Of a DNA stretch of 64,000 nucleotides, positions 1 to 64,000 are shown in pieces (the stretch's first letter is position 1; every line of letters starts with the position of its first letter). Where the stretch lies: contig NC_005363.1 in NCBI RefSeq assembly GCF_000196175.1, forward strand, positions 1,426,001-1,490,000, given 5' to 3'. Below the pieces are notes generated by a model, which saw only the letters and a program-made list of their open reading frames with translations, was not told where the DNA came from and did no database searches. The DNA is from Bdellovibrio bacteriovorus HD100. GTDB lineage: Bacteria; Bdellovibrionota; Bdellovibrionia; Bdellovibrionales; Bdellovibrionaceae. The position numbers were made by a program, and so were the translations under genes.

Positions 1-224
1 TTGATGGCTGTCAGGGCTTCAAGGCCGTTCATCTCCGGCATCTTGACATCCATCAGTACCAGATCCCACTGCTGTTGTTTCACTTTGTCCAGGGCTTCTT
101 TGCCTGTGGCCGCTTCTTCGATGGTGAATTCAATTTCGGGCATGGTGGATTTCAGGATGGAAATCACCGAGCGGCGCAGTTCGGCCTCGTCATCAACAAT
201 CAGTGTGTGGAGCTTATTGGTCAT
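1..224 (-). CDS. Response regulator receiver domain (partial, C-terminus outside window)
   Basis: The visible 74 residues are the first half of a CheY-like receiver domain. The acidic pair is at D11-D12 and the likely phospho-acceptor is D59, in the context LVLMDVKMPEMNG, a very typical receiver motif. The gene starts inside the stop codon of the upstream histidine kinase (ATGA overlap), so the two are almost certainly co-transcribed and cognate: the CHASE2 kinase would phosphorylate D59. The output domain, if any, lies beyond base 1, so it cannot be said whether this is a DNA-binding regulator or a single-domain relay protein. Confidence 0.9.
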   Translation of the reverse strand, partial: MTNKLHTLIVDDEAELRRSVISILKSTMPEIEFTIEEAATGKEALDKVKQQQWDLVLMDVKMPEMNGLEALTAI

Positions 225-2089
225 ACTAACACCTCGTCTTCTTCAGCATCCAGCGGCAGGGTGAAGGCAACAGTGGTCCCAAGGCCCACTTTACTTTCCA
301 TCGTCACTTTGCCGCCATGGAGTTCAATAAAATATTTAACCAGATAAAGTCCAAGGCCGGTTCCCTTGGTGCGCAGATCCTGATCGGAACCGCGCGTGAA
401 TTTGCCCCAGACCTTTTCCATGTCTTCGGGTTTGATCCCTTCCCCGGTGTCCTTCACCAGGACATGCACGTACTCTTCAGATTCGTGCGAGATCACTTCG
501 ATCTGTCCGCCGCTGGGCGTGTACTTGATCGCATTTTCAATCAGATTGATCACAACCTCTTTCAAAAGGGTGGTGTCAAATTCCACAGAGAACATCGGCT
601 CCAGCGCCGTGTGAATCTGGATACCTCTTTCGCGGGCCAGCGGGCGCAGGTGCTGCAGGGCCTCTTCGATGATCTCGTTGATGTCTGCGACCTCTTTGTT
701 GATTTTGAAGTCGCGGGACTCCACGCGCAGAACCTTCAGAATGGACTGGATATAACGATTCAGTTCATCACTGAACAGGCGCAGGGACTTCAGGTCCTGA
801 CCCAGTTCCGCATCCTGGGAATGCTGGGTCAACAGACGGTCCACGATGGCCTGGATTTTTGCAATCGGGGTTTTCAGGTCATGGGAAATCAGACTGACGA
901 AGTTGTTTTTCAACTGTTCCAGCTGTGCCAGATATTCCTGTTCCTGCTGCAAATGGAAGTTCTGGCGTTCAATCTTGGTGGCCTGATAACCGATGAAGAT
1001 GATCCAGCTTGTGGCCAGCAGGACGAACGGAGAAAACGCCGGGGACCAGAAATAGAACGTGTCAAAGACCCAGGCGGACAGGGCTGCCAGCAGTGTTCCG
1101 ATCCACAGAATAAAGAACAGCGCCACCGACTGTGGATAAGTCGTGATCACAAAGACCGCCATCAGCATCAGCACAAAGAACCCGGCGGCATACCACACAA
1201 AGCTTAAGCGTTTGATCCATTTGTCGCCCAAAACGGTGTCAGTGATATGAGCCAGAATCTCGGTGCGTGACAGCGTCCCCATTGGGGTCATGTACACCGG
1301 AGCCGATGAGGTCTCGGCACCGATCAGAATAATTTTATCAGTGAACGCATTGGCCGGAAGTTCGTCATAGATGATTTCGCTTAACGAGTACTGCTTAAAC
1401 ACCCGGGCGGACCCACGATAGTTGATCGCCAGTCCTGCCAGTTGGGTTGGGAACTTTTTGCCCGTGATTTTTTCCACCAGGTGAGGCATTTCGGCTCGTT
1501 GCGGGAACACACGACGGACCACGCCGTCTTCGTCTCGGCGAAGTTCATTGCTTCCCAGATTGTTGTGATCGCGGTTGGTAAAGACCGGGGTCAGGATGCG
1601 CTCCAGGGAATTCGTGGTCGAGGCCCACACGATGCGCGGATCCAGGAAGATGCGCTGATCTTCCGGGGTCATGCGAACGGTGCCGATGTTGTCGCCAAAG
1701 TACAGGGTCACACCCACCGACTGGGGGTTCTGGCGCAGGATGCGCAAAAGCAGTTCGGACCACAGGGGTTTGTTCCAGAAGAAGCTGTCGGTGATGTCGG
1801 TGACTTCGCTCATATTGTCGAGGAAGTTTGTCCGGGCATCATAGATCATCGCAAAATCTGATTGTTTGATGGTGATCAGAACGATCTGCGGGGAGGTCTT
1901 TTGGTCTCCGCGCAGTTGGAATCGCTGGTCGTAGGACGTGATTTCATCATTGGATAAAGCCAGGCAACCAATAAGCCAGCACAAAAGGCAACGCAGCCAA
2001 AAACCCCGGCGACGGGAGAAGAATCGAAGCAGGACTTCGAGTCGGTATAAGAGGTGAGGAATGAGGCCCTTTTGCACGCGTCGCAACAT
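221..2089 (-). CDS. CHASE2-domain sensor histidine kinase
   Basis: A 622-residue membrane sensor kinase. A first hydrophobic segment lies at about residues 30-46 (FWLRCLLCWLIGCLAL). It is followed by a roughly 240-residue extracytoplasmic region with CHASE2 features (IVLITIKQSD, DKIILIGAETSSAPVYMTP), then about three closely spaced membrane helices (around residues 295-370). The cytoplasmic kinase core has the H box SHDLKTPIAK with phospho-acceptor H403, N box NLIENAIKYTP, G1 DTGEGI and G2 GTGLGLYLV. CHASE2 kinases respond to an unidentified periplasmic signal. The 3' end overlaps the following response regulator by four bases, indicating a two-gene signalling unit. The SD before the first ATG is weak, but that start keeps the first membrane helix. 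Confidence 0.92.
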   Translation of the reverse strand: MLRRVQKGLIPHLLYRLEVLLRFFSRRRGFWLRCLLCWLIGCLALSNDEITSYDQRFQLRGDQKTSPQIVLITIKQSDFAMIYDARTNFLDNMSEVTDITDSFFWNKPLWSELLLRILRQNPQSVGVTLYFGDNIGTVRMTPEDQRIFLDPRIVWASTTNSLERILTPVFTNRDHNNLGSNELRRDEDGVVRRVFPQRAEMPHLVEKITGKKFPTQLAGLAINYRGSARVFKQYSLSEIIYDELPANAFTDKIILIGAETSSAPVYMTPMGTLSRTEILAHITDTVLGDKWIKRLSFVWYAAGFFVLMLMAVFVITTYPQSVALFFILWIGTLLAALSAWVFDTFYFWSPAFSPFVLLATSWIIFIGYQATKIERQNFHLQQEQEYLAQLEQLKNNFVSLISHDLKTPIAKIQAIVDRLLTQHSQDAELGQDLKSLRLFSDELNRYIQSILKVLRVESRDFKINKEVADINEIIEEALQHLRPLARERGIQIHTALEPMFSVEFDTTLLKEVVINLIENAIKYTPSGGQIEVISHESEEYVHVLVKDTGEGIKPEDMEKVWGKFTRGSDQDLRTKGTGLGLYLVKYFIELHGGKVTMESKVGLGTTVAFTLPLDAEEDEVLV

Positions 2090-2152
2090 AGCAAATTTAT
2101 TGAAAAATTCAACGATTAAAAGCTCTTACCGGGAGGCGTAGAAACAGGTATA

Positions 2153-3106
2153 TTGAAAAATATGCAGGTTTATCAAGGTGCCAAACAACTGAGCGCTCCT
2201 TTGGCGGCTTCTGTCGTCACTATAGGGAATTTTGACGGGGTCCATCTGGGCCACCAGCAGCTTATTGAAAATGTCGTGCGCGAGGCCCAGTATTTCGGGG
2301 TCCCGTCGGTTGTGTATACTTTCCATCCTCACCCCGTGAAGGTTCTTCATCCTGAAAGGGCCACTTATCGCCTTTTTGACCTGAAAGACCAGCAGGAGCA
2401 GTTTGAAAAACGCGGCATTGAAAACGTCATTATCGAGGAATTCACCCGGGATTTTGCCAAGGTCACCCCGCAGGAATTTTTGGACAGTTATGTGCTCAAG
2501 CAGCTCAATCCCAAGACTCTGGTGGTGGGGCATGATTTCAACTTTGGCGCCGACCGCGCCGGGAACATTCCGTTTCTGGAAAAGTACTGTGCCGAAAAAG
2601 GCATTCGTCTGATCATCATTCCGCCGTTCCAGTATGAAGGCGCGGTGGTGTCGTCCACCCGCATCCGTGAACACTTAAAAAACGGCGAAGTGCAAAAGGC
2701 CAATGACCTTCTGGCGCGCACATACTATCTGCGCGGCCACGTTGAAAAAGGTTTTCAGCGCGGACGCACGATCGGGGTTCCCACCGCCAATGTGCATCCG
2801 GATGTCGAGTTTATCCCGCGCCAGGGAGTGTACTGCACGTTGACCAAAATCGGCGCGCACATGCATCCTTCGATCACCAACATCGGTGTGAATCCGACTT
2901 TCCACGAAAGTGGCAAGGGCCCGGTGAAAATTGAAACTCATCTGTTTGACTTCGATGCCCAGCTTTATGGCATCGAGGTGGAAGTGTATCTGTTAAAGTT
3001 TCTGCGCGACGAAAAGAAGTTCTCGGGCATCGAAGAACTGAAAAACCAGATTCAAAACGACATGGCCGAAGCCAGAAAGTATTTTGATGAGCATCCTCAT
3101 TCGTGA
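2153..3106 (+). CDS. ribF: Bifunctional riboflavin kinase/FMN adenylyltransferase RibF
   Basis: Converts riboflavin to FMN and then FAD in the cytoplasm. The N-terminal nucleotidyltransferase half shows VTIGNFDGVHLGHQ (HxGH-type nucleotide binding), VVGHDFNFG and SSTRIREHL. The C-terminal riboflavin-kinase half shows GRTIGVPTANV near residue 205. Length (317 aa) is usual for the family. The first possible start is TTG at 2153; an in-frame ATG follows at 2162 (MQVYQG) and either is plausible, with GGGAGG at 2131-2136 upstream. The next gene starts inside the ribF 3' end. Confidence 0.95.
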   Translation: MKNMQVYQGAKQLSAPLAASVVTIGNFDGVHLGHQQLIENVVREAQYFGVPSVVYTFHPHPVKVLHPERATYRLFDLKDQQEQFEKRGIENVIIEEFTRDFAKVTPQEFLDSYVLKQLNPKTLVVGHDFNFGADRAGNIPFLEKYCAEKGIRLIIIPPFQYEGAVVSSTRIREHLKNGEVQKANDLLARTYYLRGHVEKGFQRGRTIGVPTANVHPDVEFIPRQGVYCTLTKIGAHMHPSITNIGVNPTFHESGKGPVKIETHLFDFDAQLYGIEVEVYLLKFLRDEKKFSGIEELKNQIQNDMAEARKYFDEHPHS

Positions 3107-3920
3107 GATTCGTGCTGATGGCACGCCCGGACAGTTCATGCGTTTTATGCAGACCCTTGCCGGCGAAAAAGGCTGGGACTGGCAGTTCGAGACCGTGAGT
3201 GATTTTTCTGCTGAGGTTTTTCAAGGAGCCGCCGCGGTCAAAGTGGCCTCCTCGTTGTCCGGTGAAATTCTGCCGCAGATGAAAGTGTTGCCCACGCAGG
3301 TGCGTGCGGTGCAGGTTCTGGATTCGTTCTTCCCTGAAGAGGGCTCCTGGTATCCGCGCATTTTGCTGCATGAGGCTTTGCGTATGGTGCTGGTTTCAGA
3401 GGCTCGCGATCTTGATATTCGCACGCCGGCTTTTGTGATCGGTCACGGTGAAGAAGCCCGTGTTGTGGCCTCGGTTCTGGCGCTGATGGGGATTTCAGAT
3501 ATTTATCTTGTCGGAGAATCCGCGGGACTGGAAGAGCATCAGCAGTCGTTGATGAGGTCTCACCTGGGGATTCGTTTTCATATTCTGCCCATTGACGAAC
3601 TGACGATGCAGGCGGTGAGTGCTGGCATCGTGGTGAACACTGTGGATTTGTCAGGCCAGCAGGCGTTGCTGACAGACCTGTCTTATTTTAACTATATGAA
3701 GGGCACGGGTTACGCCCTGGACCTGAATCTGCTGCCGCTGCAAAATCTTTTGCTGGAAGAAGCTGAAAAAGCAGAGCTGCGTGTGCTGCATCCGGTGTTG
3801 GTGGCTGAAGCACTGACCCGGCTGTGGTTGGAACGTCTGCGTCCGGATCATAATTTGAGTCATGAGGATATTCGCGAAAGCTGGACCCGCTTTTTGAAAC
3901 AAAACTCATCCTCGGTCTAG
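3087..3920 (+). CDS. Shikimate dehydrogenase-like Rossmann protein (probably degenerate)
   Basis: 277 residues that resemble AroE mainly in the C-terminal NAD(P)-binding half: a beta-alpha-beta start AFVIGHGEEARVVASVLAL around residue 112, a strand GIVVNTVDLS, and a terminal helix pattern like shikimate dehydrogenases. The N-terminal SxS shikimate-binding motif and the catalytic Lys/Asp pair of AroE are not recognisable, so a true shikimate dehydrogenase activity is doubtful. ATG 3087 is chosen over the TTG one codon earlier; it overlaps ribF by 20 bases, suggesting translational coupling. The role is unknown; a diverged paralogue used for another keto-acid or as a structural protein is possible. 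Confidence 0.55.
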   Translation: MSILIREIRADGTPGQFMRFMQTLAGEKGWDWQFETVSDFSAEVFQGAAAVKVASSLSGEILPQMKVLPTQVRAVQVLDSFFPEEGSWYPRILLHEALRMVLVSEARDLDIRTPAFVIGHGEEARVVASVLALMGISDIYLVGESAGLEEHQQSLMRSHLGIRFHILPIDELTMQAVSAGIVVNTVDLSGQQALLTDLSYFNYMKGTGYALDLNLLPLQNLLLEEAEKAELRVLHPVLVAEALTRLWLERLRPDHNLSHEDIRESWTRFLKQNSSSV

Positions 3921-3935
3921 TTACAAAAAATGGCA

Positions 3936-3959
3936 CCCTGGAGTAAAGTGAGTCCAGGG
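3936..3959 (+). promoter_or_regulatory. Hairpin overlapping the pilB ribosome-binding site
   Basis: CCCTGGA (3936-3942) and TCCAGGG (3953-3959) form a perfect 7-bp stem with a 10-base loop. The 3' arm contains the first bases of the likely Shine-Dalgarno AGGGGAG (3956-3962) for the pilB ATG at 3968, so folding would hide the RBS. Confidence 0.45.
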
Positions 3960-3967
3960 GAGTCCTA

Positions 3968-5668
3968 ATGTCTTCACTCAAAATCGGGGAAATTCTAGTC
4001 AAGCAAGGTTTGCTCAAGCCTGACCAATTGGCGTTGGCCATGGAAGAGCAGAAAAAAACTGGGCAGAAGCTGACGAATTCCATCATTCAACTCGGGTACT
4101 TAAAAGACAATCAGATCCTTCGCGCTGTTGAAAAACACTTCGCGGTTCCAGGGGTCGAGGTCAACACGTTTGAAATCGATGCAACTGTCATTGCAATGAT
4201 TCCCAAAGATGTGTGTGAGAAAAACACATTGATCCCTTTGCAGAAAGCCGGGAACACCCTGGTTGTCGCTTTTGCTGATCCTTCTAATATTATAGTCAAA
4301 GAAGATTTGCGTTTCATCACTCGTTGCCGCATCCAAGCGGTGGTGGGGACTGAAAGTGCCATCATGTCCGGTATTGAAAAATACTATGGCGGCAGCATCA
4401 GCACCAAGTCTTTGAACACCATGGGGGTGGGTGATGAGGATGACTTTATCCTCAGTGCCGGTCCTGCAACAGAAGTCATCGATCAGGACGGTGGGTCTGA
4501 AGACGCGCCGATCATCAAGTTCGTGAACTCGATCCTGGCCGATGCGATCCGCAAAAAAGTATCGGATATTCACTTTGAACCTTACGAAAAAAAGTACCGC
4601 GTGCGTTTCCGTATCGACGGGAACTTGGTGGAAGCTACAGCACCTCCGGCAGGTACGGCGGCGGCAATTGCCTCTCGTATTAAGATCATGTCCAAACTTG
4701 ATATCGCCGAAAAACGTCGTCCGCAGGATGGTCGTTTGAAAGTGCGCACCAAGGCCAAAGAGATGGACTTCCGTGTCAGCGTACTGCCGACTCTTTGGGG
4801 TGAAAAAGTTGTTTTGCGTCTTTTGGATAAATCAAACCTGCAGCTGGATATGACCAAGCTGGGTTTTGAAGAAGACGATTTGAAACTGTTCAAAGCCACC
4901 ATCAATTTGCCCCAAGGCATGGTTCTGATCACGGGTCCGACGGGTTCGGGTAAAACCACCACGATTTATTCCGCCTTGGCGGAGCTGAATCAGCCGGACG
5001 TGAACATCTCCACCGCGGAAGATCCGGTGGAGTTCAACTTGGAAGGTATCAACCAGGTTCAGATGAACCCGGATATTGATTTGAATTTCTCCAGCGCCCT
5101 GAAGTCCTTCCTGCGTCAGGATCCGGATGTTGTGATGGTGGGGGAGATTCGTGACCTTGAAACCGCCGAGATCGCGTTTAAAGCGGCCTCCACAGGTCAC
5201 TTGGTCGTAAGCACCCTGCATACCAACGATGCACCTGGAACGGTCATTCGTCTGACCGAGATGGGTGTGGCTCCGTACATTATCACTTCGACTGTGAATC
5301 TGATCGTGGCTCAGCGTCTGGTCGGTAAAGTCTGCGAGTCCTGCAAAGCGCCTGTGGAAGTGCCGGCGCAAACGCTGCTGAATCTGGGCGTGCCGCAAGC
5401 TGAAATCGGGGACTATAAATTGATGCGAGGAAAAGGTTGCGCCAACTGCAACAACACCGGCATCAAAGGCCGTCTGGCGATTTACGAGTTGCTGGCCATG
5501 ACCGAGAAAATGAAAGAGGCCATCTTGAAGGGTGCCTCCACCGGTCAGCTTCGTTTCCTGGCCCGTGAACAGGGGATGAGAACTCTGCGCCGAAGTGCGC
5601 TGTTAAAGTTAAAACGTGGCGTAACAACTATTGAAGAAGTGCTCAACGCATCAGTGAAGGACACCTAA
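3968..5668 (+). CDS. pilB: Type IV pilus extension ATPase PilB
   Basis: 566 residues, the usual PilB length. An N-terminal MshEN/T2SSE_N domain (about 1-150) precedes the secretion ATPase core. Walker A is GPTGSGKTTT at about residue 323, the Asp box follows (EDPVEFNLEG), Walker B is DPDVVMVGEIRD, and the His box is STLHTNDAP. The C-terminal zinc tetracysteine motif (CESC...CANC) is present. The cytoplasmic hexamer powers pilin polymerisation with PilC at the inner membrane. First gene of the pil block; the stop codon overlaps the ATG of the next gene (TAATG). Its own RBS lies in a small hairpin. Confidence 0.96.
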   Translation: MSSLKIGEILVKQGLLKPDQLALAMEEQKKTGQKLTNSIIQLGYLKDNQILRAVEKHFAVPGVEVNTFEIDATVIAMIPKDVCEKNTLIPLQKAGNTLVVAFADPSNIIVKEDLRFITRCRIQAVVGTESAIMSGIEKYYGGSISTKSLNTMGVGDEDDFILSAGPATEVIDQDGGSEDAPIIKFVNSILADAIRKKVSDIHFEPYEKKYRVRFRIDGNLVEATAPPAGTAAAIASRIKIMSKLDIAEKRRPQDGRLKVRTKAKEMDFRVSVLPTLWGEKVVLRLLDKSNLQLDMTKLGFEEDDLKLFKATINLPQGMVLITGPTGSGKTTTIYSALAELNQPDVNISTAEDPVEFNLEGINQVQMNPDIDLNFSSALKSFLRQDPDVVMVGEIRDLETAEIAFKAASTGHLVVSTLHTNDAPGTVIRLTEMGVAPYIITSTVNLIVAQRLVGKVCESCKAPVEVPAQTLLNLGVPQAEIGDYKLMRGKGCANCNNTGIKGRLAIYELLAMTEKMKEAILKGASTGQLRFLAREQGMRTLRRSALLKLKRGVTTIEEVLNASVKDT

Positions 5669-6711
5669 TGAGTCTGACCGAACTCCTTTTGCAGGCTAAA
5701 GCCAAGAAAGCGGAAGAATTTTTGTTTGTTGTCGGAAGTGAGCCGCGTGCTCGTCTGGCCTCGGGCTGGACAAGTCTGCGCGCAACGCCAGCGCTGATGA
5801 CGGAATGGAATCTTTTGCAGCAAAGCCTGCTCAGCACCCAGCAAAAAGCGGTGCTTGAAACCACGGGTGTGGTTCAAGGGGAAGCGGCTCTGGACACTTT
5901 GCGCATCGGTTTTTCGTTCTTTCAGCAAGACAGCACCATGAAGGCTGTTTTGGACATGGATCTGGACGGTGGAAAGCAGGAAGTGGCCCTGCCGCCTTCT
6001 TTGCTGGAAGCCTGCCTGCGCATGAAGGGACTGGTGTTGTTGTCCGGTCCGGGTGAAGCCGGGCAGGTGTGGGCATTGCACCGAATCCTGCAGAAAATTT
6101 CTGATGAAAAATCTTTCCTGGGTGTGGTGTTTTCGCGCAAGGCGTTCCCGCAGGTGCGTGAATCCAAATCCTGTTATCTGTATCACAGTGGTGAATTTGC
6201 CCGTCCGGAAGAAAAAGAAAGTCTGATGGCGGGTGTTGATATGGTTGTCTATGACGGCTTTAACGACGAAGAGTCTTTGCTGGAGGCGTTGTCTTTGGCC
6301 GAACAGGGTGTCTTCGTGATTTACTCCATGAAGGCTCCGTCTGTGACCAATGCTCTTCGCCGTGCGCTGTCCACTTTGGGCGAGCGCTTTGGCGAACACG
6401 GCGCCCCTCGTCTGGCGGAAGTGCTGACGATGGCTTCCGGTCAGTATCCGGTGGCAGGTCTGAGTGGTGAGAAGATCTTTGCTCATGAGGTTCTTTTGAT
6501 GAAGCCTCAGGTGCGGGGTCTGATTGAAGATCAGGATCTGAAATCTTTGGAGAATCTTTTGACTCAGGCTCCGGAAAACTCCGGCATTCTGACTTTGAAT
6601 CAATCTTTGCTGCAACATCTGATTCGTCGTCGTGTGGACTTGAAAACCGCGTTTGAAGTGTCCCGCGACCCGGACAACCTCGATCAGCTTCTTAAGAAGG
6701 TAGGTATCTAA
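5668..6711 (+). CDS. PilT-like protein with degenerate ATPase site
   Basis: 347 residues collinear with PilT retraction ATPases: N-terminal PAS-like region (LTELLLQAKAKKAEEFLF...), core GLVLLSGPGEAG where PilT has the P-loop, strand VDMVVYDGFNDEESLLEAL where PilT has the Walker B/GE(M/I)RDxET segment, and a PilT-like C-terminus ending SRDPDNLDQLLKKVG. The P-loop has lost GSGK(S/T): the Lys and Ser/Thr are replaced (GPGEAGQVW), the Walker B glutamate is not where expected, and the histidine box is absent. It is therefore unlikely to hydrolyse ATP in the normal way. Translation is coupled to pilB (TAATG) and sits one base from pilC. It may be a regulatory pseudo-ATPase; a functional pilT would have to lie elsewhere. 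Confidence 0.7.
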   Translation: MSLTELLLQAKAKKAEEFLFVVGSEPRARLASGWTSLRATPALMTEWNLLQQSLLSTQQKAVLETTGVVQGEAALDTLRIGFSFFQQDSTMKAVLDMDLDGGKQEVALPPSLLEACLRMKGLVLLSGPGEAGQVWALHRILQKISDEKSFLGVVFSRKAFPQVRESKSCYLYHSGEFARPEEKESLMAGVDMVVYDGFNDEESLLEALSLAEQGVFVIYSMKAPSVTNALRRALSTLGERFGEHGAPRLAEVLTMASGQYPVAGLSGEKIFAHEVLLMKPQVRGLIEDQDLKSLENLLTQAPENSGILTLNQSLLQHLIRRRVDLKTAFEVSRDPDNLDQLLKKVGI

Positions 6712-6712
6712 G

Positions 6713-7930
6713 ATGGCAAAATTCCAGTATCAGGCCAAGAATGCCTCTGGCCAAATGGTTCAGGGCGAGATCGAAGCCGCTTCCCAGCAGGAAGCCATCA
6801 TCCGTCTGCGCGCCCAGCAGCTTCTGCCAGTGCGAGTGGTGGCCTTCGGGGCTTCCCGCGCTTCGGCGGGAAAAACTCCCAGTTTGTTTGCTCCGACGGT
6901 CAAAGGTAAGGATCTGCAGATTTTCACGCGTCAGTTTGCAACTTTGATCAACGCCGGTATCCCGGTGGTGGATTCTTTGAAAATCCTGTCTGAAGGTTTG
7001 CGTCCGGGTCTTCTGAAAGAGGCCTCGGCCCAGGTGAAAACGTCGATCGAGGGCGGTCGTCGCCTGGCGGACTCGATGGCGCAGGTGCCAAACGTATTTG
7101 ATAAGTTGTATGTGAATATGATCCAGGCCGGGGAAGAAGCCGGTATCCTTGACGGGATTCTGCAGCGTCTGGCCAGTTACATGGAAAAATCCGAAAAAAT
7201 CAAGGCCCAGGTGAAAGGCGCCTTGGTGTATCCGATGGTTATCATCGTCGTGGCGATGATCGTGATCGCCGGTATTTTGGTATTCATCATTCCGAAGTTC
7301 ATGGAATTCTTCGCTGGTTCCGGTAAAGAGCCACCAATGCTGACCTTGATGGTGGTGAACTTGAGTAACTCGATGATCAACAACTGGTATCTGTACCTGG
7401 GTGTGATGGTGATCGGCCCGATGGCATTGATGCAGTGGCTGAAAACCGAGGGTGGTAAAGACGCCTTTGACCGTTTTATCATGAAAGCGCCGGTGTTTGG
7501 TGAAGTGGTGCAAAAATCCGCGATCGCGCGTTTGACACGCACATTGTCGACGTTGTTGTCCTCAGGTGTGGGTTTGATCGAGGCGATTGAGATTTCGGCG
7601 AAGACCGCGGGTAACGTGGTGATTGAGCAGTCCCTGCTTCGCTGTAAAGAGTCCGTCACTGCGGGTCGTACCTTTGCGTCCCCGCTGGCGAAGGAAAAAG
7701 CCTTCCCCGAGATGGTGGTTCAGATGATCTCTATCGGGGAGCAGTCCGGTACAATGGATATCATGCTGGGTAAAATTGCGGACTTCTATGAAGATGAAGT
7801 TGAAACTGCCGTGAAAGCGATGACCTCATTGCTGGAGCCATTATTGATGGTTGTTCTGGGTGGTATCATCGCGGTTCTGGTTGTGGCGATGTATCTTCCG
7901 ATCTTCAACATGGCGGATGTGGTTCAATAG
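6713..7930 (+). CDS. pilC: Type IV pilus inner-membrane platform protein PilC
   Basis: 405 residues with the family layout: a short N-terminal segment FQYQAKNASGQMVQGEIEA, then two tandem T2SSF domains (about 65-190 and 265-390), each followed by hydrophobic segments (GALVYPMVIIVVAMIVIAG near 170-190; LEPLLMVVLGGIIAVLVVAM at the C-terminus). Highly conserved GxxLxxAM-like patterns are visible (GGRRLADSMAQVPNVFDKLY). PilC anchors the PilB and PilT motors to the pilus base. It starts immediately after the pilT-like gene and its stop (TAG) directly adjoins the ATG of the sensor kinase gene. Confidence 0.95.
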   Translation: MAKFQYQAKNASGQMVQGEIEAASQQEAIIRLRAQQLLPVRVVAFGASRASAGKTPSLFAPTVKGKDLQIFTRQFATLINAGIPVVDSLKILSEGLRPGLLKEASAQVKTSIEGGRRLADSMAQVPNVFDKLYVNMIQAGEEAGILDGILQRLASYMEKSEKIKAQVKGALVYPMVIIVVAMIVIAGILVFIIPKFMEFFAGSGKEPPMLTLMVVNLSNSMINNWYLYLGVMVIGPMALMQWLKTEGGKDAFDRFIMKAPVFGEVVQKSAIARLTRTLSTLLSSGVGLIEAIEISAKTAGNVVIEQSLLRCKESVTAGRTFASPLAKEKAFPEMVVQMISIGEQSGTMDIMLGKIADFYEDEVETAVKAMTSLLEPLLMVVLGGIIAVLVVAMYLPIFNMADVVQ

Positions 7931-9508
7931 ATGCGTTTAAGTTTTGCTTTGCAGAACAGTAAAAATCAGGGGCTGACGGTGGAATTTACCCGCGTCAGCC
8001 TTTTTGCGTTGATTTTGCTGATCAGTGCGGTTTCCAGTGTGTTTCAGGAAGGTTTCATTAACTGGCAGATTCTGGGACCGTTTTACGCGATCCTGAGTGT
8101 GGCCTTTGGCGCGCATGTGGTGTGGTTCTCGATGTGGGACCGCCTGCTGAAAAGTCCGTGGCTGTTGTTCGCGGGCTTCGTCGTTGACTCCCTGCTGATT
8201 TCTTTTTTGATCTATTACTCCGGAATTAATCAGTCGCTGTTTTTGTTCCTGCACCTGGTGAATATCCTGCTGGCGGGGATTGCCTGCCGGGGTGTGGGGG
8301 CGGTGACACTGGCCCTGTTCACAAGCATCTTCTTTACGGTGGCGGCGCTGTTCTCGCCAGAGATGAAGGCGTTGAATTTCTTCTTCCTGCTGGCTTTGAA
8401 CAACATTGCGTTCTTCTCGGTGGCGGGTCTTTCCGGGTACCTGAGTGAGCAGCTGCAAACAGTCGGGAAAGAGCTTTCGGAAACAGGCGCCAGCCTTCGT
8501 TCGGCTCAGGAGCTGAACGAGGTTCTGGTTGAAAACATCCCGACCGGGATGGTGTCTTTCACTGAATCCGGCGAAGTGGTGAAAGCCAATTCATCGGCGG
8601 CCGAGATCCTGGGGTATTCCGATCTTTCCACTTTGAACTGGTACGAACTGTTCCCGGAAACCCGCAGGTCTGAAGGATTGTTCAAAGGGGATGTGAAGTA
8701 CACTCCTCAAAATGAAGCCAACGCCAAGATTCTGGGTATGACCTTGTCAAAGATCTATAGTCCCGAGTTGAAAGCGCATCTGTCTATTGGCTTGTTTGAT
8801 GACCTGACCAAGATTCGCCAGCTTGAATATGCTGCCAGACAAAATGAAAAGCTGGCGGCCGTTGGTGGTTTGGCCGCGGGGATTGCCCATGAAATTCGCA
8901 ACCCGCTGGCGGGTATCAGTGGCAGTATCGAGCTTTTGACCCAGACGGTGAACAACGACGATGACCGCAAACTGATGAAAATCGTTTTGCGTGAAATTGA
9001 CCGCTTGAACAATTTGATCACCGAATTCCTGGATTATGCCCGTCCGGAAGTGCCGCCAACAGATGCGGTGGACCTTTCTTCGCTGCTTACGGAAGTGCTG
9101 GATTCGATGAAACTCAATGCCCAGGTTCGCGCCGATGTTGAACAGGTGCGCGAGTACGAGGCTGGGTTGAAGATCCTGGGCCGCCGGGACAAATTGAAAC
9201 AGGCATTCCTGAACATCATCATCAATTCCTATCAGGCTATGAATGATTCTCAGAAACCGCAGATTGCGGTGAAGGCTCTGGTCACTGACAAAGAGGTGCG
9301 TGTGCGCATTCGTGATGCCGGGTGTGGCATGAGTGAGGCGACACGCAAGAAGATGTTTGAACCTTTCCATACGACAAAGCCCAAAGGCACAGGCCTTGGT
9401 CTAGCTGTGACTCATAAGATTTTAGAGGGACACGGGGCGCAGGTGTTCGTGGAGAGTGAAGTGGGCGTAGGTACTGAGTTTATTTTGACTTTCCCCAGAG
9501 CACACTGA
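7931..9508 (+). CDS. pilS: PilS-type membrane sensor histidine kinase
   Basis: 525 residues. About six membrane helices in residues 20-175 match the PilS input region, followed by a PAS domain (about 193-290; LVENIPTGMVSFTESGEVVKAN). The kinase core has HisKA GIAHEIRNPLAGISG with phospho-acceptor H320, N box QAFLNIIINSYQAM, G1 DAGCGMS, F box and G2 KGTGLGLAVTHKIL. PilS kinases sense membrane state or pilin level and control PilR. The gene directly abuts pilC and is followed after 38 bases by the pilR-like regulator, so sensor, machine and regulator are one transcription unit. Confidence 0.9.
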   Translation: MRLSFALQNSKNQGLTVEFTRVSLFALILLISAVSSVFQEGFINWQILGPFYAILSVAFGAHVVWFSMWDRLLKSPWLLFAGFVVDSLLISFLIYYSGINQSLFLFLHLVNILLAGIACRGVGAVTLALFTSIFFTVAALFSPEMKALNFFFLLALNNIAFFSVAGLSGYLSEQLQTVGKELSETGASLRSAQELNEVLVENIPTGMVSFTESGEVVKANSSAAEILGYSDLSTLNWYELFPETRRSEGLFKGDVKYTPQNEANAKILGMTLSKIYSPELKAHLSIGLFDDLTKIRQLEYAARQNEKLAAVGGLAAGIAHEIRNPLAGISGSIELLTQTVNNDDDRKLMKIVLREIDRLNNLITEFLDYARPEVPPTDAVDLSSLLTEVLDSMKLNAQVRADVEQVREYEAGLKILGRRDKLKQAFLNIIINSYQAMNDSQKPQIAVKALVTDKEVRVRIRDAGCGMSEATRKKMFEPFHTTKPKGTGLGLAVTHKILEGHGAQVFVESEVGVGTEFILTFPRAH

Positions 9509-9546
9509 GAGAATAGTTTTTAACACAAGGACGTGGGAGCACATAA

Positions 9547-10953
9547 ATGAAGTCGAGAATTCTTGTTGTCGATGACGAAGAATCAATACGCGAGTTTTTA
9601 GAGATCATGCTGAAAAAAGAAGGGTATGAAATCACTTTGGCTGAAGACGGCCAAAAGGCGAAAGACCTTCTTGCGAAAAAAACATTTGATATGATCATCT
9701 CAGACTTGCAGATGCCCCATGTGACGGGGATCGAGCTTCTGAAGCACGTCAAAGAATCCTATCCGGATACAGTCTTCATGCTGATCACAGCGTTCGGTAC
9801 AACCGAAACTGCCGTGGAAGCGATGAAGATGGGTGCTTATGATTATCTGACAAAACCATTCAAAATTGATGAAGTCCGTCTGAACATCCAGAACGCACTT
9901 CGTTCCCGCAACTTGGAAGTGGAAAACAGATCCTTGAAAAAGGAACTGGTAAAAGAATACTCCTTCCAGAACATGGTGGGGAATTCCCCGGTCATGCATG
10001 CGATCTACGATATGGTCAAGCGTGTCTCCCAGACGCCAACCAACGTTTTGATCACAGGGGAATCCGGTACGGGTAAAGAGGTTGTGGCCAAGGCGATTCA
10101 CTATAACGGTCCGTTGAAAGACCGTCCATTTGTAACAGTGAACTGCGGTGCCATCCCTGAGAACCTGATGGAATCCGAAATGTTCGGTCACAAAAAAGGC
10201 TCTTTCACCGGTGCGGTGGCTGATAAAGCGGGTCTTTTTGAAGTGGCTGACGGCGGAACGCTGTTCCTGGATGAGGTCGGTGAATTGCCATTGACGATTC
10301 AGGTAAAGCTTCTTCGTGCGATTCAAGAGCGTGTGATCCGCCGCGTGGGTGCGACGGAAGACATGAAGGTGGATGTGCGTATCATCGCCGCGACCAACCG
10401 TAATTTGGAAGAGATGGTTCAAAAGGGCGGTTTCCGTCAGGATTTGTTCTATCGTCTGAATGTTATCAATATCAAAACGCCGGGTCTTCGTGAGCGTCGT
10501 GATGATATCCCGCTTTTGGCAAATCACTTCCTGAAAAAGTACAACGAACGTCTGAACAAAAACATCGGTGCGATCAGCGCGGATGCGATGGAAATCCTGA
10601 AAAAGTACGACTATCCAGGGAACGTGCGTGAGCTTGAAAACATGATCGAGCGCACCGTGGCTTTGGAAGGCGGGGCGACGATTCTTCCGGAATCTTTGCC
10701 ACCGATGGTGAACACCTCTTCCGGTCGCAAGATGGCTTCCTCCAATGAAATCGAAATCGGTGACGATGGGGTTGATTTGGACAAGGTGATGGGTCAGATC
10801 GAAAAAGAACTTCTGATCAAAGCCATCCACTCTGCCGGCGGCGTGAAAAAGAGAGCTGCAAAGCTGCTTCATATCTCCTTCAGATCCATGCGATATCGCA
10901 TTGAAAAGTATAATCTAGGCGTAGTCGGCGACGACGAGCTCGACGACGAATAA
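9547..10953 (+). CDS. pilR: PilR-type NtrC-family sigma-54 response regulator
   Basis: 468 residues: receiver domain (1-120, phospho-acceptor D53 in ISDLQMPHVTG), AAA+ sigma-54 interaction domain (about 143-365) with Walker A GESGTGKE near 171 and Walker B GGTLFLDEVGEL, and a C-terminal Fis-type HTH (KKRAAKLLHISFRSMRYRIEK). The sigma-54 contact loop reads GSFTGA rather than GAFTGA, a tolerated but less common variant. Cognate partner of the preceding PilS. Expected to activate sigma-54 promoters of pilin or other genes; no such promoter was seen in front of pilB here. A strong terminator follows the gene. Confidence 0.92.
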   Translation: MKSRILVVDDEESIREFLEIMLKKEGYEITLAEDGQKAKDLLAKKTFDMIISDLQMPHVTGIELLKHVKESYPDTVFMLITAFGTTETAVEAMKMGAYDYLTKPFKIDEVRLNIQNALRSRNLEVENRSLKKELVKEYSFQNMVGNSPVMHAIYDMVKRVSQTPTNVLITGESGTGKEVVAKAIHYNGPLKDRPFVTVNCGAIPENLMESEMFGHKKGSFTGAVADKAGLFEVADGGTLFLDEVGELPLTIQVKLLRAIQERVIRRVGATEDMKVDVRIIAATNRNLEEMVQKGGFRQDLFYRLNVINIKTPGLRERRDDIPLLANHFLKKYNERLNKNIGAISADAMEILKKYDYPGNVRELENMIERTVALEGGATILPESLPPMVNTSSGRKMASSNEIEIGDDGVDLDKVMGQIEKELLIKAIHSAGGVKKRAAKLLHISFRSMRYRIEKYNLGVVGDDELDDE

Positions 10954-10995
10954 AAGGTGCCTGGTTGTTTTTTCTGGCTATACAGTGTCAAACGA

Positions 10996-11021
10996 GAGGG
11001 AAGCGAAAGCTTCCCTCTTTT
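10996..11021 (+). terminator. Rho-independent terminator after pilR
   Basis: GAGGGAAGC (10996-11004), loop GAAA, GCTTCCCTC (11009-11017), then TTTT. A 9-bp perfect stem with a GNRA tetraloop closes the pil transcription unit. Confidence 0.85.
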
Positions 11022-11063
11022 CATTCGAGAGGCCGTCGTTAAAGGTCTTGTTTAAGTGAAATC

Positions 11064-11082
11064 GAAAACGATTATCAAGTTT
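11064..11082 (+). promoter_or_regulatory. Possible Fur box upstream of ferritin-like gene
   Basis: GAAAACGATTATCAAGTTT matches the 19-base Fur consensus GATAATGATAATCATTATC at 12 of 19 positions, including the central GATNATCA core, and lies about 75-90 bases before the ferritin-like start. Match counted by eye; iron control of an iron-storage gene is plausible but unproven. Confidence 0.35.
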
Positions 11083-11155
11083 GATTGTTCTCAATACGTT
11101 TTCAATTGTTGCCTTGGCTGTCTGATTCTGCAATCATTCGGGGGGTGGAGGTCTT

Positions 11156-11584
11156 ATGACTAAAGAAAACAAAAAAGTAGTAGATCTTTTGAATGAAATT
11201 ATCGAGATGGAGATCTCTGGCGTTGTTCGTTACTTGCACTATGCATTGATGGTGAAAGGTCCGAACCGCATTCCTATCGTTAAATGGTTCCATGAACAGG
11301 CTAACGAAGGTTACCAGCATGCTTCCATGATGGGTGAAAAAGTGACGGCTCTGGGCGGGCACCCCACTTTGCGTGTGTCTCCGGTTCCTGAAACTAAAAC
11401 CCACAAGGTTTTGGACATCCTTAAAGAAAGTCTTGAGTTCGAACAAGCAGCTTTGGCGAAGTACAAAGCAGTGCTGAAGCACTGTGGTGATGACGTAGCC
11501 CTGGAAGAGTTGATCCGCTCCATGGTTCGTATGGAAACTGAGCACATTGAAGAAGTTGTGAAAATGCTGGACACCACTCACTAG
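11156..11584 (+). CDS. Ferritin-like / bacterioferritin-family protein
   Basis: A 142-residue all-helical protein of the ferritin-like di-iron superfamily. Candidate metal ligands are visible as pairs of carboxylate and histidine: EIIEMEISGVVRYLHY (about 14-29), EQANEGYQHASMMGE (about 47-61, ExxH-like), ESLEFEQAALAKY (about 91-103) and METEHIEE (about 128-135). Such proteins oxidise and store Fe(II) or detoxify peroxide in the cytosol. It has a clear GGAGG SD before ATG 11156, a possible Fur box upstream and its own terminator downstream, so it is monocistronic. A Dps-type or bacterioferritin-comigratory role cannot be separated from sequence alone. Confidence 0.8.
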   Translation: MTKENKKVVDLLNEIIEMEISGVVRYLHYALMVKGPNRIPIVKWFHEQANEGYQHASMMGEKVTALGGHPTLRVSPVPETKTHKVLDILKESLEFEQAALAKYKAVLKHCGDDVALEELIRSMVRMETEHIEEVVKMLDTTH

Positions 11585-11606
11585 GGTGATCTGACATTCA
11601 GAATTG

Positions 11607-11635
11607 AAAAAGCCCGCGGTAAAGCGGGCTTTTTT
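11607..11635. terminator. Bidirectional terminator between ferritin-like gene and the facing gene
   Basis: AGCCCGC (11611-11617) and GCGGGCT (11624-11630) flanked by an A-run on the left and T-run on the right, so it can stop transcription from both converging genes. Confidence 0.85.
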
Positions 11636-11646
11636 GTTTTTAAGAT

Positions 11647-12042
11647 CTAGCGGCAGTTCAGGTCGTGAACAAGGTCGCTGGCATAGGAATAGACCATGTC
11701 GTATTCGCCGTCGAATTCAGGACGCTGGAACATCAAGGACGCCACCAACTCTGTGACCTTTTGAGTGTCACGCAGTTCGGGCAGGCTGATATCTGCAACC
11801 CGGAATGTGTTCGTCATCTGTCCAGTTAGCTTGTACTTTTTGTTACCCGGGGCTTTGCTGACCAGGTCGTCGTACTTGTGAGGCTTTTTATCACCCAGCG
11901 TGACTTCGGCATCATCACCGTCCTGAACGATCTTCAGGGTGTGAGTGCTCGATGCAGAATCGCATTGCGTGATTGTGACAAACGAAGCATTCGCGCTGAG
12001 TGCGGAAAAAACGATGGCAACGGAAAGGGTCAGCTTCCACAT
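11647..12042 (-). CDS. Small exported protein of unknown function
   Basis: 131 residues with a signal peptide (MWKLTLSVAIVFSALSANA, cleavage after about residue 19). The mature part has two cysteines, near the N-terminus (TQCDSASS) and at the C-terminus (DLNCR), which could form a disulfide that closes the domain. No family recognised. The pattern (about 110 mature residues, paired cysteines, beta-rich look) resembles the small exported protein at 14626. Transcribed away from the phospholipase-D-like gene's 3' end, sharing the bidirectional terminator with the ferritin-like gene. Confidence 0.75.
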   Translation of the reverse strand: MWKLTLSVAIVFSALSANASFVTITQCDSASSTHTLKIVQDGDDAEVTLGDKKPHKYDDLVSKAPGNKKYKLTGQMTNTFRVADISLPELRDTQKVTELVASLMFQRPEFDGEYDMVYSYASDLVHDLNCR

Positions 12043-12141
12043 AGTAAGGCCTCCTGATTTATTTGAGACCTTCGGTTGTAACAGAGGGGATTCGCACCCC
12101 TCCAGCTTCTTTTTCTTTATGACAGTAACTTAATCCTGACC

Positions 12142-14337
12142 TTAGAATTCTGTGTCGAATACACCCAGGATCAGGGCTTTAAAGTAGTTTCTTTTCAGAC
12201 GGTCGTCGATCAGCCGTGAATCTTTTTTGTACTGGTTGTAGATTTCCGTCATTTCTCGGTTATAGGCAGCGCCATAAATCATCGCGCCGTTTTCCATGTC
12301 GTGGATGAAACTGCGCTTGTTCAAATTCACCGATCCCAGGAAAGAATACACGTCGTCAATCAGGACGATTTTTGAATGCAGAATCACCTTGGGTTCGGTG
12401 TATTCGTAAATGGAAAGCTGCTGATACAGGCGATTCACGGTCGGTTTGTTCGATTCACTCAGGATCCAGTCGACGGTGTCGCCCTTTAAATCCAGCCGGG
12501 TGATCACTGTGACCTGAACTCCACGGGCCGCCGCTCGTTCCAGCGCCTCCACAATCGGTGTCGGTGGGCGGAAGTACGGGGTGGAGATCATGATTTTCTT
12601 TTTCGCGCTGTCGAGCATTTCCACATAGAACTGAATCAGACTTTCATCGTCCTTGTAAGGCACCGACATAAAGTGACGCACCAAAGGCTCGCGGCTGTTG
12701 AAGTAAGAGGGACTGATCTGGGACGCCATCGGCACGTTGACGTTGATGCTGCGGAATTGCATCGTTTTATAGTCCCGGTCCCACAGGGTCAGAAAGTGCG
12801 CTGCCACCTTTTCAGTGAAGTCCTTGTCGTGAACTTTGAATTCAAAGTCGCGCCAGTGCACGAAGCTTTCATCGCCCTTCACATAGTTCACCATTTCCGG
12901 GCGGGGATAGTCGTAGGGTTTTTTAAAGATAAAGCCATCGTGGATGTTGCGACCGCCGATAAAGGCCACGTTGTTTTTTGGGTCTTTTTTCGACATGGTC
13001 AAAAGCAGCTTCACGTGCATGGAGCGATGCAGGCGATCGAAGCGGTCGCCCAGACTGCCACCGGATGGAACTTTGTATTTCAGCTCCTGCAGCTGGATGT
13101 TCGGATTCCGAGCCTCCAGTTTTCTTAGCAGGACTTCGTCTTTTTCCAAAGTAATCACGCCGGCCACCAGAATTTTCACCTTGGTGCCGCGTTGGGCGTG
13201 GAAATCCAGAAGGCGTGCCATGAAGGTGCCATAGTAGTCCGCGCGGAAAACCAGATAGGAAACATAGATGCTGTCAAAGAACGGGGCCTTGGAAAAATCC
13301 AAGGGTGCATAAGGATCGTGCAGATCCATAAACTGGGATGGAAGCGGCTGACCCAGCAGCACTTCGGCTTTGGACTTCAAAGAGTCCACAGCCTCTGGCA
13401 GGTTCACCACCGCGGGAACAGCTTGAGGGCAGGTCATGGAGGCATATTTGTCGGTCAGGAAGAACTTTTCAATTCCGCTTAGGTTGTCCGTGCGAGGCAT
13501 CAGACAGCCTTCGACCAGATTGTGCAAATCCAGATAGGGATTGGCGGGTTCAACGAAGCGAACTCCAAATTGTGCCGGGGCCCCGGCCGGTCCGGCCTTC
13601 AGCTCACAGCTGGTGACGGAGTTTGCGGGGATCAGGCGCAGGTTGTCGCCGTTGTATTTGCTGTCGTACATCCGGAAAGTGGCGCGCTGATGGGCCACAA
13701 ACTTTTTGTCAGAGAAAGTCTTTTTGATGCGGAAGGGGCCGTCACAGGTGACTGTCGCGTCGAAGTGTTCGTTTTTACGTTCTTCATTCGGATCATCAAC
13801 ACTGATCAGATAGTTTTTGATCTGAATTTGATAGTCTTTGGCGTGCATGCGGTCGAATTTGAAAAGGCGCTGAATCTGACCGTCACGCAGAGCAAACTCA
13901 GAGACAGATTTCATCTCCAGCAGTTGTTCCTGAACGCGCCATGATTCGTTGTTGCTGGTCATGACAGATACCGGTGTGTCAGCACGAAGGGCATTGATAC
14001 GTTGCTGAGCCAAGGCAGAGCTTTGGTTTACGACCTGCAGCTGACGGTCTTGACGGGCGTTCATTTCCTTGTACTCACGCTCTTCGCGGGTTTCCTGAGG
14101 GAAAGAGTCTTTTTTGTGTGGATGTGGCGTGGACTGCCTTCTTTTCAGAATCTGCAGTCGTTCTTTGTTGAGTTCTGCTTGCAGTTTGTCGCTATAAAGC
14201 TTTTGCACGTAGGGGGCTACATCGGGAGGGACGTCGACGGAGCTGGGATTTCTATGTGCCGGAGTCTGGCAGGAAATCAAAGTGGCAGAAAGAAGCAAAA
14301 CACCAAGCAGCGTTCCAAAGTTTTCAGTCTTTTTCAT
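12142..14337 (-). CDS. Phospholipase D-superfamily lipoprotein (cardiolipin synthase-like)
   Basis: 731 residues from ATG 14337; an 11-codon longer start at 14370 exists, but the downstream start gives a clean lipoprotein signal (MKKTENFGTLLGVLLLSATLISC, lipobox LISC). Two HKD motifs characterise the PLD superfamily: HVKLLLTMSKKD...GGRN (about residues 440-465) and HSKIVLIDDVYSFLGSVN (about 640-660). The second is canonical; the first lacks an aspartate in the usual place. Likely acts on phospholipid phosphodiester bonds at the outer membrane or periplasm. The N-terminal 300 residues contain a Gln/Arg-rich coiled segment and an unrecognised domain. Prey-membrane phospholipid hydrolysis is an attractive but unproven role. 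Confidence 0.85.
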   Translation of the reverse strand: MKKTENFGTLLGVLLLSATLISCQTPAHRNPSSVDVPPDVAPYVQKLYSDKLQAELNKERLQILKRRQSTPHPHKKDSFPQETREEREYKEMNARQDRQLQVVNQSSALAQQRINALRADTPVSVMTSNNESWRVQEQLLEMKSVSEFALRDGQIQRLFKFDRMHAKDYQIQIKNYLISVDDPNEERKNEHFDATVTCDGPFRIKKTFSDKKFVAHQRATFRMYDSKYNGDNLRLIPANSVTSCELKAGPAGAPAQFGVRFVEPANPYLDLHNLVEGCLMPRTDNLSGIEKFFLTDKYASMTCPQAVPAVVNLPEAVDSLKSKAEVLLGQPLPSQFMDLHDPYAPLDFSKAPFFDSIYVSYLVFRADYYGTFMARLLDFHAQRGTKVKILVAGVITLEKDEVLLRKLEARNPNIQLQELKYKVPSGGSLGDRFDRLHRSMHVKLLLTMSKKDPKNNVAFIGGRNIHDGFIFKKPYDYPRPEMVNYVKGDESFVHWRDFEFKVHDKDFTEKVAAHFLTLWDRDYKTMQFRSINVNVPMASQISPSYFNSREPLVRHFMSVPYKDDESLIQFYVEMLDSAKKKIMISTPYFRPPTPIVEALERAAARGVQVTVITRLDLKGDTVDWILSESNKPTVNRLYQQLSIYEYTEPKVILHSKIVLIDDVYSFLGSVNLNKRSFIHDMENGAMIYGAAYNREMTEIYNQYKKDSRLIDDRLKRNYFKALILGVFDTEF

Positions 14338-14575
14338 TCTGAATTTATCGGAAAAATCGGACAAAGACATAACATTTCAGGGGATTACCAGAGCTTCATC
14401 TGTGTCTTCGCAGTCGCTGTATCATATTGAGACAAATACAGGTCATACTAGTCCTGCTTTTTGGATGATTCGTGAGTCAACACCGCGGCCTTGGGAATCC
14501 GGGCTCTAATTTGTCACCCTCACGGCCTGTTTAACAGGGATGGGGGCTTCATAAGTAAATTAAACCACTTTGCGC

Positions 14576-14591
14576 GGGCAAGGGCCTTGCA
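14576..14591 (+). promoter_or_regulatory. Candidate sigma-54 promoter
   Basis: GGGCAAGGGCCTTGCA fits TGGCACG-N4-TTGCW at 10 of 12 defined positions with the obligatory GG and GC spaced correctly. The expected start point is about 12 bases downstream, leaving a short leader before ATG 14626. Confidence 0.5.
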
Positions 14592-14625
14592 ACAAAGGGT
14601 GGGTGCTTAAATATTTGGAGGCTTT

Positions 14626-14970
14626 ATGAAAAAGTGGATCTTGTTTTCTTTGATGTCAGTTGTTGCGTCCTCAGCTTTGGCGGATGGAACGATCACCTGC
14701 AAAGGATTTGATGCTGACAAGAACAAGGCCGAGGATGTGCTGATGATCGAGGCGGACATCGCGATTCTTCTGACGGCCTCCAACAACGAAGGCTTCTTGT
14801 CTCCACGCTGGCAAAACGGTCAGGTGAAAGATTATGCCAATGATCTGTATGTTGTCACCGTGGATCGTCAGGCGAATACCATCACAACCGACGATCTTCG
14901 CAGTGGCACCCGGAAAGTTCACACGGATGCCAAGTGCCGCTATAACGGGGAGCCTGACGAAGGCTACTAA
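14626..14970 (+). CDS. Small exported protein of unknown function
   Basis: 114 residues with a signal peptide (MKKWILFSLMSVVASSALA) and two cysteines in the mature part (ITCKG, AKCRY). No family recognised. A GGAGG SD lies 8 bases before the ATG and a sigma-54-type promoter lies further upstream, so expression is probably under an enhancer-binding activator. The stop codon overlaps that of the facing M1 peptidase gene. Similar in size and cysteine placement to the exported protein at 11647, though sequence similarity is weak by eye. Confidence 0.75.
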   Translation: MKKWILFSLMSVVASSALADGTITCKGFDADKNKAEDVLMIEADIAILLTASNNEGFLSPRWQNGQVKDYANDLYVVTVDRQANTITTDDLRSGTRKVHTDAKCRYNGEPDEGY

Positions 14971-17027
14971 AGAGATCGTTGCAAAGGGCTTTGCAGGACG
15001 GGCCAGGTCGATTTCAGGATCACAGGACGTCCTTTGAACACCAACACGCCAAAGGTTCCATAGTGTGTCAGGCGCGAAGCCCATTCTGCCGGAGTGTTGT
15101 CAGGACTCCAGCGCACCCACACCACGGTTTGCTGCGGATGGTTTTTAAGGCGTGCGACCAGGACCGTGCTGACTTCCTTCAGATTGTACTTCTGTCCTTC
15201 GATGGAAATAGTGTCGTCCGTGATTTGCAGGTTTTGTTCTGCCAATTGGGACTTCATGAAGCTGACAAATTTCTGCTGGTCCCCGACAAAGACCATGGAT
15301 CCTTTCGCAGGAACATCCAAAGGCTCTCCGCTGTAGTGCAGAACATCACTGCCTTCCGTTTTCTGGGACCACACATCAACAAACTGCTTCGCGGAAGCAT
15401 CGGCCGGGTCAAAATAATAGTGAACTTCAGAGGCCCCCAGAACACTGGACAACGTCGCCGGGCGTTCTTCCGTATAAAGACGACGGAAAAGGTGGAAGTC
15501 CGGATCGACTGAAACCTTCACCGGGCGGGAAGGGGAGGTCAAAGAATAGAACTGGGTCTTGTCTGACAGGCGCGCCAATTGACGAATCTCCGCGCCGGAT
15601 TCCAGAGTCCAGATCACCGGGATGTTCAGATCATACAGATCCGCCTGCTTTTGGCTGAGCACATAGGTGGTACTGGTGGAGCCATCATGCCATTTCATGA
15701 TTCGCACATCACCCAGTTCAATTTCCGGGGCCCCTTTGCGATCCAGCCACTGGCTGAAGAACCCGTCCAGATTCTGGTTGTTCACGGATTCGAAACTGTT
15801 TTGAATGTCGGTGAAAGAGGCTTTTTTGAATAAATTGCGAGTATAGAAATCCTGCAAAGACTTGTGGAAAGCCTCTTTGCCAAAACGGAACTCGAGCATA
15901 TGGAACAGCATCATGGACTTGCCATAGCCGACAGCCTGGGAGCTGGAGTTGTGGCGCCCGCGGAACTGACGAAGTGGGAAGTCCTTTTCCGGACTGCCGG
16001 CGACAAAATCCATATAGTTCAACAAAGTGTTCATGCGGTAAGTGCGCTCACTGCCGGCTTTTTCCTGCTGCCAGTAATCAGCCATGTAAGTCGTAAGCCC
16101 CTCGCACCAGTTGCCTTTGTCATAGTCCACATAAACACTGTTGCCCCACCAGTTGTGCAGCACTTCGTGCGGAAGGGAGGAATTCAAGATAAATGGCAGA
16201 CGCAAAACAGTGGGCCCCAGCAGGGTGAAGCTTGGCATGCCATAGCCGGTTTCCCAGAAGTTCTCAACCACACTGAAAGAGGAATACGGATAAGGAGCGA
16301 TGATCTGTGAGAAGTGTTTGATGTACTCCGGCACCAGAGTCAAAAAGTTCTGGGCCAGGGCTGGATCGTCCTTGCGCAGAAGAACCTGTACTTTTTTGCC
16401 GGAAGGTGTGTCCACCTGATAGCTCTTGAACGGGCCCGCCACCAGATAAATTTCCTCTTGCGGATAAATTTCGACAAAGCGGGAAGTGCGGATGGAGCCT
16501 TCCACCACTGTGCTGGCGATCTGACCCTGCACCAAAGACATCCAGTCACCCGGAGTCTGTACGGTGACTTCAAAGCTTTTCTGAATGCCCAGGAAGAAGG
16601 GATACCAGTAAGTGCTGCCAAACAGAGTGGCCCCTTCCGGGGCAATCAGACCATTGCTGTTGTCATTCAGTACCGGATCAAAGATCACGCCGAAATACTG
16701 CACACTGACTTTGTTGTCGATGTTTCCCAATGTCAGGCCGTATTCAGCATAAGGTTCTTTTTGAGTTGCTGGGTGAAGCAGGATGAGAGAATCATCACTG
16801 CTGGTCACAGAGACCTGCAAATCCTTGTGCAGCAGAAAACTGATTTTGCGGGGAGAATCCTTGGGAAAGGTCAGGGTGTCCTGGGCCTTGATCATCTTCA
16901 GGCCTGGATACAGCTCGACATTCAGTTTGTGATGCAGAATCTGGCCGTGGGACTGCATGGAGACGAGCAAAATGAACAGCAGACCGACGACGATCAGCAA
17001 CTTGTTAAGCGCTTGCGCTTTGGACAT
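14967..17027 (-). CDS. Exported M1-family (gluzincin) metallopeptidase
   Basis: 686 residues with an N-terminal signal or anchor (LLIVVGLLFILLVSM). The zinc site is HEVLH at residues 287-291, with the third ligand E309 in NWCEGLTTYMADYW; the family GxMEN-type substrate motif appears as GYGMPSFTLLGP upstream. Layout follows M1 aminopeptidases: N-terminal beta domain, thermolysin-like catalytic domain, helical segment. The spacing between HExxH and the glutamate is one residue shorter than usual. Likely periplasmic or surface aminopeptidase helping to digest peptides, consistent with a proteolytic predator. Its 3' end overlaps that of the gene at 14626. Confidence 0.85.
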   Translation of the reverse strand: MSKAQALNKLLIVVGLLFILLVSMQSHGQILHHKLNVELYPGLKMIKAQDTLTFPKDSPRKISFLLHKDLQVSVTSSDDSLILLHPATQKEPYAEYGLTLGNIDNKVSVQYFGVIFDPVLNDNSNGLIAPEGATLFGSTYWYPFFLGIQKSFEVTVQTPGDWMSLVQGQIASTVVEGSIRTSRFVEIYPQEEIYLVAGPFKSYQVDTPSGKKVQVLLRKDDPALAQNFLTLVPEYIKHFSQIIAPYPYSSFSVVENFWETGYGMPSFTLLGPTVLRLPFILNSSLPHEVLHNWWGNSVYVDYDKGNWCEGLTTYMADYWQQEKAGSERTYRMNTLLNYMDFVAGSPEKDFPLRQFRGRHNSSSQAVGYGKSMMLFHMLEFRFGKEAFHKSLQDFYTRNLFKKASFTDIQNSFESVNNQNLDGFFSQWLDRKGAPEIELGDVRIMKWHDGSTSTTYVLSQKQADLYDLNIPVIWTLESGAEIRQLARLSDKTQFYSLTSPSRPVKVSVDPDFHLFRRLYTEERPATLSSVLGASEVHYYFDPADASAKQFVDVWSQKTEGSDVLHYSGEPLDVPAKGSMVFVGDQQKFVSFMKSQLAEQNLQITDDTISIEGQKYNLKEVSTVLVARLKNHPQQTVVWVRWSPDNTPAEWASRLTHYGTFGVLVFKGRPVILKSTWPVLQSPLQRSL

Positions 17028-17077
17028 GATTTACCTCTGAAAACGGGGTCTGTATTTACGCCCGTCCCAGTGCCAGG

Positions 17078-17800
17078 TCAAAGGGATTTCAGTTTGCCCT
17101 CAAGCGGAAGTGCCGGATCAAACAGAAGTTGAATTTTCTTCCATTTATCGCAAGGCGGGGCCTCGATAGAGACTTTTTCGCCACTCCAGGGGTGCGTGAA
17201 CTCCAGGCGCAGGGCTTTCAGGCACAAACCCTCGATTTCCAAGTGATTTCTGAAGAAACGGTTGTGGTGGGAATCGCCATGAACGGCGTCCCCCAGTAAT
17301 GGATGAGAGATGCGGTTGAAGTGACGGCGGATCTGGTGGTAGCGACCGGTGTGCGGGGTGACCTCCACCCAGGAATAGCGGGCGGTGGGGAATTTTTTAC
17401 CGACGGCCACGGGGAATTCCACGGTCGCCAGGCGTTTAAAGCTGGTATGGGCGTCAACCAGATCGCCGGTGGAATCCAGTTCCAAGGGCAGCTGCACTTC
17501 GCCTTCTTCCTTTACGAAACCACGCACGACCGCCTGATAGGTTTTATGGGTGGCGCGCTCGGTGAACAGGCGGCACAGTTTACTGGCAGACTCAGAAGAA
17601 AGGGCAAACAGCAGCACCCCACTGGTGCCGGCATCCAGGCGGTGCACCGGATACACGTGCTGCTTCATCATACGACGGGCGTGGTAAAGGCAGATCTTAT
17701 CGCGGGAGACCCGGTGCTGGACATTCTCGTGAGGATGCACATGAAAGCCAGAAGGCTTGTTCACGGCAATAAAATATTCATCTTTATACAATAACTCCAC
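17078..17800 (-). CDS. truC: RluA-family pseudouridine synthase (TruC-like)
   Basis: Isomerises uridine to pseudouridine in RNA; the catalytic Asp is in HRLDAGTSGVLLFA. Start is set at GTG 17800 because AAAGGA lies five bases upstream and because the protein then begins ELLYKDEYFIAVNKPSG, exactly where E. coli TruC (tRNA U65) begins. This gives 240 residues against about 260 in TruC. Longer starts (ATG 17878, or 17974) add a tail with no family resemblance. No S4 domain is visible, as expected for TruC. RluC/RluD-type rRNA specificity is the alternative. Confidence 0.85.
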   Translation of the reverse strand: MELLYKDEYFIAVNKPSGFHVHPHENVQHRVSRDKICLYHARRMMKQHVYPVHRLDAGTSGVLLFALSSESASKLCRLFTERATHKTYQAVVRGFVKEEGEVQLPLELDSTGDLVDAHTSFKRLATVEFPVAVGKKFPTARYSWVEVTPHTGRYHQIRRHFNRISHPLLGDAVHGDSHHNRFFRNHLEIEGLCLKALRLEFTHPWSGEKVSIEAPPCDKWKKIQLLFDPALPLEGKLKSL

Positions 17801-17939
17801 GAGGGTCCTTTCGCCGGGCGGCCGCGCGACCCTAGAGATAGTTATTATTGGCGGTCTTGTCAAAATAAACGTCGCCATAGCGAAGAGGGCAGACTTGACC
17901 TCGCATTGAACTGATCTAGACTCAGGCAGGAGGCCCGGA

Positions 17940-18506
17940 ATGAAGCACAAGGCAGTTCTGTACAGCGATTTCAATTGTCCATTTTGTTACGCTCTTGAAG
18001 AGCGCCTGGTGGCGCTTCGGTTGGCGGCTTTTGTCGAGTGGCGGGGTGTTCAGCACGCGCCCGAATTGACGGTGCCGATGCAGCTGGCGAATCTGGGGTT
18101 TGCTCAAAGTATCGAACGCGAAGTGGTGATGGTGAAGGAATTGATGCCAGAGGTTGACATCGCTTTTCCCATTGGAAAACCCAACACATTGAAAGCCATT
18201 CAGTATTCAATCGCAGCCTCCCGGCAGGATCCTTTACTGGGGTTGGTGTTCAGGCACACTCTGGCCCGGGAATTCTGGGTGAATGGCGAAGACATTTCCG
18301 ATGAAGCGATTATCAAAAATGTGGCTCATCAGTTCCAGCTGGACTCTTTGAGGGTCGACAGTGCTGCCGAATCGGAGGCGGATCGCTGGCAAAGAGAATG
18401 GCAGCACCTGGGGACGGGCGCAGTGCCCACGTTGGTCCGGGACGACGGTGAGACTTTGACGGGCCTGCAATCCGTCGAGGCGTTGAAGGGCTTTTTCGGG
18501 GAATGA
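17940..18506 (+). CDS. DsbA-like thioredoxin-fold oxidoreductase (cytosolic)
   Basis: 188 residues. Thioredoxin-fold start AVLYSDFNCPFCYALEE with CPFC active site (C13, C16), helical insertion, and cis-Pro loop GAVPTLV. No signal peptide, so unlike periplasmic DsbA it is cytosolic, as in FrnE or 2-hydroxychromene-2-carboxylate isomerase relatives. It may act in thiol redox stress. AGGAGG precedes the ATG at good spacing. Divergent from the pseudouridine synthase; followed 85 bases later by the DJ-1-like gene, so oxidative stress genes appear clustered here. Confidence 0.8.
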   Translation: MKHKAVLYSDFNCPFCYALEERLVALRLAAFVEWRGVQHAPELTVPMQLANLGFAQSIEREVVMVKELMPEVDIAFPIGKPNTLKAIQYSIAASRQDPLLGLVFRHTLAREFWVNGEDISDEAIIKNVAHQFQLDSLRVDSAAESEADRWQREWQHLGTGAVPTLVRDDGETLTGLQSVEALKGFFGE

Positions 18507-18591
18507 TTGTTGATTTGCACTTGTGCTGGCATAGCTTTGAGTTCGCAAGCCCGCTTTGAGAAGATAGTGGTATTGCGAAGGAGGAACGGCC

Positions 18592-19347
18592 ATGAAAAGC
18601 AACAAAGTGCTTTTTGTTCTGACTAGTACCGAGCAGCTTGGCGATACCGGCCATCATACAGGCGCTTATCTTTCTGAAATCACCCATCCTTATGATGAAT
18701 TTGTGCGTGCGGGATACGAAGTGGACATGATCAGCCCTCTGGGCGGCAAAGTGCCCCTGGATGGTGTGAAAATGGATGATCCCATCAATGCCACGTGGAT
18801 GAATGACGAAGAGTTTCTGTCCAAGGTGGAAGGCACCGTGAAACCCTGGCAGGTTTCAAGTCGCGATTATTGCGCGATCTATTTTGCCGGCGGGCATGGG
18901 ACGATGTTTGATTTTCCCGAAAATCTGCAGCTGCAAAAGCTGACAGCGGAAATCTATGAAAACAACGGTGTGGTCGGGGCGGTCTGCCATGGCCCGGCAG
19001 CGCTGGTGAATGTCCGGCTTTCTGATGGACAGTATCTGATCAAAGGTCACGAAGTTTCCAGCTTCACCAACGAAGAGGAAGAGTTTGTCGGTATGGAAAA
19101 GTCCGTTCCGTTTTTACTGCAAACGCGTCTGCAGGAGCGCGGTGCCCACCATACGTCGTCTCCGAAATTTGCCGGACATGTGGTTAAAAGTGGCCGCCTG
19201 GTGACCGGGCAAAATCCCGCCTCGGCGGCCGGTGTCGGCAAAGCCATGGTGGAGGTTCTGGATTTTATCGAAGAAGGCCGCATCGTGCCCGAGCAGAACT
19301 GGTGTGAATGGCATGAACCCCCACAGCACCATCGAGGTGGTCTGTGA
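18592..19347 (+). CDS. DJ-1/PfpI (Hsp31-type) glutamine-amidotransferase-like protein
   Basis: 251 residues. The nucleophile elbow reads GAVCHGPAALV, with the reactive cysteine of the family, plus an acidic residue upstream and HG(T) oxyanion region (GGHGTMFDFPEN). Length and motif spacing match Hsp31-type members, which act as glyoxalase III/deglycase or chaperone. Its stop codon overlaps the GTG of the following sigma-54 activator (GTGA), so the two are co-translated. Confidence 0.85.
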   Translation: MKSNKVLFVLTSTEQLGDTGHHTGAYLSEITHPYDEFVRAGYEVDMISPLGGKVPLDGVKMDDPINATWMNDEEFLSKVEGTVKPWQVSSRDYCAIYFAGGHGTMFDFPENLQLQKLTAEIYENNGVVGAVCHGPAALVNVRLSDGQYLIKGHEVSSFTNEEEEFVGMEKSVPFLLQTRLQERGAHHTSSPKFAGHVVKSGRLVTGQNPASAAGVGKAMVEVLDFIEEGRIVPEQNWCEWHEPPQHHRGGL

Positions 19348-20300
19348 CGGATGACTCACGCATCATCGCCAAGAGCCCGCGCTTTTTGGAGGTGCTGGAT
19401 CTGGCTCGGCGGGTGGCGGCCAGTTCGGCCAATGTTCTGATCACAGGGGAAAGTGGCACCGGGAAAGAAGTCATCGCCCGCTTGATTCACGACCAGAGCG
19501 CCCGACAACGGAAGTCCTTTGTGCCGATCAATTGTTCTGCCATTCCAGAACCTCTTTTGGAGTCGGAACTTTTTGGATACGCACGGGGTGCTTTCACCGG
19601 CGCCATGAATGCACGCCAGGGTTTGTTTGAAGAGGCTGATGGCGGGACGCTGTTCCTGGATGAAATTGGTGATCTGGATTTGCATCTACAGGCCAAGCTT
19701 TTGCGTGTGTTGCAGGAAAAGAAGGTAAAACGGGTGGGGGAAAACCACTATCGCCCTTTGAACCTGCGTATTGTGGCGGCGACTCACAATGATCTTGAAG
19801 GTGACGTACAGGAGAAACGCTTTCGCGAGGATCTGTATTTTCGTTTAAAGGTCGTGTCGATAAAAATCCCCCCGCTGCGCGAGCGCACCGAGGATATTCT
19901 GCCGCTGGCACACCACTTTCTGGACAAGTTCACCAGGCGATATCAGATGCCAGGGAAAAAATGGAATCGCGATGTCGAGGATTTCCTGCTGACCCGCCCG
20001 TGGACGGGCAATGTGCGAGAGCTGGAAAATACCATAGAACGGGCCGTGGTGCTGAGCCCCGTGGACCATATCCCACTGAAGGTTCTGCAGGATGATCTGC
20101 AGGTCCGGGAGTGCAGCCTGGATCAGATTTTTGAAAAGATGCATCAGATGCAAGGTCGCTTTTTGTCTTTGGAGGAATTGACCCGGGCCTACATTGAGTA
20201 TGTGCTGAAATCCAATCGGGGAGCCCGTGAAAAAAGCTCCCGCGATCTGGGCATTGACAGAAAAACACTGTATCGCAAAACCCACGCGCCTCTTCAGTGA
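19344..20300 (+). CDS. Sigma-54-dependent activator without sensor domain
   Basis: 318 residues consisting only of the AAA+ core and a C-terminal HTH. Walker A GESGTGKE near residue 35, the sigma-54 loop GAFTGA intact (ARGAFTGAMNARQG), Walker B GGTLFLDEIGDL, and a Fis-type helix KSSRDLGIDRKTLYRK at the end. With no receiver, GAF or PAS domain, it resembles PspF: activity would be controlled by a partner protein or by expression. It is translated from a GTG overlapping the DJ-1-like gene. A sigma-54-type promoter lies about 900 bases away in front of the DUF883 gene (21197-21212, minus), a plausible target. Confidence 0.88.
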   Translation: MTDDSRIIAKSPRFLEVLDLARRVAASSANVLITGESGTGKEVIARLIHDQSARQRKSFVPINCSAIPEPLLESELFGYARGAFTGAMNARQGLFEEADGGTLFLDEIGDLDLHLQAKLLRVLQEKKVKRVGENHYRPLNLRIVAATHNDLEGDVQEKRFREDLYFRLKVVSIKIPPLRERTEDILPLAHHFLDKFTRRYQMPGKKWNRDVEDFLLTRPWTGNVRELENTIERAVVLSPVDHIPLKVLQDDLQVRECSLDQIFEKMHQMQGRFLSLEELTRAYIEYVLKSNRGAREKSSRDLGIDRKTLYRKTHAPLQ

Positions 20301-20854
20301 AGATTTGCAGAGGGACGTTCGGCTTCGGCGCGAGCGCGGTGCAGTTCGGACTCGGAACTGGTGGCAGAATTGGACGGGCTGCGGGCTCGAAGTTCGCGGC
20401 GCATTTCACGCTCTTTGACGAAGTCCATAACCAGGGCTGACAAAGCGGCTTCCAAAGAGCCTGCCTGGATTTCCTGCTGGCGTTTGAAGTCGGCTTCCGC
20501 GGCTTCGCGGCGTTCACCTGCGGCACGGACGCCCGGCCAAGCATAGAAGTAAACATAACTCAGACCTCCCACGGCCAGGGCCACCAGAGTCAGGCTGGTG
20601 ATCAGGGTGGAGTTCCACATGACAAAGCCGGCACGGTCATATTGACTGGTGGCCTCGGTCAGAAACATAAAGATGCCTCCGCAAACAAAGGCAATGGCCC
20701 CCAGGCCTCCCATCGACAAAAAGACCGCCTTGCGGCTGCGGATCGTGATGGCGTCATAAATTTCCAAAGCGCTGTCTTTCAGACTGCGACGGGGGCTGTG
20801 GCCTTTGCCACCGAAACCCAAGATGAAAGGAAGTATAAATCCTAACCATTTCAT
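20294..20854 (-). CDS. Two-helix membrane protein with coiled-coil tail, unknown function
   Basis: 186 residues. Two hydrophobic segments (KAVFLSMGGLGAIAFVCGGIF near 42-62; LITSLTLVALAVGGLSYVYF near 85-105), then an Arg/Glu/Ala-rich cytoplasmic tail likely to be a coiled coil. AGGAG precedes ATG 20854. Encoded 51 bases downstream of the DUF883-like gene on the same strand, probably in one operon; both may be controlled by the sigma-54-type promoter at 21197-21212. Its 3' end overlaps the sigma-54 activator by seven bases. No family recognised. Confidence 0.65.
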   Translation of the reverse strand: MKWLGFILPFILGFGGKGHSPRRSLKDSALEIYDAITIRSRKAVFLSMGGLGAIAFVCGGIFMFLTEATSQYDRAGFVMWNSTLITSLTLVALAVGGLSYVYFYAWPGVRAAGERREAAEADFKRQQEIQAGSLEAALSALVMDFVKEREMRRELRARSPSNSATSSESELHRARAEAERPSANLH

Positions 20855-20905
20855 AGTATTCTCCTGGCGTGAAAGCGAGTCAGGCCCCTTGCGGGGCCCG
20901 GGATT

Positions 20906-21136
20906 TTAGTGTTTGCGATTGATCAGGGCTCCTGCCACAAATCCTACAGCGGCGGCTCCAAGGATGGCATAGAAGGGATGTGCCTTCACAAGGTCCTCGG
21001 ACGCTTCCACACCTTCTTTGACTTTGGATTCCACGGCATGATAGCGGTCGCTCCATGCGCTCTTTTCAAGCTCGTGAGCTACGTTTTCTTTGATATCGCC
21101 CATTTTTTTTCTGAATTCGCCTGTTGTCGGTTCCAT
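20906..21136 (-). CDS. DUF883 / ElaB-YqjD-like membrane protein
   Basis: 76 residues from ATG 21136, chosen because AAGGAG lies seven bases upstream; a 13-codon longer frame has no RBS. The N-terminal amphipathic helical region (GEFRKKMGDIKENVAHELEK) is followed by a C-terminal membrane helix (FYAILGAAAVGFVAGALINR), the ElaB/YqjD/DUF883 pattern. In E. coli such tail-anchored proteins bind ribosomes at the inner membrane in stationary phase. Here it is preceded by a sigma-54-type promoter. Confidence 0.75.
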   Translation of the reverse strand: MEPTTGEFRKKMGDIKENVAHELEKSAWSDRYHAVESKVKEGVEASEDLVKAHPFYAILGAAAVGFVAGALINRKH

Positions 21137-21196
21137 GGCATTTCTCCTTTTTCTCATGGTTAATGTTACGAGCAATGCAACCCAAAGTAAGACGGT

Positions 21197-21212
21197 AGCA
21201 GCATTGGTGCCA
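21197..21212 (-). promoter_or_regulatory. Candidate sigma-54 promoter for the DUF883-like gene
   Basis: Reading on the minus strand, TGGCACCAATGCTGCT fits the TGGCACG-N4-TTGCW consensus at 10 of 12 defined positions, with GG and GC ten bases apart. It lies about 60 bases before ATG 21136. Confidence 0.5.
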
Positions 21213-21316
21213 TTCTCAGATTCAAGGAGACGGCAGTACGCCGATCTTCAGAGGCATATAGTCCCCGCTGGACTGGAAACTTGCCCCACACCCGGTCCAT
21301 GCGTTAGCATGACGGC

Positions 21317-22306
21317 ATGATTAAAACCTTCGTACTTGTTTCTGTTTTTCCTGCAATTGCTTTTGCGAATCCCTGTCATGAAAACCGCGCGGCGCTGGAT
21401 CTGGGGTCCGGCACCACCAAAGCCTATGTGGCCACCGTTGACACGTGTGAAAAGAAGATTGTGAAAGTGTTGTTTGAGGACCGGCTGCCGCTGGCTTTCA
21501 ATGAAGCTCTGGAGAAATCCCCGACCAAAGAAATACCGGACTCCATTGTCAATGAATCCACTCCGCGCATTGAGCTTTTGCTGCAAAAAGTGAAGTCCTA
21601 CAACGTAAAGAGAATCAATGCTGTGGCAACCTCTGTGTTTCGTGTGGCAAAAAACGGGCAGGCCGTTGCCAAAGGGATTTCCCAAAAGCTCGAGATCCCG
21701 GTGGAAGTCATCAGCCAGGAACAGGAAGCTGAGTTGGGGTATTGGTCAGCACTGGCCCAACGGGGCATCACAGATACCCGTAATTTGATTGTCTGGGATA
21801 TCGGGGGTGGATCGATGCAGATGTATTCCCGCGAGAAAGGCAAAGTCCATATTTTTGAAGGGGATCTGGCATCAGTGACTTTCAAAAATCAAATTTTGCA
21901 GGTGTTGCAGTTTAAAGACCCCAAAAAAGAATCCTCTCCCAATCCCTTTGCTCGTCAGAGAGAAGCCGCTTTGCAACTGGCGAAGAACCATGCCTACCTG
22001 AATGTCCCGGCTTACTTCAAAGCCAAGGCGGCTACGGCCCGTTGGGTGGGGGTGGGAGGAGTGATCTCCATGTCCGTGCAAAGGCAGGTGCAGCCGGGTG
22101 GATCCGAGTTCACGCAAAGCGCACTGGAAGAAACACTGAAGGTGCGTTCGCAACTGAAAGACGCAGAAATTGAAAGTGAATACCGTATTTCCGACATCTC
22201 AAATTTGGCTCTGGTGCTGGGATACATGAAAGCTCTTAAAATCGAAAAGGTGGAAACAGCCCAGGCCTCTTTAGGCCAGGGGCTGATCTTTAAGAATTTA
22301 AAATAG
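21317..22306 (+). CDS. Exported Ppx/GppA-like phosphatase
   Basis: 329 residues. The ASKHA-fold motifs of exopolyphosphatase/guanosine pentaphosphatase are visible: AALDLGSGTTKAYV and IVWDIGGGSMQMY (canonical: DIGGGS(T)E). A leading signal peptide (MIKTFVLVSVFPAIAFANPC) is present, so the protein should be exported, which is unusual for this normally cytosolic family. The mature protein has two cysteines near the N-terminus. Periplasmic polyphosphate hydrolysis is a possibility. Its 3' end overlaps the gene at 22290. Confidence 0.75.
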   Translation: MIKTFVLVSVFPAIAFANPCHENRAALDLGSGTTKAYVATVDTCEKKIVKVLFEDRLPLAFNEALEKSPTKEIPDSIVNESTPRIELLLQKVKSYNVKRINAVATSVFRVAKNGQAVAKGISQKLEIPVEVISQEQEAELGYWSALAQRGITDTRNLIVWDIGGGSMQMYSREKGKVHIFEGDLASVTFKNQILQVLQFKDPKKESSPNPFARQREAALQLAKNHAYLNVPAYFKAKAATARWVGVGGVISMSVQRQVQPGGSEFTQSALEETLKVRSQLKDAEIESEYRISDISNLALVLGYMKALKIEKVETAQASLGQGLIFKNLK

Positions 22307-23420
22307 CGGCAGCTGGCGAAGGGCTGGGCATGTCCTCTTTGGACAGAACCACGACTTCGCCGCCGTGACGAATCACCTCGCAGGCGATATCATCCAGAAT
22401 GTCATCATCCTTGGCATTGGTCTGCTTTTCGTGGAAGGTGATCTGTCCGCTTTTGCGGTGCAGTTCACCCCAGATCTCGCTGTTGTTCTGTAAGTAAAGG
22501 GTGCGCACGTGGCCGTTGATGGCGGCCCGGCTGATCTTGACAAGATCGTCGATGACCTTTTTTTGATGATTTAGTTTCTCCAGCTCATAAGCTGACAAGT
22601 TGCGCTGCTGAGCCAGTTCTTTTTTGACGTGCACCTGGGCCTGATGAATCAGGGATTCCATGCGCGGGGTGGTCTTGGAAGGATCCATCTTAAAGAAAAC
22701 GGCTCGGGGGTGAGAAGTCACTTCCTTGTAAGTGTGAAACATATTTTCTCCGGCAAATACAAACAAGGGAATCTGTTTGTATCCCGGTTCTCGGCTGATC
22801 TTGGCTTCGATCCATCTTAAAAAAAGCTTCACACCGGATTTCTTTTTGCATTGATTGTCCTCCAGGCCACGGCCACGCATGTGGCTTTTGAGGTGTGGGA
22901 TCTGCGAAGTTTCGGTTTCATCCAGATGCTTCCAGTGAATGCTGTTGCTGTGCTGGCCCTGATGGAAAAGGAAATTTTGAATTTCAGTGCCACTGCCACC
23001 GTCACAGTGAAGCAGCACTGCCTCTTGCGGAGTCAAAGTCAGAATGTGATAACTGCTTTCACCTTGAAGGTCCTCTAGCAGAGGTTTCAGATGGAAGCTC
23101 TCAGCCACCACCACTTTGGACGGGACGGTATGGGCGGCCATATAGAAACCCTTCCAATGTTTGTTCACAAAGATAGCCATACCAAAATCAGAGCGTTGCA
23201 GGTGCTCCGCAGGATTAAAGGAGTACAATGAATCCAACAACGCTTTCTTGTCGCCGTTTTTGGCATCCAACGACAGCAAATGAGCCGCCCGTCGGACCAG
23301 AGTTTCATACTCCAAAAGCAGAGTCTTATCGGGCATGCCGGGAATATAGATGGAAATGCACGGACCTTCATTTACAGAGGTCAGCTTCAGTAAGTCATCG
23401 TGGGTGAGTTTGTCTAACAT
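22290..23420 (-). CDS. Bacterial eRF1-like (baeRF-family) protein
   Basis: 376 residues resembling the baeRF families, bacterial homologues of eRF1/RNase-E-L7Ae domains: N-terminal SIYIPGM..., central beta-rich region, C-terminal domain with the typical DILDDIACEVIRHGGEVVVLSKEDMPSP segment. The catalytic GGQ of true release factors is absent. The biochemical role of baeRF proteins is not established, though ribosome-linked stress functions have been suggested. Divergent from the PF10116-type gene at 23587, with a dyad operator-like sequence between. GGAGAT lies upstream of ATG. Confidence 0.65.
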   Translation of the reverse strand: MLDKLTHDDLLKLTSVNEGPCISIYIPGMPDKTLLLEYETLVRRAAHLLSLDAKNGDKKALLDSLYSFNPAEHLQRSDFGMAIFVNKHWKGFYMAAHTVPSKVVVAESFHLKPLLEDLQGESSYHILTLTPQEAVLLHCDGGSGTEIQNFLFHQGQHSNSIHWKHLDETETSQIPHLKSHMRGRGLEDNQCKKKSGVKLFLRWIEAKISREPGYKQIPLFVFAGENMFHTYKEVTSHPRAVFFKMDPSKTTPRMESLIHQAQVHVKKELAQQRNLSAYELEKLNHQKKVIDDLVKISRAAINGHVRTLYLQNNSEIWGELHRKSGQITFHEKQTNAKDDDILDDIACEVIRHGGEVVVLSKEDMPSPSPAAAILNS

Positions 23421-23509
23421 GGGGGATCTCCTGAGACGAAGAGGGAATCCTTCTATGATCCGTTCTTTTCAGAGGGAACTCAAAGTGTCTTGTGACAGTC
23501 CAGTGTAGG

Positions 23510-23526
23510 GGGTCATCTTGTGACCC
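23510..23526. promoter_or_regulatory. Dyad GGGTCA-N5-TGACCC between divergent baeRF-type genes
   Basis: A perfect 6+6 inverted repeat with a 5-base spacer. The 9-base core TCTTGTGAC of its right side also appears directly repeated at 23488-23496, 28 bases upstream, suggesting a tandem operator for a dimeric regulator. Confidence 0.4.
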
Positions 23527-23586
23527 GCGGGTCCCAGCCGTTATAGTAAAAAGAGAATCCTCAACTTCCAAGAAAAGAGGACAGTC

Positions 23587-24045
23587 ATGAAAACATGGAT
23601 TGTAGTCGTCAATCGAGTTGAAGCAAAAGTTTTTGAAAGTGACGGTAGAGGACACAAGGGGGATGTGAAGTTCATCGAGAAACTTGAAAATCCCCGGGGA
23701 CGTCTGAAATCCCAGGATATCAATGCGGATAAACCGGGATTCTCTCCGGGAGTGGCGGGGCATGGGGGCACCAAAGAAAAAGCCCAGTCACCCACAGACC
23801 GCGTTTCACAGATGTTTGCAAAGAGGGTTTCTGACTATCTTGAAGAGGCCCGTCACGCGAACTCTTTTGACGAAGTTGTGTTGATTGCGGCGCCGCAGTT
23901 CCTGGGGCGCATGCGCAGCATGTTCAGCGGACCGTTAAAAGAAGTGGTGTCGATGGAGATTCCAAAAGATCTTGGCCCGGCGGTGACCGGACCGGATTTG
24001 CGGGACAGATTATGGCCGGCACCGGAAGTGCGTCATGAACTCTGA
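23587..24045 (+). CDS. Host-attachment / baeRF-type protein (PF10116-like)
   Basis: 152 residues starting MKTWIVVVNRVEAKVFE and containing DEVVLIAAPQFLGRMRSMF and VSMEIPKDL, the characteristic pattern of the family named for plant-host attachment, now grouped with baeRF. Function is unknown; the fold is RNase-E/L7Ae-like. AGAGGA precedes the ATG. The ATG of a small membrane protein overlaps its 3' end by 11 bases. Confidence 0.7.
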   Translation: MKTWIVVVNRVEAKVFESDGRGHKGDVKFIEKLENPRGRLKSQDINADKPGFSPGVAGHGGTKEKAQSPTDRVSQMFAKRVSDYLEEARHANSFDEVVLIAAPQFLGRMRSMFSGPLKEVVSMEIPKDLGPAVTGPDLRDRLWPAPEVRHEL

Positions 24046-24160
24046 ATTAAAAAAACCAATACAGAATCAGCGTGGAAAACTGGGATGGATCTTCTTATGG
24101 TTGATCGGTATCCCGGTTCCCATTTTGCTGATTCTGTTTCTAGTCCGAGGCTGCACTTAA
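24035..24160 (+). CDS. Small single-helix membrane protein (41 aa)
   Basis: An ORF of 41 residues not previously separated from its neighbours: polar N-terminus MNSELKKPIQNQRGKLG then one membrane helix WIFLWLIGIPVPILLILFLV ending RGCT. It begins inside the last codons of the preceding gene (11-base overlap, ATGAACTCTGA) and ends in a four-base overlap with the ABC transporter gene on the other strand. The GIPxP turn in the helix and a C-terminal cysteine are distinctive. Coupling and clean helix support a real gene; no function can be assigned. Confidence 0.6.
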   Translation: MNSELKKPIQNQRGKLGWIFLWLIGIPVPILLILFLVRGCT

Positions 24161-25923
24161 AGCGGAGCGGTCCAAAGTTGGAAGTACATCTTTCGATTTT
24201 GCAGAAGCTCCTGATGTGTGCCGCTTTCCACTACGCCACCTTGGGCGACAACATAGATGTTGTCTGCCTGAGTGACTGTGGACAGGCGGTGCGCAATCAC
24301 GATGGTGGTGCGGCCCTTGGTCGCTTCCGCCAAAGAGGCCTGAATGACAGCTTCAGTTTCGTTGTCGACGGCCGACGTGGCTTCATCCAAAATCAAAACA
24401 GGTGGGTTCTTTAAAATCACCCGGGCAATGGAGATACGCTGACGTTGACCGCCGGACAGTTTTTGCCCGCGCTCACCAATCAGAGTGTCCAGACCTTCCG
24501 GAAGTTTTTCGATAAATTCCATTGCGTGGGCTTTGCGGGCGGCTTCCAAAACCGCGTCCCGGCTGGCACCGGGACTTCCGTAAGCGATGTTTTCATAAAT
24601 ACTTCCATGGAACAGAAACACGTCCTGGCTGACCAGACCGATTTGGGAACGGAGATCTTGGGGATCACAGTCGGCGGTGTCTTGACCGCCGAACAGGATC
24701 TTTCCGGAAGAAGGTTTATAGAACCCCAACAGCAGTTTTGTGACTGTGGACTTTCCGGAACCTGTCGGGCCGACAATAGCCACGGTTTTTCCCGCGGGCA
24801 CCCGGATATTGATGTCTTTAAGTACTTGCACGCCATTGCTGTAGGCAAAGTCCAGATGCGAGAATTCGATGCCTTTGGTGTGATCAAAATCCCGCACGGC
24901 TTTGGTGGATTCCAAATTCACCGGGGTTTTGATCAAATCCAAAACCCGGTCAGCCGAAGCCATCGCACGTTCAAACAGATCCACGGTGTCAGCAAGGCCT
25001 GTCAGCGGCCACAAAAGACGCTGAGTCAGGAATACCAGCACGCCATAGAATCCGACATTCAGTTCCCCGCGCAGGGCCATTTGGCCCCCCATAATGAAGG
25101 TGGCGATAAAGCCCATCAACACCGCCATACGAATCAAAGGATTGAAGGCGGAAGAGACTTTGATGGCCTCTTTGTTCGATTGAAGATAAGTCATACTGTC
25201 GTTGGCCACTTTTTTGGATTCAATCTGCTCGGAGGTAAAGCTGCGAATCGTCGCCATGCCCGAGATATTGTTCGCCAGACGGGATCCGATCTGGCCGGCC
25301 TTTTCACGCACATCCAGATACAAGGGGGCGGCACGCTTCTGGAAATAGAACGCGCCCCACAAAATCACCGGGATCGGCAGGAAGGCAAAGATCGCGATAC
25401 TTGGCGCCAGGGCAAAGAAAACAGCCCCGATTAAAATCACCGAAGTGAAGACTTGAATCAGACTGTTCATGCCGCCGTTCAGGAAACGCTCCAGTTGATT
25501 GATGTCATCGTTCAGGATTGAAACCAGGCCACCGGTGCTGCGATCTTCAAAGAAGGACATGTCCAGTCTTTGCAAGTGATCATAGGCTTCCGTGCGGAAT
25601 TCATGTTGCAAAGACTGGGCAAGACCGCGCCATTTTAATAGCAACAGATATTCAAAAAGGGATTCACACATCCAGATGAGCAAAGTCAGAACGGACAGCA
25701 GAATAAGCTGATGGCCGGGTTCTTCCACGCCCCATCTGGCCAGGAAAGATTTTTCCTGATTGGCGACGACATCAATCGCGATACCGATCAGAATTTCGGG
25801 CGCGATATCGAATGCTTTGTTCAGGAAAGAAAACAGACTTCCTAAATAGAAGTCACGACGGTGTTTCTTGGTGTAGGAAAAAAGGCGGGCGAAGGACTGG
25901 AAAGAGCTTTTAGAGTGTGCCAT
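24157..25923 (-). CDS. ABC exporter, fused permease-ATPase
   Basis: 588 residues: six-helix ABC exporter membrane domain (about 20-310) followed by a nucleotide-binding domain with Walker A GPTGSGKST, Q loop, signature LSGGQRQRISIAR and Walker B VLILDEATSAVD followed by the H loop (IVIAHRLSTV). Half-transporter of the MsbA/multidrug type, working as a homodimer or heterodimer. It lies downstream of the uracil operon on the same strand, separated by 91 bases; no functional link is evident. Substrate unknown. Confidence 0.92.
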   Translation of the reverse strand: MAHSKSSFQSFARLFSYTKKHRRDFYLGSLFSFLNKAFDIAPEILIGIAIDVVANQEKSFLARWGVEEPGHQLILLSVLTLLIWMCESLFEYLLLLKWRGLAQSLQHEFRTEAYDHLQRLDMSFFEDRSTGGLVSILNDDINQLERFLNGGMNSLIQVFTSVILIGAVFFALAPSIAIFAFLPIPVILWGAFYFQKRAAPLYLDVREKAGQIGSRLANNISGMATIRSFTSEQIESKKVANDSMTYLQSNKEAIKVSSAFNPLIRMAVLMGFIATFIMGGQMALRGELNVGFYGVLVFLTQRLLWPLTGLADTVDLFERAMASADRVLDLIKTPVNLESTKAVRDFDHTKGIEFSHLDFAYSNGVQVLKDINIRVPAGKTVAIVGPTGSGKSTVTKLLLGFYKPSSGKILFGGQDTADCDPQDLRSQIGLVSQDVFLFHGSIYENIAYGSPGASRDAVLEAARKAHAMEFIEKLPEGLDTLIGERGQKLSGGQRQRISIARVILKNPPVLILDEATSAVDNETEAVIQASLAEATKGRTTIVIAHRLSTVTQADNIYVVAQGGVVESGTHQELLQNRKMYFQLWTAPL

Positions 25924-26014
25924 GGCGAAATGTCTACACCTGTCCGCATTCCGGGTCCATCTGAAAATGCCATTGGCGCCTTAAGTGAAAGCTGAATGAG
26001 CGATCGGCCTGCTA

Positions 26015-26638
26015 TTACCGCACGGGCAGGGTGTTTTGCAGGCGATGGGTGAATTGTGAAAGTACCGCATGATAGTCCCCTGAGTCCGTCACTATGGTTT
26101 GGGCATGACGTTTTGAAGGCTCCACAAATTCGTCATGCATGGGACGAACCTGAAGTTCAAACTGCTTTTTTACTCCCTCTGGGGTGCGCCCGCGTTCATG
26201 CACATCGCGGTGCAGACGGCGTTGAAAGCGCAGGTCTTCGGGGGTGTCAAAAAAGACGGCTTCATCCAGCTCGGCTCGAACTTCTTTTGAATGCAGGATC
26301 AAGATCCCATCCACGATAATGACTTTTTTAGGGTTTTCCAGAAGGGTTTCCGTTTTACGCGAGTGGGTGACAAAGTCGTAAATTGGCACCTGCAGCGGCT
26401 GACCCATTTTAAGGGTCTGAAGCCCGCGTGCGAGTAGCGTGAAATCCAAGGCCTGGGGATGATCAAAGTTCACCGAGCCCCCATCTCCATCAAAGCGAGC
26501 GGACTGGTCGATATAGTAATTGTCCTGATAAAGGATGCTGCAGTTTTCTGAACCCAGCATCTTTTGCAGTTCTTTGGCGAAGTATGTTTTGCCAGAGCCG
26601 CTGCCGCCAGCGACTCCGATAATGTGGGGACGGCTCAT
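26015..26638 (-). CDS. udk: Uridine kinase
   Basis: 207 residues, P-loop GVAGGSGSGKT at the start, lid and nucleoside region YQDNYYIDQS and FDHPQALD, and RRLHRDVHERGRTPEGV typical of Udk. Phosphorylates uridine/cytidine to UMP/CMP. It is the last gene of the minus-strand operon, six bases after upp. In a pyrimidine-degrading unit it would feed nucleosides in as nucleotides. Confidence 0.93.
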   Translation of the reverse strand: MSRPHIIGVAGGSGSGKTYFAKELQKMLGSENCSILYQDNYYIDQSARFDGDGGSVNFDHPQALDFTLLARGLQTLKMGQPLQVPIYDFVTHSRKTETLLENPKKVIIVDGILILHSKEVRAELDEAVFFDTPEDLRFQRRLHRDVHERGRTPEGVKKQFELQVRPMHDEFVEPSKRHAQTIVTDSGDYHAVLSQFTHRLQNTLPVR

Positions 26639-26643
26639 AGCAC

Positions 26644-27276
26644 CTACTTGGTTTGGAACAGACGGTCTCCGGCATCACCCAGGCCCGGGACCAGATAACC
26701 CATTTCGTTCATTTCGTTTTCAATGTTGACCGTATAGACCTCAACATCCGGGTGATAGTGATGAACTTTGTCCAGACCAGTTTGGCTGGTCAGAATGCTG
26801 ATGACTTTGATTTGGCCCACACCATAATTTTTCAGGCGGTCAATCGCGGCAATCATCGTGTCAGCGGTGGCGATCAAAGGATCGCACAAAAGCACATCCT
26901 TGCCTTTGATGTCCTGAGGCATCTTGAAATAGTATTCCACCGTGTTGTGGATGAATTTGTCGCGATAGATGCCGATAAATCCGGTGCTGGCAAAGGGCAG
27001 CATGGAAAGCGCACCATCCAGCATGCCATTTCCGGCCCGCATGATGGAAACCACCACCGGAGCGCGCACTATGCGCTGGGCTTCGGTTTTGGCGATCGGG
27101 GTTTCAATGGCGATCTTTTCCAGGTGCTGCCAGTCGCGCATGGCCTCGTAAACCAGCACTTTCGAGATTTCTTTGACGATCTCGCGGAAGTCCTGGGAAT
27201 AGGTGTTTTTGTCGCGCAGGTAACCCAGCTTGTGACGAAGCAGGGGATGATCGATGACTTTGACTTTTGAATTCAC
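26644..27276 (-). CDS. upp: Uracil phosphoribosyltransferase
   Basis: 210 residues with the UPRT fold: RAGNGMLDGALSMLPFASTG(F) and PRPP loop VLLCDPLIATADTMIAA. In bacterial Upp that loop usually reads DPMLATGGS, so this copy is diverged at the PRPP motif. Makes UMP from uracil and PRPP. Start is GTG 27276 with AAGGAG eight bases upstream. In the fungal URC pathway a UPRT is required to activate uracil, so its place beside URC1/URC4-like genes is meaningful. Confidence 0.88.
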   Translation of the reverse strand: MNSKVKVIDHPLLRHKLGYLRDKNTYSQDFREIVKEISKVLVYEAMRDWQHLEKIAIETPIAKTEAQRIVRAPVVVSIMRAGNGMLDGALSMLPFASTGFIGIYRDKFIHNTVEYYFKMPQDIKGKDVLLCDPLIATADTMIAAIDRLKNYGVGQIKVISILTSQTGLDKVHHYHPDVEVYTVNIENEMNEMGYLVPGLGDAGDRLFQTK

Positions 27277-27299
27277 AAAATACTCCTTAAAGATAATCC

Positions 27300-28517
27300 T
27301 TAGAAAACAGTGCCGTCGCTTTCAATTTTCAGCGGAGGCGAACTATCCGCACGCAAGGCTTTCGCCGCCTTGCGACCGGCCCACCAGGTGCCGCCTTCCA
27401 GAACCTTTGCCAGCGGGAATTCCGAAGGGGACTTATTCAGTTTGCTCTGAACCTGCTGACCAATACGATCCAGCAAAGACACGGTCAGGCCGCGCCATTC
27501 AATGACCAGCTCTGAATCCGGGCGATGACTTTGTTCTGCCATACCTGGGTCTTTCAATGAAATCAGACCGCGATCCAGCAGCAGGCCGCCATTGCGATAC
27601 TCGGCAAGCCCGGTCAGTCTTTCGACCTCGGTGATTTCAAAGCCGGCCTCCAGCAAAGGCTCAATTAAAGAATAGGTCATCCACTGGGAAAGTTTGTGGA
27701 AGGCCGCAAGGCCTCCGGGAACTTTGGAATAGTTCCAGATATCCCCCAGATTGACGCCTGCGACTTTCACACGCCCCGGCCAGATTTCACCCAGTCCGTC
27801 CAGCACTGCGCGCAGCAGTTGGGGACCCGTGATGCGATCGCCATAGCGGGCGCGCAGGTAATCCACCAGGCTGCCGGGACGGCCCCCTGGGAACAGACCT
27901 TTTTTTTGTTCAATGGTTTTTCCAAGGTTTTGCAATAAGGACAATCGGCCCTCGACACCCACCAAAGGATTCTGGGCACTGACCTGAAACACCTCGGAAA
28001 GCTTTTGGGTCGTTAGATTTTGCAGACCCTTTGCCGTCGCTTGCAGTGGTTTGTCGGCGTCGTCAGAGAGAGCTCCTTCCATAAACAGATAAAAACTCGC
28101 AACGCCGAGGCCTTCGGAACGGGCAAAGTCTTTTTGGGTGCTTTGTTCATGAAAAGACCAGATGTTTCCGGCACCGGCATCCAGTAACACCGACGTGATC
28201 ACCAGATCCAGCTTGATGCGGGCCTTTTCCAAAGCGTCAAAACTTTGAATCTGTTCTTGCAGGATTTTCACGCGATCAACGCCACCGGCGCGGAAGTGCC
28301 CCCAGCGCGAGTGAAAAGGAATTTCCAGGGCCGGATAATTCTGGCGGATCACTTCAATCACATAATCCACAACCGGTTCAAACTGATCATCGTGATAGTG
28401 GAAGTGCGTCTGGCCTGACTTAGTCAGTTCTAAAATCTTTTCTGCACTTTGGCGGATCGCCAGAGGTGACAGCAAAAAATCCAGGTCCTGGGCAGAGTAG
28501 GTGTGAGAGTTATTCAT
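27300..28517 (-). CDS. URC4/urg3-family protein (DUF1688, uracil catabolism)
   Basis: 405 residues from ATG 28517, which overlaps the end of the URC1-like gene by eight bases and has GGGGAG upstream; a 34-codon longer frame extends into that gene and is unlikely. The sequence matches the DUF1688/URC4 pattern (long, conserved, e.g. PFHSRWGHFRAGG, GAGNIWSFHEQS, GRPGSLVDYL). URC4 is genetically needed for uracil use in Lachancea kluyveri but its reaction is not settled. Confidence 0.82.
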   Translation of the reverse strand: MNNSHTYSAQDLDFLLSPLAIRQSAEKILELTKSGQTHFHYHDDQFEPVVDYVIEVIRQNYPALEIPFHSRWGHFRAGGVDRVKILQEQIQSFDALEKARIKLDLVITSVLLDAGAGNIWSFHEQSTQKDFARSEGLGVASFYLFMEGALSDDADKPLQATAKGLQNLTTQKLSEVFQVSAQNPLVGVEGRLSLLQNLGKTIEQKKGLFPGGRPGSLVDYLRARYGDRITGPQLLRAVLDGLGEIWPGRVKVAGVNLGDIWNYSKVPGGLAAFHKLSQWMTYSLIEPLLEAGFEITEVERLTGLAEYRNGGLLLDRGLISLKDPGMAEQSHRPDSELVIEWRGLTVSLLDRIGQQVQSKLNKSPSEFPLAKVLEGGTWWAGRKAAKALRADSSPPLKIESDGTVF

Positions 28518-29757
28518 CGATGGGTCTCCCCAGAACTGTTTCCAGTTCCTTGACGGTTTTGGTTTCACCCGGGTTGAAATATCCCGCAGCTTTTTTTGCT
28601 TCGATTTCAACTTGCGCATCAGCCGGGATCAGTTCCGCTGGAATAGAGATGCGGTTGACGACTTCAATGCCGCTTTTCACGATGGCGTTGTATTTCATGT
28701 TGCTCATCGAATGCAGGTTGTGGATTTTGGTGATGCCAAAGAAATGCAAAATGTCCGGCATCAGTTCCTGGAATCTGGCGTCTTCAACCCCGGCCACACA
28801 TTCGGTGCGGTGGAAGTAAGTGGATGCGGAATCGCCACCAACCTGTCGTTTACGGGCATTGTAAACCAGGAACTTGGTGACTTCACCCAAGGCACGGCCT
28901 TCTTTGCGATAGTAGGCGATCAAACCCACGCCCCCGCGCTGGGCGGTTCTGGCGGCATCTTCAATGCCGTATATCAGATAAGGACGGCAGGTGCAGATGT
29001 CGGAGCCAAAGACATCTGAGCCATTGCATTCATCATGCACCCGGCAGGTCAGTTCGATTTTTTCGTTGGATAGATCCTGTGGGTTTCCGAAAATGTAAAC
29101 AGTGGTGCTGCCAATAGGCGGCAGCATCACTTTAAGATCGGGGCGCGTCACCAGTTCCGGGAACATACCGCCGGTTTCCTGGAACAGGATCTTGCGCAGG
29201 TCGCCTTCGTCGACATTCAGACGTTTGGCGATGCCGGGCAGATACCACACGGGCTCAAAAGCCACTTTGGTGACCTTGATGTCTTTGTTTTCCAGAACGA
29301 CCTTGCCATCCACTTTCAGGCGGCCGGCATCAATGGCCTGATGGATCTCTGGAATCTGCAAATGGGCCTGCGTCACCGCAATAGTCGGGCGGATGTCATA
29401 GCCCGCTTCGTAAAGATCTTTGAAGTGAATGGGAATATCCAGTCCCCAAGGATCAATGGACACGATTTTGTCCGGGTCAGACCAGGAAGGGAACGGCCCC
29501 ATGCGCACCGGACTGTCCGTGTTGTGCAGATCAGGTTTGTGAGTGGTTGAATAAGACCCTTGCGCGATGGAAAGCGCACGGTACACAGCATAGGAACCAC
29601 TGTGTGTTCCGATGGCGTTTCTTTGTTTGATGTCGGTCAATGAACCAATGACAGGTCCCCGGTGCATGGGGTTTTTGACGCCCCAATGAATTGGCAGGCT
29701 GTCTTTGAACACCTGGCTTGAGTGAGAGGTCAGAATAACGTGGGCTGCTCTTTTCAT
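28510..29757 (-). CDS. URC1-like protein (GTP cyclohydrolase II family, uracil catabolism)
   Basis: 415 residues. GCH-II features: zinc cysteines in ECNGSDVFGSDICTC (C-x10-C-x-C, near 242-258) and catalytic arginine region YYRKEGRALG near 285. The Arg before the second cysteine and the Asp/Gly after it differ from RibA, as in the URC1 subgroup, and an N-terminal extension of about 220 residues is present. Lies directly after the mmsA-like gene (15-base gap), with SD AAGGA. Likely opens the pyrimidine ring at the nucleotide level, not GTP. Confidence 0.82.
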   Translation of the reverse strand: MKRAAHVILTSHSSQVFKDSLPIHWGVKNPMHRGPVIGSLTDIKQRNAIGTHSGSYAVYRALSIAQGSYSTTHKPDLHNTDSPVRMGPFPSWSDPDKIVSIDPWGLDIPIHFKDLYEAGYDIRPTIAVTQAHLQIPEIHQAIDAGRLKVDGKVVLENKDIKVTKVAFEPVWYLPGIAKRLNVDEGDLRKILFQETGGMFPELVTRPDLKVMLPPIGSTTVYIFGNPQDLSNEKIELTCRVHDECNGSDVFGSDICTCRPYLIYGIEDAARTAQRGGVGLIAYYRKEGRALGEVTKFLVYNARKRQVGGDSASTYFHRTECVAGVEDARFQELMPDILHFFGITKIHNLHSMSNMKYNAIVKSGIEVVNRISIPAELIPADAQVEIEAKKAAGYFNPGETKTVKELETVLGRPIDE

Positions 29758-29772
29758 CTTATAAATCCTTTT

Positions 29773-31248
29773 TTAAGACATCCAGTTGCTGTCGTCTTGT
29801 TTTTCCCATTTCATTGTTACTTTTTTGCTGTTGGACCAGAAATCCAGGGACTGCGCACCTGTGATATCGCCATGTCCAAATTTGGAGGCATTCGCGCCAC
29901 CGAAAGAGAACGGCTCACGCGGCACCGGGACACCGACATTCACACCCACCATGCCGGTTGAGGCCTGGCGAATGACCTTTTCAGCCAGACTGCCGCTGGA
30001 GGTGAACACCGAACAGGCATTGCCATAGGGATTGCTGTTTTCAATTTGCATGGCGTGAGTGATGTCGCGGCAGCGGATGATGCTCAGAACCGGACCGAAA
30101 TATTCAAGCGTCGCGGCTTCGCTGTTCGGTGCGACATTGTCCATGATGGTCGGACCAATCCAGTGACCGTGATCCAAACCGGCTGGCGCCGGAGTGTTTC
30201 GTCCATCCAGTAGAATCTTGGCGCCTTCTTTTTCGGCGCGAGTAATGGCGTCTTTTAAGAACTGCACCTGAGATTTGGAGATGATCGCACCCATGTCTTT
30301 GCCAAGAACCAGGGATTGCGCGCGCTGAATGATTTTTTGGATGTGATGATCGACGTCACCCACAGCCAATACCACGGCGGCGGCCATGCAGCGTTGACCC
30401 GCACATCCGGTGAACGAGTCACTGATACCAGCTCCGGTCAGATCGGGATTTGCGTCCGGCAAAAGCACGATGTGATTTTTCGCTCCGCCCAAAGCCAGCA
30501 CACGTTTTCCCAGGGCTGTGCCACGCTGATAAACATGTTGTGCCACTTTGGTAGAGCCAACAAAACCCACGGCTTTGACCTGTGGGTGATCAATGATCGC
30601 CTCGACTGTGTCTTTGCCGCCGTGAAGAACCTGGAACAGTCCATCCGGCAGTCCGGCCTCTTGAAGAGCCGCGGCGATTTTCATCGACGTCAATGGGGTT
30701 TTTTCAGAGGGCTTCCAGATATAGGCATTCCCCAAGGTCAAAGCAATAGGGATGGTCCACATCGGGACCATGGCCGGGAAGTTAAACGGCGTGATATTGG
30801 CAATCACACCCAGTGGTTCACGACGGAATTCACAGCTGACTCCGCGAGAGACTTCCATTTTTCCACCCAGATCCATGTTCTGCAGGGACAGGGCAAACTC
30901 CAGAACCTCAATGCCTTTCATCAGGCCGGCTTTGCCTTCGGCAAAGGTCTTCCCGGATTCAGAACTTTTCAGGTGGGCGATTTCGTCCAGATCCCGCATC
31001 AGAATCTGACGGAAGTTGAACATGATTTTGGTGCGTTCTTTCAAGGGCACGTCTGCCCAGGATTTTTGGGTTTCATGAGCATCTTTGATCGCCAGGTCAA
31101 TGTCTTTGGCAGTGGAAGCGTGAAGGTTGCCGATGATTTGACCATTGTAAGGACTGACGACATCCATCGCAAGGCCGGAGCCTTTTAGGAATTTACCGCT
31201 GACAAAGTTTTGGCAGGGGATGGGAGTGGCCGGAATTTTTACGCTCAT
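29773..31248 (-). CDS. (Methyl)malonate-semialdehyde dehydrogenase-like enzyme
   Basis: 491 residues, aldehyde dehydrogenase fold with the CoA-acylating MmsA/IolA type: catalytic Cys in FTGCAGQRCMAAAV (near 284), NAD loop GFVGSTKVAQHVY, and PFNFPAMVPMWTIP. Converts malonate or methylmalonate semialdehyde to acetyl- or propionyl-CoA. First gene of the operon with the URC1/URC4-like genes; malonate semialdehyde is a C3 product of the URC pathway, so this enzyme would recover it as acetyl-CoA. SD AGAGGT before ATG. Confidence 0.88.
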   Translation of the reverse strand: MSVKIPATPIPCQNFVSGKFLKGSGLAMDVVSPYNGQIIGNLHASTAKDIDLAIKDAHETQKSWADVPLKERTKIMFNFRQILMRDLDEIAHLKSSESGKTFAEGKAGLMKGIEVLEFALSLQNMDLGGKMEVSRGVSCEFRREPLGVIANITPFNFPAMVPMWTIPIALTLGNAYIWKPSEKTPLTSMKIAAALQEAGLPDGLFQVLHGGKDTVEAIIDHPQVKAVGFVGSTKVAQHVYQRGTALGKRVLALGGAKNHIVLLPDANPDLTGAGISDSFTGCAGQRCMAAAVVLAVGDVDHHIQKIIQRAQSLVLGKDMGAIISKSQVQFLKDAITRAEKEGAKILLDGRNTPAPAGLDHGHWIGPTIMDNVAPNSEAATLEYFGPVLSIIRCRDITHAMQIENSNPYGNACSVFTSSGSLAEKVIRQASTGMVGVNVGVPVPREPFSFGGANASKFGHGDITGAQSLDFWSNSKKVTMKWEKQDDSNWMS

Positions 31249-31303
31249 GAATTTCTACCTCTTTGTAAAAATGAAGCAGAAACTCTAAGTCAAAAGAGGT
31301 GAA

Positions 31304-31329
31304 TTGAATAATTACAATGAAGTATTATA
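31304..31329 (-). promoter_or_regulatory. Possible promoter/operator of the uracil operon
   Basis: On the minus strand a TATAAT hexamer (31324-31329) is followed by an imperfect dyad TTGAATAATTACAA (31304-31317) before the mmsA-like gene. No good -35 box was found. Could be a regulator site overlapping the promoter. Confidence 0.25.
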
Positions 31330-31366
31330 TCCCTGGGGTGTGAGAAAGTGCGGACGAAAATGAACA

Positions 31367-33133
31367 TTACAATGTGCGATCTTGTGGTGAGGGTTTCTTG
31401 TCACCAGAGAAGAGCAAATCAGAAATCGTATTGATCAGTTCTGAAGTTTGCACGGGTTTTGAGATATGCACATGAAAGCCAGCCGCCAAAGCCCGTTCAT
31501 GCTCTTCAGGGCGGGCGTGAGCTGTCAGTGCGACGGACCACAGATTTTCGCTGCCGGGAAGAGTGCGGATCATTTTGAGCAGGCTGTAGCCGTCTATGTC
31601 CGGCATGCTGATGTCACTGAGAAGTATTTGTGGATTGAAGACCTGGTAAAGATCAAAAGCTTTTTGGGCGGAGTCTGCCGTCACCACATTGGCGCCGGCC
31701 TTTTTCAAAACCAGACTTAATAAGTTTCTGGTGTCGGCGTCATCATCAACAATCATGATGCGCACCTCGTCCAGTGTTTTGGGATGTTCGGGGTTGGTCT
31801 CCACTAGGTTCTCATAGCCAAAATGACTGGTGGTGAATCCTTCATGCAGCTGGGCGGCCAGGACTGGCAAAGACACGGTGAACTTGGCCCCTTGATTGGG
31901 GCCTGCGCTCGTGGCTGCGACGGTGCCGCCATGGCCTTCAACGATGTGGCGGACAATGGCCAGCCCCAACCCCAGTCCGCCATAACGGCGGGTGGTGGTC
32001 GCATCTTCCTGACGGAAGCGCTCGAACACATAGGGCAGAAATTCCGGGTCAATGCCTTTGCCGTTATCGATGACATCAATCTGCACACGCGATTCGACGT
32101 TTGAAAGTTTCACGGTGATATTGCCGCCTTTGGGAGTGAACTTGATGGCGTTGGAAAGAAGATTCCACAGAACCTGCTGCAACCGTTCGGGATCTCCGCC
32201 GACGGATTTGAGGCGCTCAGGGCCTTCAACACGCACTTTGATGTTCTTCGATTTGGCGGCAATTTGCACACTTTCATAGGCGGCCTCCACCACCGACTCG
32301 ATGTCGATGGGCTTCACATGCAGCTGCAGTTTTCCGGATATGATGCGGGAGACATCCAGCAGATCATTAATGATTTGCACCTGAATCTGGGCGTTGCGAT
32401 GGATGGCGTTGATCGAGACTTTGGCTTCCTCCGGCGAGGTGGCCGGGTCTTTCAGGATATCACTGTGACCCAAAATGACGTTGAGAGGTGTGCGCAATTC
32501 ATGCGAGACCGTCGCCAGGAATTCATCTTTCAGGCGATTGGCGGTCTGCGCCTGTTCGTAAAGGCGCTGGCGAATGCTGGCGTCTTCTTTTAGCTGCTTG
32601 TTGGCCAGTGCCAGCTCCTGGGTGCGTTCCTGCACCCGATGTTCCAGATCCTGATACAGGCTGCGCAGCTTGGATTCTGTGGCTTTGCGCTCGGTGATGT
32701 CATGCAGAAAGGAACCAAACAGATGTTTTCCATTGTGTTCAAATGGAAAGATGGTCATCTCGACGGGAATCTCATGGCCATCACGATGAAGCGCGGTGAT
32801 CTCCATGCGTTTGTTCAGGACGGGGCCTTCGCCCGTGGCAAGGTAGTGAGCCAGGCCCTTTTTGTGGGCCTCGCGATATTTGTGCGGGATCACGATGTCT
32901 GCAAGCTCTTTTCCCAGAACCTCTTTGTCCTTCCAGCCAAATGTCTTTTCCGCCTGACGGTTCCAGTCTGTGATGAGCCCGTCACTGTTCATGCCGATAA
33001 AGGCATTGTAAGCCGAATCCAGAATCGTGCGGGTGCGCTGTTCGCTGATTTGAAAGCGATCCAGAAAAGTCCTTTCAGACTTCGATAATAAAAAACGAGC
33101 GACCTTGTTACGAAACCAATCAGCAAGTTTCAT
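31367..33133 (-). CDS. PAS-domain hybrid histidine kinase with receiver domain
   Basis: 588 residues. A PAS domain (about 30-150), a short coiled coil (about 155-200), then HisKA with H211 (ATVSHELRTPLN), N box QQVLWNLLSNAIKF, G2 YGGLGLGLAIVRHI. A C-terminal receiver domain has phospho-acceptor D507 (LLSDISMPDIDG). No membrane helix, so a soluble sensor. Monocistronic and without a neighbouring response regulator gene; it would signal through its own receiver to a distant Hpt or regulator. Confidence 0.9.
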   Translation of the reverse strand: MKLADWFRNKVARFLLSKSERTFLDRFQISEQRTRTILDSAYNAFIGMNSDGLITDWNRQAEKTFGWKDKEVLGKELADIVIPHKYREAHKKGLAHYLATGEGPVLNKRMEITALHRDGHEIPVEMTIFPFEHNGKHLFGSFLHDITERKATESKLRSLYQDLEHRVQERTQELALANKQLKEDASIRQRLYEQAQTANRLKDEFLATVSHELRTPLNVILGHSDILKDPATSPEEAKVSINAIHRNAQIQVQIINDLLDVSRIISGKLQLHVKPIDIESVVEAAYESVQIAAKSKNIKVRVEGPERLKSVGGDPERLQQVLWNLLSNAIKFTPKGGNITVKLSNVESRVQIDVIDNGKGIDPEFLPYVFERFRQEDATTTRRYGGLGLGLAIVRHIVEGHGGTVAATSAGPNQGAKFTVSLPVLAAQLHEGFTTSHFGYENLVETNPEHPKTLDEVRIMIVDDDADTRNLLSLVLKKAGANVVTADSAQKAFDLYQVFNPQILLSDISMPDIDGYSLLKMIRTLPGSENLWSVALTAHARPEEHERALAAGFHVHISKPVQTSELINTISDLLFSGDKKPSPQDRTL

Positions 33134-33241
33134 AATAAAAAGAATAGCCTGTTTAAATTATAGCGACCGCAATTTATTTAAATTCATCCAGCTTGGGCGA
33201 TGCGGGGGATGTAGGATGGCAAGGTGAACCGTTGAGTCGGG

Positions 33242-33274
33242 GGCATCTGGCAATAGTAAATATTGTAAGATGCC
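33242..33274. other. Long hairpin downstream of the lipoprotein gene
   Basis: GGCATCT and AGATGCC (33242-33248/33268-33274) enclose CAATA/TATTG (33251-33255/33261-33265) with a GTAAA loop. It sits just after the stop of the minus-strand lipoprotein gene; no U-run follows, so it is a 3'-end stabiliser or weak terminator. Confidence 0.4.
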
Positions 33275-33276
33275 AC

Positions 33277-34434
33277 TCAAAACTCGAAACCAATGCCCGG
33301 AGGAAGAGAAAATATTTTTGAGAAGATCCAGATTTTTACCGGCGTAAGGTTGCTGGTGGTTTCAAATCTGACAGAGGCCGGTTGCCCAGTTCCTGAATAG
33401 GAGATCAGAAGGTCATGGGAAGAGATGGCCGTCCAACCGTTTTTGTCTTCGGGTTCCCGGACCAAATATGAAAGTCTGACAGTCTTTTCTTTGCTGATCA
33501 GGTGAAAGGTTTGATATCCAAGCAGTAATTCCGGGCCTGGAAGCTCAAAGAAAAACGAAGATTCACCATTTTTGATGATAACGGTCTTCTTGTCTGCGCT
33601 TAACCCCAGAGAGCATTTTTGCTCCTGCCCAAGATTGCTTTCCAGATCTTTGGCGACACAGCTTTCCTCGATGGATTTGTCTTGGATCCAGAAGATCAGA
33701 CTTTTGACATCCTTGGCTCCATTTTCTTCTAGAGGAATTGTTCGTAGAGCTGAACCCACGACGCGTTCATCAAATCCAAGACCGATGAGATGCACTAACA
33801 GGTCATCGGAGGACTTGCCTGAACTGGCATCCATCAGCAGGTGTGTGGCTTCGCGGATTTTTGGATAGTCGGTCGCAGTCAGAATGGAATACAGCGATTT
33901 TGGCTTTACGGCAACTGCGAGGGCTTTGGACTGCACATACAGGTCCATGACCGTTTCGTGGAAAATCAGATAGGCTTGCGTTTCGGGGGACAGGGTGTTG
34001 AAGGCGCTGCTGTCGATCCAGATTTCACCCTCTGTTTGAAAGGCATACTGTTCATAATCCTTTGTTCGGAATTCCATCCCCATTTTTTCGGCGTCAATGC
34101 GGTTCAGTTTTTGGGGCACAAAAATCCAGGTTTTCTTTTGCAATACTTTGAGCAACGCCGGGTTGAATGACGACGTTCTTTCCAGAACTTTGCTGATTTC
34201 TGTTTTCCAAACATCCAGGGACTCAAGTTTGGTGATGTACTGCTCATACATTTTGGAGTTAAATCCGGTGCCGCCACCGCCGTCGCCGGTGTTTCCGCCG
34301 CCGCCACTGGTTTCCGTGGGACCGGTGCTGGTGTGATCACTGGGTTGACAGGCGACGATAAACGTCATGAAGCCGCACAGAAGCCAGGGCATAAGGCGCA
34401 AATAGAATCTGTTTCGCGATGCTGGCACTGTCAT
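33277..34434 (-). CDS. Lipoprotein of unknown function
   Basis: 385 residues from ATG 34434 (AGGAG six bases before), giving a lipoprotein signal MPWLLCGFMTFIVAC with the lipobox cysteine, then a flexible Gly/Thr/Ser-rich linker of about 30 residues with GGGG runs and no recognised domain after it. A longer frame to 34530 lacks an RBS. Transcribed divergently from the TIGR02147 regulator, whose promoter region carries the TTTACC-N4-GTAAAC dyad, so it may be regulated with it. Confidence 0.7.
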   Translation of the reverse strand: MTVPASRNRFYLRLMPWLLCGFMTFIVACQPSDHTSTGPTETSGGGGNTGDGGGGTGFNSKMYEQYITKLESLDVWKTEISKVLERTSSFNPALLKVLQKKTWIFVPQKLNRIDAEKMGMEFRTKDYEQYAFQTEGEIWIDSSAFNTLSPETQAYLIFHETVMDLYVQSKALAVAVKPKSLYSILTATDYPKIREATHLLMDASSGKSSDDLLVHLIGLGFDERVVGSALRTIPLEENGAKDVKSLIFWIQDKSIEESCVAKDLESNLGQEQKCSLGLSADKKTVIIKNGESSFFFELPGPELLLGYQTFHLISKEKTVRLSYLVREPEDKNGWTAISSHDLLISYSGTGQPASVRFETTSNLTPVKIWIFSKIFSLPPGIGFEF

Positions 34435-34557
34435 ATTCGACTCCTGACAACCTGAAGAGCAAGCGGCATGCCTCGCCGTTGGTCGCGAAATCTCATTGTG
34501 AGACAGGAGTAAGGTCTTGATTTTTGACACGGAAATCGAAAAACAGGTCGGGCTTTG

Positions 34558-34573
34558 TTTACCGTTAGTAAAC
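34558..34573. promoter_or_regulatory. Dyad TTTACC-N4-GTAAAC, copy 1 (between divergent genes)
   Basis: TTTACCGTTAGTAAAC, an inverted repeat with a 4-base centre, lies 8 bases before the TIGR02147 regulator ATG and within the divergent region of the lipoprotein gene. A second copy lies before the downstream exported-protein operon. Confidence 0.5.
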
Positions 34574-34580
34574 TGGGGGC

Positions 34581-35387
34581 ATGCTGGATATTTATAATTA
34601 CGATGACTACAGGCTGTTCTTTAAGGATGTACTTCAATCACAAGAGCGGACTGACAAGAAGTACCGCGGAAGATTGGTTGAAGCGATGCGAATCAGCACC
34701 TCGTTGTTTTCGCAGATTCTGAAAGGTGAAAAAAATCTTTCTTCTGAACAGGGCTTGGAGGCCGCAGCCTTCTTTGGTTTTGGTGACAAAGAAACGGATG
34801 TCTTTATGCTGATGATCGAGCTGGGGCGGGCGGGTTCCGTCAAGCTGCAGGCGCGGCTTAAAGACAAGATCCAGATCCTGCAGTCCGAAGCCAAGTCCAT
34901 CAGTGCCCGGGTTCCCAAGGATGTTGTCCTGAGTGATGTCGACAAAGCCACCTACTATTCCTCCTGGCTCTATACTGGTGTCAGGAATCTGCTGCCAACC
35001 CCCGCAGGAAAGGAACTGAAAACCATCGCTGAAAAACTGGGTGTGCCTTTGGAAAAAGTGGACACGGCCATTCAGTTTCTGATTGAAGTGGGCCTGTGCG
35101 AAAGAAAGAATGGACAGCTTTATTACAAGCAGGGGTTCACTCATCTTGATTCAACCCATCCGATGATTCTAAGGCATCACCAGAACTGGCGTCAGCGAGC
35201 CATTGCAAAGATGGATTTTTACAAAGACCCCCATGTCCATTATACAAGTCCCATGTCTTTGTCCGCCGAAGGGGCTCAGAAGATCCGGGATTATCTTCGC
35301 GCAAACATTAAGGAAATCATCAACTTGTCGCGCGAGGGAAACCCTGAGATCGGCTATTGCCTTAATATAGACTGGTACGAATACTGA
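34581..35387 (+). CDS. TIGR02147-family regulator (DUF4423)
   Basis: 268 residues with the TIGR02147 layout: N-terminal HTH-like helices starting MLDIYNYDDYRLFFKDVL, RISTSLFSQILKGEKNLSSEQG, then the C-terminal DUF4423 domain. Members are abundant in Bdellovibrio and Fibrobacter and are thought to be transcription factors. Preceded by a TTTACC-N4-GTAAAC dyad and followed two bases after its stop by a second copy, so autoregulation plus control of the exported-protein operon is likely. No SD is obvious; the AT-rich dyad may overlap translation signals. Confidence 0.75.
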   Translation: MLDIYNYDDYRLFFKDVLQSQERTDKKYRGRLVEAMRISTSLFSQILKGEKNLSSEQGLEAAAFFGFGDKETDVFMLMIELGRAGSVKLQARLKDKIQILQSEAKSISARVPKDVVLSDVDKATYYSSWLYTGVRNLLPTPAGKELKTIAEKLGVPLEKVDTAIQFLIEVGLCERKNGQLYYKQGFTHLDSTHPMILRHHQNWRQRAIAKMDFYKDPHVHYTSPMSLSAEGAQKIRDYLRANIKEIINLSREGNPEIGYCLNIDWYEY

Positions 35388-35388
35388 C

Positions 35389-35404
35389 TTTACCAAAAGT
35401 AAAC
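35389..35404. promoter_or_regulatory. Dyad TTTACC-N4-GTAAAC, copy 2 (before exported-protein operon)
   Basis: TTTACCAAAAGTAAAC shares 13 of 16 bases with copy 1 at 34558, including both half-sites. It lies 96 bases before the first exported-protein gene. Confidence 0.5.
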
Positions 35405-35467
35405 TGAAACCCGGCCGTTTTAACCAACCGGACTTCGCGGAATTTTTCTGGATTCTGTAAAAAGCTT

Positions 35468-35491
35468 CTCATGCGAACTGAATCGTATGAG
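35468..35491 (+). promoter_or_regulatory. Hairpin next to the RBS of the poly-glycine gene
   Basis: CTCATGCGA (35468-35476) pairs with TCGTATGAG (35483-35491) with one G-U pair; its 3' arm runs into the AGGAG Shine-Dalgarno (35490-35494) for ATG 35500. Confidence 0.35.
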
Positions 35492-35499
35492 GAGTTTTT

Positions 35500-36777
35500 A
35501 TGAATTTTTCCAAATGGATCTTCGTGTTGTTGGTTCTGACTCAGGTGCAAGCCCATGCGGGCCCGTTGTGTCTGAATGACCGGTACCAATCGAAATGGAC
35601 GGCGGAAACACTCTCTGAACAAATGTCATCCCTGCAGGAACGCGCGAAGGCAGCAAAGCCCTTGTGGGTTCGCCTTCAAGGCGAGGATCTTCTGATTAAA
35701 GAAGACACACTTCTGGTGCTGCCTGAAAACCCATCTCAGGCTCTGGCGCGAATTGGCAAACTGGCCGTCCGAAACAATGCCATGATTTTCTATGCTCAAA
35801 ATACACGCCTGGTTGTTGCCGAGGTGATGAAATCCTCTCGAGTGCAATTCCTGGATGTGGCGGCGCTGAATCTTTCAGCTGCAATAGATCACACGCAGCA
35901 GGTCGTTTCTTTGACAGAACTAAAAAACAATCCCGATCAGGCTGAACCGTTCAAAAGTTGCACCCTGATGTCCTGTGTAGGTGTTGCCGCGGCCAACGGA
36001 AGTCATGGCGGCGCAGGCGGCAATGGCCGTGATGCTGGCGGCAAAATCAAATGGGGTATTCCACAGTCCACACCCAGTTCTGATGGCGGCGCAGGGGCTT
36101 CTGGCGGTGCCGGCGCGAATGGCCGTAACGGTGACAATGGCGCGCCCGGGGTTGCGGGGTTGAACGCGCACAAACTTTTCATGCAGTTTGAAAGTGTGGA
36201 TCTGTGTAGTGGGGTGGAAATTGTCGCCAGTGGAGGTGCGGGGCTCAAGGGGCTGAAAGGTCTGAATGCTCAGGACGCCGGACAAGGTGGCAATGGTGGC
36301 AAGGGCGGCCGTGGTGGCGGTGCCAAGTGGGATCGTAAAGCCAGCCGAGGTGGCCGTGGGGGCAATGGGGGTGCTGGTGGCAACGGAGGCAACGGTGGAT
36401 TTGGCGGTGATGGCGGCAAAGGCGGTGACGGCGGTCTGGTGGTCGTCGTGGTGAAGCCGCGATTCCTGGATATGGTGAAAGTAAACGACAATATCAATGT
36501 TCTGGTTGCCGGTGGCAAAGGCGGACCGGGTGGAGCCAAGGGGCTTGCGGGCAAAGGTGGCCGCGGTGGTCATGGTGGAGAAGGTGGTAACGGCGGTGAC
36601 GGTTCTGTCTTCAGTCATGGCGGCAGCTCAGGACTTGCCGGAAGTGCGGGAACGCAAGGTCAGGACGGCAAGGATGGGCAGGAGGGCCGTCCCGGTGTAG
36701 AGGGCCGCGAGGGCCTTGTGACCAAAGCGGAGATTTATATTTCCAATGATGTCTCCATTGAGAGCTTTCAATTTTAG
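35500..36777 (+). CDS. Exported poly-glycine/collagen-like protein 1
   Basis: 425 residues. Signal peptide (WIFVLLVLTQVQAHA), an N-terminal domain with cysteines (about 25-165), then long GGX/GNGG tracts (about 165-390) broken by a beta-like segment, and a C-terminal true collagen-like run of G-X-Y triplets (about eight in GTQGQDGKDGQEGRPGVEG). Such tracts can form poly-glycine-II or collagen triple helices; a comparable fold is known in phage tail-tip adhesins. Likely surface-exposed. First of three exported-protein genes; SD GGAG before ATG. Confidence 0.75.
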   Translation: MNFSKWIFVLLVLTQVQAHAGPLCLNDRYQSKWTAETLSEQMSSLQERAKAAKPLWVRLQGEDLLIKEDTLLVLPENPSQALARIGKLAVRNNAMIFYAQNTRLVVAEVMKSSRVQFLDVAALNLSAAIDHTQQVVSLTELKNNPDQAEPFKSCTLMSCVGVAAANGSHGGAGGNGRDAGGKIKWGIPQSTPSSDGGAGASGGAGANGRNGDNGAPGVAGLNAHKLFMQFESVDLCSGVEIVASGGAGLKGLKGLNAQDAGQGGNGGKGGRGGGAKWDRKASRGGRGGNGGAGGNGGNGGFGGDGGKGGDGGLVVVVVKPRFLDMVKVNDNINVLVAGGKGGPGGAKGLAGKGGRGGHGGEGGNGGDGSVFSHGGSSGLAGSAGTQGQDGKDGQEGRPGVEGREGLVTKAEIYISNDVSIESFQF

Positions 36778-36791
36778 TAAGGAGAATGACC

Positions 36792-38009
36792 ATGAAAAAC
36801 GTGTTTAAAAAACTGATCCCTTTGGCTGCGGCTGTGACTTTTGCTGACCCTGCATGGGCCCGGATTCTGGGGGATCCCTCAGAAAGAACCCGCGTGCTGC
36901 TTGAAGAACAACAATTTCTTTGCAGTCAGAATGAAACTCTTGTGATTAACGGCGACGTGGAAATCACGCGCAAGAACGAGGACCTGCGCAATGCACCTCT
37001 GAATGTTGATTTGATCTGCAAACGGATTGAATTCAAAAACGGGGGGAGAATTCTGACGCAATCCAATTTGCAGATTGTAGCTGACTCTGTTGAAGGCTTT
37101 ATGAATGTGGAAAGCATTCGCGGGGTGAAAGGACAGCAGGGTGAATTCGCCTCTGCGGTACTGGAAATTGCCAACACCGGTTCTGCCGGAGCCCGCGGTG
37201 GCAATGGCAGGGGCGGCAGCCTGACAGATTCTCCAGAGGACGGAGGCCGAGGCCAGCATGGCTACAATGGTATGGATGGCCGGGACGGCAACAATGGCGC
37301 TCCGGGTGAACCTGGGGTTCATGCTTCTGACATCGTTGTGAAAATCAACAGAATCCAAGGGACGGTTGGCTTCCGCATCCGCGCAGTTGGGGGCGAAGGC
37401 GGCACGGGCGGTAAGGGTGGCAGAGGGCAACAAGGTGGTAACGGGGGCGTCGGTGGGGACGGCGGTCGTGGTGGGAACCAAAAGTACGCTATTTGGAATC
37501 GCTCTGGCGATGGCGGAGACGGTGGTGATGGAGGACACGGCGGCAACGGCGGTAATGGCGGCGCTGGTGGTGACGGAGGACGAGGTGGCAACGGCGGTAA
37601 GATCGCTTTGTATGTGGCCGAGGTCTTCAACACGCTGGAACTGACCGGGGATGAGTTCGACAACCGCGGAGGCCCCGGAGGTCAGCCAGGTATGGGCGGC
37701 GAAGGTGGTGTTGGTGGCAAAGGGGGCGAAGGTGGTAAGGGCGGATCTTCTGGGACGGCTCTGGTGACCTCAAGTTGTGATGTCCCTCCGTGTGAAGGTG
37801 ATAACGGTCGCCATGGTAAAAAAGGTCTTGATGGCAAGCCGGGACTGGCCGGTCCGCAAGGGCGTCTGGGGCAGGACGGTTTGGCCGGTGTTAAAATTCT
37901 GGATCCGAAATTTAAATTTGTGAAGTCGGTTCCTGACGACTATTTCGACAAGCTGCCCGAGCTGGGAACAGAAAAGAATTTGAAAATACTCAGAATGAAA
38001 CTTCCTTAA
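36792..38009 (+). CDS. Exported poly-glycine/collagen-like protein 2
   Basis: 405 residues from ATG 36792 (AAGGAG nine bases upstream; the ATG two codons earlier is too close). Signal peptide (FKKLIPLAAAVTFADPAWA), N-terminal cysteine-containing region (about 25-130), dense GGX tracts (about 130-330), and a C-terminal collagen-like run (GKKGLDGKPGLAGPQGRLG) of about ten triplets. Paralogous in layout to the preceding protein, so a tandem duplication. They probably assemble together on the outer surface. A MACPF-like gene follows after 16 bases. Confidence 0.75.
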   Translation: MKNVFKKLIPLAAAVTFADPAWARILGDPSERTRVLLEEQQFLCSQNETLVINGDVEITRKNEDLRNAPLNVDLICKRIEFKNGGRILTQSNLQIVADSVEGFMNVESIRGVKGQQGEFASAVLEIANTGSAGARGGNGRGGSLTDSPEDGGRGQHGYNGMDGRDGNNGAPGEPGVHASDIVVKINRIQGTVGFRIRAVGGEGGTGGKGGRGQQGGNGGVGGDGGRGGNQKYAIWNRSGDGGDGGDGGHGGNGGNGGAGGDGGRGGNGGKIALYVAEVFNTLELTGDEFDNRGGPGGQPGMGGEGGVGGKGGEGGKGGSSGTALVTSSCDVPPCEGDNGRHGKKGLDGKPGLAGPQGRLGQDGLAGVKILDPKFKFVKSVPDDYFDKLPELGTEKNLKILRMKLP

Positions 38010-38025
38010 GAGCAGGGACAAAGTT

Positions 38026-39600
38026 ATGAAAAAAATTATTTTGGCAATGTTGTTGTTATCGTTGCAGACGTATGCGCAGACAATCAGTTACAGCGAAAAC
38101 AGTTCTTTGAGGCTCGGGGCGGGGGTGGACTTGGACCACCCCGACAAGGCCAAGGCCAATTGTGTTAAAAGTTCTGATCGTGAATGGCTGGATGGGAACA
38201 CTCCCGTTTCAACAACGTTTGACCTAAGCATGATTGAGACCTCCAGCGAGCTGGAAAGAAAAATGAATTTTGATGTTCAGTTGAATGCGGCGGGCACAAT
38301 CAAGGCCGTGAATTTTGACAGTCAGAATTACTACCGGGTGATTCATAAGTTTCTGGAAAGCAAGAACAGCCTGAATTTTGCGCTGACGGCGGAATTTTCC
38401 TACGGTCGCAAAGGCCTGACAGAAGAGTCCCTGAAGCCCGAGTATCAGACCCTGCTGGACAACGGCAAGTGGCAGGAAGTTTTGAGAAGATGCGGAACGC
38501 ACTTTGTTTCAGAGGAGATTCACCGATCCAAAGTGGTCGTTTTGATTCATGTGAAGAATTCCCGCACCGAAGACATCAAGGAACAGATTCTGGATCTGAA
38601 GAACAAACTGAAAGTTCCCAAGCTGAATTTCGGCGGGGATTTGAATGTTCAGTACAAAGAATTCATCCGCAAGCTGGATAAGATTGGTTCGGTGGAGGTG
38701 AAAGTGGTTTCTGTCGGCGGGCAGGGCGCAGATGCGTTGGGTGTCTTTGCCAATGAAATTGTGGTGGATGATCTGCAAAGCATAAAAAACGCCGCAGAAA
38801 AGTACTTTAGAAGCTTTACGATCGAGAATTCCCCGGTGTTCGCCTATGTGGTAAAACCGTTGGATATTTTCGAGGGCGCTGAAAACATCCGTCCAAGACA
38901 GAAAAAGTGGCAGCACTTGAAATTACTGGCTGACTGGATTTTTGAGCACGAGGAACTGCTGGCAGAAATCAAAGGTATGCAAGCCCGGGTCAGCAAAGCC
39001 CTTTATGCCGTGTACTTTGAACCAAAGTCGATGGCTCTGGAGACCAGGATCAACGAGATTCGCTCTCGGGCTGAAGAGTGTCTGGACCGCTACAACTGTG
39101 ACAACCTTCCGGCCGTGGCACCATTTCCGGTTCATGTCCCATCCCGCGCCGTCAGTGCGGTTTCATTGAACACGCAGTGTGGGTATCTGCCGGTAAGAAA
39201 TTCCAACATGCAGATTCTAAGTGATGTCCGCGTAGGACTTGATGTGGATGTGATGTATGCCAAGGACATTGAAAATATCGAATTGTTCCGTCTGGATCAA
39301 AACGGCGAATTCCAGAATGCAAACTATGGACAGAATGAAGAACTGACGATGGCAAACAATATTCTGGAATCCGAAGTGGGCCGCATCAGAAGATATCAGT
39401 CGGTGAACGAGTTTTCCGCCAACCACGTGCTTTCAGACAGCGCCATCCTGTCAGCACAAGACAGCGTGCTAAAGGCCCAGGAAATCTTCAACGCCGCCTT
39501 TAATTCAATCTACATCATGAAGATCCGATTTAAACAGGGTCAGGACTTAACCCAGATTCTGGGGACCCCTCCGATGAAAAACTGCTCGATCACAAGATAA
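38026..39600 (+). CDS. Exported protein with MACPF-like signature
   Basis: 524 residues with a signal peptide (MKKIILAMLLLSLQTYA). At residues 149-168 it reads W-QEVLRR-C-GTHF-VSEEIH-RS, matching the MACPF consensus (Y/W)-x6-(F/Y)-GT-H-(F/Y)-x6-GG except for C for Phe/Tyr and RS for GG. Upstream is the strand-like FALTAEFSYGRKG expected in the fold. The N-terminal and C-terminal parts contain cysteine pairs (CLDRYNCDN). MACPF proteins make pores in target membranes. Co-transcribed with two poly-glycine proteins, suggesting an adhesion-plus-pore complex, but the GG loss means pore formation is unproven. Confidence 0.55.
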   Translation: MKKIILAMLLLSLQTYAQTISYSENSSLRLGAGVDLDHPDKAKANCVKSSDREWLDGNTPVSTTFDLSMIETSSELERKMNFDVQLNAAGTIKAVNFDSQNYYRVIHKFLESKNSLNFALTAEFSYGRKGLTEESLKPEYQTLLDNGKWQEVLRRCGTHFVSEEIHRSKVVVLIHVKNSRTEDIKEQILDLKNKLKVPKLNFGGDLNVQYKEFIRKLDKIGSVEVKVVSVGGQGADALGVFANEIVVDDLQSIKNAAEKYFRSFTIENSPVFAYVVKPLDIFEGAENIRPRQKKWQHLKLLADWIFEHEELLAEIKGMQARVSKALYAVYFEPKSMALETRINEIRSRAEECLDRYNCDNLPAVAPFPVHVPSRAVSAVSLNTQCGYLPVRNSNMQILSDVRVGLDVDVMYAKDIENIELFRLDQNGEFQNANYGQNEELTMANNILESEVGRIRRYQSVNEFSANHVLSDSAILSAQDSVLKAQEIFNAAFNSIYIMKIRFKQGQDLTQILGTPPMKNCSITR

Positions 39601-39623
39601 CAGTGGATCGCAACTTAATCCAA

Positions 39624-39643
39624 TGCGGGGGCGCGCCCCCGCA
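39624..39643. other. 20-bp perfect GC palindrome
   Basis: TGCGGGGGCG followed by its exact complement CGCCCCCGCA, just after the MACPF-like gene. No U-run follows, so more likely a pausing or processing site than a classical terminator. Confidence 0.4.
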
Positions 39644-39667
39644 CCGCAAACCGAGAGCCCCAGCTAC

Positions 39668-39782
39668 CCAAATCTTCCCCTTTAAATTCAAGTTCCACAG
39701 CGAAGCAAAACGCCAGTGCGAAGCCAGAAAATAAATAACAAGAGCGAGGATGTGTCCGAAGAATTTAAAGGGGAAGATTTGG
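39668..39782. repeat. 22-bp perfect inverted repeat ending at the tRNA-Leu CCA
   Basis: Left arm 39668-39689 and right arm 39761-39782 are exact reverse complements, separated by 71 bases. The right arm's outer three bases are the CCA end of tRNA-Leu, so the repeat abuts the mature tRNA 3' end. Confidence 0.7.
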
Positions 39783-39861
39783 TGCGGGTGGAGGGACTTG
39801 AACCCCCATGCTTTCGCGGGAGATTTTGAGTCTCCTGTGTCTACCATTTCACCACACCCGC
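39780..39861 (-). tRNA. tRNA-Leu (anticodon CAA), CCA encoded
   Basis: Read on the minus strand: acceptor GCGGGTG pairs CACCCGC, anticodon stem GGAGA/TCTCC with loop CTCAAAA giving anticodon CAA (reads UUG), class II variable arm with GC-GAAA-GC, T arm GGTTCAAGT, discriminator A and encoded CCA. Length (82) is slightly short for Leu but the fold is complete. It faces the exported-protein operon; the trypsin-like gene terminator lies just beyond. Confidence 0.9.
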
Positions 39862-39924
39862 AGTGAGACGTCTTTTGTATTGAATTTGCCCGGAACTGAC
39901 AAGGATTTTTTAAATAAAAAATGA

Positions 39925-39949
39925 AAAAGGGGCCTATTAAGCCCCTTTT
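39925..39949 (-). terminator. Terminator of the trypsin-like gene
   Basis: AAAAGGGGC (39925-39933) pairs with GCCCCTTTT (39941-39949) around CTATTAA. Serves the minus-strand protease gene and, with A/T-runs on both sides, could be bidirectional. Confidence 0.8.
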
Positions 39950-39979
39950 GTCATGAATTTGCCCTAATTTTAAGCTGAC

Positions 39980-40879
39980 TTAAAGCTTATTGATTTGATC
40001 GTTGATCCAATCCAGGTGTTCGCGGACGTCCGTGAACAGGGCAACGCCGTGGCAGACGCGCACTTTCTTTTCATCGGTGGCGCGGTTGTCGACCCCCATG
40101 GAGGTGATACCCACCAGGGTCAGGTCAGAACCCACTTGATTATAAAGCGGACCGCCGGAGTCACCCGTGCAAACGCCGGTATTGGCCTGGTCCACGATGA
40201 TGGTTTTTGGAACTGAAACTGACTTTCCAACCAAGGCCAGATAAAAGCTGGTGCCCAGAACATTGGACGAAGGCGTGGAGGTGAAACGCAAAGTTCCAGA
40301 GTCTTCGCCTTTTTCTGTGGTGGTTCCATAGCCCGTCATAATCAGTCGGTCTGTAGGTGCCACGCTGTAGGATTTTTGTGGCAGTTCACGGATTTTGTAG
40401 CCTTCAGGGATGCTGCCAGAGAATTTCAGCACGGCCAGATCTGTCGAGGCGTTGTTGAAGTCTGTTTTGTTCCAATAAGAGTAAGCATCAGGAACCGCCG
40501 TATCAGTCACGAGACGCAAAGTTCTTTTCGGAGCAGAAGAAACACAGCCCACGTTATTGGAAAAAGCGATGGCCGTTTTGCCGCCCCAGCTGGAAATACA
40601 GTGAGCCGCGGTCAGAACTTTGTTATTTGCAACCAGGGTTCCGGTGCAGATGCTGGTCTCTTCTTTATAATTCATATGAATGACCATGACGGTGGAAGAG
40701 CTCAACTCATTCCCCGAAGCCAGGGTTTGTCCATTCACGATACCAAAGGATTTTCCGGATACTTCACAGTTCGAAGGTTCGACTTTAAGATCGCTGCCAC
40801 CGCCAGAGCCGCCGCAGGCACTAAGAAGAGATAGAGACAGAAGGACAGCAGAAGAACGAAGAAATAGAGCAGGGGACAT
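39980..40879 (-). CDS. Trypsin-like serine protease lipoprotein
   Basis: 299 residues. Lipoprotein signal (LLSLSLLSACGGSGG) with a Gly/Ser spacer, then a chymotrypsin-fold domain with catalytic His in LTAAHCIS, Asp in STDLAVLKFS and Ser in CTGDSGGPLYN. Likely attached to an outer-membrane face and used in prey protein degradation. The disulfide cysteines around the active site (AHC, VCTGDSGG) are present. SD AAGGAG before ATG. Confidence 0.92.
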   Translation of the reverse strand: MSPALFLRSSAVLLSLSLLSACGGSGGGSDLKVEPSNCEVSGKSFGIVNGQTLASGNELSSSTVMVIHMNYKEETSICTGTLVANNKVLTAAHCISSWGGKTAIAFSNNVGCVSSAPKRTLRLVTDTAVPDAYSYWNKTDFNNASTDLAVLKFSGSIPEGYKIRELPQKSYSVAPTDRLIMTGYGTTTEKGEDSGTLRFTSTPSSNVLGTSFYLALVGKSVSVPKTIIVDQANTGVCTGDSGGPLYNQVGSDLTLVGITSMGVDNRATDEKKVRVCHGVALFTDVREHLDWINDQINKL

Positions 40880-41187
40880 CCGGGAATCTCCTTATATAGC
40901 GTCTGCACTCCGGCGTCGCCGGCCGAGTTCGAAGAGAAGTTTTACCAAATTTATCCATAGTCAGGGGCACTATGACCCCGCTTTGCAAGAATTTCAGAAA
41001 CCGTACTGGAAGTTGTCACAATTCCCGTCACTCCGGCAAAAGCCCCTTTCCGGTGGTGGGGCCGAGACACCGGGGATATCAATAACTTAGACGCCGGCGA
41101 CGCTTTTTGGCGCTGTTGGCATCAGGCTTGCTCTATGCGACCAGTGACTAAAAGGTTTTTATATAACCAGAACCACGAGGAGATCCT
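40880..41187. other. Divergent intergenic region (308 bp)
   Basis: Separates the trypsin-like gene from the outer-membrane barrel gene. It holds the trypsin-like SD (AAGGAG, minus), an 11-base inverted repeat (40913-40923 and 41093-41103), and a sigma-54-type promoter at 41117-41132. No gene is visible inside. Confidence 0.6.
41117..41132 (+). promoter_or_regulatory. Candidate sigma-54 promoter for the Gln-rich barrel gene
   Basis: TGGCATCAGGCTTGCT fits the TGGCACG-N4-TTGCW consensus at 10 of 12 defined positions, 56 bases before ATG 41188. Confidence 0.5.
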
Positions 41188-42384
41188 ATGAAAAAGTATT
41201 TCTATATACTTGCAGCCTTGAGCATCGCACCGTCGTTTGCTCTTGCTCAAAGTATTGAAAGCGATGTTGATGCTGAGCTTGATCAAATGTATTCAAGCCA
41301 GACAGCACCTGCTGCTCCAGCCGCTCAGGCCGGAATTGCCAACACCGCACCGGTAAGCGGTCAGCCTATTTATATCCTGAATCAGGCGACACCGACTTCC
41401 ACAGCTCAGTTGCAACAGCAACAAATCCAGAAGCAGCCTACAACTATTATTGAGGCTTCTCCGCTGACTGAAAGCCGCGCGGAACAAATCCGTCGTGCCC
41501 GTCAGGACGCTGAAATGCAGACTGAGCAGCGCATTGTTGAAAAACTTGAATCTGCCCGTATGGAAGATGAGAAAAAACGCGCTAACGTTCTATTTGGTGA
41601 CAAGTTCAATCAAATGAACGAACAGCAGCAACAACAGCCTCAAGCTGTTCAGCAGCCTGTGTACGCACAGCCTGTTCAGGTTCAGCAGGTTGAAGAACCA
41701 AAAGAAAACACCCGCGACATCATTCGTGAGGAACTGGCTGCGGCCATGAAAGTGGAAGAAGAAACAGCTTTGGCTCCAATCGAAACCAAGTATGTTGCCG
41801 GTATCGTCGGGGTGGGTGACTATCCAGATGTTAAGAACGTCAAAGGCAACTACTCTTTGGGTGTGGCTTTCGGTAATAAATATGACAACTTCGTGATCGA
41901 GGGTTCTTTCCTTTACTCCAACTATACAGTTGAAGGTCAAGGTTACTACTCTGGTGGCTACGGTTATAACGGTTACAACAACTATCCGTACAACAACGCC
42001 AGCACCTGGATCCCGAACAACATCGACGTGAACCAGTACTCTGGTCAGTTGGCTGCGAAAGTTCAGTTGTTCAGCGGTATCATCAAGCCAGTCATTGGTG
42101 GTTTGGTGTCATACTCTTACAGATCTTTCAGCTGGTCTAACGACAACTACGGTTACTACAACGATACGACTGCGAACTCTCACGCGGTGGATATCGGTAC
42201 TATCGTGGGTGCGGACCTTGAGTTCTCTCCGAAGTACTCTTTGGGTGTGGACTTCCGTTACATGTGGAATCTTTCCAGCCGTGTAAACGCAGAAAATACC
42301 TGGATGTCTGGACCTCAGTACGGGACTCCGATCGAAAAACTGCAGTATTACGTAATGTCTATTGTCGGTCGCGTAAATTTCTAA
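41188..42384 (+). CDS. Gln-rich outer-membrane beta-barrel protein
   Basis: 398 residues. Signal peptide (KYFYILAALSIAPSFALA), a Gln/Pro/Ala-rich low-complexity region (about 30-180, QLQQQQIQKQ; coiled-coil or linker), then an aromatic-rich beta-barrel domain (about 205-398; repeated YNGYNNYPYN, GYYNDTT) with a terminal Phe as usual for BAM substrates. SD GAGGAG. A sigma-54-type promoter lies upstream, making this a candidate regulated surface protein. Specific function unknown; a OmpA-like or adhesin role is possible. Confidence 0.7.
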   Translation: MKKYFYILAALSIAPSFALAQSIESDVDAELDQMYSSQTAPAAPAAQAGIANTAPVSGQPIYILNQATPTSTAQLQQQQIQKQPTTIIEASPLTESRAEQIRRARQDAEMQTEQRIVEKLESARMEDEKKRANVLFGDKFNQMNEQQQQQPQAVQQPVYAQPVQVQQVEEPKENTRDIIREELAAAMKVEEETALAPIETKYVAGIVGVGDYPDVKNVKGNYSLGVAFGNKYDNFVIEGSFLYSNYTVEGQGYYSGGYGYNGYNNYPYNNASTWIPNNIDVNQYSGQLAAKVQLFSGIIKPVIGGLVSYSYRSFSWSNDNYGYYNDTTANSHAVDIGTIVGADLEFSPKYSLGVDFRYMWNLSSRVNAENTWMSGPQYGTPIEKLQYYVMSIVGRVNF

Positions 42385-42426
42385 TCTAATTAGAAAAGTA
42401 AGAAGTTAAATTCCTCAGTGGTTATC

Positions 42427-42458
42427 AACCCCCGCCCTAAAAAGCGGGGGTTGTGTTT
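42427..42458 (+). terminator. Rho-independent terminator after the barrel gene
   Basis: AACCCCCGC (42427-42435) pairs GCGGGGGTT (42444-42452) and is followed by GTGTTTTTT. A second GC-rich hairpin (42471-42494) follows. Confidence 0.8.
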
Positions 42459-42540
42459 TTTCGGGGGACAGCCCGGGGGGCCAAAGCGCCGGGCGGTGCG
42501 AAGGCTGGACTTCGTCGTGCTTTTTAAGCATAGTAATCCT

Positions 42541-43170
42541 ATGCGCTTTCTTTTGATTTTCTTTTTTACGATTTCGGCCCAAGCGGCGACTCTGGTGACG
42601 GAGACGGTGGGACAGGTGTCTGATTATGTGGTCACCAGTCGGGAAGTGCAGATTTCCATGGTGATTGGGCAGGTTCTGGAGCCCAGTTCAAAGTTGCCTA
42701 AAAACACTTTGCCGGAAGTGCGGCCGGGGCAGCCGGGGTTTTCCGGGGCGGTGACTCAGGTGTTGCTGGAGCAGGTTGTGGTCTTGGAGGCGGAAAACTT
42801 CAATGTGGCCGGTGTTCCGGAGGCGGAAGTTGATGCGGCGGTGGCCAAGGTTGAAAAAGCGGTGGCGGGACGTGCCTATTGGGCGGGGATTGAGCCCACG
42901 GCGGCGGAAGTGCGCCGTTTCACCACGCGCAAGCTGGTGGCTAAAAGTTTTCTGAAATTCAAAACCAACTCCATGACCGGAATTATCACCGATCAGGAGG
43001 CGCAGGCTTATTACGAGAAAAACCGCGCCAAGTTCGGAAGTTCTCCGTTTGAGGATTTCCGCGACAACATCAAGGCGTTTCTGGCCCAGCAGCAGCTGGA
43101 AGAGCGCATCCGCTCGTGGTTTGAAGTTATTCAGCGTAAATACAAAGTGCGAAATTTCGTGGCGGAATAA
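42541..43170 (+). CDS. SurA-like periplasmic chaperone-type protein
   Basis: 209 residues from ATG 42541 with a signal peptide (MRFLLIFFFTISAQA). The sequence resembles the N-terminal SurA/PpiC chaperone part (VVTSREVQISMVIGQV, LLEQVVVLEAENF, ITDQEAQAYYEKNRAKFG) but no parvulin PPIase domain is present. A longer frame from 42418 crosses the terminator and is rejected. May fold outer-membrane proteins such as the barrel just upstream. Confidence 0.65.
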   Translation: MRFLLIFFFTISAQAATLVTETVGQVSDYVVTSREVQISMVIGQVLEPSSKLPKNTLPEVRPGQPGFSGAVTQVLLEQVVVLEAENFNVAGVPEAEVDAAVAKVEKAVAGRAYWAGIEPTAAEVRRFTTRKLVAKSFLKFKTNSMTGIITDQEAQAYYEKNRAKFGSSPFEDFRDNIKAFLAQQQLEERIRSWFEVIQRKYKVRNFVAE

Positions 43171-43172
43171 GT

Positions 43173-43610
43173 ATGCATGTGGAAGTTCTAAAAGGGCCAC
43201 AGAAGCCCGCAATGCGTGCCCTGGTGGAGGCGATTCATGCCGAACAGGGGCTGGCCGCGTCTTTTTACTGGCCCCAGGATTTATTGGGGGCCGAGCTGGC
43301 CACGGCTGAAGCCATCGGAGTCTTTGAAGGTGAGGTTCTTACGGGTTTTGTCCTGTACCGTGAAACCCCGGATGTTTGGGAGATTTCGCTGGTGGCGACC
43401 CATCCTCAGTTTCGCCGTCGCGGCCTGATGGAGCACCTGTTGAGGCATATGATCGCCGCAAAGGGTCAAGGTCGGGCCTTGTGGCTGGAAGTTCATGAAG
43501 AGAATGTTTCTGCGCAAAAACTCTATGAAAAACTCGGGTTTACGGAAGTTCGCCGGCGCCCCCGGTACTATAAGGACGGGGCCACAGCGATTTTGTACTC
43601 ACTATCCTGA
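43173..43610 (+). CDS. GNAT-family N-acetyltransferase (RimI-like)
   Basis: 145 residues with the GNAT core: motif A VATHPQFRRRGLMEHLL (acetyl-CoA pyrophosphate loop RRRGL), motif B WLEVHEENVSAQKLYEKLGF and C-terminal RRRPRYY. RimI-type proteins acetylate protein N-termini such as ribosomal S18, but small-molecule substrates are equally possible. Starts two bases after the SurA-like gene. Confidence 0.85.
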   Translation: MHVEVLKGPQKPAMRALVEAIHAEQGLAASFYWPQDLLGAELATAEAIGVFEGEVLTGFVLYRETPDVWEISLVATHPQFRRRGLMEHLLRHMIAAKGQGRALWLEVHEENVSAQKLYEKLGFTEVRRRPRYYKDGATAILYSLS

Positions 43611-43687
43611 CCCACAAAGGGTCCAAGGGCTCAGCTCAGATAAACCCTTGCACTTCTTCGATTTTATTGTTAATTTAGATCCGTTCA

Positions 43688-43713
43688 ATGGGCCCCGCAG
43701 GCCCATTTTTTTT
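43688..43713 (+). terminator. Terminator before the rimP-nusA block
   Basis: ATGGGCC (43688-43694) and GGCCCAT (43700-43706) with a CCGCA loop and a T-run to about 43713. Separates the GNAT gene from the translation block. Confidence 0.8.
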
Positions 43714-43827
43714 TGTACCGGCCCCGCCCGGGCAGTTCCCACATGTCGACCCAAAACGTGCGACGAGGTAGCTGAGACAGGTTCTTAGGGGCTTGTTTGA
43801 GCTTATTTTATTTTAGGATTGAACGAA

Positions 43828-44352
43828 ATGTCAGAGTCTCCATCTTGGATGGCAAAAGTAGAAAAGATCGCCAACGACGTCGCGGCCGCGCAGGGCTGTG
43901 TGCTTTACGATATTGAATTCGTTGGTTTGGGCAAGGGGCGCACGCTTCGTCTTTTCATCGACAGAGAAGAAGAAGGCGCAATCAGCATTGAGGATTGCAC
44001 CAACGTGTCCCGCGGTTTGAGCGAAATTCTGGATGCAGATGAAGAGATGATTCCAGGTGGCGAATACAATCTGGAGGTTTCAACTCCGGGTCTGGATCGT
44101 CATCTTAAAAAACCATGGCACTTCAAAAAGGCGATTGGCAAAAAGGTTTACATCAAAACTACCAAGGCGCTGGAGTCCGTGGGAGTGGAAGACAAAAAAT
44201 GGAAGAACGCCAAAACCGTCGAAGAGGTTCTTGAATCCGCCGACGAGCAGGGTGTTCGCTTTGTTGTGAAGGACGTGGAGATCAAAATCCCGTACGCGAT
44301 GATCGACAGGGCAAAATTGGTTTTTGAATATACTAAAGGTCAGAAAAAGTAA
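43828..44352 (+). CDS. rimP: Ribosome maturation factor RimP
   Basis: 174 residues beginning at ATG 43828 (AGGA nine bases upstream; the TTG three codons earlier has no room for it). Two-domain RimP layout: first part with YDIEFVGLGKGRTLRLFIDREEEG, then EYNLEVSTPGLDRHLKK, second SH3-like part. Binds 30S during assembly. First gene of the rimP-nusA-infB-rbfA-truB unit. Confidence 0.94.
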   Translation: MSESPSWMAKVEKIANDVAAAQGCVLYDIEFVGLGKGRTLRLFIDREEEGAISIEDCTNVSRGLSEILDADEEMIPGGEYNLEVSTPGLDRHLKKPWHFKKAIGKKVYIKTTKALESVGVEDKKWKNAKTVEEVLESADEQGVRFVVKDVEIKIPYAMIDRAKLVFEYTKGQKK

Positions 44353-44367
44353 CGAGAGAGGAAAATC

Positions 44368-45756
44368 ATGGCTGAAAATGTGTTTTCAGATCTTTCCAAG
44401 GTGATTGATCAAGTCGGAAAAGACAAAGGTATCGACAAACAGGTTGTTATCGATGCAATCACTCAGGGTATGCTGGTAGCTGCACGTAAAAAATACGGTA
44501 CTTACCGCGAGATCGAAGCTGCATACAACGAAGACACCGGCGAAGTTGAACTGTTTGAGTTCAAAGAAGTTGTTCCTCGTGAAAAATACATCGATGAAGA
44601 AGTTGAGATTCCTCTTGATGAAGCTCAGAAGCTGGATCCAAATGTTCAGCTGGATGACTCCATTGGTATCAAAATGGAAGCTTCCGACCTGGGCCGTATC
44701 GCTGCTCAGACTGCAAAACAAATCATCATGCAGAAAGTGCGTGATGCGGAACGCAACATCATCTTCAATGAATTTGAAGAGCGCAAAGGCGAGATCGCTT
44801 CCGGTATCGCACGTCGTGTTGAAAAAGGCGCGATCGTTGTCGATTTGGGCCGCACTGAGGCTTACATTCCGCCTCGTGAACAGATCCCGGGCGAACAATA
44901 CAAGCCAGGCGATCGCATTCAGGGTTACCTTTCTGAAGTTCGTCAGACGACACGTGGTCCTCAGATCATCATGTCCCGCGCTGATGAACGTTATTTGATG
45001 AAACTTTTCGAAATGGAAGTTCCAGAGATCTACGACGGTGTTGTGGAAATCATGGCAGCCGCTCGTGAACCAGGACAGCGCGCGAAAATCGCGGTTCGTT
45101 CCAAAGACAACTCCGTGGACCCGGTAGGGGCTTGCGTGGGTATGAAGGGTTCCCGTGTTCAGAATATCGTTCAGGAGCTTCGTGGCGAGAAAATCGACAT
45201 CGTTCCTTGGGACGAGGATATCACTCGTTTCGCGTGCAACGCTTTGGCGCCTGCGGAAATCTCCCGCGTGTTCCTGGATGATGCCAACCGCGAAATGGAA
45301 ATCGTTGTTCCGGACTCTCAATTGTCTTTGGCTATCGGTAAACGTGGTCAAAACGTGCGTCTGGCAGCGAAACTGACAACTTGGAAGCTGGATATCATTT
45401 CTGAATCTTCAGCGGCTTCCCGCACAGCGGAATCCATCTTCAATCTGATGTTGATCCCGGGCATGAGCGAAACCATGGCTCAGAACATCTTCCAGTCCGG
45501 CTTCGGTTCATTCCAGGCTGTGGCGACGGCGGCTGTTGAAGAGCTGATGACAATCCCTGGTTACGACGATCCAGACAAAGCCGAAAAGCTTTCCAAAGAA
45601 GCCAAAGGCCTGGTTGCGAAGTATGAATCTGAAGGTGTGCCGGTTCCAACCGCTCCTTCAGTTGCCAAGGACAAAGGTTCCAACGTGTCTGCAAAAGAGC
45701 AGGCCGATCTTCTGTTGAAGCAAGAGTTGAAAAAACTCGAAGCTGAAGAAGAGTAG
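44368..45756 (+). CDS. nusA: Transcription termination/antitermination factor NusA
   Basis: 462 residues: N-terminal RNAP-binding domain (1-130), S1 domain (about 135-200), KH1 (about 225-300; SVDPVGACVGMKGSRVQ) and KH2 (about 305-345; LSLAIGKRGQNV), then a helix-hairpin-helix-type C-terminal repeat (LIPGMSETMAQNIF, FGSFQAV). Functions in pausing, termination and rrn antitermination, standard in bacteria. SD GAGAGGA before ATG. Confidence 0.96.
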   Translation: MAENVFSDLSKVIDQVGKDKGIDKQVVIDAITQGMLVAARKKYGTYREIEAAYNEDTGEVELFEFKEVVPREKYIDEEVEIPLDEAQKLDPNVQLDDSIGIKMEASDLGRIAAQTAKQIIMQKVRDAERNIIFNEFEERKGEIASGIARRVEKGAIVVDLGRTEAYIPPREQIPGEQYKPGDRIQGYLSEVRQTTRGPQIIMSRADERYLMKLFEMEVPEIYDGVVEIMAAAREPGQRAKIAVRSKDNSVDPVGACVGMKGSRVQNIVQELRGEKIDIVPWDEDITRFACNALAPAEISRVFLDDANREMEIVVPDSQLSLAIGKRGQNVRLAAKLTTWKLDIISESSAASRTAESIFNLMLIPGMSETMAQNIFQSGFGSFQAVATAAVEELMTIPGYDDPDKAEKLSKEAKGLVAKYESEGVPVPTAPSVAKDKGSNVSAKEQADLLLKQELKKLEAEEE

Positions 45757-45790
45757 TATTTAGTTATTTGGATAGAGAACAACAACGCCG

Positions 45791-45839
45791 CCCCGGCAAA
45801 GTATCGGGGTGAGGCAGGCTGCCCCGGAAAGTTCCGGGG
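45791..45839 (+). other. Tandem hairpins in the infB leader
   Basis: CCCCG/CGGGG (45791-45795/45805-45809) and CCCCGGA/TCCGGGG (45822-45828/45833-45839) lie in the nusA-infB gap. The two are similar in sequence, a partial direct repeat. Possible attenuator or processing site. Confidence 0.4.
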
Positions 45840-45857
45840 TCTAAGCAGGGAGACTGA

Positions 45858-48785
45858 GTGAGTAATCCAAAGGTTTTTGAATTTGCAAAAGAGATCGGGA
45901 TGACCCCGCTGGCCCTCATGGATAAGATCCGCGAGTGGCACTTGCCGGTGAAGAGCCACATGGCGGAGCTGGAGCCCGAAGTTCTGGAGCAGATTAAAAT
46001 TAAACTCAGCGGCGGTGAGAAATCCGGCGATGAGGCCAAACCAAAAAAGACAGCGGCTCGCAAAGCGGCGCCGAAAAAGGCGGCTGTGGCTGCTCCGGTT
46101 CCGGAAGCTGATGCTTCTTCGGCGGCGGCCAAAACTCCTGTGATTCGTCGTAAAAAAGACGAAGTGCCTGCTGAGGCTCCAAAAGCCAAAGTGGTGGCGA
46201 AGCCTGAAGGCGAAGTTGAAGAGGCGGCAGCGGCTCCTAAAACCACACGTGTCGTGGTGAAAAAGCCGGCTGTAAAAGCAGAAGCGGAAGAAGTTGAAGA
46301 AACTCCGGAAGTGGAAGCGGCCGCCCCAGTTGAAGAAAAAGCTCCTGTTAAAGCAGCTGTGAAAGAGGAAGCGCCGGCTCCGGTTGAAAAGCCAGAACCC
46401 GTGGTTGCCAAAGAAGTTCCTGCCGCTCCAGTGGCAGCAGCTCCTGAAGCCCCGGCTCCTCAGGCACGCAAGAAGGAAGTTGTTGTGGGCACGAGCGGTG
46501 TATCCAGCTCGGCAACACCGGCTTCCGCTCCTAAAAGAAATATTATTGGACGCATGGATCTTTCCCGCGTTCAGTCCCAGGCTCCGCAGCGCCCTCAAGG
46601 CGAACGCCCTGCAGGTGGATTCACTCCACGTGCCGGTGGCGAACAGCGTGGTGCCAGCGCCAGCTTCACCGGACAGCGTCCGGGGGGCTTCAACCGCCCT
46701 GCGGGCGGCGCGCCGACGCGCAACATCCGCACAGGTTTCGTGGCAGCCAACCAGCCGCCTGAACCTATCGTAGAAACGGGTGCTGATCGTGGCGGTCGTG
46801 ACTTCGACAAGCGCAAACGCACCTTTGGCCCTTCTGCTCCGGCGGCAGGCCCAGCGGCTGCCGGTCGTGGTGCTGGTGAAAAAGAAGAAGTTGTAGTCAG
46901 CTTCAACGCGGTTGAATTCCGTAAGCGTGAGATGGTCTTCCAGCCTAAAAAGAAAAAAGGTCTGTTGGATCGTGACGCCATGAAAACTCAGATCACGACT
47001 CCTTCCGCGCACAAACGTGTCGTGAAGGTGAATAACACTATGAAATTGAGCGACCTGGCCATGGAAATGGGTCTGAAGGCGCCTCAATTGGTTCGTGAAC
47101 TGATGAAACAGGGTGTGATGGCCAACATGAACATGGATCTGGATTTCGACACGATCGCCTTGATCGTTCCGGAGTTTGGTTGGGAAGCACAAAACGTATT
47201 TAAAACGGCGGACGAAGTTGCTGAACAGACGGCATTCGGTGATCTGGATGCAGCTCCAGTGACTCGTCCTCCAGTAGTAACTGTTATGGGTCACGTCGAT
47301 CACGGTAAAACATCCCTTTTGGATGCGATTCGCAATGCGGACGTGGCCAAAGGTGAGGCCGGCGGTATCACACAGCACATTGGTGCTTACAGCGTGAAAA
47401 TCGAAGACGGCAGCCTGATCACATTCCTGGATACCCCGGGCCACGAAGCCTTCACGGCTATGCGTGCTCGTGGTGCCAACGCCACTGACATCGCGATCAT
47501 CGTGGTGGCGGCGGATGACGGTATGATGCCTCAGACTCAAGAGGCGATTAACCACGCCAAAGCAGCGGGCGTACCAATCATCGTGGCAGTGAATAAAATT
47601 GATAAACCAGGCGCCAACCCAGAGCGTATCAAGCAACAGTTGACTGAGCTTGAAATCGTTCCTGAGGAGTGGGGTGGATCCACGATCTTCTGCGAAGTTT
47701 CTGCATTGAAGAAAACGGGTATCACTGAATTGCTGGAGCAGATCAAATTGGTTGCGGAAGTGGCCGAATTGAAAGCAAATCCAAAACGTTCCGGTACCGG
47801 TCTGGTAATCGAAGCGAAAATGGAAAAAGGCAAAGGCCCTGTGGCGACTTTGCTGGTTAAAGACGGTACGGTTGAAGTGGGTCAGTACATCGTTGCTGGT
47901 ACCATGAAAGGCCGCGTTCGTTCTTTGACCAACGACCGTGGTGAGCGTGTTCAGTCCGCGGGTCCTGGTATCCCTGTTGAGGTGCTGGGTCTTGAGGCGG
48001 TTCCTGCTGCCGGTGACAAGTTCGACATCGTGAAAGACGAAGTCACGGCGACCAAGGTTTCTGAATTGAGAAAAGAGCAGGCTGAAAAAGCGGCAGCAAC
48101 TCCGGCGGCTAAATTGTCTCTGGACGAAGTGTTTGCGAAAGTAAAAGCCGGCGACGTGAAAGAGCTAGCGATCGTGTTGAAAGCCGATGTGCATGGTTCT
48201 TTGGAAGCGATCAACGGAATGCTTGCCAAACTTTCCACTCCGGAAGTTAAAGCTCGTGTTATCCACTCTGCAGTGGGTGGTATCAACGAGGGTGATATCG
48301 TTCTTGCCAACACGGCAAAAGGTATCGTTCTGGGCTTCAACGTACGTCCGGATCTGGGCGCACAGGCGAAAGCAAAACAAATGGGCGTGGATGTTCGTAC
48401 GTATTCTATCGTGTACGAGCTGATCGACCAGATGAAGGCGGCCATGGGCGGTCTGTTGTCTCCGGATATCGTCGAAGAAGTCCTGGGTCGTGCAGAAGTG
48501 CGTAACGTGTTCACTGTTCCTAAAGTTGGTACGATTGCAGGTTGCTTCGTTATCGATGGTAAAGTTCAGCGTAACGCGAGCATCCGTTTGCTGCGTGAAA
48601 ATAAAATTGTATACGAAGGCAAAATTGCCTCCCTTAAACGCTTCAAAGACGACGCCAAAGAAGTGGCTTCCGGCTATGAGTGCGGTATCGGTATCGAGAA
48701 CTACAACGACGTTAAAGTGGGTGACCAGATGGAAGCCTTCGTTAAAAAAGAAGTGGCTCGTGAGCTAGAGGGCGGAGCTAACTAA
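45858..48785 (+). CDS. infB: Translation initiation factor IF-2
   Basis: 975 residues from GTG 45858 (AGGGAG upstream). An N-terminal IF2N domain, a long Ala/Pro/Lys/Glu-rich linker (about 60-340), then the G domain with [13 protein letters not shown] near residue 478, NKID(K) and the SALK loop, followed by domains II-IV. The GTPase joins initiator tRNA to the 30S and promotes subunit joining. The Ala/Pro/Gly-rich linker is longer than in E. coli (890 aa), which may reflect lineage expansion. Confidence 0.96.
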
Positions 48786-49189
48786 TGAAGAATATGGGTG
48801 ATGGGCGCCGTATTGCCCGCGTTGAGCGTGAAATTCAAGCGACCATTGCTCAGTTCCTGATTCGTGGTTTCAAAACACCGTTGCCAGGTCTGGTGACGGT
48901 GGCTTCTGTAAAAATGCCTGCGGATCTTCGTGCGGCAAAAGTTTATGTCAGTATTCTTGGAGACGAAAAGCAACAGGATGAAGCCCTGGATCTTCTTCAA
49001 GAGCGTGCCTTTGAAATTCAGAACTACATCGGCAAAGAGCTGAAAATGCGTTATTGCCCGAAGTTGACCTTTTACCTGGATCACGCCACCGAGCAGGTGC
49101 TGAAGGTTGAAAAAATCCTTCACGAGCTTGAGCTTGAGCGCAAGGCCAATAACCCTGGCGAAGGTTCCGACGAATCCGATGACGAATAA
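48785..49189 (+). CDS. rbfA: Ribosome-binding factor A
   Basis: 134 residues with the KH-like RbfA fold: RVEREIQATIAQFLIRG, VSILGDEKQQDEALDLL, RYCPKLTFYLDHATEQ. Cold-shock and 30S maturation factor acting on helix 1 of 16S rRNA. Its ATG overlaps the infB stop (TAATG) and its 3' end overlaps the truB start. Confidence 0.93.
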   Translation: MKNMGDGRRIARVEREIQATIAQFLIRGFKTPLPGLVTVASVKMPADLRAAKVYVSILGDEKQQDEALDLLQERAFEIQNYIGKELKMRYCPKLTFYLDHATEQVLKVEKILHELELERKANNPGEGSDESDDE

Positions 49190-50105
49190 AAATCAATTCA
49201 ATGGTCTGCTGCTGGTGGATAAACCTTCAGGGATCTCCAGCCATGACGTTGTGGCGCGTTTGCGCCGCATTCTTTCCACGCGCGCTGTGGGGCATTCCGG
49301 CACTCTGGATCCCATGGCTTCGGGTCTGATGGCCTGTCTGGTGAACGAGGGCACAAAACTTAGCCAATACATTCTGGAAGGCGACAAGGGCTACCGCCTG
49401 CGTGCGCAGTTCGGGATTCGCACCGACACCCTCGACACGACCGGCGAAACTTTGGAAACCCGTCCCACGGATCATTTGACCCGGGAACTGATCCTGTCCG
49501 AGGCCCTCAAGCTTCAGGGCGAGATGGAAGTTGAAGTGCCTATTTACTCGGCAATCAAGGTTCAGGGTAAAAAGCTTTATGAATACGCCCGGGGCGAGCA
49601 GGAAGTGACCATTCCCAAGAAGGTCATGAAGTTCTGGGATATTGAACCTGTGGAAATCGGCTCTGATTGGGCAGAATTTGATATCAAATGCAGTAAGGGC
49701 AGCTATATCCGCACCTGGATCGACCTGCTGGGTAAGGCCTTGGGGTGTGGGGCGGCGATGAGCGGCCTGCGCCGGACGTGGTCTTCACCGTATAAAATTG
49801 ACCAGGCTCAGACTCTGGAGCAGATCGAGGCTTCGGTCAAAGGCGGCTCTTTAGGCCCTGCTTTTGTTCCCATGGAGCTGGCGCTGCCTCAGGTGAAACG
49901 TATTCGAATCAAGGGGCAAGACAAGGTCCTTTTGGGGAATGGCCAGATCAGCCATGACCTCAGATCCCAGCTTATTTCGGCCTTCAATCCCGATGTGGAC
50001 CAGTACATTCAGGTTCTGGCCCAAGAGGGGGGCGAGCTTTTGGCCGTTATTGGCCTGGAGCCCGGCCGGGGGTTCGTTCTACGCAGGGTATTTAAATACT
50101 CTTGA
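49179..50105 (+). CDS. truB: tRNA pseudouridine-55 synthase TruB
   Basis: 308 residues from ATG 49179, which overlaps the rbfA end by 11 bases; a longer frame to 49107 lies in rbfA. Catalytic Asp in GHSGTLDPMASGLM; further motifs KPSGISSHDVVARL, GYRLRAQFGIRTDTLD, IRTWIDLLG. Modifies U55 of all tRNAs. Continues the translation block. Confidence 0.94.
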   Translation: MTNKNQFNGLLLVDKPSGISSHDVVARLRRILSTRAVGHSGTLDPMASGLMACLVNEGTKLSQYILEGDKGYRLRAQFGIRTDTLDTTGETLETRPTDHLTRELILSEALKLQGEMEVEVPIYSAIKVQGKKLYEYARGEQEVTIPKKVMKFWDIEPVEIGSDWAEFDIKCSKGSYIRTWIDLLGKALGCGAAMSGLRRTWSSPYKIDQAQTLEQIEASVKGGSLGPAFVPMELALPQVKRIRIKGQDKVLLGNGQISHDLRSQLISAFNPDVDQYIQVLAQEGGELLAVIGLEPGRGFVLRRVFKYS

Positions 50106-50199
50106 CCCGTTTGGGGCTTGGGTTTAAACCATAACTTCACAAAAAATCTCTCTGGAGCGACAGCCATGACGCCCGAGGGGGATGTGATAACTAAAACCA

Positions 50200-50218
50200 T
50201 TTCAGGGCAACCTGGAAA
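50200..50218 (+). other. Possible S15 leader hairpin
   Basis: CAGG-GCAA-CCTG within a slightly longer TTTC(A)GG/CCTGGAAA pairing lies just before the rpsO SD. S15 often regulates its own mRNA, so this hairpin is a candidate binding site. Confidence 0.3.
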
Positions 50219-50235
50219 CACTTAAGGAGACGCTA

Positions 50236-50505
50236 ATGGCAGTCACTAAAGATCAAACATCTCAGATCGTAAAAAAATTCAAAACTTCTGACCTGGACAC
50301 TGGTTCCTCTGAAGTTCAAATCGCTCTTTTGACAGCGAAAATCAACGATTTGACAAACCACTTTGCGAAACACAAAAAAGACCACCACGGCCGTCGCGGT
50401 TTGGTGACTATGGTTAACAAAAGAAGAAAACTTTTGGACTACCTACATCGCAAAGATGTTAAAAAATACCAAGACCTTATCAAGGCTTTGGATATCCGTA
50501 AGTAA
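50236..50505 (+). CDS. rpsO: Ribosomal protein S15
   Basis: 89 residues, usual S15 length and sequence: [56 protein letters not shown]. Binds the 16S rRNA central domain. AAGGAG precedes ATG. Its place before pnp is conserved widely in bacteria. Confidence 0.97.
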
Positions 50506-50526
50506 TCAAAAGATTCTAAATGCAAT

Positions 50527-50584
50527 GAAGGGGCGCAGAGCCCCTTCGTCGTTTCAAGCCACAGCAGCAGAGCATAAGGCTCTG
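50527..50584 (+). other. rpsO-pnp intergenic hairpins
   Basis: GAAGGGGC/GCCCCTTC (50527-50534/50540-50547) and CAGAGC/GCTCTG (50568-50573/50579-50584). The first lacks a good U-run. In E. coli this interval is cut by RNase III for pnp autocontrol, so a similar role is possible. Confidence 0.5.
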
Positions 50585-50605
50585 TGATAACTTCAAGGAG
50601 ATTTA

Positions 50606-52699
50606 ATGAAAACGACTGTCACAACATCGGTGGGTGGAAAACAAATTACCATCGAAACAGGCCGTTTGGCGAAACAAGCGGATGGCGCCGCTTTGGTAAG
50701 CTCCGGTAACAACATGGTTCTTGTTACTGCAACTTCCTCAAAAAAAGCCTCTGAACTGGATTTCTTCCCTCTGACTGTTGAGTACATTGAGAAGTTCTAC
50801 GCAACAGGCAAAATCCCAGGTGGTTACTTCAAACGTGAAGCAAAACCAACCAACGACGCGGTTCTGATCGCTCGTCTTATCGACCGTCCAATCCGCCCTG
50901 TATTCCCTGAAGGCTACCGCCACGAAACACAAATCGTTGCGACGGTGTTGTCTGCGGATGGCGCATTCCCACTGGAAATTCTAGCGAGCCTTGGTGCATC
51001 CGCGGCTTTGCATTGCTCTGACATTCCATTCAACGGCCCGACAGCAGCTGTGCAAATCGCACGCGTTGACGGTCAGTTCGTTGCCAATCCAACTCCACAG
51101 CAGATGGAAAAATCTGACATGGACATGATCGTTGCGGGTACTCGCAATGGTTTGTTGATGGTTGAAGGTGAAACGAAATTCATCTCTGAAGCAGACGCCT
51201 TGGCAGCCTTGAAATTCGGTCACCAGTCTTTGATTCCTCTTCTGAACGCACAGGATGAGTTGCGTGAAAAAGCCGGTTCTGTGGCGAAACGCGCTTTCAC
51301 TGCTCCATCCATCGATGCAGACTTCAAAGCCAAAGCTGAAAGCCTGTTGAGACCTAAAATTGCGGCGGCTCTTTCCATCAAGGAAAAACAAGACCGTTAT
51401 GCAGCTGCCAACGAAGCAGCAGCAGAAGCTGAAAAAGCTCTTCTTGCTGACATCGCTGACAAAGAGCTTTTGAAGCAGCGTAAAAAAGAACTGAACTCTA
51501 TCGTTGAAGATCTGAAATACCAGGAAGCTCGTTCCATGATTCTGGATCGCGCTGTTCGTATCGACGGTCGTGACGTGAAAACTGTTCGTCCTATCGCGAA
51601 CGAAGTGGGTATCCTGCCTCGCGCTCACGGTTCCGGCTTGTTCACCCGTGGTGAAACTCAAGTATTGGGCACTGTGACTTTGGGTACGGCTGATGACGAA
51701 CAAATGGTGGATTCACTGTTGGGTCTTCAGAAGCGCAAGTTCATGCTTCACTACAACTTCCCTCCATACTCTGTGGGTGAAGTGGGTCGTATGTCCGGTA
51801 CCAGCCGTCGTGAGATCGGTCACGGTAACCTGGCTGAGCGCGCGATCAAAGCGGTTCTTCCAGACTTCGAAAAATTCCCTTACACAATCCGTATCGTGTC
51901 TGAAGTTTTGGAATCCAATGGTTCCTCTTCCATGGGTACTGTTTGCTCCGGTATCATGGCATTGCTTGACGCCGGTGTTCCTTTGAAAGGCAACGTTGCC
52001 GGTGTGGCAATGGGGCTGATCAAGGAAGGTGACCGCGTTGCGGTTCTGACGGACATCCTTGGTGACGAAGATCACCTGGGTGACATGGACTTCAAAGTGG
52101 CGGGTTCTCCTGCGGGTATCACTGCTTTGCAGATGGATATCAAAATTGACTCTGTTTCCTTCGAAGTGATGGAGCAGGCTTTGGCGCAAGCTAAAGAAGG
52201 CCGCGCTCACATCCTGAACGAAATGGAAAAAGTGATGAAGGTTCCTCGTGGTCAGATCTCTGAATTTGCACCTCGTATCGAAACCATCAAAATCAAGCCA
52301 GACAAGATCCGTGAAGTGATCGGCTCCGGTGGTAAAGTGATCCGTGGTATCACTGAAGCTACTGGCGTTAAGATCGAGATCCAGGACGACGGTACTATCA
52401 ACATCGCGTCTGCTGATCCGGAAGCAACCAAGAAAGCAATTGCAATGATCAACGACATCATCGCTGAAGCTGAAGTGGGCAAGACCTACAAAGGCCGCAT
52501 CGTGAAAATCGCTGAGTTCGGTGCTTTCGTTGAAATCCTTCCGAACACACAAGGTCTTTTGCACATCTCTGAAATCTCCAACGAACGTGTACGCGCAGTT
52601 TCTGACGTACTAAAAGAAGGTGAAATCATCGATGTGAAAGTTCTTGAAGTGGACCGTTCTGGTCGCGTCAAGCTTTCCCGCAAGGCTTTGCTACAGTAA
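50606..52699 (+). CDS. pnp: Polynucleotide phosphorylase
   Basis: 697 residues. Two RNase PH-like domains (first inactive, second active; FMLHYNFPPYSVGEVGRM, LVDALLG-type SSMGTVCSG), linker, then KH (VIGSGGKVIRGITEATG) and S1 (GRIVKIAEFGAFVEILPN) domains at the C-terminus. Phosphorolytic 3' exonuclease of the degradosome. AAGGAG precedes ATG; downstream of rpsO as usual. Confidence 0.96.
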   Translation: MKTTVTTSVGGKQITIETGRLAKQADGAALVSSGNNMVLVTATSSKKASELDFFPLTVEYIEKFYATGKIPGGYFKREAKPTNDAVLIARLIDRPIRPVFPEGYRHETQIVATVLSADGAFPLEILASLGASAALHCSDIPFNGPTAAVQIARVDGQFVANPTPQQMEKSDMDMIVAGTRNGLLMVEGETKFISEADALAALKFGHQSLIPLLNAQDELREKAGSVAKRAFTAPSIDADFKAKAESLLRPKIAAALSIKEKQDRYAAANEAAAEAEKALLADIADKELLKQRKKELNSIVEDLKYQEARSMILDRAVRIDGRDVKTVRPIANEVGILPRAHGSGLFTRGETQVLGTVTLGTADDEQMVDSLLGLQKRKFMLHYNFPPYSVGEVGRMSGTSRREIGHGNLAERAIKAVLPDFEKFPYTIRIVSEVLESNGSSSMGTVCSGIMALLDAGVPLKGNVAGVAMGLIKEGDRVAVLTDILGDEDHLGDMDFKVAGSPAGITALQMDIKIDSVSFEVMEQALAQAKEGRAHILNEMEKVMKVPRGQISEFAPRIETIKIKPDKIREVIGSGGKVIRGITEATGVKIEIQDDGTINIASADPEATKKAIAMINDIIAEAEVGKTYKGRIVKIAEFGAFVEILPNTQGLLHISEISNERVRAVSDVLKEGEIIDVKVLEVDRSGRVKLSRKALLQ

Positions 52700-52702
52700 T
52701 AG

Positions 52703-53971
52703 ATGAATACAAAGTTCAAAAAATCTGAACTTTCTAACGGGATCCGGGTGGTGAGTGAACTCCATCCAGGGTCCCGTGCCGTTTCTATGGGTATTTGGGT
52801 TTTGACGGGCACTCGGGATGAAACTCCTGACGTGGCCGGGATCTCTCACTTGCTTGAGCACCTTGTGTTCAAGGGCACCAAAACCCGTTCAGCCTATCAA
52901 ATTGCCAAATCCTTGGAAGCTCTGGGCGGAGAGCTGAATGCTTACACCACCCGCGAGTACACTTGTTATCATGCTCTGGTTCTGAAGGATCACTGGGAAA
53001 AAGCCCTGGATGTTCTGGCAGACCTGGTTTCGAACATGAAGCTGACCCAGAAGGAGTTCGACCTTGAAAAAGGCGTGATCCTTCAGGAAATCGCCATGTC
53101 CGAAGACAGCCATGAAGACATGGTCTATGACGTGTTCTATGAACAGGTCTATGGCGCACATCCATTGGGTCGTCCTATTCTGGGTACGCCGGTATCGGTG
53201 GCGCGCATGAAGCAGACCCAAGTGATGAACTATTATAAAAAAACCTACACCGGCAAAAATATCATCGTCAGCGCCTCCGGGTGCATTGATCATGATGATC
53301 TGATGGCCGGGATCCAAAAGCGCCTGGGCGCAAAAAAGAAAAGCGAACTGAAGAACACCCGTCGCGTGCCACGCTGGTTGAACCGTCGTCACGTCGTTGA
53401 AAAACAGGCGGAGCAGGTTCACATGCTGTTGGGTCTTCCGACAGCCAGCTTCCAGGACAAACACCGTTTTGAGGCGGTGGTCACCAACACTTTGCTGGGC
53501 GGGGGGATGACCTCGAAGCTGTATCAAAGTGTGCGTGAAAAAAGAGGTCTGGTTTATTCCATTCACTCCAGTCTGAACACCAACATTGATTCCGGCATGC
53601 TGACAATTTATGCCGGCACCGAGGCGAAAAACGCGCGCAAGGTGGGGGATCTGATTTCGAAAGAGTTCGCCAAGATCCGCAAAGCGGGTGTGACCAAGGC
53701 GGATGTTGAGATGTGTAAAACTCAAGTCATCGGCAGTATCCTGCTGGGATCTGACGACATTGAAAACCGCATGACCTCACTGGCCGTGAACGAGATGGTC
53801 TTTGGCCGTTATCGCGCGGTAGAGTCCGTCATTGATGAAATCAAAGCAGTGACAGTGGATTCAGTGAATGAGTATATTCGCAACGTCCTGGATCTGGACA
53901 AAGCCGCAGGCGTTCTGCTGGGACCTGAAGTGACCAAGCTTCAGGACTGGTGGCAAGATCTAAAACTGTAA
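52703..53971 (+). CDS. M16-family zinc peptidase (YmxG/MlpA-like)
   Basis: 422 residues. Inverted zinc motif HLLEHLVFKG (H49, E52, H53) with the third ligand glutamate in GVILQEIAM; second half GGGMTSKLYQSVREKRGLVYS is the substrate-binding part. The size suits single-chain M16B members. In Firmicutes an M16 gene also follows pnp, so the synteny is broad. Starts four bases after pnp stop. Cytosolic, no signal peptide; peptide degradation or processing. Confidence 0.9.
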   Translation: MNTKFKKSELSNGIRVVSELHPGSRAVSMGIWVLTGTRDETPDVAGISHLLEHLVFKGTKTRSAYQIAKSLEALGGELNAYTTREYTCYHALVLKDHWEKALDVLADLVSNMKLTQKEFDLEKGVILQEIAMSEDSHEDMVYDVFYEQVYGAHPLGRPILGTPVSVARMKQTQVMNYYKKTYTGKNIIVSASGCIDHDDLMAGIQKRLGAKKKSELKNTRRVPRWLNRRHVVEKQAEQVHMLLGLPTASFQDKHRFEAVVTNTLLGGGMTSKLYQSVREKRGLVYSIHSSLNTNIDSGMLTIYAGTEAKNARKVGDLISKEFAKIRKAGVTKADVEMCKTQVIGSILLGSDDIENRMTSLAVNEMVFGRYRAVESVIDEIKAVTVDSVNEYIRNVLDLDKAAGVLLGPEVTKLQDWWQDLKL

Positions 53972-53990
53972 ATTTTGGGAAGGGCATCAT

Positions 53991-54440
53991 ATGCAAAAAC
54001 TGGCTGTAAAAATCAAAAAACTCGAAAACTTCCATGGCGATCTGCCTCAGTATCAGTCTTTGGGCGCCAGTGGTTTCGACGTGCGTGCCCAGCTTGCAGG
54101 TCCAGTGGTTTTGAACCCGGGCGAAAGAGCGATGATCCCAACCGGCCTCAGTTTCGAAATCCCACTGGGTTACGAAATCCAGGCGCGCCCCCGCAGCGGC
54201 TGGGCAGCAAAAAGCGGCCTGACTGTCCTGAACACTCCGGGCACCATCGATGCTGACTATCGCGGCGAAGTAAAAATCATCGTGATCAACCTGGGCAACG
54301 AAGCGGTCACCATCAACGATCAAGAGCGTTGTGCTCAACTGGTGCTAGCACCCGTAATCCAAGCACAATTCGAACTGGTTAACGAACTAAGCGACACCGA
54401 GCGTGGCGCAGGCGGGTTCGGCTCCACTGGAAGAGCTTAA
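53991..54440 (+). CDS. dut: Deoxyuridine 5'-triphosphate nucleotidohydrolase
   Basis: 149 residues with all five dUTPase motifs in order: GFDVRA, PRSGWA, GTIDADYRGEVKI, RCAQLVLAP and the C-terminal GAGGFGSTGR. Hydrolyses dUTP to dUMP, preventing uracil in DNA and supplying dTMP precursor. SD GGGAAGGG before ATG. Follows the M16 gene by 19 bases. Confidence 0.95.
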   Translation: MQKLAVKIKKLENFHGDLPQYQSLGASGFDVRAQLAGPVVLNPGERAMIPTGLSFEIPLGYEIQARPRSGWAAKSGLTVLNTPGTIDADYRGEVKIIVINLGNEAVTINDQERCAQLVLAPVIQAQFELVNELSDTERGAGGFGSTGRA

Positions 54441-54454
54441 GCGCGACCGTTGAA

Positions 54455-54486
54455 AAAGGCCCATCTGACTTCGTTGTCGGGCCTTT
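54455..54486 (+). terminator. Probable terminator after dut
   Basis: AAAGGCCC (54455-54462) pairs with GGGCCTTT (54479-54486) around a 16-base loop; only a short U stretch follows, so efficiency is uncertain. Confidence 0.5.
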
Positions 54487-54544
54487 CGCTTCACTTCGAC
54501 GTGCAGGAGCACGCCTCCGTTGCGCGAAAAACCCTCCGCGTGGC

Positions 54545-54604
54545 AATCGGACCTCCTGTCCGATTCCCTTCGGGCAAGGCTCGAATGGCCTTCATGGCCA
54601 TTCG
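54545..54604. other. Two consecutive perfect hairpins
   Basis: AATCGGAC/GTCCGATT (54545-54552/54558-54565) and CGAATGGCC/GGCCATTCG (54582-54590/54596-54604), each with a five-base loop, and a small CCTT/AAGG stem (54567-54570/54576-54579) between them. Resembles a REP-like element or structured RNA. Confidence 0.5.
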
Positions 54605-54671
54605 ATGCATCTGGACCTTTTTGAACGGTCGCTTGTTTTGGTGGTAGAGGGGAAAATTATGAAGCAACGTC

Positions 54672-54700
54672 AAAAAGAGCACCTTTAGGTGCTCTTTTTT
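54672..54700. terminator. Strong bidirectional terminator
   Basis: AAAAAGAGCACC (54672-54683), loop TTTA, GGTGCTCTTTTTT (54688-54700). Serves the plus or minus direction; on the minus strand it would end the transcript running out of the YIP1-like gene through the folded region. Confidence 0.85.
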
Positions 54701-54742
54701 TGTTTCAAGATAAGCCCGTTGTTAAATTTAACCCGAGAAAGA

Positions 54743-54899
54743 GGGGCTGTCTTGGCTCTGGCAGACTGATGCCAGAAACGGAAGCGACCTCCGTGGGCGC
54801 CACGATGGCGCGCACCCGCGCGCAGCGCGGGCCACGGCAGAGCCCGGACGGCGTGTCGCGGAGTTGCAGGCAGCAGACTGACGGAGCCAAGACAGGCCC
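54743..54899. ncRNA. Candidate structured RNA or structured 3' UTR
   Basis: Outer arms 54743-54758 and 54884-54899 are complementary at about 15 of 16 bases. Inside are CTGGCA/TGCCAG (54758-54763/54770-54775), a stem CCGTGG/CCACGG (54791-54796/54832-54837) that encloses two further hairpins, GCGCCA/TGGCGC (54797-54802/54806-54811) and CCCGCGC/GCGCGGG (54815-54821/54825-54831). The nested branching pattern is more than chance. Which strand is transcribed is unknown; on the minus strand it would be the 3' UTR of the YIP1-like gene, ended by the terminator at 54672-54700. No known RNA family recognised. Confidence 0.35.
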
Positions 54900-54906
54900 G
54901 TCGTAT

Positions 54907-55485
54907 CTACCCCAGGCGTTCAAGACGGGAGATGTCGATTCTGTTCCAGAGCCAGATGATGAAGACGATGGCGAACAGGATTGTGACTAATCTGAGGGCG
55001 CGGCGTTTTTCCATCTGGAAGTTTTCAGTCAGGCCCACCGCCATCAGCAGTGCGGTGAAGGCAAAGCCCAACAGGGTGATCGGTGGCAGCAGTTCAGATC
55101 CCACTTGGAAAATAAAGAACGGGATGTTCGCAAAGAGCACCAGCGTGAAGATCTTGCGCAGGGAACAGGTGCGTTTTTCAAAGACCTGGAAGTAATAGTA
55201 AATGAACAAAGAACCGATGAAGGTCGTCACGGCAGCGACCATCGGGGATACAATGATGCCACCCATGATGCGGAAGAAGTTTGGTGGGACAAGGCCGGTT
55301 AAAACTCCGGATAAGATCGACAGGGCCACCAACGTCATGATCAACAATGGCCAATTCCAGTCGGGAAGAGTTTTGATTTTTTCAACCGGGTGGCGAAGAT
55401 AGTTGATGATATAGCGGATGACCTCTTTGGTCATTTCAAAAGAGGGCTGCTGCTTGTTCGGGGTGACGTCACGATAGTCGCTCAT
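54907..55485 (-). CDS. YIP1-family membrane protein
   Basis: 192 residues with about five membrane helices and the short cytoplasmic start RYIINYLRHPVEKIKTLPDW typical of Yip1 domain proteins; helices include LIMTLVALSILSGVLTGLV and GGIIVSPMVAAVTTFIGSLF. Bacterial members are of unknown function. ATG 55485; next gene upstream on the same strand begins 43 bases away. The 3' end runs into the structured region. Confidence 0.7.
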   Translation of the reverse strand: MSDYRDVTPNKQQPSFEMTKEVIRYIINYLRHPVEKIKTLPDWNWPLLIMTLVALSILSGVLTGLVPPNFFRIMGGIIVSPMVAAVTTFIGSLFIYYYFQVFEKRTCSLRKIFTLVLFANIPFFIFQVGSELLPPITLLGFAFTALLMAVGLTENFQMEKRRALRLVTILFAIVFIIWLWNRIDISRLERLG

Positions 55486-55527
55486 TCCATTATCTCACCA
55501 CCACGATTTAGGTCTGGCAAGGTGTAT

Positions 55528-56190
55528 TTAGGATTCCCGAAGATCCATCTCCGCCAAAGTTTGCGCGCGCTCAAGCAAACGGCCGGAGTTTTCAAGGGCT
55601 GTGGCGGGCAATGCCCCCAGTGAACTTAAGCTGTTCAAGTCCTTGCGACGGACCCACTGTTTGTGCAGATGATACCCCAGATGTAAGAACAGACTGCCTT
55701 TGGGAGTGTCCCTCATCTCGATCTCAGCGACCGGCAAAGGGAAGGCCCGCAAATCTCCGGGGCCGGTGTCTTTGCCGCTGTCGCAGATGCGTGTAATGCT
55801 CATCACGGACGGGGATCTTTTGCGTAAGACATCCTGGAATTCAGTGAACGTAGGTGTATCAAGTACCAGGTGGAATTTTCTATTCTGGGACTCCTGCTGA
55901 TTCAGGAAATATTCAAATCTCTCCTGGCGCAGCCGGGGATTGTTCCAGGGCAGATGCAGAGTGAAGACCTCGTAGCCGTGTTCTGCCAAATAAGGTGTGT
56001 ACAGATTCCAGTACGAACTGAAGTAAAACATCGAACGGGGGCCGGTCAGAAAAAGCACTGGCCAGCGAGTTAATAGACAATTGGGCTTTAGTTCAAACGC
56101 AAAGTCTTTGCGACGTCGGGCCCGGTTGGTCAACAAAGCCAAGCCCAGAAAGAAAACAGCCAGGGAAAGGGTCAATATAATTACGTCCAC
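55528..56190 (-). CDS. Membrane-anchored alpha/beta-hydrolase-like protein, unknown
   Basis: 220 residues from GTG 56190. An N-terminal membrane anchor (VIILTLSLAVFFLGLALL) is followed by PVLFLTGPRSMFYFSSYWN, an alpha/beta-hydrolase-like oxyanion start, and HGYEVFTLHLPW as in lipases. No nucleophile GxSxG motif was found in the rest, so it may be a degenerate or truncated hydrolase fold. Weak SD. No function assigned. Confidence 0.55.
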   Translation of the reverse strand: MDVIILTLSLAVFFLGLALLTNRARRRKDFAFELKPNCLLTRWPVLFLTGPRSMFYFSSYWNLYTPYLAEHGYEVFTLHLPWNNPRLRQERFEYFLNQQESQNRKFHLVLDTPTFTEFQDVLRKRSPSVMSITRICDSGKDTGPGDLRAFPLPVAEIEMRDTPKGSLFLHLGYHLHKQWVRRKDLNSLSSLGALPATALENSGRLLERAQTLAEMDLRES

Positions 56191-56230
56191 GTTTGATTAT
56201 AGAAATTCTTCCGCAGAAAAATCAAGGCCT

Positions 56231-58567
56231 CTAGAACCGGCGCATCCATTCCAGCAAGGTTTGTACAACATCGGCGCGGCTGTCTTCCTGGCTCAGTTCC
56301 GTGCGCACGGACCAGTTGCCTCCAAGTCGGCGGCGCAAAGTGAACTGGCGTTGTTCGGTCATGTTCGACTGCATGCTAAAGGTGGTGTTGTCATCCAGAC
56401 GCATTCGCGCGGTGTAGGACTGGCTGTTGGGATCATAGCTGATGGATTGAATCGGGGTCGAAGATAAAAACATCAGCGAGAACAAACCCAGGGCTCCGTC
56501 AGAAACGGCCCGGCTCATGTTCGATGTCGAGTTGACTTCGTCTTCATTCAGTTCATCCAAAGATTTGTCGAAGAGCAGCACCGAAAGGATCTGCTGCTGA
56601 TTCAGCTGCGGGTCGCTTTCCAGATTCACGATTGGGCGTTGGGTGTTTCCCAGTAACAATATACGGATGTTCACTTCCGGATTGGAATAAGAGATCTTCC
56701 CGGAAAGTTCCGGAGCTACGGTGTCCGGGTGGAAGATTAAGTCCACATTGTTGACTGTGGCTTTTTTGCGGAAGAATTCAAACGGAAAGCTTTGCACCAT
56801 GACTTTACCTTGGGGCTTACGATCACTTTGTACCTGCATGTCCAAGGCGACCGGCACCGGGCTTTGCAACAGGTTTGAAGAAATCAGCACGGGCTTTTCG
56901 GTTTTGATATTCACCGACCACAGCAGTTCAAACGGAATCCTGGATGTGGGGGCGGGTTTTTCCTCTTCAATAATATCCAGGTCTTTGCGCATAACAAAGC
57001 GCTTGTCGGGCAGAACTTGAGGAGGGACCGCCAGGCGCAGAGGCGGGGCCTGCAAATGCACGTCTTGCAAAACGACATCGGCATGAACCTTCAATCCCCG
57101 GGGTTTTAAAATCTTACCCAGTGTTTCCAGATCAGCAGTGGCCTTCACGAAGAGCTTTTGATTTTTGGAGCTTAAGCGGCTCTGCGCAGTGGCATCGGCC
57201 TGCAGGGGTGAATCCAGATCCGTTAGCTGCGCGTGCACATCAAGTTCGATGTCGCCGGTCAGCACATGCAGGGGAGCGGGCACGGCAAACGGGGTCGATT
57301 CGAACAGATCCTTCCAAACCACAAAGTCAGGGATGCGCAGGTGGATCTCGGTCGCGGCTTTGGCGGCGGTGAGTTGCAATGGCTTCTGCAGTTTGATTTC
57401 CACTTCGCCGGTAAGTTGAACTTGCGCTTGCAGGAAAGTGTTTGCGCCGCTCAGTTCAGCCTGCCCGTTAATTCTAAGACGCTCAGATGCGCCCTTGCCT
57501 TGCGTGTGCGCAGTCAGCGTGGCCGTCAAAATGGTGTCGACGCTTTTGATTCCCGCACGGTTCTTGTCAGGGGTGACCCGCAATCCGCATTGCAGGCCGG
57601 CTTTGGCAGGATACCCCTTTTCGGAATCAAGTGTCGCCTTCACTGCGCAGCTTTGCAGGCGCAGGGAAGTTTTGCGCCAGATGTTTTTTAGCTGAATGTC
57701 ACCCAAAGTGACATTCAGTTCTTTATTCGACCAGTGCAGGTCCACGGCGGGGTTCAGTTTGATCTTTCCATAGCGGATCAATGGCTTTGCTTGGGCACGA
57801 AGATCGCGGCCCCAGTTCACACTCAGGGGCGTTTCGAGGCTCATGGACGGCAGCGATACGTGAGCTTTTCCATTCACCGAAAGCTTTTGTGAATCGAAAA
57901 GAATATTGGACTGGACCTTGGCGGCAAAAGTGCCTTCTTGCTCTGCCTGAGCGGCAAGATTGAAATTCAATTCGGATGTTTGATCACTTGGCAGACGAAC
58001 CAGCTCGGCTTGCGCTAACAGAGGGGCGCCTTCCGGGAAATTGATCCGGACATTCTTGGCCGACAGGTGCAACGCCCCAATCAGATTAAAATCCAGCCCT
58101 TGTGGCATCACCTCGGAAAACGCGGGCAGTTTTAAGTCAGGCAGCAGGGACTTGGGCTCTTCCGGGGCTGCTTCTTTGGCTGGCAGGTTCAGGGTCAATT
58201 CGGAAACTTCCATGGTGACTTCACGCAACTGTTCAAGCTTTGGACGCCAGTTGGTGAAGGCCATCGCCACATCCACAGAAATGGCGGGCGCACAGGTGTG
58301 CAGTCGTGGCGCGTAGGACACGCATAGATTTTTTGCCGACACCTGAATGCGTTTGTGTGTCCAGTCCGGGCTTTCAAATTTAAAGCTCAGTTGATCCCAG
58401 GAAATCTTCAAGTTGTCAGGGGCATATTGCAAAGCCCAGCGTGCGTTTTTTTCGTTGATCACCAGCTCGGGTTTCATCCACACATACGCCAGGCCCGCAA
58501 TCAGCAGTACGAAAATCAGCAAAACCAAGGCTACAAAAATCTTCAGGGACTTCATGAGCAACGCCAT
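56231..58567 (-). CDS. tamB: TamB-like translocation/assembly protein (short form)
   Basis: 778 residues: N-terminal membrane anchor (LKIFVALVLLIFVLLIAGLAYVW), a long beta-rich repetitive middle, and a C-terminal DUF490/TamB region (VNIRILLLGNTQRPIVNLESD, LNQQQILSVLLFDKSLDEL). Shorter than E. coli TamB (about 1260). TamB spans the periplasm and, with TamA, moves lipids or outer-membrane proteins. ATG 58567 overlaps the TamA-like stop by one base (TAATG). Confidence 0.82.
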   Translation of the reverse strand: MALLMKSLKIFVALVLLIFVLLIAGLAYVWMKPELVINEKNARWALQYAPDNLKISWDQLSFKFESPDWTHKRIQVSAKNLCVSYAPRLHTCAPAISVDVAMAFTNWRPKLEQLREVTMEVSELTLNLPAKEAAPEEPKSLLPDLKLPAFSEVMPQGLDFNLIGALHLSAKNVRINFPEGAPLLAQAELVRLPSDQTSELNFNLAAQAEQEGTFAAKVQSNILFDSQKLSVNGKAHVSLPSMSLETPLSVNWGRDLRAQAKPLIRYGKIKLNPAVDLHWSNKELNVTLGDIQLKNIWRKTSLRLQSCAVKATLDSEKGYPAKAGLQCGLRVTPDKNRAGIKSVDTILTATLTAHTQGKGASERLRINGQAELSGANTFLQAQVQLTGEVEIKLQKPLQLTAAKAATEIHLRIPDFVVWKDLFESTPFAVPAPLHVLTGDIELDVHAQLTDLDSPLQADATAQSRLSSKNQKLFVKATADLETLGKILKPRGLKVHADVVLQDVHLQAPPLRLAVPPQVLPDKRFVMRKDLDIIEEEKPAPTSRIPFELLWSVNIKTEKPVLISSNLLQSPVPVALDMQVQSDRKPQGKVMVQSFPFEFFRKKATVNNVDLIFHPDTVAPELSGKISYSNPEVNIRILLLGNTQRPIVNLESDPQLNQQQILSVLLFDKSLDELNEDEVNSTSNMSRAVSDGALGLFSLMFLSSTPIQSISYDPNSQSYTARMRLDDNTTFSMQSNMTEQRQFTLRRRLGGNWSVRTELSQEDSRADVVQTLLEWMRRF

Positions 58568-60288
58568 TAGAACTCCCTTCCGAAACTGAAGAAGAACTGA
58601 TAGCCGGGGTCGACATCGTTCGGTACGGGATCAATGACAAAGCCCCTTCCAAGGGTTGCCCGCATGGAACCAATCGGGGAGCCCCAGCGCAGTCCGGCTC
58701 CGGGGGAATAGTATAGCGCAGAGCTCAGCTTCATGGAGGACTCGCCCCCTTTGGCGGCATCAAAAAAGATCAACGGCTGTAAGTTGTATGGAAGGACATC
58801 GCCCGCTCGTAACTCGAGGCCCTGATAGATGTAAGTCAAATAACCTTGTCCGTCCTGAGGCAACTGCTTACGGGCAAACCCGCGCAAGTCCGCATCACCC
58901 CCCATGAAGAAGCGCCAGTTGACCGGAATCTGATCGCTTTGGGTAAAACCATCCGGCAGAATGAAGGCCCCCATGGATCCACGCCAGCCCAAAATCAAAA
59001 ACGGAGGGTCCCAATCCTGTAAATTCCAAAGCACCTGATGGCGCAAAGTCAGACGGTGCAGATCTTCGTTGGCGACGGCACCATCCACCTGCGAAGCGGA
59101 ATTAAACGTGATCGTCCAGCCTTTCTGGGGGTCTGCCAAATAGTATTCATACATGTGACTGGTCAGACTGACTTCGGTGCCCAGATACAAAGAATCAATA
59201 CGATAAGGCCCCGGTCCCCGAATGACATCCGTGCGAGTCAGATACGGCCCCAGTTGAAAACTGCTCGTCGCGGTGGACCACTCTTTTCCGAATGAAACTC
59301 CGGTTCCCATCTCATAAGTCATGGCCTCGTAGTTGCTTTCTGATTCGTGGCGAATTTTTGCGCCGCTGATCAGGTGGGTGCGCGAACTTAAGTCATCCAG
59401 AAAATAATGATAGTGGTTGAAGATGATGTACTGTTCGATGAACGAGGCATAAAGAGACGTTTCCAAAGAATCCGCAGCGGGTGTCAGGCGCGCTTGTTTG
59501 AAAGTCGATTTGATCAGGGCTCCGCCCTCAGAGTCAAAGCCGACTCCAAAGCTGAGCAAGCGGGGTTTGGCGGGAATCATTCGGCGCACGATCGAATAAC
59601 TTCCGTCCTTCTGGCAGGCGATGTCGTAATAGGTGCTAAGAAACAAATCTTCATTCAGCACTCGGGTGGAGCTTAGCTCCAGCAGGCGAATGTCAAAAGG
59701 CTCACCCGGAAGAAGCGCGGAAAAGCGCTCCAGAATGGCCGGATCCAAATCCTCTTCGCCCATGGTCGGATAAGTGCCAAAGACGGCCGGTGTTCCCGCA
59801 TTCACATCCAGCAGGAAGGTTTCTTCGTCGATGATTCCGCGGGACTCAACTTGAGGACACACATAGCCGTTTTCCTGCAGACGGCGCAGGGCCCACTTGT
59901 TGATCTCATCCAGGATGTTCGGAGTGAAGGGGCGATTCAGAATATACCGGCGCTTCTTCCACTCCCAAACGGGCGGGGCGTGCAGGACGTTGAGCTTTTT
60001 GACGTGGGACTTGGGCCCGGTCTGCACCAGAAGCAGATCTTTTTCATAGGTGAACTGGGCTTGGTGATAAGCGCGGCTTTGCAGGAAACTTTTCAGGAAA
60101 AAAATACGCTGGTTGTCCGGAATGCTTTTCCACGCGTCATTTTTGGGGGTGCCGCACAGCCAGTCTTTTTCGGTGTCGGTGAATTTGATCTCTTCCGTGC
60201 CTTCGATGCGAATGCCACACAGGGATGTGGTGGCCGCCTTGGCAGAAACAGAGATCAGAAGTGTCAGCAACAGCAGGAAAAAGGGCAT
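58567..60288 (-). CDS. tamA: TamA-like Omp85-family outer-membrane protein
   Basis: 573 residues: signal peptide (FFLLLLTLLISVSAKA), about three N-terminal POTRA-like domains (25-250), then a 16-strand-type barrel. The L6 loop motif is FFMGGDADLRGFARK (RGF), and the last strand ends YQFFFSFGREF with terminal Phe. Precedes and overlaps the TamB-like gene, giving a complete TamAB pair. Confidence 0.85.
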   Translation of the reverse strand: MPFFLLLLTLLISVSAKAATTSLCGIRIEGTEEIKFTDTEKDWLCGTPKNDAWKSIPDNQRIFFLKSFLQSRAYHQAQFTYEKDLLLVQTGPKSHVKKLNVLHAPPVWEWKKRRYILNRPFTPNILDEINKWALRRLQENGYVCPQVESRGIIDEETFLLDVNAGTPAVFGTYPTMGEEDLDPAILERFSALLPGEPFDIRLLELSSTRVLNEDLFLSTYYDIACQKDGSYSIVRRMIPAKPRLLSFGVGFDSEGGALIKSTFKQARLTPAADSLETSLYASFIEQYIIFNHYHYFLDDLSSRTHLISGAKIRHESESNYEAMTYEMGTGVSFGKEWSTATSSFQLGPYLTRTDVIRGPGPYRIDSLYLGTEVSLTSHMYEYYLADPQKGWTITFNSASQVDGAVANEDLHRLTLRHQVLWNLQDWDPPFLILGWRGSMGAFILPDGFTQSDQIPVNWRFFMGGDADLRGFARKQLPQDGQGYLTYIYQGLELRAGDVLPYNLQPLIFFDAAKGGESSMKLSSALYYSPGAGLRWGSPIGSMRATLGRGFVIDPVPNDVDPGYQFFFSFGREF

Positions 60289-60336
60289 GCCTAGAGTTAG
60301 CAGTTCTTAGGCATGCGGGCAAGGTCAGGGAATGAT

Positions 60337-60996
60337 TTACAGGGATGTGTTCAGGCGGAAAGCGAAGTCAAAAGAGTTTTTGTCAGATGTGCGGTTCACC
60401 ATGGCGGTGTGGGCGCTGACTTCAGCCCCCAGGGACAGGTGTTTGTGCACCTGAGCCATAAAACCCGTGGAAACAATCAGGGACGGTGTTGTTTCATTAA
60501 CGCTAATACCTTTGGACGAGTCGCTGAAGCGCAGGAAGCGGTTGGAAAGACCCGAGCTGATGGAATAAGACCAGATGCTTTCCAGACGGTTGGTGTAACC
60601 GATTTTCAGATCCAGTTCGCGCAAAGTGAACTCTTCGCTGCCGGAAGAAGACACGCCGTAGTTTTTAAACACACCTTCAGAGTACCAGTTCGGAGAAAAC
60701 AGATCCATCCCCAGGGACAGCTGAATGCCATTGGTGTGGCGGTTGAAGTTCTGATTGTTGGCGGAAATGTTGGTGAAAGAGTTGGCATAGCCAATGCCCG
60801 CGTGCAGGCGCACATCATCAAACGAACTCGTAGAGCTTTGGGTCACTTTTTGTTTTTTTGCGCTTAATTCATTGAGCAGGTCCTCATAGCTGACCTCTTC
60901 ATACTCAGAGTCGCCGGAAGCGGCCTGGACCAAGGTGGGAGCGGTAAAGAGGGAAGCGGCGATCAAAGCGAACTGAATTGTTTTAATGATTTGCAT
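60337..60996 (-). CDS. Outer-membrane protein, unknown function
   Basis: 219 residues from ATG 60996, giving a signal peptide (MQIIKTIQFALIAASLFTAPTLVQA). A short coiled coil (YEEVSYEDLLNELSAKKQK) is followed by a beta-barrel-like domain (alternating hydrophobic strands, aromatic ends; C-terminus FAFRLNTSL). The longer frame to 61101 adds a charged tail that overlaps the divergent gene and is rejected. Located next to the TamA-like gene on the same strand. Confidence 0.65.
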   Translation of the reverse strand: MQIIKTIQFALIAASLFTAPTLVQAASGDSEYEEVSYEDLLNELSAKKQKVTQSSTSSFDDVRLHAGIGYANSFTNISANNQNFNRHTNGIQLSLGMDLFSPNWYSEGVFKNYGVSSSGSEEFTLRELDLKIGYTNRLESIWSYSISSGLSNRFLRFSDSSKGISVNETTPSLIVSTGFMAQVHKHLSLGAEVSAHTAMVNRTSDKNSFDFAFRLNTSL

Positions 60997-61074
60997 ACCC
61001 CATTCTATCAAGGCTTTGTCATTTTTCAAAAATTGATCTTTCGTTCTGGACCTTGTCTTTGGCAAACTGATTGT

Positions 61075-61515
61075 ATGTTGTCGTTCTTTAAGACTCGCCA
61101 TAACTGTTACTGTGCCTTCTGTAAAAGCCCCCGCCGTATTTATCGTCGCAAGAATATTTCATTGATGAATATTCTGGGCAGTGCCTTGGCATCCGTGGTG
61201 ATTATGTTCGCCTTGTGGCAGCAGTATGATCCGCGTGTGATGGTGGCCTTTGTGGTGTGTCTGGCGATTTCTGAAGTCTTCGTGAAAATCCGCTGGAGAC
61301 TGTCCGTGGTCTGCCGTGTGTGCGGGTTTGATCCTGTTCTTTATCTGAAGGCGCCGGAGCAGGCGGCGAGTAAAGTGAAAGAGCAGCTGGATGTTCGCCG
61401 TCAGGATCCTAAATATCTGCTGGCAAAACCTCTGAATTTGCCCGCAATTCCCGCAGACAAAGCGAAGGCCCTCCAGGATAAGGGCAAAGGCCGCTTGGTA
61501 TCGCGGTCAATTTGA
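61075..61515 (+). CDS. Membrane protein with two CxxC motifs (split zinc-ribbon-like)
   Basis: 146 residues from ATG 61075. A CxxC-like motif (CYCAFC, about 11-16) precedes two membrane helices (MNILGSALASVVIMFALW; VMVAFVVCLAISEVFV) and a second CxxC (CRVCGFDPVLY, about 81-86) follows. The pattern suggests that a zinc ribbon or redox centre is shared across the membrane hairpin. The tail is Lys/Asp/Ala-rich. No family recognised; likely divergent from the OMP gene. Confidence 0.6.
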   Translation: MLSFFKTRHNCYCAFCKSPRRIYRRKNISLMNILGSALASVVIMFALWQQYDPRVMVAFVVCLAISEVFVKIRWRLSVVCRVCGFDPVLYLKAPEQAASKVKEQLDVRRQDPKYLLAKPLNLPAIPADKAKALQDKGKGRLVSRSI

Positions 61516-61558
61516 TCTAAAGATTGCAAGTCGGGGCTCTTTGTGACAGCTTAGAGCC

Positions 61559-62254
61559 ATGAAAAATCTGGTCGTAATTCCTACCTACAACGAAAAAGAA
61601 AATATTCAGGCGATTGTGCCTGCGGTATTGGCGCAGAACCTGGGTGTTGAAATTCTGGTTGTTGATGACAACTCTCCGGATGGCACTGGGGCCATTGTTC
61701 GTGAAATGCAAAAAAGCTTGCCACAGCTTCATATTCTTTCCCGTCCCGGCAAGCAGGGTTTGGGCAAGGCCTATATCGCGGGTTTCCGCTGGGCCATGGA
61801 TCATGGCTTTGAGGGCATCATCGAAATGGATGCAGATTTTTCTCACCGTCCCGAGGACCTGGGGCCTTTGATCAAGACGATGGAAGCCAATGATTTTGCT
61901 GTGGGTTCCCGCTATGTGGATGGTGGTCGCACGGTGAACTGGGGTTTGATCCGCAAGATCATCTCCCGGGGGGGCGGCATCTATTCCCGATTGATTCTGG
62001 GCTTCCCGCTGAATGACTGGACAGGGGGCTTCAACGCCTGGAAAAAAGAGGTTCTGCACGGGATTGATCTTTCCACGGTTGAATCCAACGGTTACAGCTT
62101 CCAGATCGAATTGAAATACAAAGCTTTGAAAAAGGGTTTCAAAGGGGCGGAGTCTCCGATTGTCTTTGAAGACCGTCGTGTGGGCCAAAGTAAAATGTCT
62201 CTGAAAATTGTGCTTGAGGCTTTCTATCGTGTTTGGCTTATGCGTTTTAAATAG
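61559..62254 (+). CDS. Family 2 glycosyltransferase (polyprenol-phosphate mannose synthase-like)
   Basis: 231 residues: VVIPTYNEKENIQAIVPAVL start, DDNSPDGTG (DxD-type nucleotide region), SRPGKQGLGKAYIAG, EMDADFSHRPEDL. Resembles DPM1-type enzymes transferring mannose or other sugar to a polyprenol phosphate at the inner membrane. No membrane helices, so it would be peripheral. Its 3' end overlaps the following gene by 26 bases. Confidence 0.85.
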   Translation: MKNLVVIPTYNEKENIQAIVPAVLAQNLGVEILVVDDNSPDGTGAIVREMQKSLPQLHILSRPGKQGLGKAYIAGFRWAMDHGFEGIIEMDADFSHRPEDLGPLIKTMEANDFAVGSRYVDGGRTVNWGLIRKIISRGGGIYSRLILGFPLNDWTGGFNAWKKEVLHGIDLSTVESNGYSFQIELKYKALKKGFKGAESPIVFEDRRVGQSKMSLKIVLEAFYRVWLMRFK

Positions 62255-63077
62255 GGCAGCGCTGCTGCTCTTGATGTTCTTTCTGTTTCCTGTCAGTTTG
62301 TGGGCGCAAGCCCAGCAGGCGACGGTGATTCTGGATGGCGCCCTGGTGTATCAGGACGCCGACTTTGATGCGCCGGTCATCACCACTTTGAAAATCGGTT
62401 CTGTTTTTAATATCTCCACAAACAAAAAAGGTCCGTTCTATAAGATCCGTCTGAAACCCGGTCATCTGGGGTGGATTTCCGACACGGATATCAAACCGGG
62501 CATTATCAAAATTCCCAAGCCGGAGCAGGTCAAGCTGAGCGAAGCCAAGGAAGAGAAAAAGAAAAGGCCTTTCTTTGCCACCCGTTATCGCGGCCCGGTT
62601 CTGCAGATGACGAATTTCACTGAAGACACGCTAAGAGAAGAGCGCACTGACAGCCTGTTGTTCTATGGAGTGAAGTTCAACGGCTTTAACACGCTTTTCA
62701 GCGGCGAGATCTACACGGACGCCAATATCTTGTTCCACTTCGGTGCGCCCTCGTACTACGAGGACTATACCAAAAAAGCCGCTGACGGTTTTATCTTCAT
62801 GACGGACTTTACTTTCCAGACAGTCATCCCCCAGGGCAAAAATTTTATTTACTACTATGGTTTTGGTCCGATGTTTAGGTATTCACACTTCAATATCGAT
62901 GTGCCCAGCAACGGCGAAACTTTAAGTTATTCCGCCGATGATATGACTCTCGGAGCGGTGATCGATCTGGGAATTGGCGCCCGCCTGGGCGGCATGTCCT
63001 TACGAACCAATGCGAAATACTACTGGGAACGAACCAAATACTTCGCTTTCGGCCTGAATCTGGGCTGGGATTTTTAA
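62229..63077 (+). CDS. Exported SH3b plus beta-barrel protein
   Basis: 282 residues from GTG 62229 (GAGG nine bases upstream), giving a signal peptide (ALLLLMFFLFPVSLWAQA). A bacterial SH3 domain follows (about 35-95; VYQDADFDAPVITTLKIGS, FYKIRLKPGHLGWISDTDI), then a barrel-like domain (about 125-282) ending LGWDF with terminal Phe. The combination suggests an outer-membrane protein that contacts peptidoglycan. Other starts (TTG 62208, ATG 62274) are possible. Confidence 0.65.
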   Translation: MFGLCVLNRAALLLLMFFLFPVSLWAQAQQATVILDGALVYQDADFDAPVITTLKIGSVFNISTNKKGPFYKIRLKPGHLGWISDTDIKPGIIKIPKPEQVKLSEAKEEKKKRPFFATRYRGPVLQMTNFTEDTLREERTDSLLFYGVKFNGFNTLFSGEIYTDANILFHFGAPSYYEDYTKKAADGFIFMTDFTFQTVIPQGKNFIYYYGFGPMFRYSHFNIDVPSNGETLSYSADDMTLGAVIDLGIGARLGGMSLRTNAKYYWERTKYFAFGLNLGWDF

Positions 63078-63157
63078 CGCGCAGCTTCGGAAAAAGTAAG
63101 CTGGTACCTTTTGTGGAAGCGAGGTGTTATGAAGGCGCTTCTTAGAGGGGGCTCTTT

Positions 63158-63733
63158 GTGCGTTTGGCTGCATTGTTTTTTGTCATTCTTTTTAGTTCTG
63201 TTTCTTTTGCGGGTGGGGACATTGAGCCTTACTTCGAGGCTTTGAAAAATTCCGGTGCTAATTTTGAACCTGACGGCACTGTTTGTGAGGAAATTGCCCG
63301 TCTTGAAGTCACCAAAGAATTTGGTGATGCTTATGAAGTGACCACCGGGGTGGAATACAGCCTGGGGGAAGACACTTTAGGAGAGCTTGATGTGGTGGTG
63401 TTTGAGAAATCCACGCATAAAGTCGTTCTGGTGGCCGAGGTGAAGTGCTGGAAGAATCTGCAGCAGGCCATGGATAAGCTGAAAGCTCAGCGTGACCGTT
63501 TTACATGGAATTTGACCAAACACGCCAATCACATTCAGTTTCAGCCGGATACAGGTCTGAACTTCCGTGTGGAGGACTTCCAGGGGCCGTTTAAATTCCG
63601 CGCTATTTCTCAGTTTGGCGGTCTTAAAAAGGGCTTTGATCAAGAGATCCAACTGACCTTGACCGAGGTCAAACAACTGCGCTCCAAACTGCTGAAATGT
63701 CAGGCTTGGGGCGAGTGTCTGCGCCCACAATAG
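63158..63733 (+). CDS. Exported PD-(D/E)xK nuclease-like protein
   Basis: 191 residues from GTG 63158 (GAGGGGG upstream). Signal peptide (RLAALFFVILFSSVSFA). Core residues fit the restriction-endonuclease-like fold: an N-terminal helix glutamate (E44/E45), D78 in GELDVVVFE, then E94-x-K96 in VVLVAEVKCWK, spacing 16 residues. An exported enzyme of this type could cut prey DNA. Alternative: a structural relative with no activity. Ends 24 bases before mutL. Confidence 0.6.
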   Translation: MRLAALFFVILFSSVSFAGGDIEPYFEALKNSGANFEPDGTVCEEIARLEVTKEFGDAYEVTTGVEYSLGEDTLGELDVVVFEKSTHKVVLVAEVKCWKNLQQAMDKLKAQRDRFTWNLTKHANHIQFQPDTGLNFRVEDFQGPFKFRAISQFGGLKKGFDQEIQLTLTEVKQLRSKLLKCQAWGECLRPQ

Positions 63734-63757
63734 TCCTTTGACTTGAGGGGGGAGCTC

Positions 63758-64000
63758 ATGCAAATTCCCCCTATGTCGATCCAGATTTTATCCCCTGAAG
63801 TTGTTGACCAAATCGCCGCGGGCGAGGTGGTGGAGCGTCCTGCTCATCTCGTCAAAGAACTTGTGGAAAACAGCATCGATGCCGGCGCCACCCGCGTGCA
63901 CGTGGAATTCTACGACGGCGGCCGCATCGTCAAGGTGATCGACAACGGCAAGGGGATGTCCCCGGAAGATTTGCCCAAATCCCTGGAACGATTCGCAACC
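63758..64000 (+). CDS. mutL: DNA mismatch repair protein MutL (partial, C-terminus outside window)
   Basis: The visible 81 residues are the MutL GHKL ATPase start: [33 protein letters not shown] (Bergerat N motif with catalytic Glu) and DNGKGM (G1 motif). Start ATG 63758 has GGGGGGAG upstream; ATG 63773 is also possible. Coordinates mismatch repair with MutS and MutH-like nicking activity. Confidence 0.95.

What the first reader, a model, noticed from the sequence alone, without database searches (positions are those of the whole stretch)
38026..39600. MACPF-like signature in an exported protein of a predator
Residues 149-168 match the MACPF signature (W-x6-C-GTHF-x6-RS against (Y/W)-x6-(F/Y)-GTH(F/Y)-x6-GG). 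A pore-forming fold in a predatory bacterium, co-encoded with two surface poly-glycine proteins, would be a new type of prey-interaction system. The loss of the GG hinge is a caveat.
Basis: partly seen in the sequence, partly recalled or inferred. Interest (0 to 1): 0.65.

Follow-up and report, generated by a model that had tools for sequence, protein, structure and literature searches.

The report
Perforin-fold protein in a bacterial predator
A predatory bacterium encodes an exported protein with the same fold as perforin and other membrane-punching toxins, always made together with two glycine-rich exported partner proteins, so it may carry a previously overlooked hole-making weapon.

Summary
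ORF 38026-39600 (524 aa, Sec signal peptide) has the motif W149-x6-C-GTHF-x6-RS. Alone it scores only 14.7 bits against Pfam MACPF (cut-off 21.5). However, a profile of 45 relatives from its phylum hits Aegerolysin-L (E 3e-10), stonustoxin beta and Mpf2Ba1 first in the whole PDB. An AlphaFold2 model built from those relatives shows the MACPF strand/helix-cluster order, and all 50 listed Foldseek PDB matches are MACPF/CDC proteins. The missing GG is a lineage loss: 11 deep relatives keep it, and one passes the Pfam cut-off. The two Gly-rich genes are real partners. GlyB occurs in 7 of 369 genomes, each time directly upstream of the MACPF gene, and these MACPFs form one clade (99/98). In Bdellovibrio the cassette lies in a 6.4 kb module (lipoprotein, TIGR02147 regulator, GlyA, GlyB, MACPF) that a sister strain has lost, so it is accessory. 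My best guess is a secreted three-part membrane-inserting system whose GGx-rich partners recognise the target. Pore formation and the target (prey, protist or other) are untested. Verdict: a new, structurally supported branch of the MACPF/CDC/SNTX superfamily.

The parts
38026..39600 (+). Exported MACPF/CDC/SNTX-superfamily protein, 524 aa (probably Bd1540 of HD100; tag inferred)
38026..38076 (+). Sec signal peptide, residues 1-17 (by eye; no lipobox)
   Evidence: sequence
38074..38880 (+). MACPF core, residues 17-285: strands 62-69, 115-132, 159-177, 222-230
   Evidence: DSSP; aligned 16-317
38242..38352 (+). First helix cluster (CH1/TMH1 position), residues 73-109; amphipathic beta pattern KMNFDVQLNAA at 79-89
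38470..38529 (+). MACPF signature, residues 149-168 (W-x6-C-GTHF-x6-RS)
38575..38685 (+). Second helix cluster (CH2/TMH2 position), residues 184-220; amphipathic beta pattern KLNFGGDLNVQ at 199-209
38713..38718 (+). Gly pair 230-231 after the fourth strand; G231 nearly invariant in 45 relatives
38908..39090 (+). Two long helices, residues 295-355, where stonustoxin has its helical (FAT-like) domain
39151..39564 (+). C-terminal beta domain, residues 376-513, low model confidence; candidate targeting domain
   Evidence: function inferred
35500..36777 (+). GlyA: exported 425 aa, 21% Gly with GGx runs (e.g. residues 284-313)
36786..38009 (+). GlyB: exported 407 aa, 24% Gly with GGx runs (e.g. residues 241-270) and a conserved N-terminal non-Gly domain
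34581..35387 (+). TIGR02147/DUF4423 regulator, orthologous to the one beside the cassette in L079
33277..34530 (-). Lipoprotein-like exported protein, divergent, part of the module in all four Bdellovibrio genomes; possible partner or immunity gene (inferred)
33338..39714 (.). Stretch absent from sister genome G006, which keeps the 3' end of the lipoprotein gene

Best explanation
It is a secreted member of the MACPF/CDC/SNTX superfamily. It most likely oligomerises on a target membrane and refolds its two helix clusters into beta-hairpins. The two co-encoded Gly-rich proteins, predicted to form polyglycine-II type rods or sandwiches, most likely act as its target-recognition or scaffold partners. 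Shown here: gene, signature, homology, predicted fold, conserved cassette, single origin, accessory distribution. Inferred: export route, oligomerisation, pore formation, partner role, and that the target is the envelope of bacterial prey.
For: Profile of 7 relatives against the PDB: the three best hits are MACPF-type pore formers, E about 0.002. Profile of 45 relatives: Aeg-L 3.3e-10, stonustoxin beta 1.9e-5, Mpf2Ba1 1.2e-4, nothing else credible. AF2 model from 45 native sequences, pLDDT 74 (90-95 in much of residues 121-170), with strand - helix cluster - strand - helices - strand - helix cluster - strand order. All 50 listed Foldseek matches are MACPF/CDC. VIA-align best is stonustoxin alpha, Z 11.0, 256 residues aligned, rmsd 4.7. 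Relative L053 passes the Pfam MACPF cut-off, 25.0 bits. The helix-cluster regions carry the strongest alternating polar/apolar pattern of the core, above shuffled in 91% and 93% of relatives. GlyB is found in 7 of 369 genomes, each with the MACPF directly downstream. One clade, 99/98. Regulator orthology: reciprocal best between window and L079.
Against: The window protein itself is below the Pfam cut-off and lacks the GG of the signature. TM-scores over the whole chain are low (0.16-0.32). CH2 is only partly confident (pLDDT 54-60 at residues 181-200). Superfamily members without lytic activity exist (astrotactin is among the hits), so a shared fold does not prove a pore. The nearest solved relatives (Aeg-L, stonustoxin, Mpf2Ba1) act on eukaryotic membranes, not bacterial ones. 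The cassette is absent from most Bdellovibrio.
Confidence: 0.6

Rival explanations
1. It is a pore-former aimed at eukaryotes (protist grazers or other cells in the habitat), a defence rather than a predation tool.
For: The three closest solved relatives act on eukaryotic membranes. The cassette is accessory among predators.
Against: No lipid-binding partner such as an aegerolysin lies beside it. The GGx partners resemble a phage adhesin that recognises bacteria (PMC7550000) more than a sphingolipid binder. No direct data either way.
Confidence: 0.2
2. It has the MACPF fold but makes no pore: an adhesion, matrix or signalling protein that forms a surface complex with the two Gly-rich proteins.
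For: Non-lytic members of the superfamily exist (astrotactin). The signature GG is lost in this lineage. CH2 is modelled with low confidence in part.
Against: The helix-cluster regions keep a strong amphipathic beta pattern across the family, and the Gly after the fourth strand is nearly invariant, as in pore-forming CDCs, where the Gly pair is required (PMC7527733).
Confidence: 0.2
3. The signature is a chance match in an unrelated exported protein.
For: Pfam score below cut-off; [FY] and GG missing.
Against: Profile and fold searches agree independently, and relatives restore the missing motif parts.
Confidence: 0.02

Closest known systems
Stonustoxin alpha/beta (SNTX, PDB 4wvm)
   Same: Best fold match (Z 11.0, model residues 17-370) and second-best profile match (E 1.9e-5); MACPF core followed by a helical domain
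   Different: No thioredoxin or PRY-SPRY domain found; bacterial, single MACPF chain with two Gly-rich partners instead of an alpha/beta heterodimer
Aegerolysin-L of Alternaria (PDB 9uj0) and pleurotolysin B
   Same: Best profile match (E 3.3e-10); Z 9.5; MACPF component that works with a partner
   Different: Partner there is a small aegerolysin; here the partners are two 400-aa GGx-rich proteins; fungal versus bacterial
Mpf2Ba1 (bacterial insecticidal MACPF, PDB 8b6u/8b6v)
   Same: MACPF core, profile E 1.2e-4
   Different: Different C-terminal domain (my knowledge); no Gly-rich partners known to me
CDC and CDC-like proteins (perfringolysin O, E. anophelis CDCL)
   Same: Core fold (Z 8.6-10.3), Gly pair after the fourth strand
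   Different: No domain 4 or undecapeptide; no significant Thiol_cytolysin match in the window protein; the YGR of this family is on strand 2 of the model, whereas in PFO the motif spans strands 2 and 3
Bacteroides MACPF antimicrobial proteins (BSAPs)
   Same: MACPF proteins of Gram-negative bacteria that act on other bacteria (PMC7527733, references 4-6)
   Different: No Gly-rich partners known to me; not compared by sequence here
Salmonella phage S16 tail adhesin and PE_PGRS proteins (polyglycine II)
   Same: GGx repeats as in GlyA and GlyB; the PGII sandwich serves recognition of the host in S16 (PMC7550000)
   Different: Resemblance by repeat pattern only; no significant PDB sequence match for GlyB; no model made

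Membership tests
MACPF/CDC superfamily | Bent four-stranded sheet with two helix clusters (fold) | tested here: met
   AF2 model; 50 of 50 listed Foldseek matches; VIA Z up to 11.0. Predicted, not solved.
MACPF/CDC superfamily | Significant profile similarity to known members | tested here: met
   A3 profile against PDB: Aeg-L 3.3e-10, SNTX beta 1.9e-5, Mpf2Ba1 1.2e-4
MACPF (Pfam PF01823) | Score above gathering cut-off 21.5 | tested here: not met
   Window protein 14.7 bits; relative L053 25.0 bits, so the family reaches it, this member does not
MACPF | Signature (Y/W)-x6-(F/Y)-GTH(F/Y)-x6-GG | tested here: inconclusive
   W, GTHF and spacing met; C replaces F/Y in every relative with residues there; GG lost here but kept in 11 of 44 relatives
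MACPF/CDC superfamily | Helix clusters able to become amphipathic transmembrane hairpins | tested here: inconclusive
   Alternating pattern strong in these regions and above shuffled in 91-93% of relatives; insertion not testable
MACPF/CDC superfamily | Oligomeric pore formation | not testable with these tools
   needs protein
Stonustoxin family | MACPF + helical + thioredoxin + PRY-SPRY architecture | tested here: not met
   No such C-terminal domains in the Pfam scan; only the first two parts match
Cholesterol-dependent cytolysin | Domain 4 with undecapeptide; Pfam Thiol_cytolysin | tested here: not met
   No Thiol_cytolysin match in the window protein; one relative at 13 bits, cut-off 25
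Polyglycine-II adhesins | Parallel PGII helices from GGx repeats | tested here: inconclusive
   GGx runs up to 30 residues in both partners; no structure made

The most novel reading that the evidence does not exclude
A three-part secreted machine of predatory bacteria in which polyglycine-II proteins act as the receptor-binding adhesins of a MACPF pore-former and aim it at the outer membrane of Gram-negative prey or competitors.
Probability: 0.3. Interest if true: 0.85.

Novelty: new variant of a known kind. Interest (0 to 1): 0.62.

Why it matters
No paper found in the held library links MACPF proteins with the biology of Bdellovibrio. How the predator breaches or kills prey is still attributed to a consortium of prey-damaging secreted proteins, mostly hydrolases where annotated (PMC11003981). 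A perforin-fold protein in the model predator, missed by Pfam, gives a direct candidate for membrane attack. If the Gly-rich proteins are its receptor binders, this is a partner type I know from no other MACPF system. The family was detected in 52 of 369 sampled genomes of the phylum, in subfamilies with different partners, which invites comparison.

Tried and rejected
Single-sequence searches (phmmer against PDB, Pfam, NCBIfam) were inconclusive; only profiles of relatives gave significance. The first AF2 model with 9 sequences had pLDDT 60 and was set aside. The YGR at 126-128 looked like the CDC motif, but it lies on strand 2 of the model while the PFO motif spans strands 2 and 3 (PMC7527733), so I do not claim it as the same motif. 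The trypsin gene at 39980-40879 was considered a partner and rejected: it stays in the strain that lost the module and was not seen beside the cassette in L065 and L066. A chance origin of the regulator link was checked: the genome has 19 DUF4423 matches, but the window copy is a reciprocal best match of the copy in L079. The weak gpUL132, tRNA-synt_2e and MAT matches are below cut-off and taken as chance. L070 has a less Gly-rich neighbour without detectable similarity to GlyB and is not counted as the cassette.

Full report
WHAT IS THERE. The ORF at 38026-39600 (+) encodes 524 aa with a Sec signal peptide. Residues 149-168 read W-x6-C-GTHF-x6-RS. By composition the core motif is expected about 4e-5 times in such a protein, and no other window ORF has it. 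The gene evolves under purifying selection (dN/dS about 0.06). The genome has the size I recall for B. bacteriovorus HD100. The locus tag is probably Bd1540; this is inferred from a PLD gene at window 12.2 kb and the trypsin gene at 40 kb fitting Bd1516 and Bd1541 of PMC11003981.

IS IT A MACPF PROTEIN? Alone it gives only a sub-threshold Pfam MACPF match (14.7 bits, residues 111-197), the only one in the genome. I collected relatives: three 85-94% identical, five at about 20% in the same order or genus, and then 52 of 369 genomes of the phylum by profile. Their profiles were compared with all PDB sequences. With 7 sequences the three best hits are Mpf2Ba1 (two sequences) and Aeg-L, E about 0.002. 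With 45 sequences Aeg-L reaches 3.3e-10, stonustoxin beta 1.9e-5 and Mpf2Ba1 1.2e-4. One relative, L053, passes the Pfam cut-off (25.0 bits). Aeg-L is a perforating component of Alternaria (PMC13341504).

FOLD. AlphaFold2 with these 45 native sequences gives pLDDT 74, pTM 0.62 and the order strand 62-69, helices 73-109, strand 115-132, helices 138-156, strand 159-177, helices 184-220, strand 222-230. This is the MACPF core order. All 50 listed Foldseek matches in the PDB are MACPF or CDC proteins. VIA-align ranks stonustoxin alpha first (Z 11.0, 256 residues, rmsd 4.7), then CDCL, Aeg-L, MPEG1 and PFO. Stonustoxin also covers the helices at 295-355, where it has its helical domain. Residues 376-513 form a low-confidence beta domain. 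Limits: whole-chain TM-scores are low, and part of CH2 is below pLDDT 60.

THE GG CAVEAT. On the alignment, C replaces F/Y before GT in every relative that has residues there. GG is present at the right spacing in 11 deep relatives and absent in the window's lineage. I read this as a loss in the window's lineage; the tree is unrooted, so a gain in the other clade is not excluded. The Gly pair after the fourth strand (230-231) is kept, with G231 nearly invariant; in CDCs this pair is needed to leave the prepore state (PMC7527733). Cys46 and Cys156 are nearly invariant, and in an exported protein they may form a disulfide (inference). The two helix-cluster regions have the strongest alternating polar/apolar pattern in the core, above shuffled in 91% and 93% of relatives, as expected of hairpins that insert.

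THE PARTNERS. GlyA and GlyB are exported, 21% and 24% Gly, with GGx runs of up to 30 residues. The order GlyA-GlyB-MACPF is found in three distant genomes of the phylum (L079, L080, L081) where the MACPF proteins share only about 20-30% identity with the window's. The non-Gly N-terminal domain of GlyB aligns with Z 5.7-10.5 over shuffles, and GlyA shares non-Gly motifs such as KIKWG(I/V)P with L079; the N-terminus of window GlyA itself has diverged beyond detection. GlyB occurs in 7 of 369 genomes, all 7 with the MACPF gene directly downstream. Those seven MACPFs form one clade, 99/98. A TIGR02147/DUF4423 regulator lies beside the cassette in the Bdellovibrio genomes, L079 and L081. The window and L079 copies are reciprocal best matches among the paralogues compared.

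A MODULE THAT CAN BE LOST. Sister genome G006 keeps both flanks at 83% and about 93-95% identity but lacks window 33338-39714. It retains the 3' end of the lipoprotein gene, so this is a deletion rather than an ancestral empty site. In L065 and L066 the same five genes sit among other neighbours. Only 4 of 24 sampled Bdellovibrio genomes have the cassette. It is therefore accessory.

HOW IT MAY WORK. Inference: after Sec export and a further, unknown step across the outer membrane, the MACPF protein binds a target membrane, oligomerises and inserts hairpins from CH1 and CH2. The Gly-rich proteins are the most likely recognition or scaffold parts. GGx repeats can fold as polyglycine-II sandwiches, used by the phage S16 adhesin for host recognition (PMC7550000), and known MACPF systems such as aegerolysin/PlyB also use a separate binding partner (PMC9174665 abstract). 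Whether the target is prey, competitor or protist is open. I put pore formation at about 0.6 and a bacterial target at about 0.45.

NOVELTY. It is a new branch of a known superfamily with a partner pair I know from no other MACPF system. No paper found in the held library describes it, but subscription papers and supplements were not searched.

Noticed in passing
L060:400-2541, L074:1191-2591, L071:9163-10554, L069:6732-8111, L072:4243-5634, L073:3584-4948: Other MACPF subfamilies of the phylum lie directly or one gene behind proteases: an S8 subtilase (L060, Pfam) and a papain-type C1 protease (L074, Pfam; L071 is its homologue); L069/L072/L073 have homologous proteins, with an S8-like SWATPIA motif in L069, but no Pfam match. 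A perforin-plus-protease pairing worth testing.
   Followed up: partly
L041, L043, L049, L050, L052 (MACPF proteins, C-termini): A deep MACPF clade has Cys-rich repeats (CGVxxYN..., galaxin-like, sub-threshold) in the C-terminal part, where the window protein has a beta domain.
   Followed up: no
window 39780-39861 (-): A tRNA-Leu (CAA) gene lies about 65 bp outside the module border, so the site may be a recombination hot spot.
   Followed up: partly
G000:C1:630649 (L103): Another TIGR02147 regulator of the same subfamily as the MACPF-linked ones; the only MACPF match of the genome is elsewhere.
   Followed up: partly
window 39980-40879 (-): Secreted trypsin next to the module, probably Bd1541, listed among proteins left in dead prey (PMC11003981); not part of the module.
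   Followed up: partly
window 33277-34530 (-): Lipoprotein-like protein of the module with no Pfam or NCBIfam match; a candidate immunity or accessory protein.
   Followed up: no
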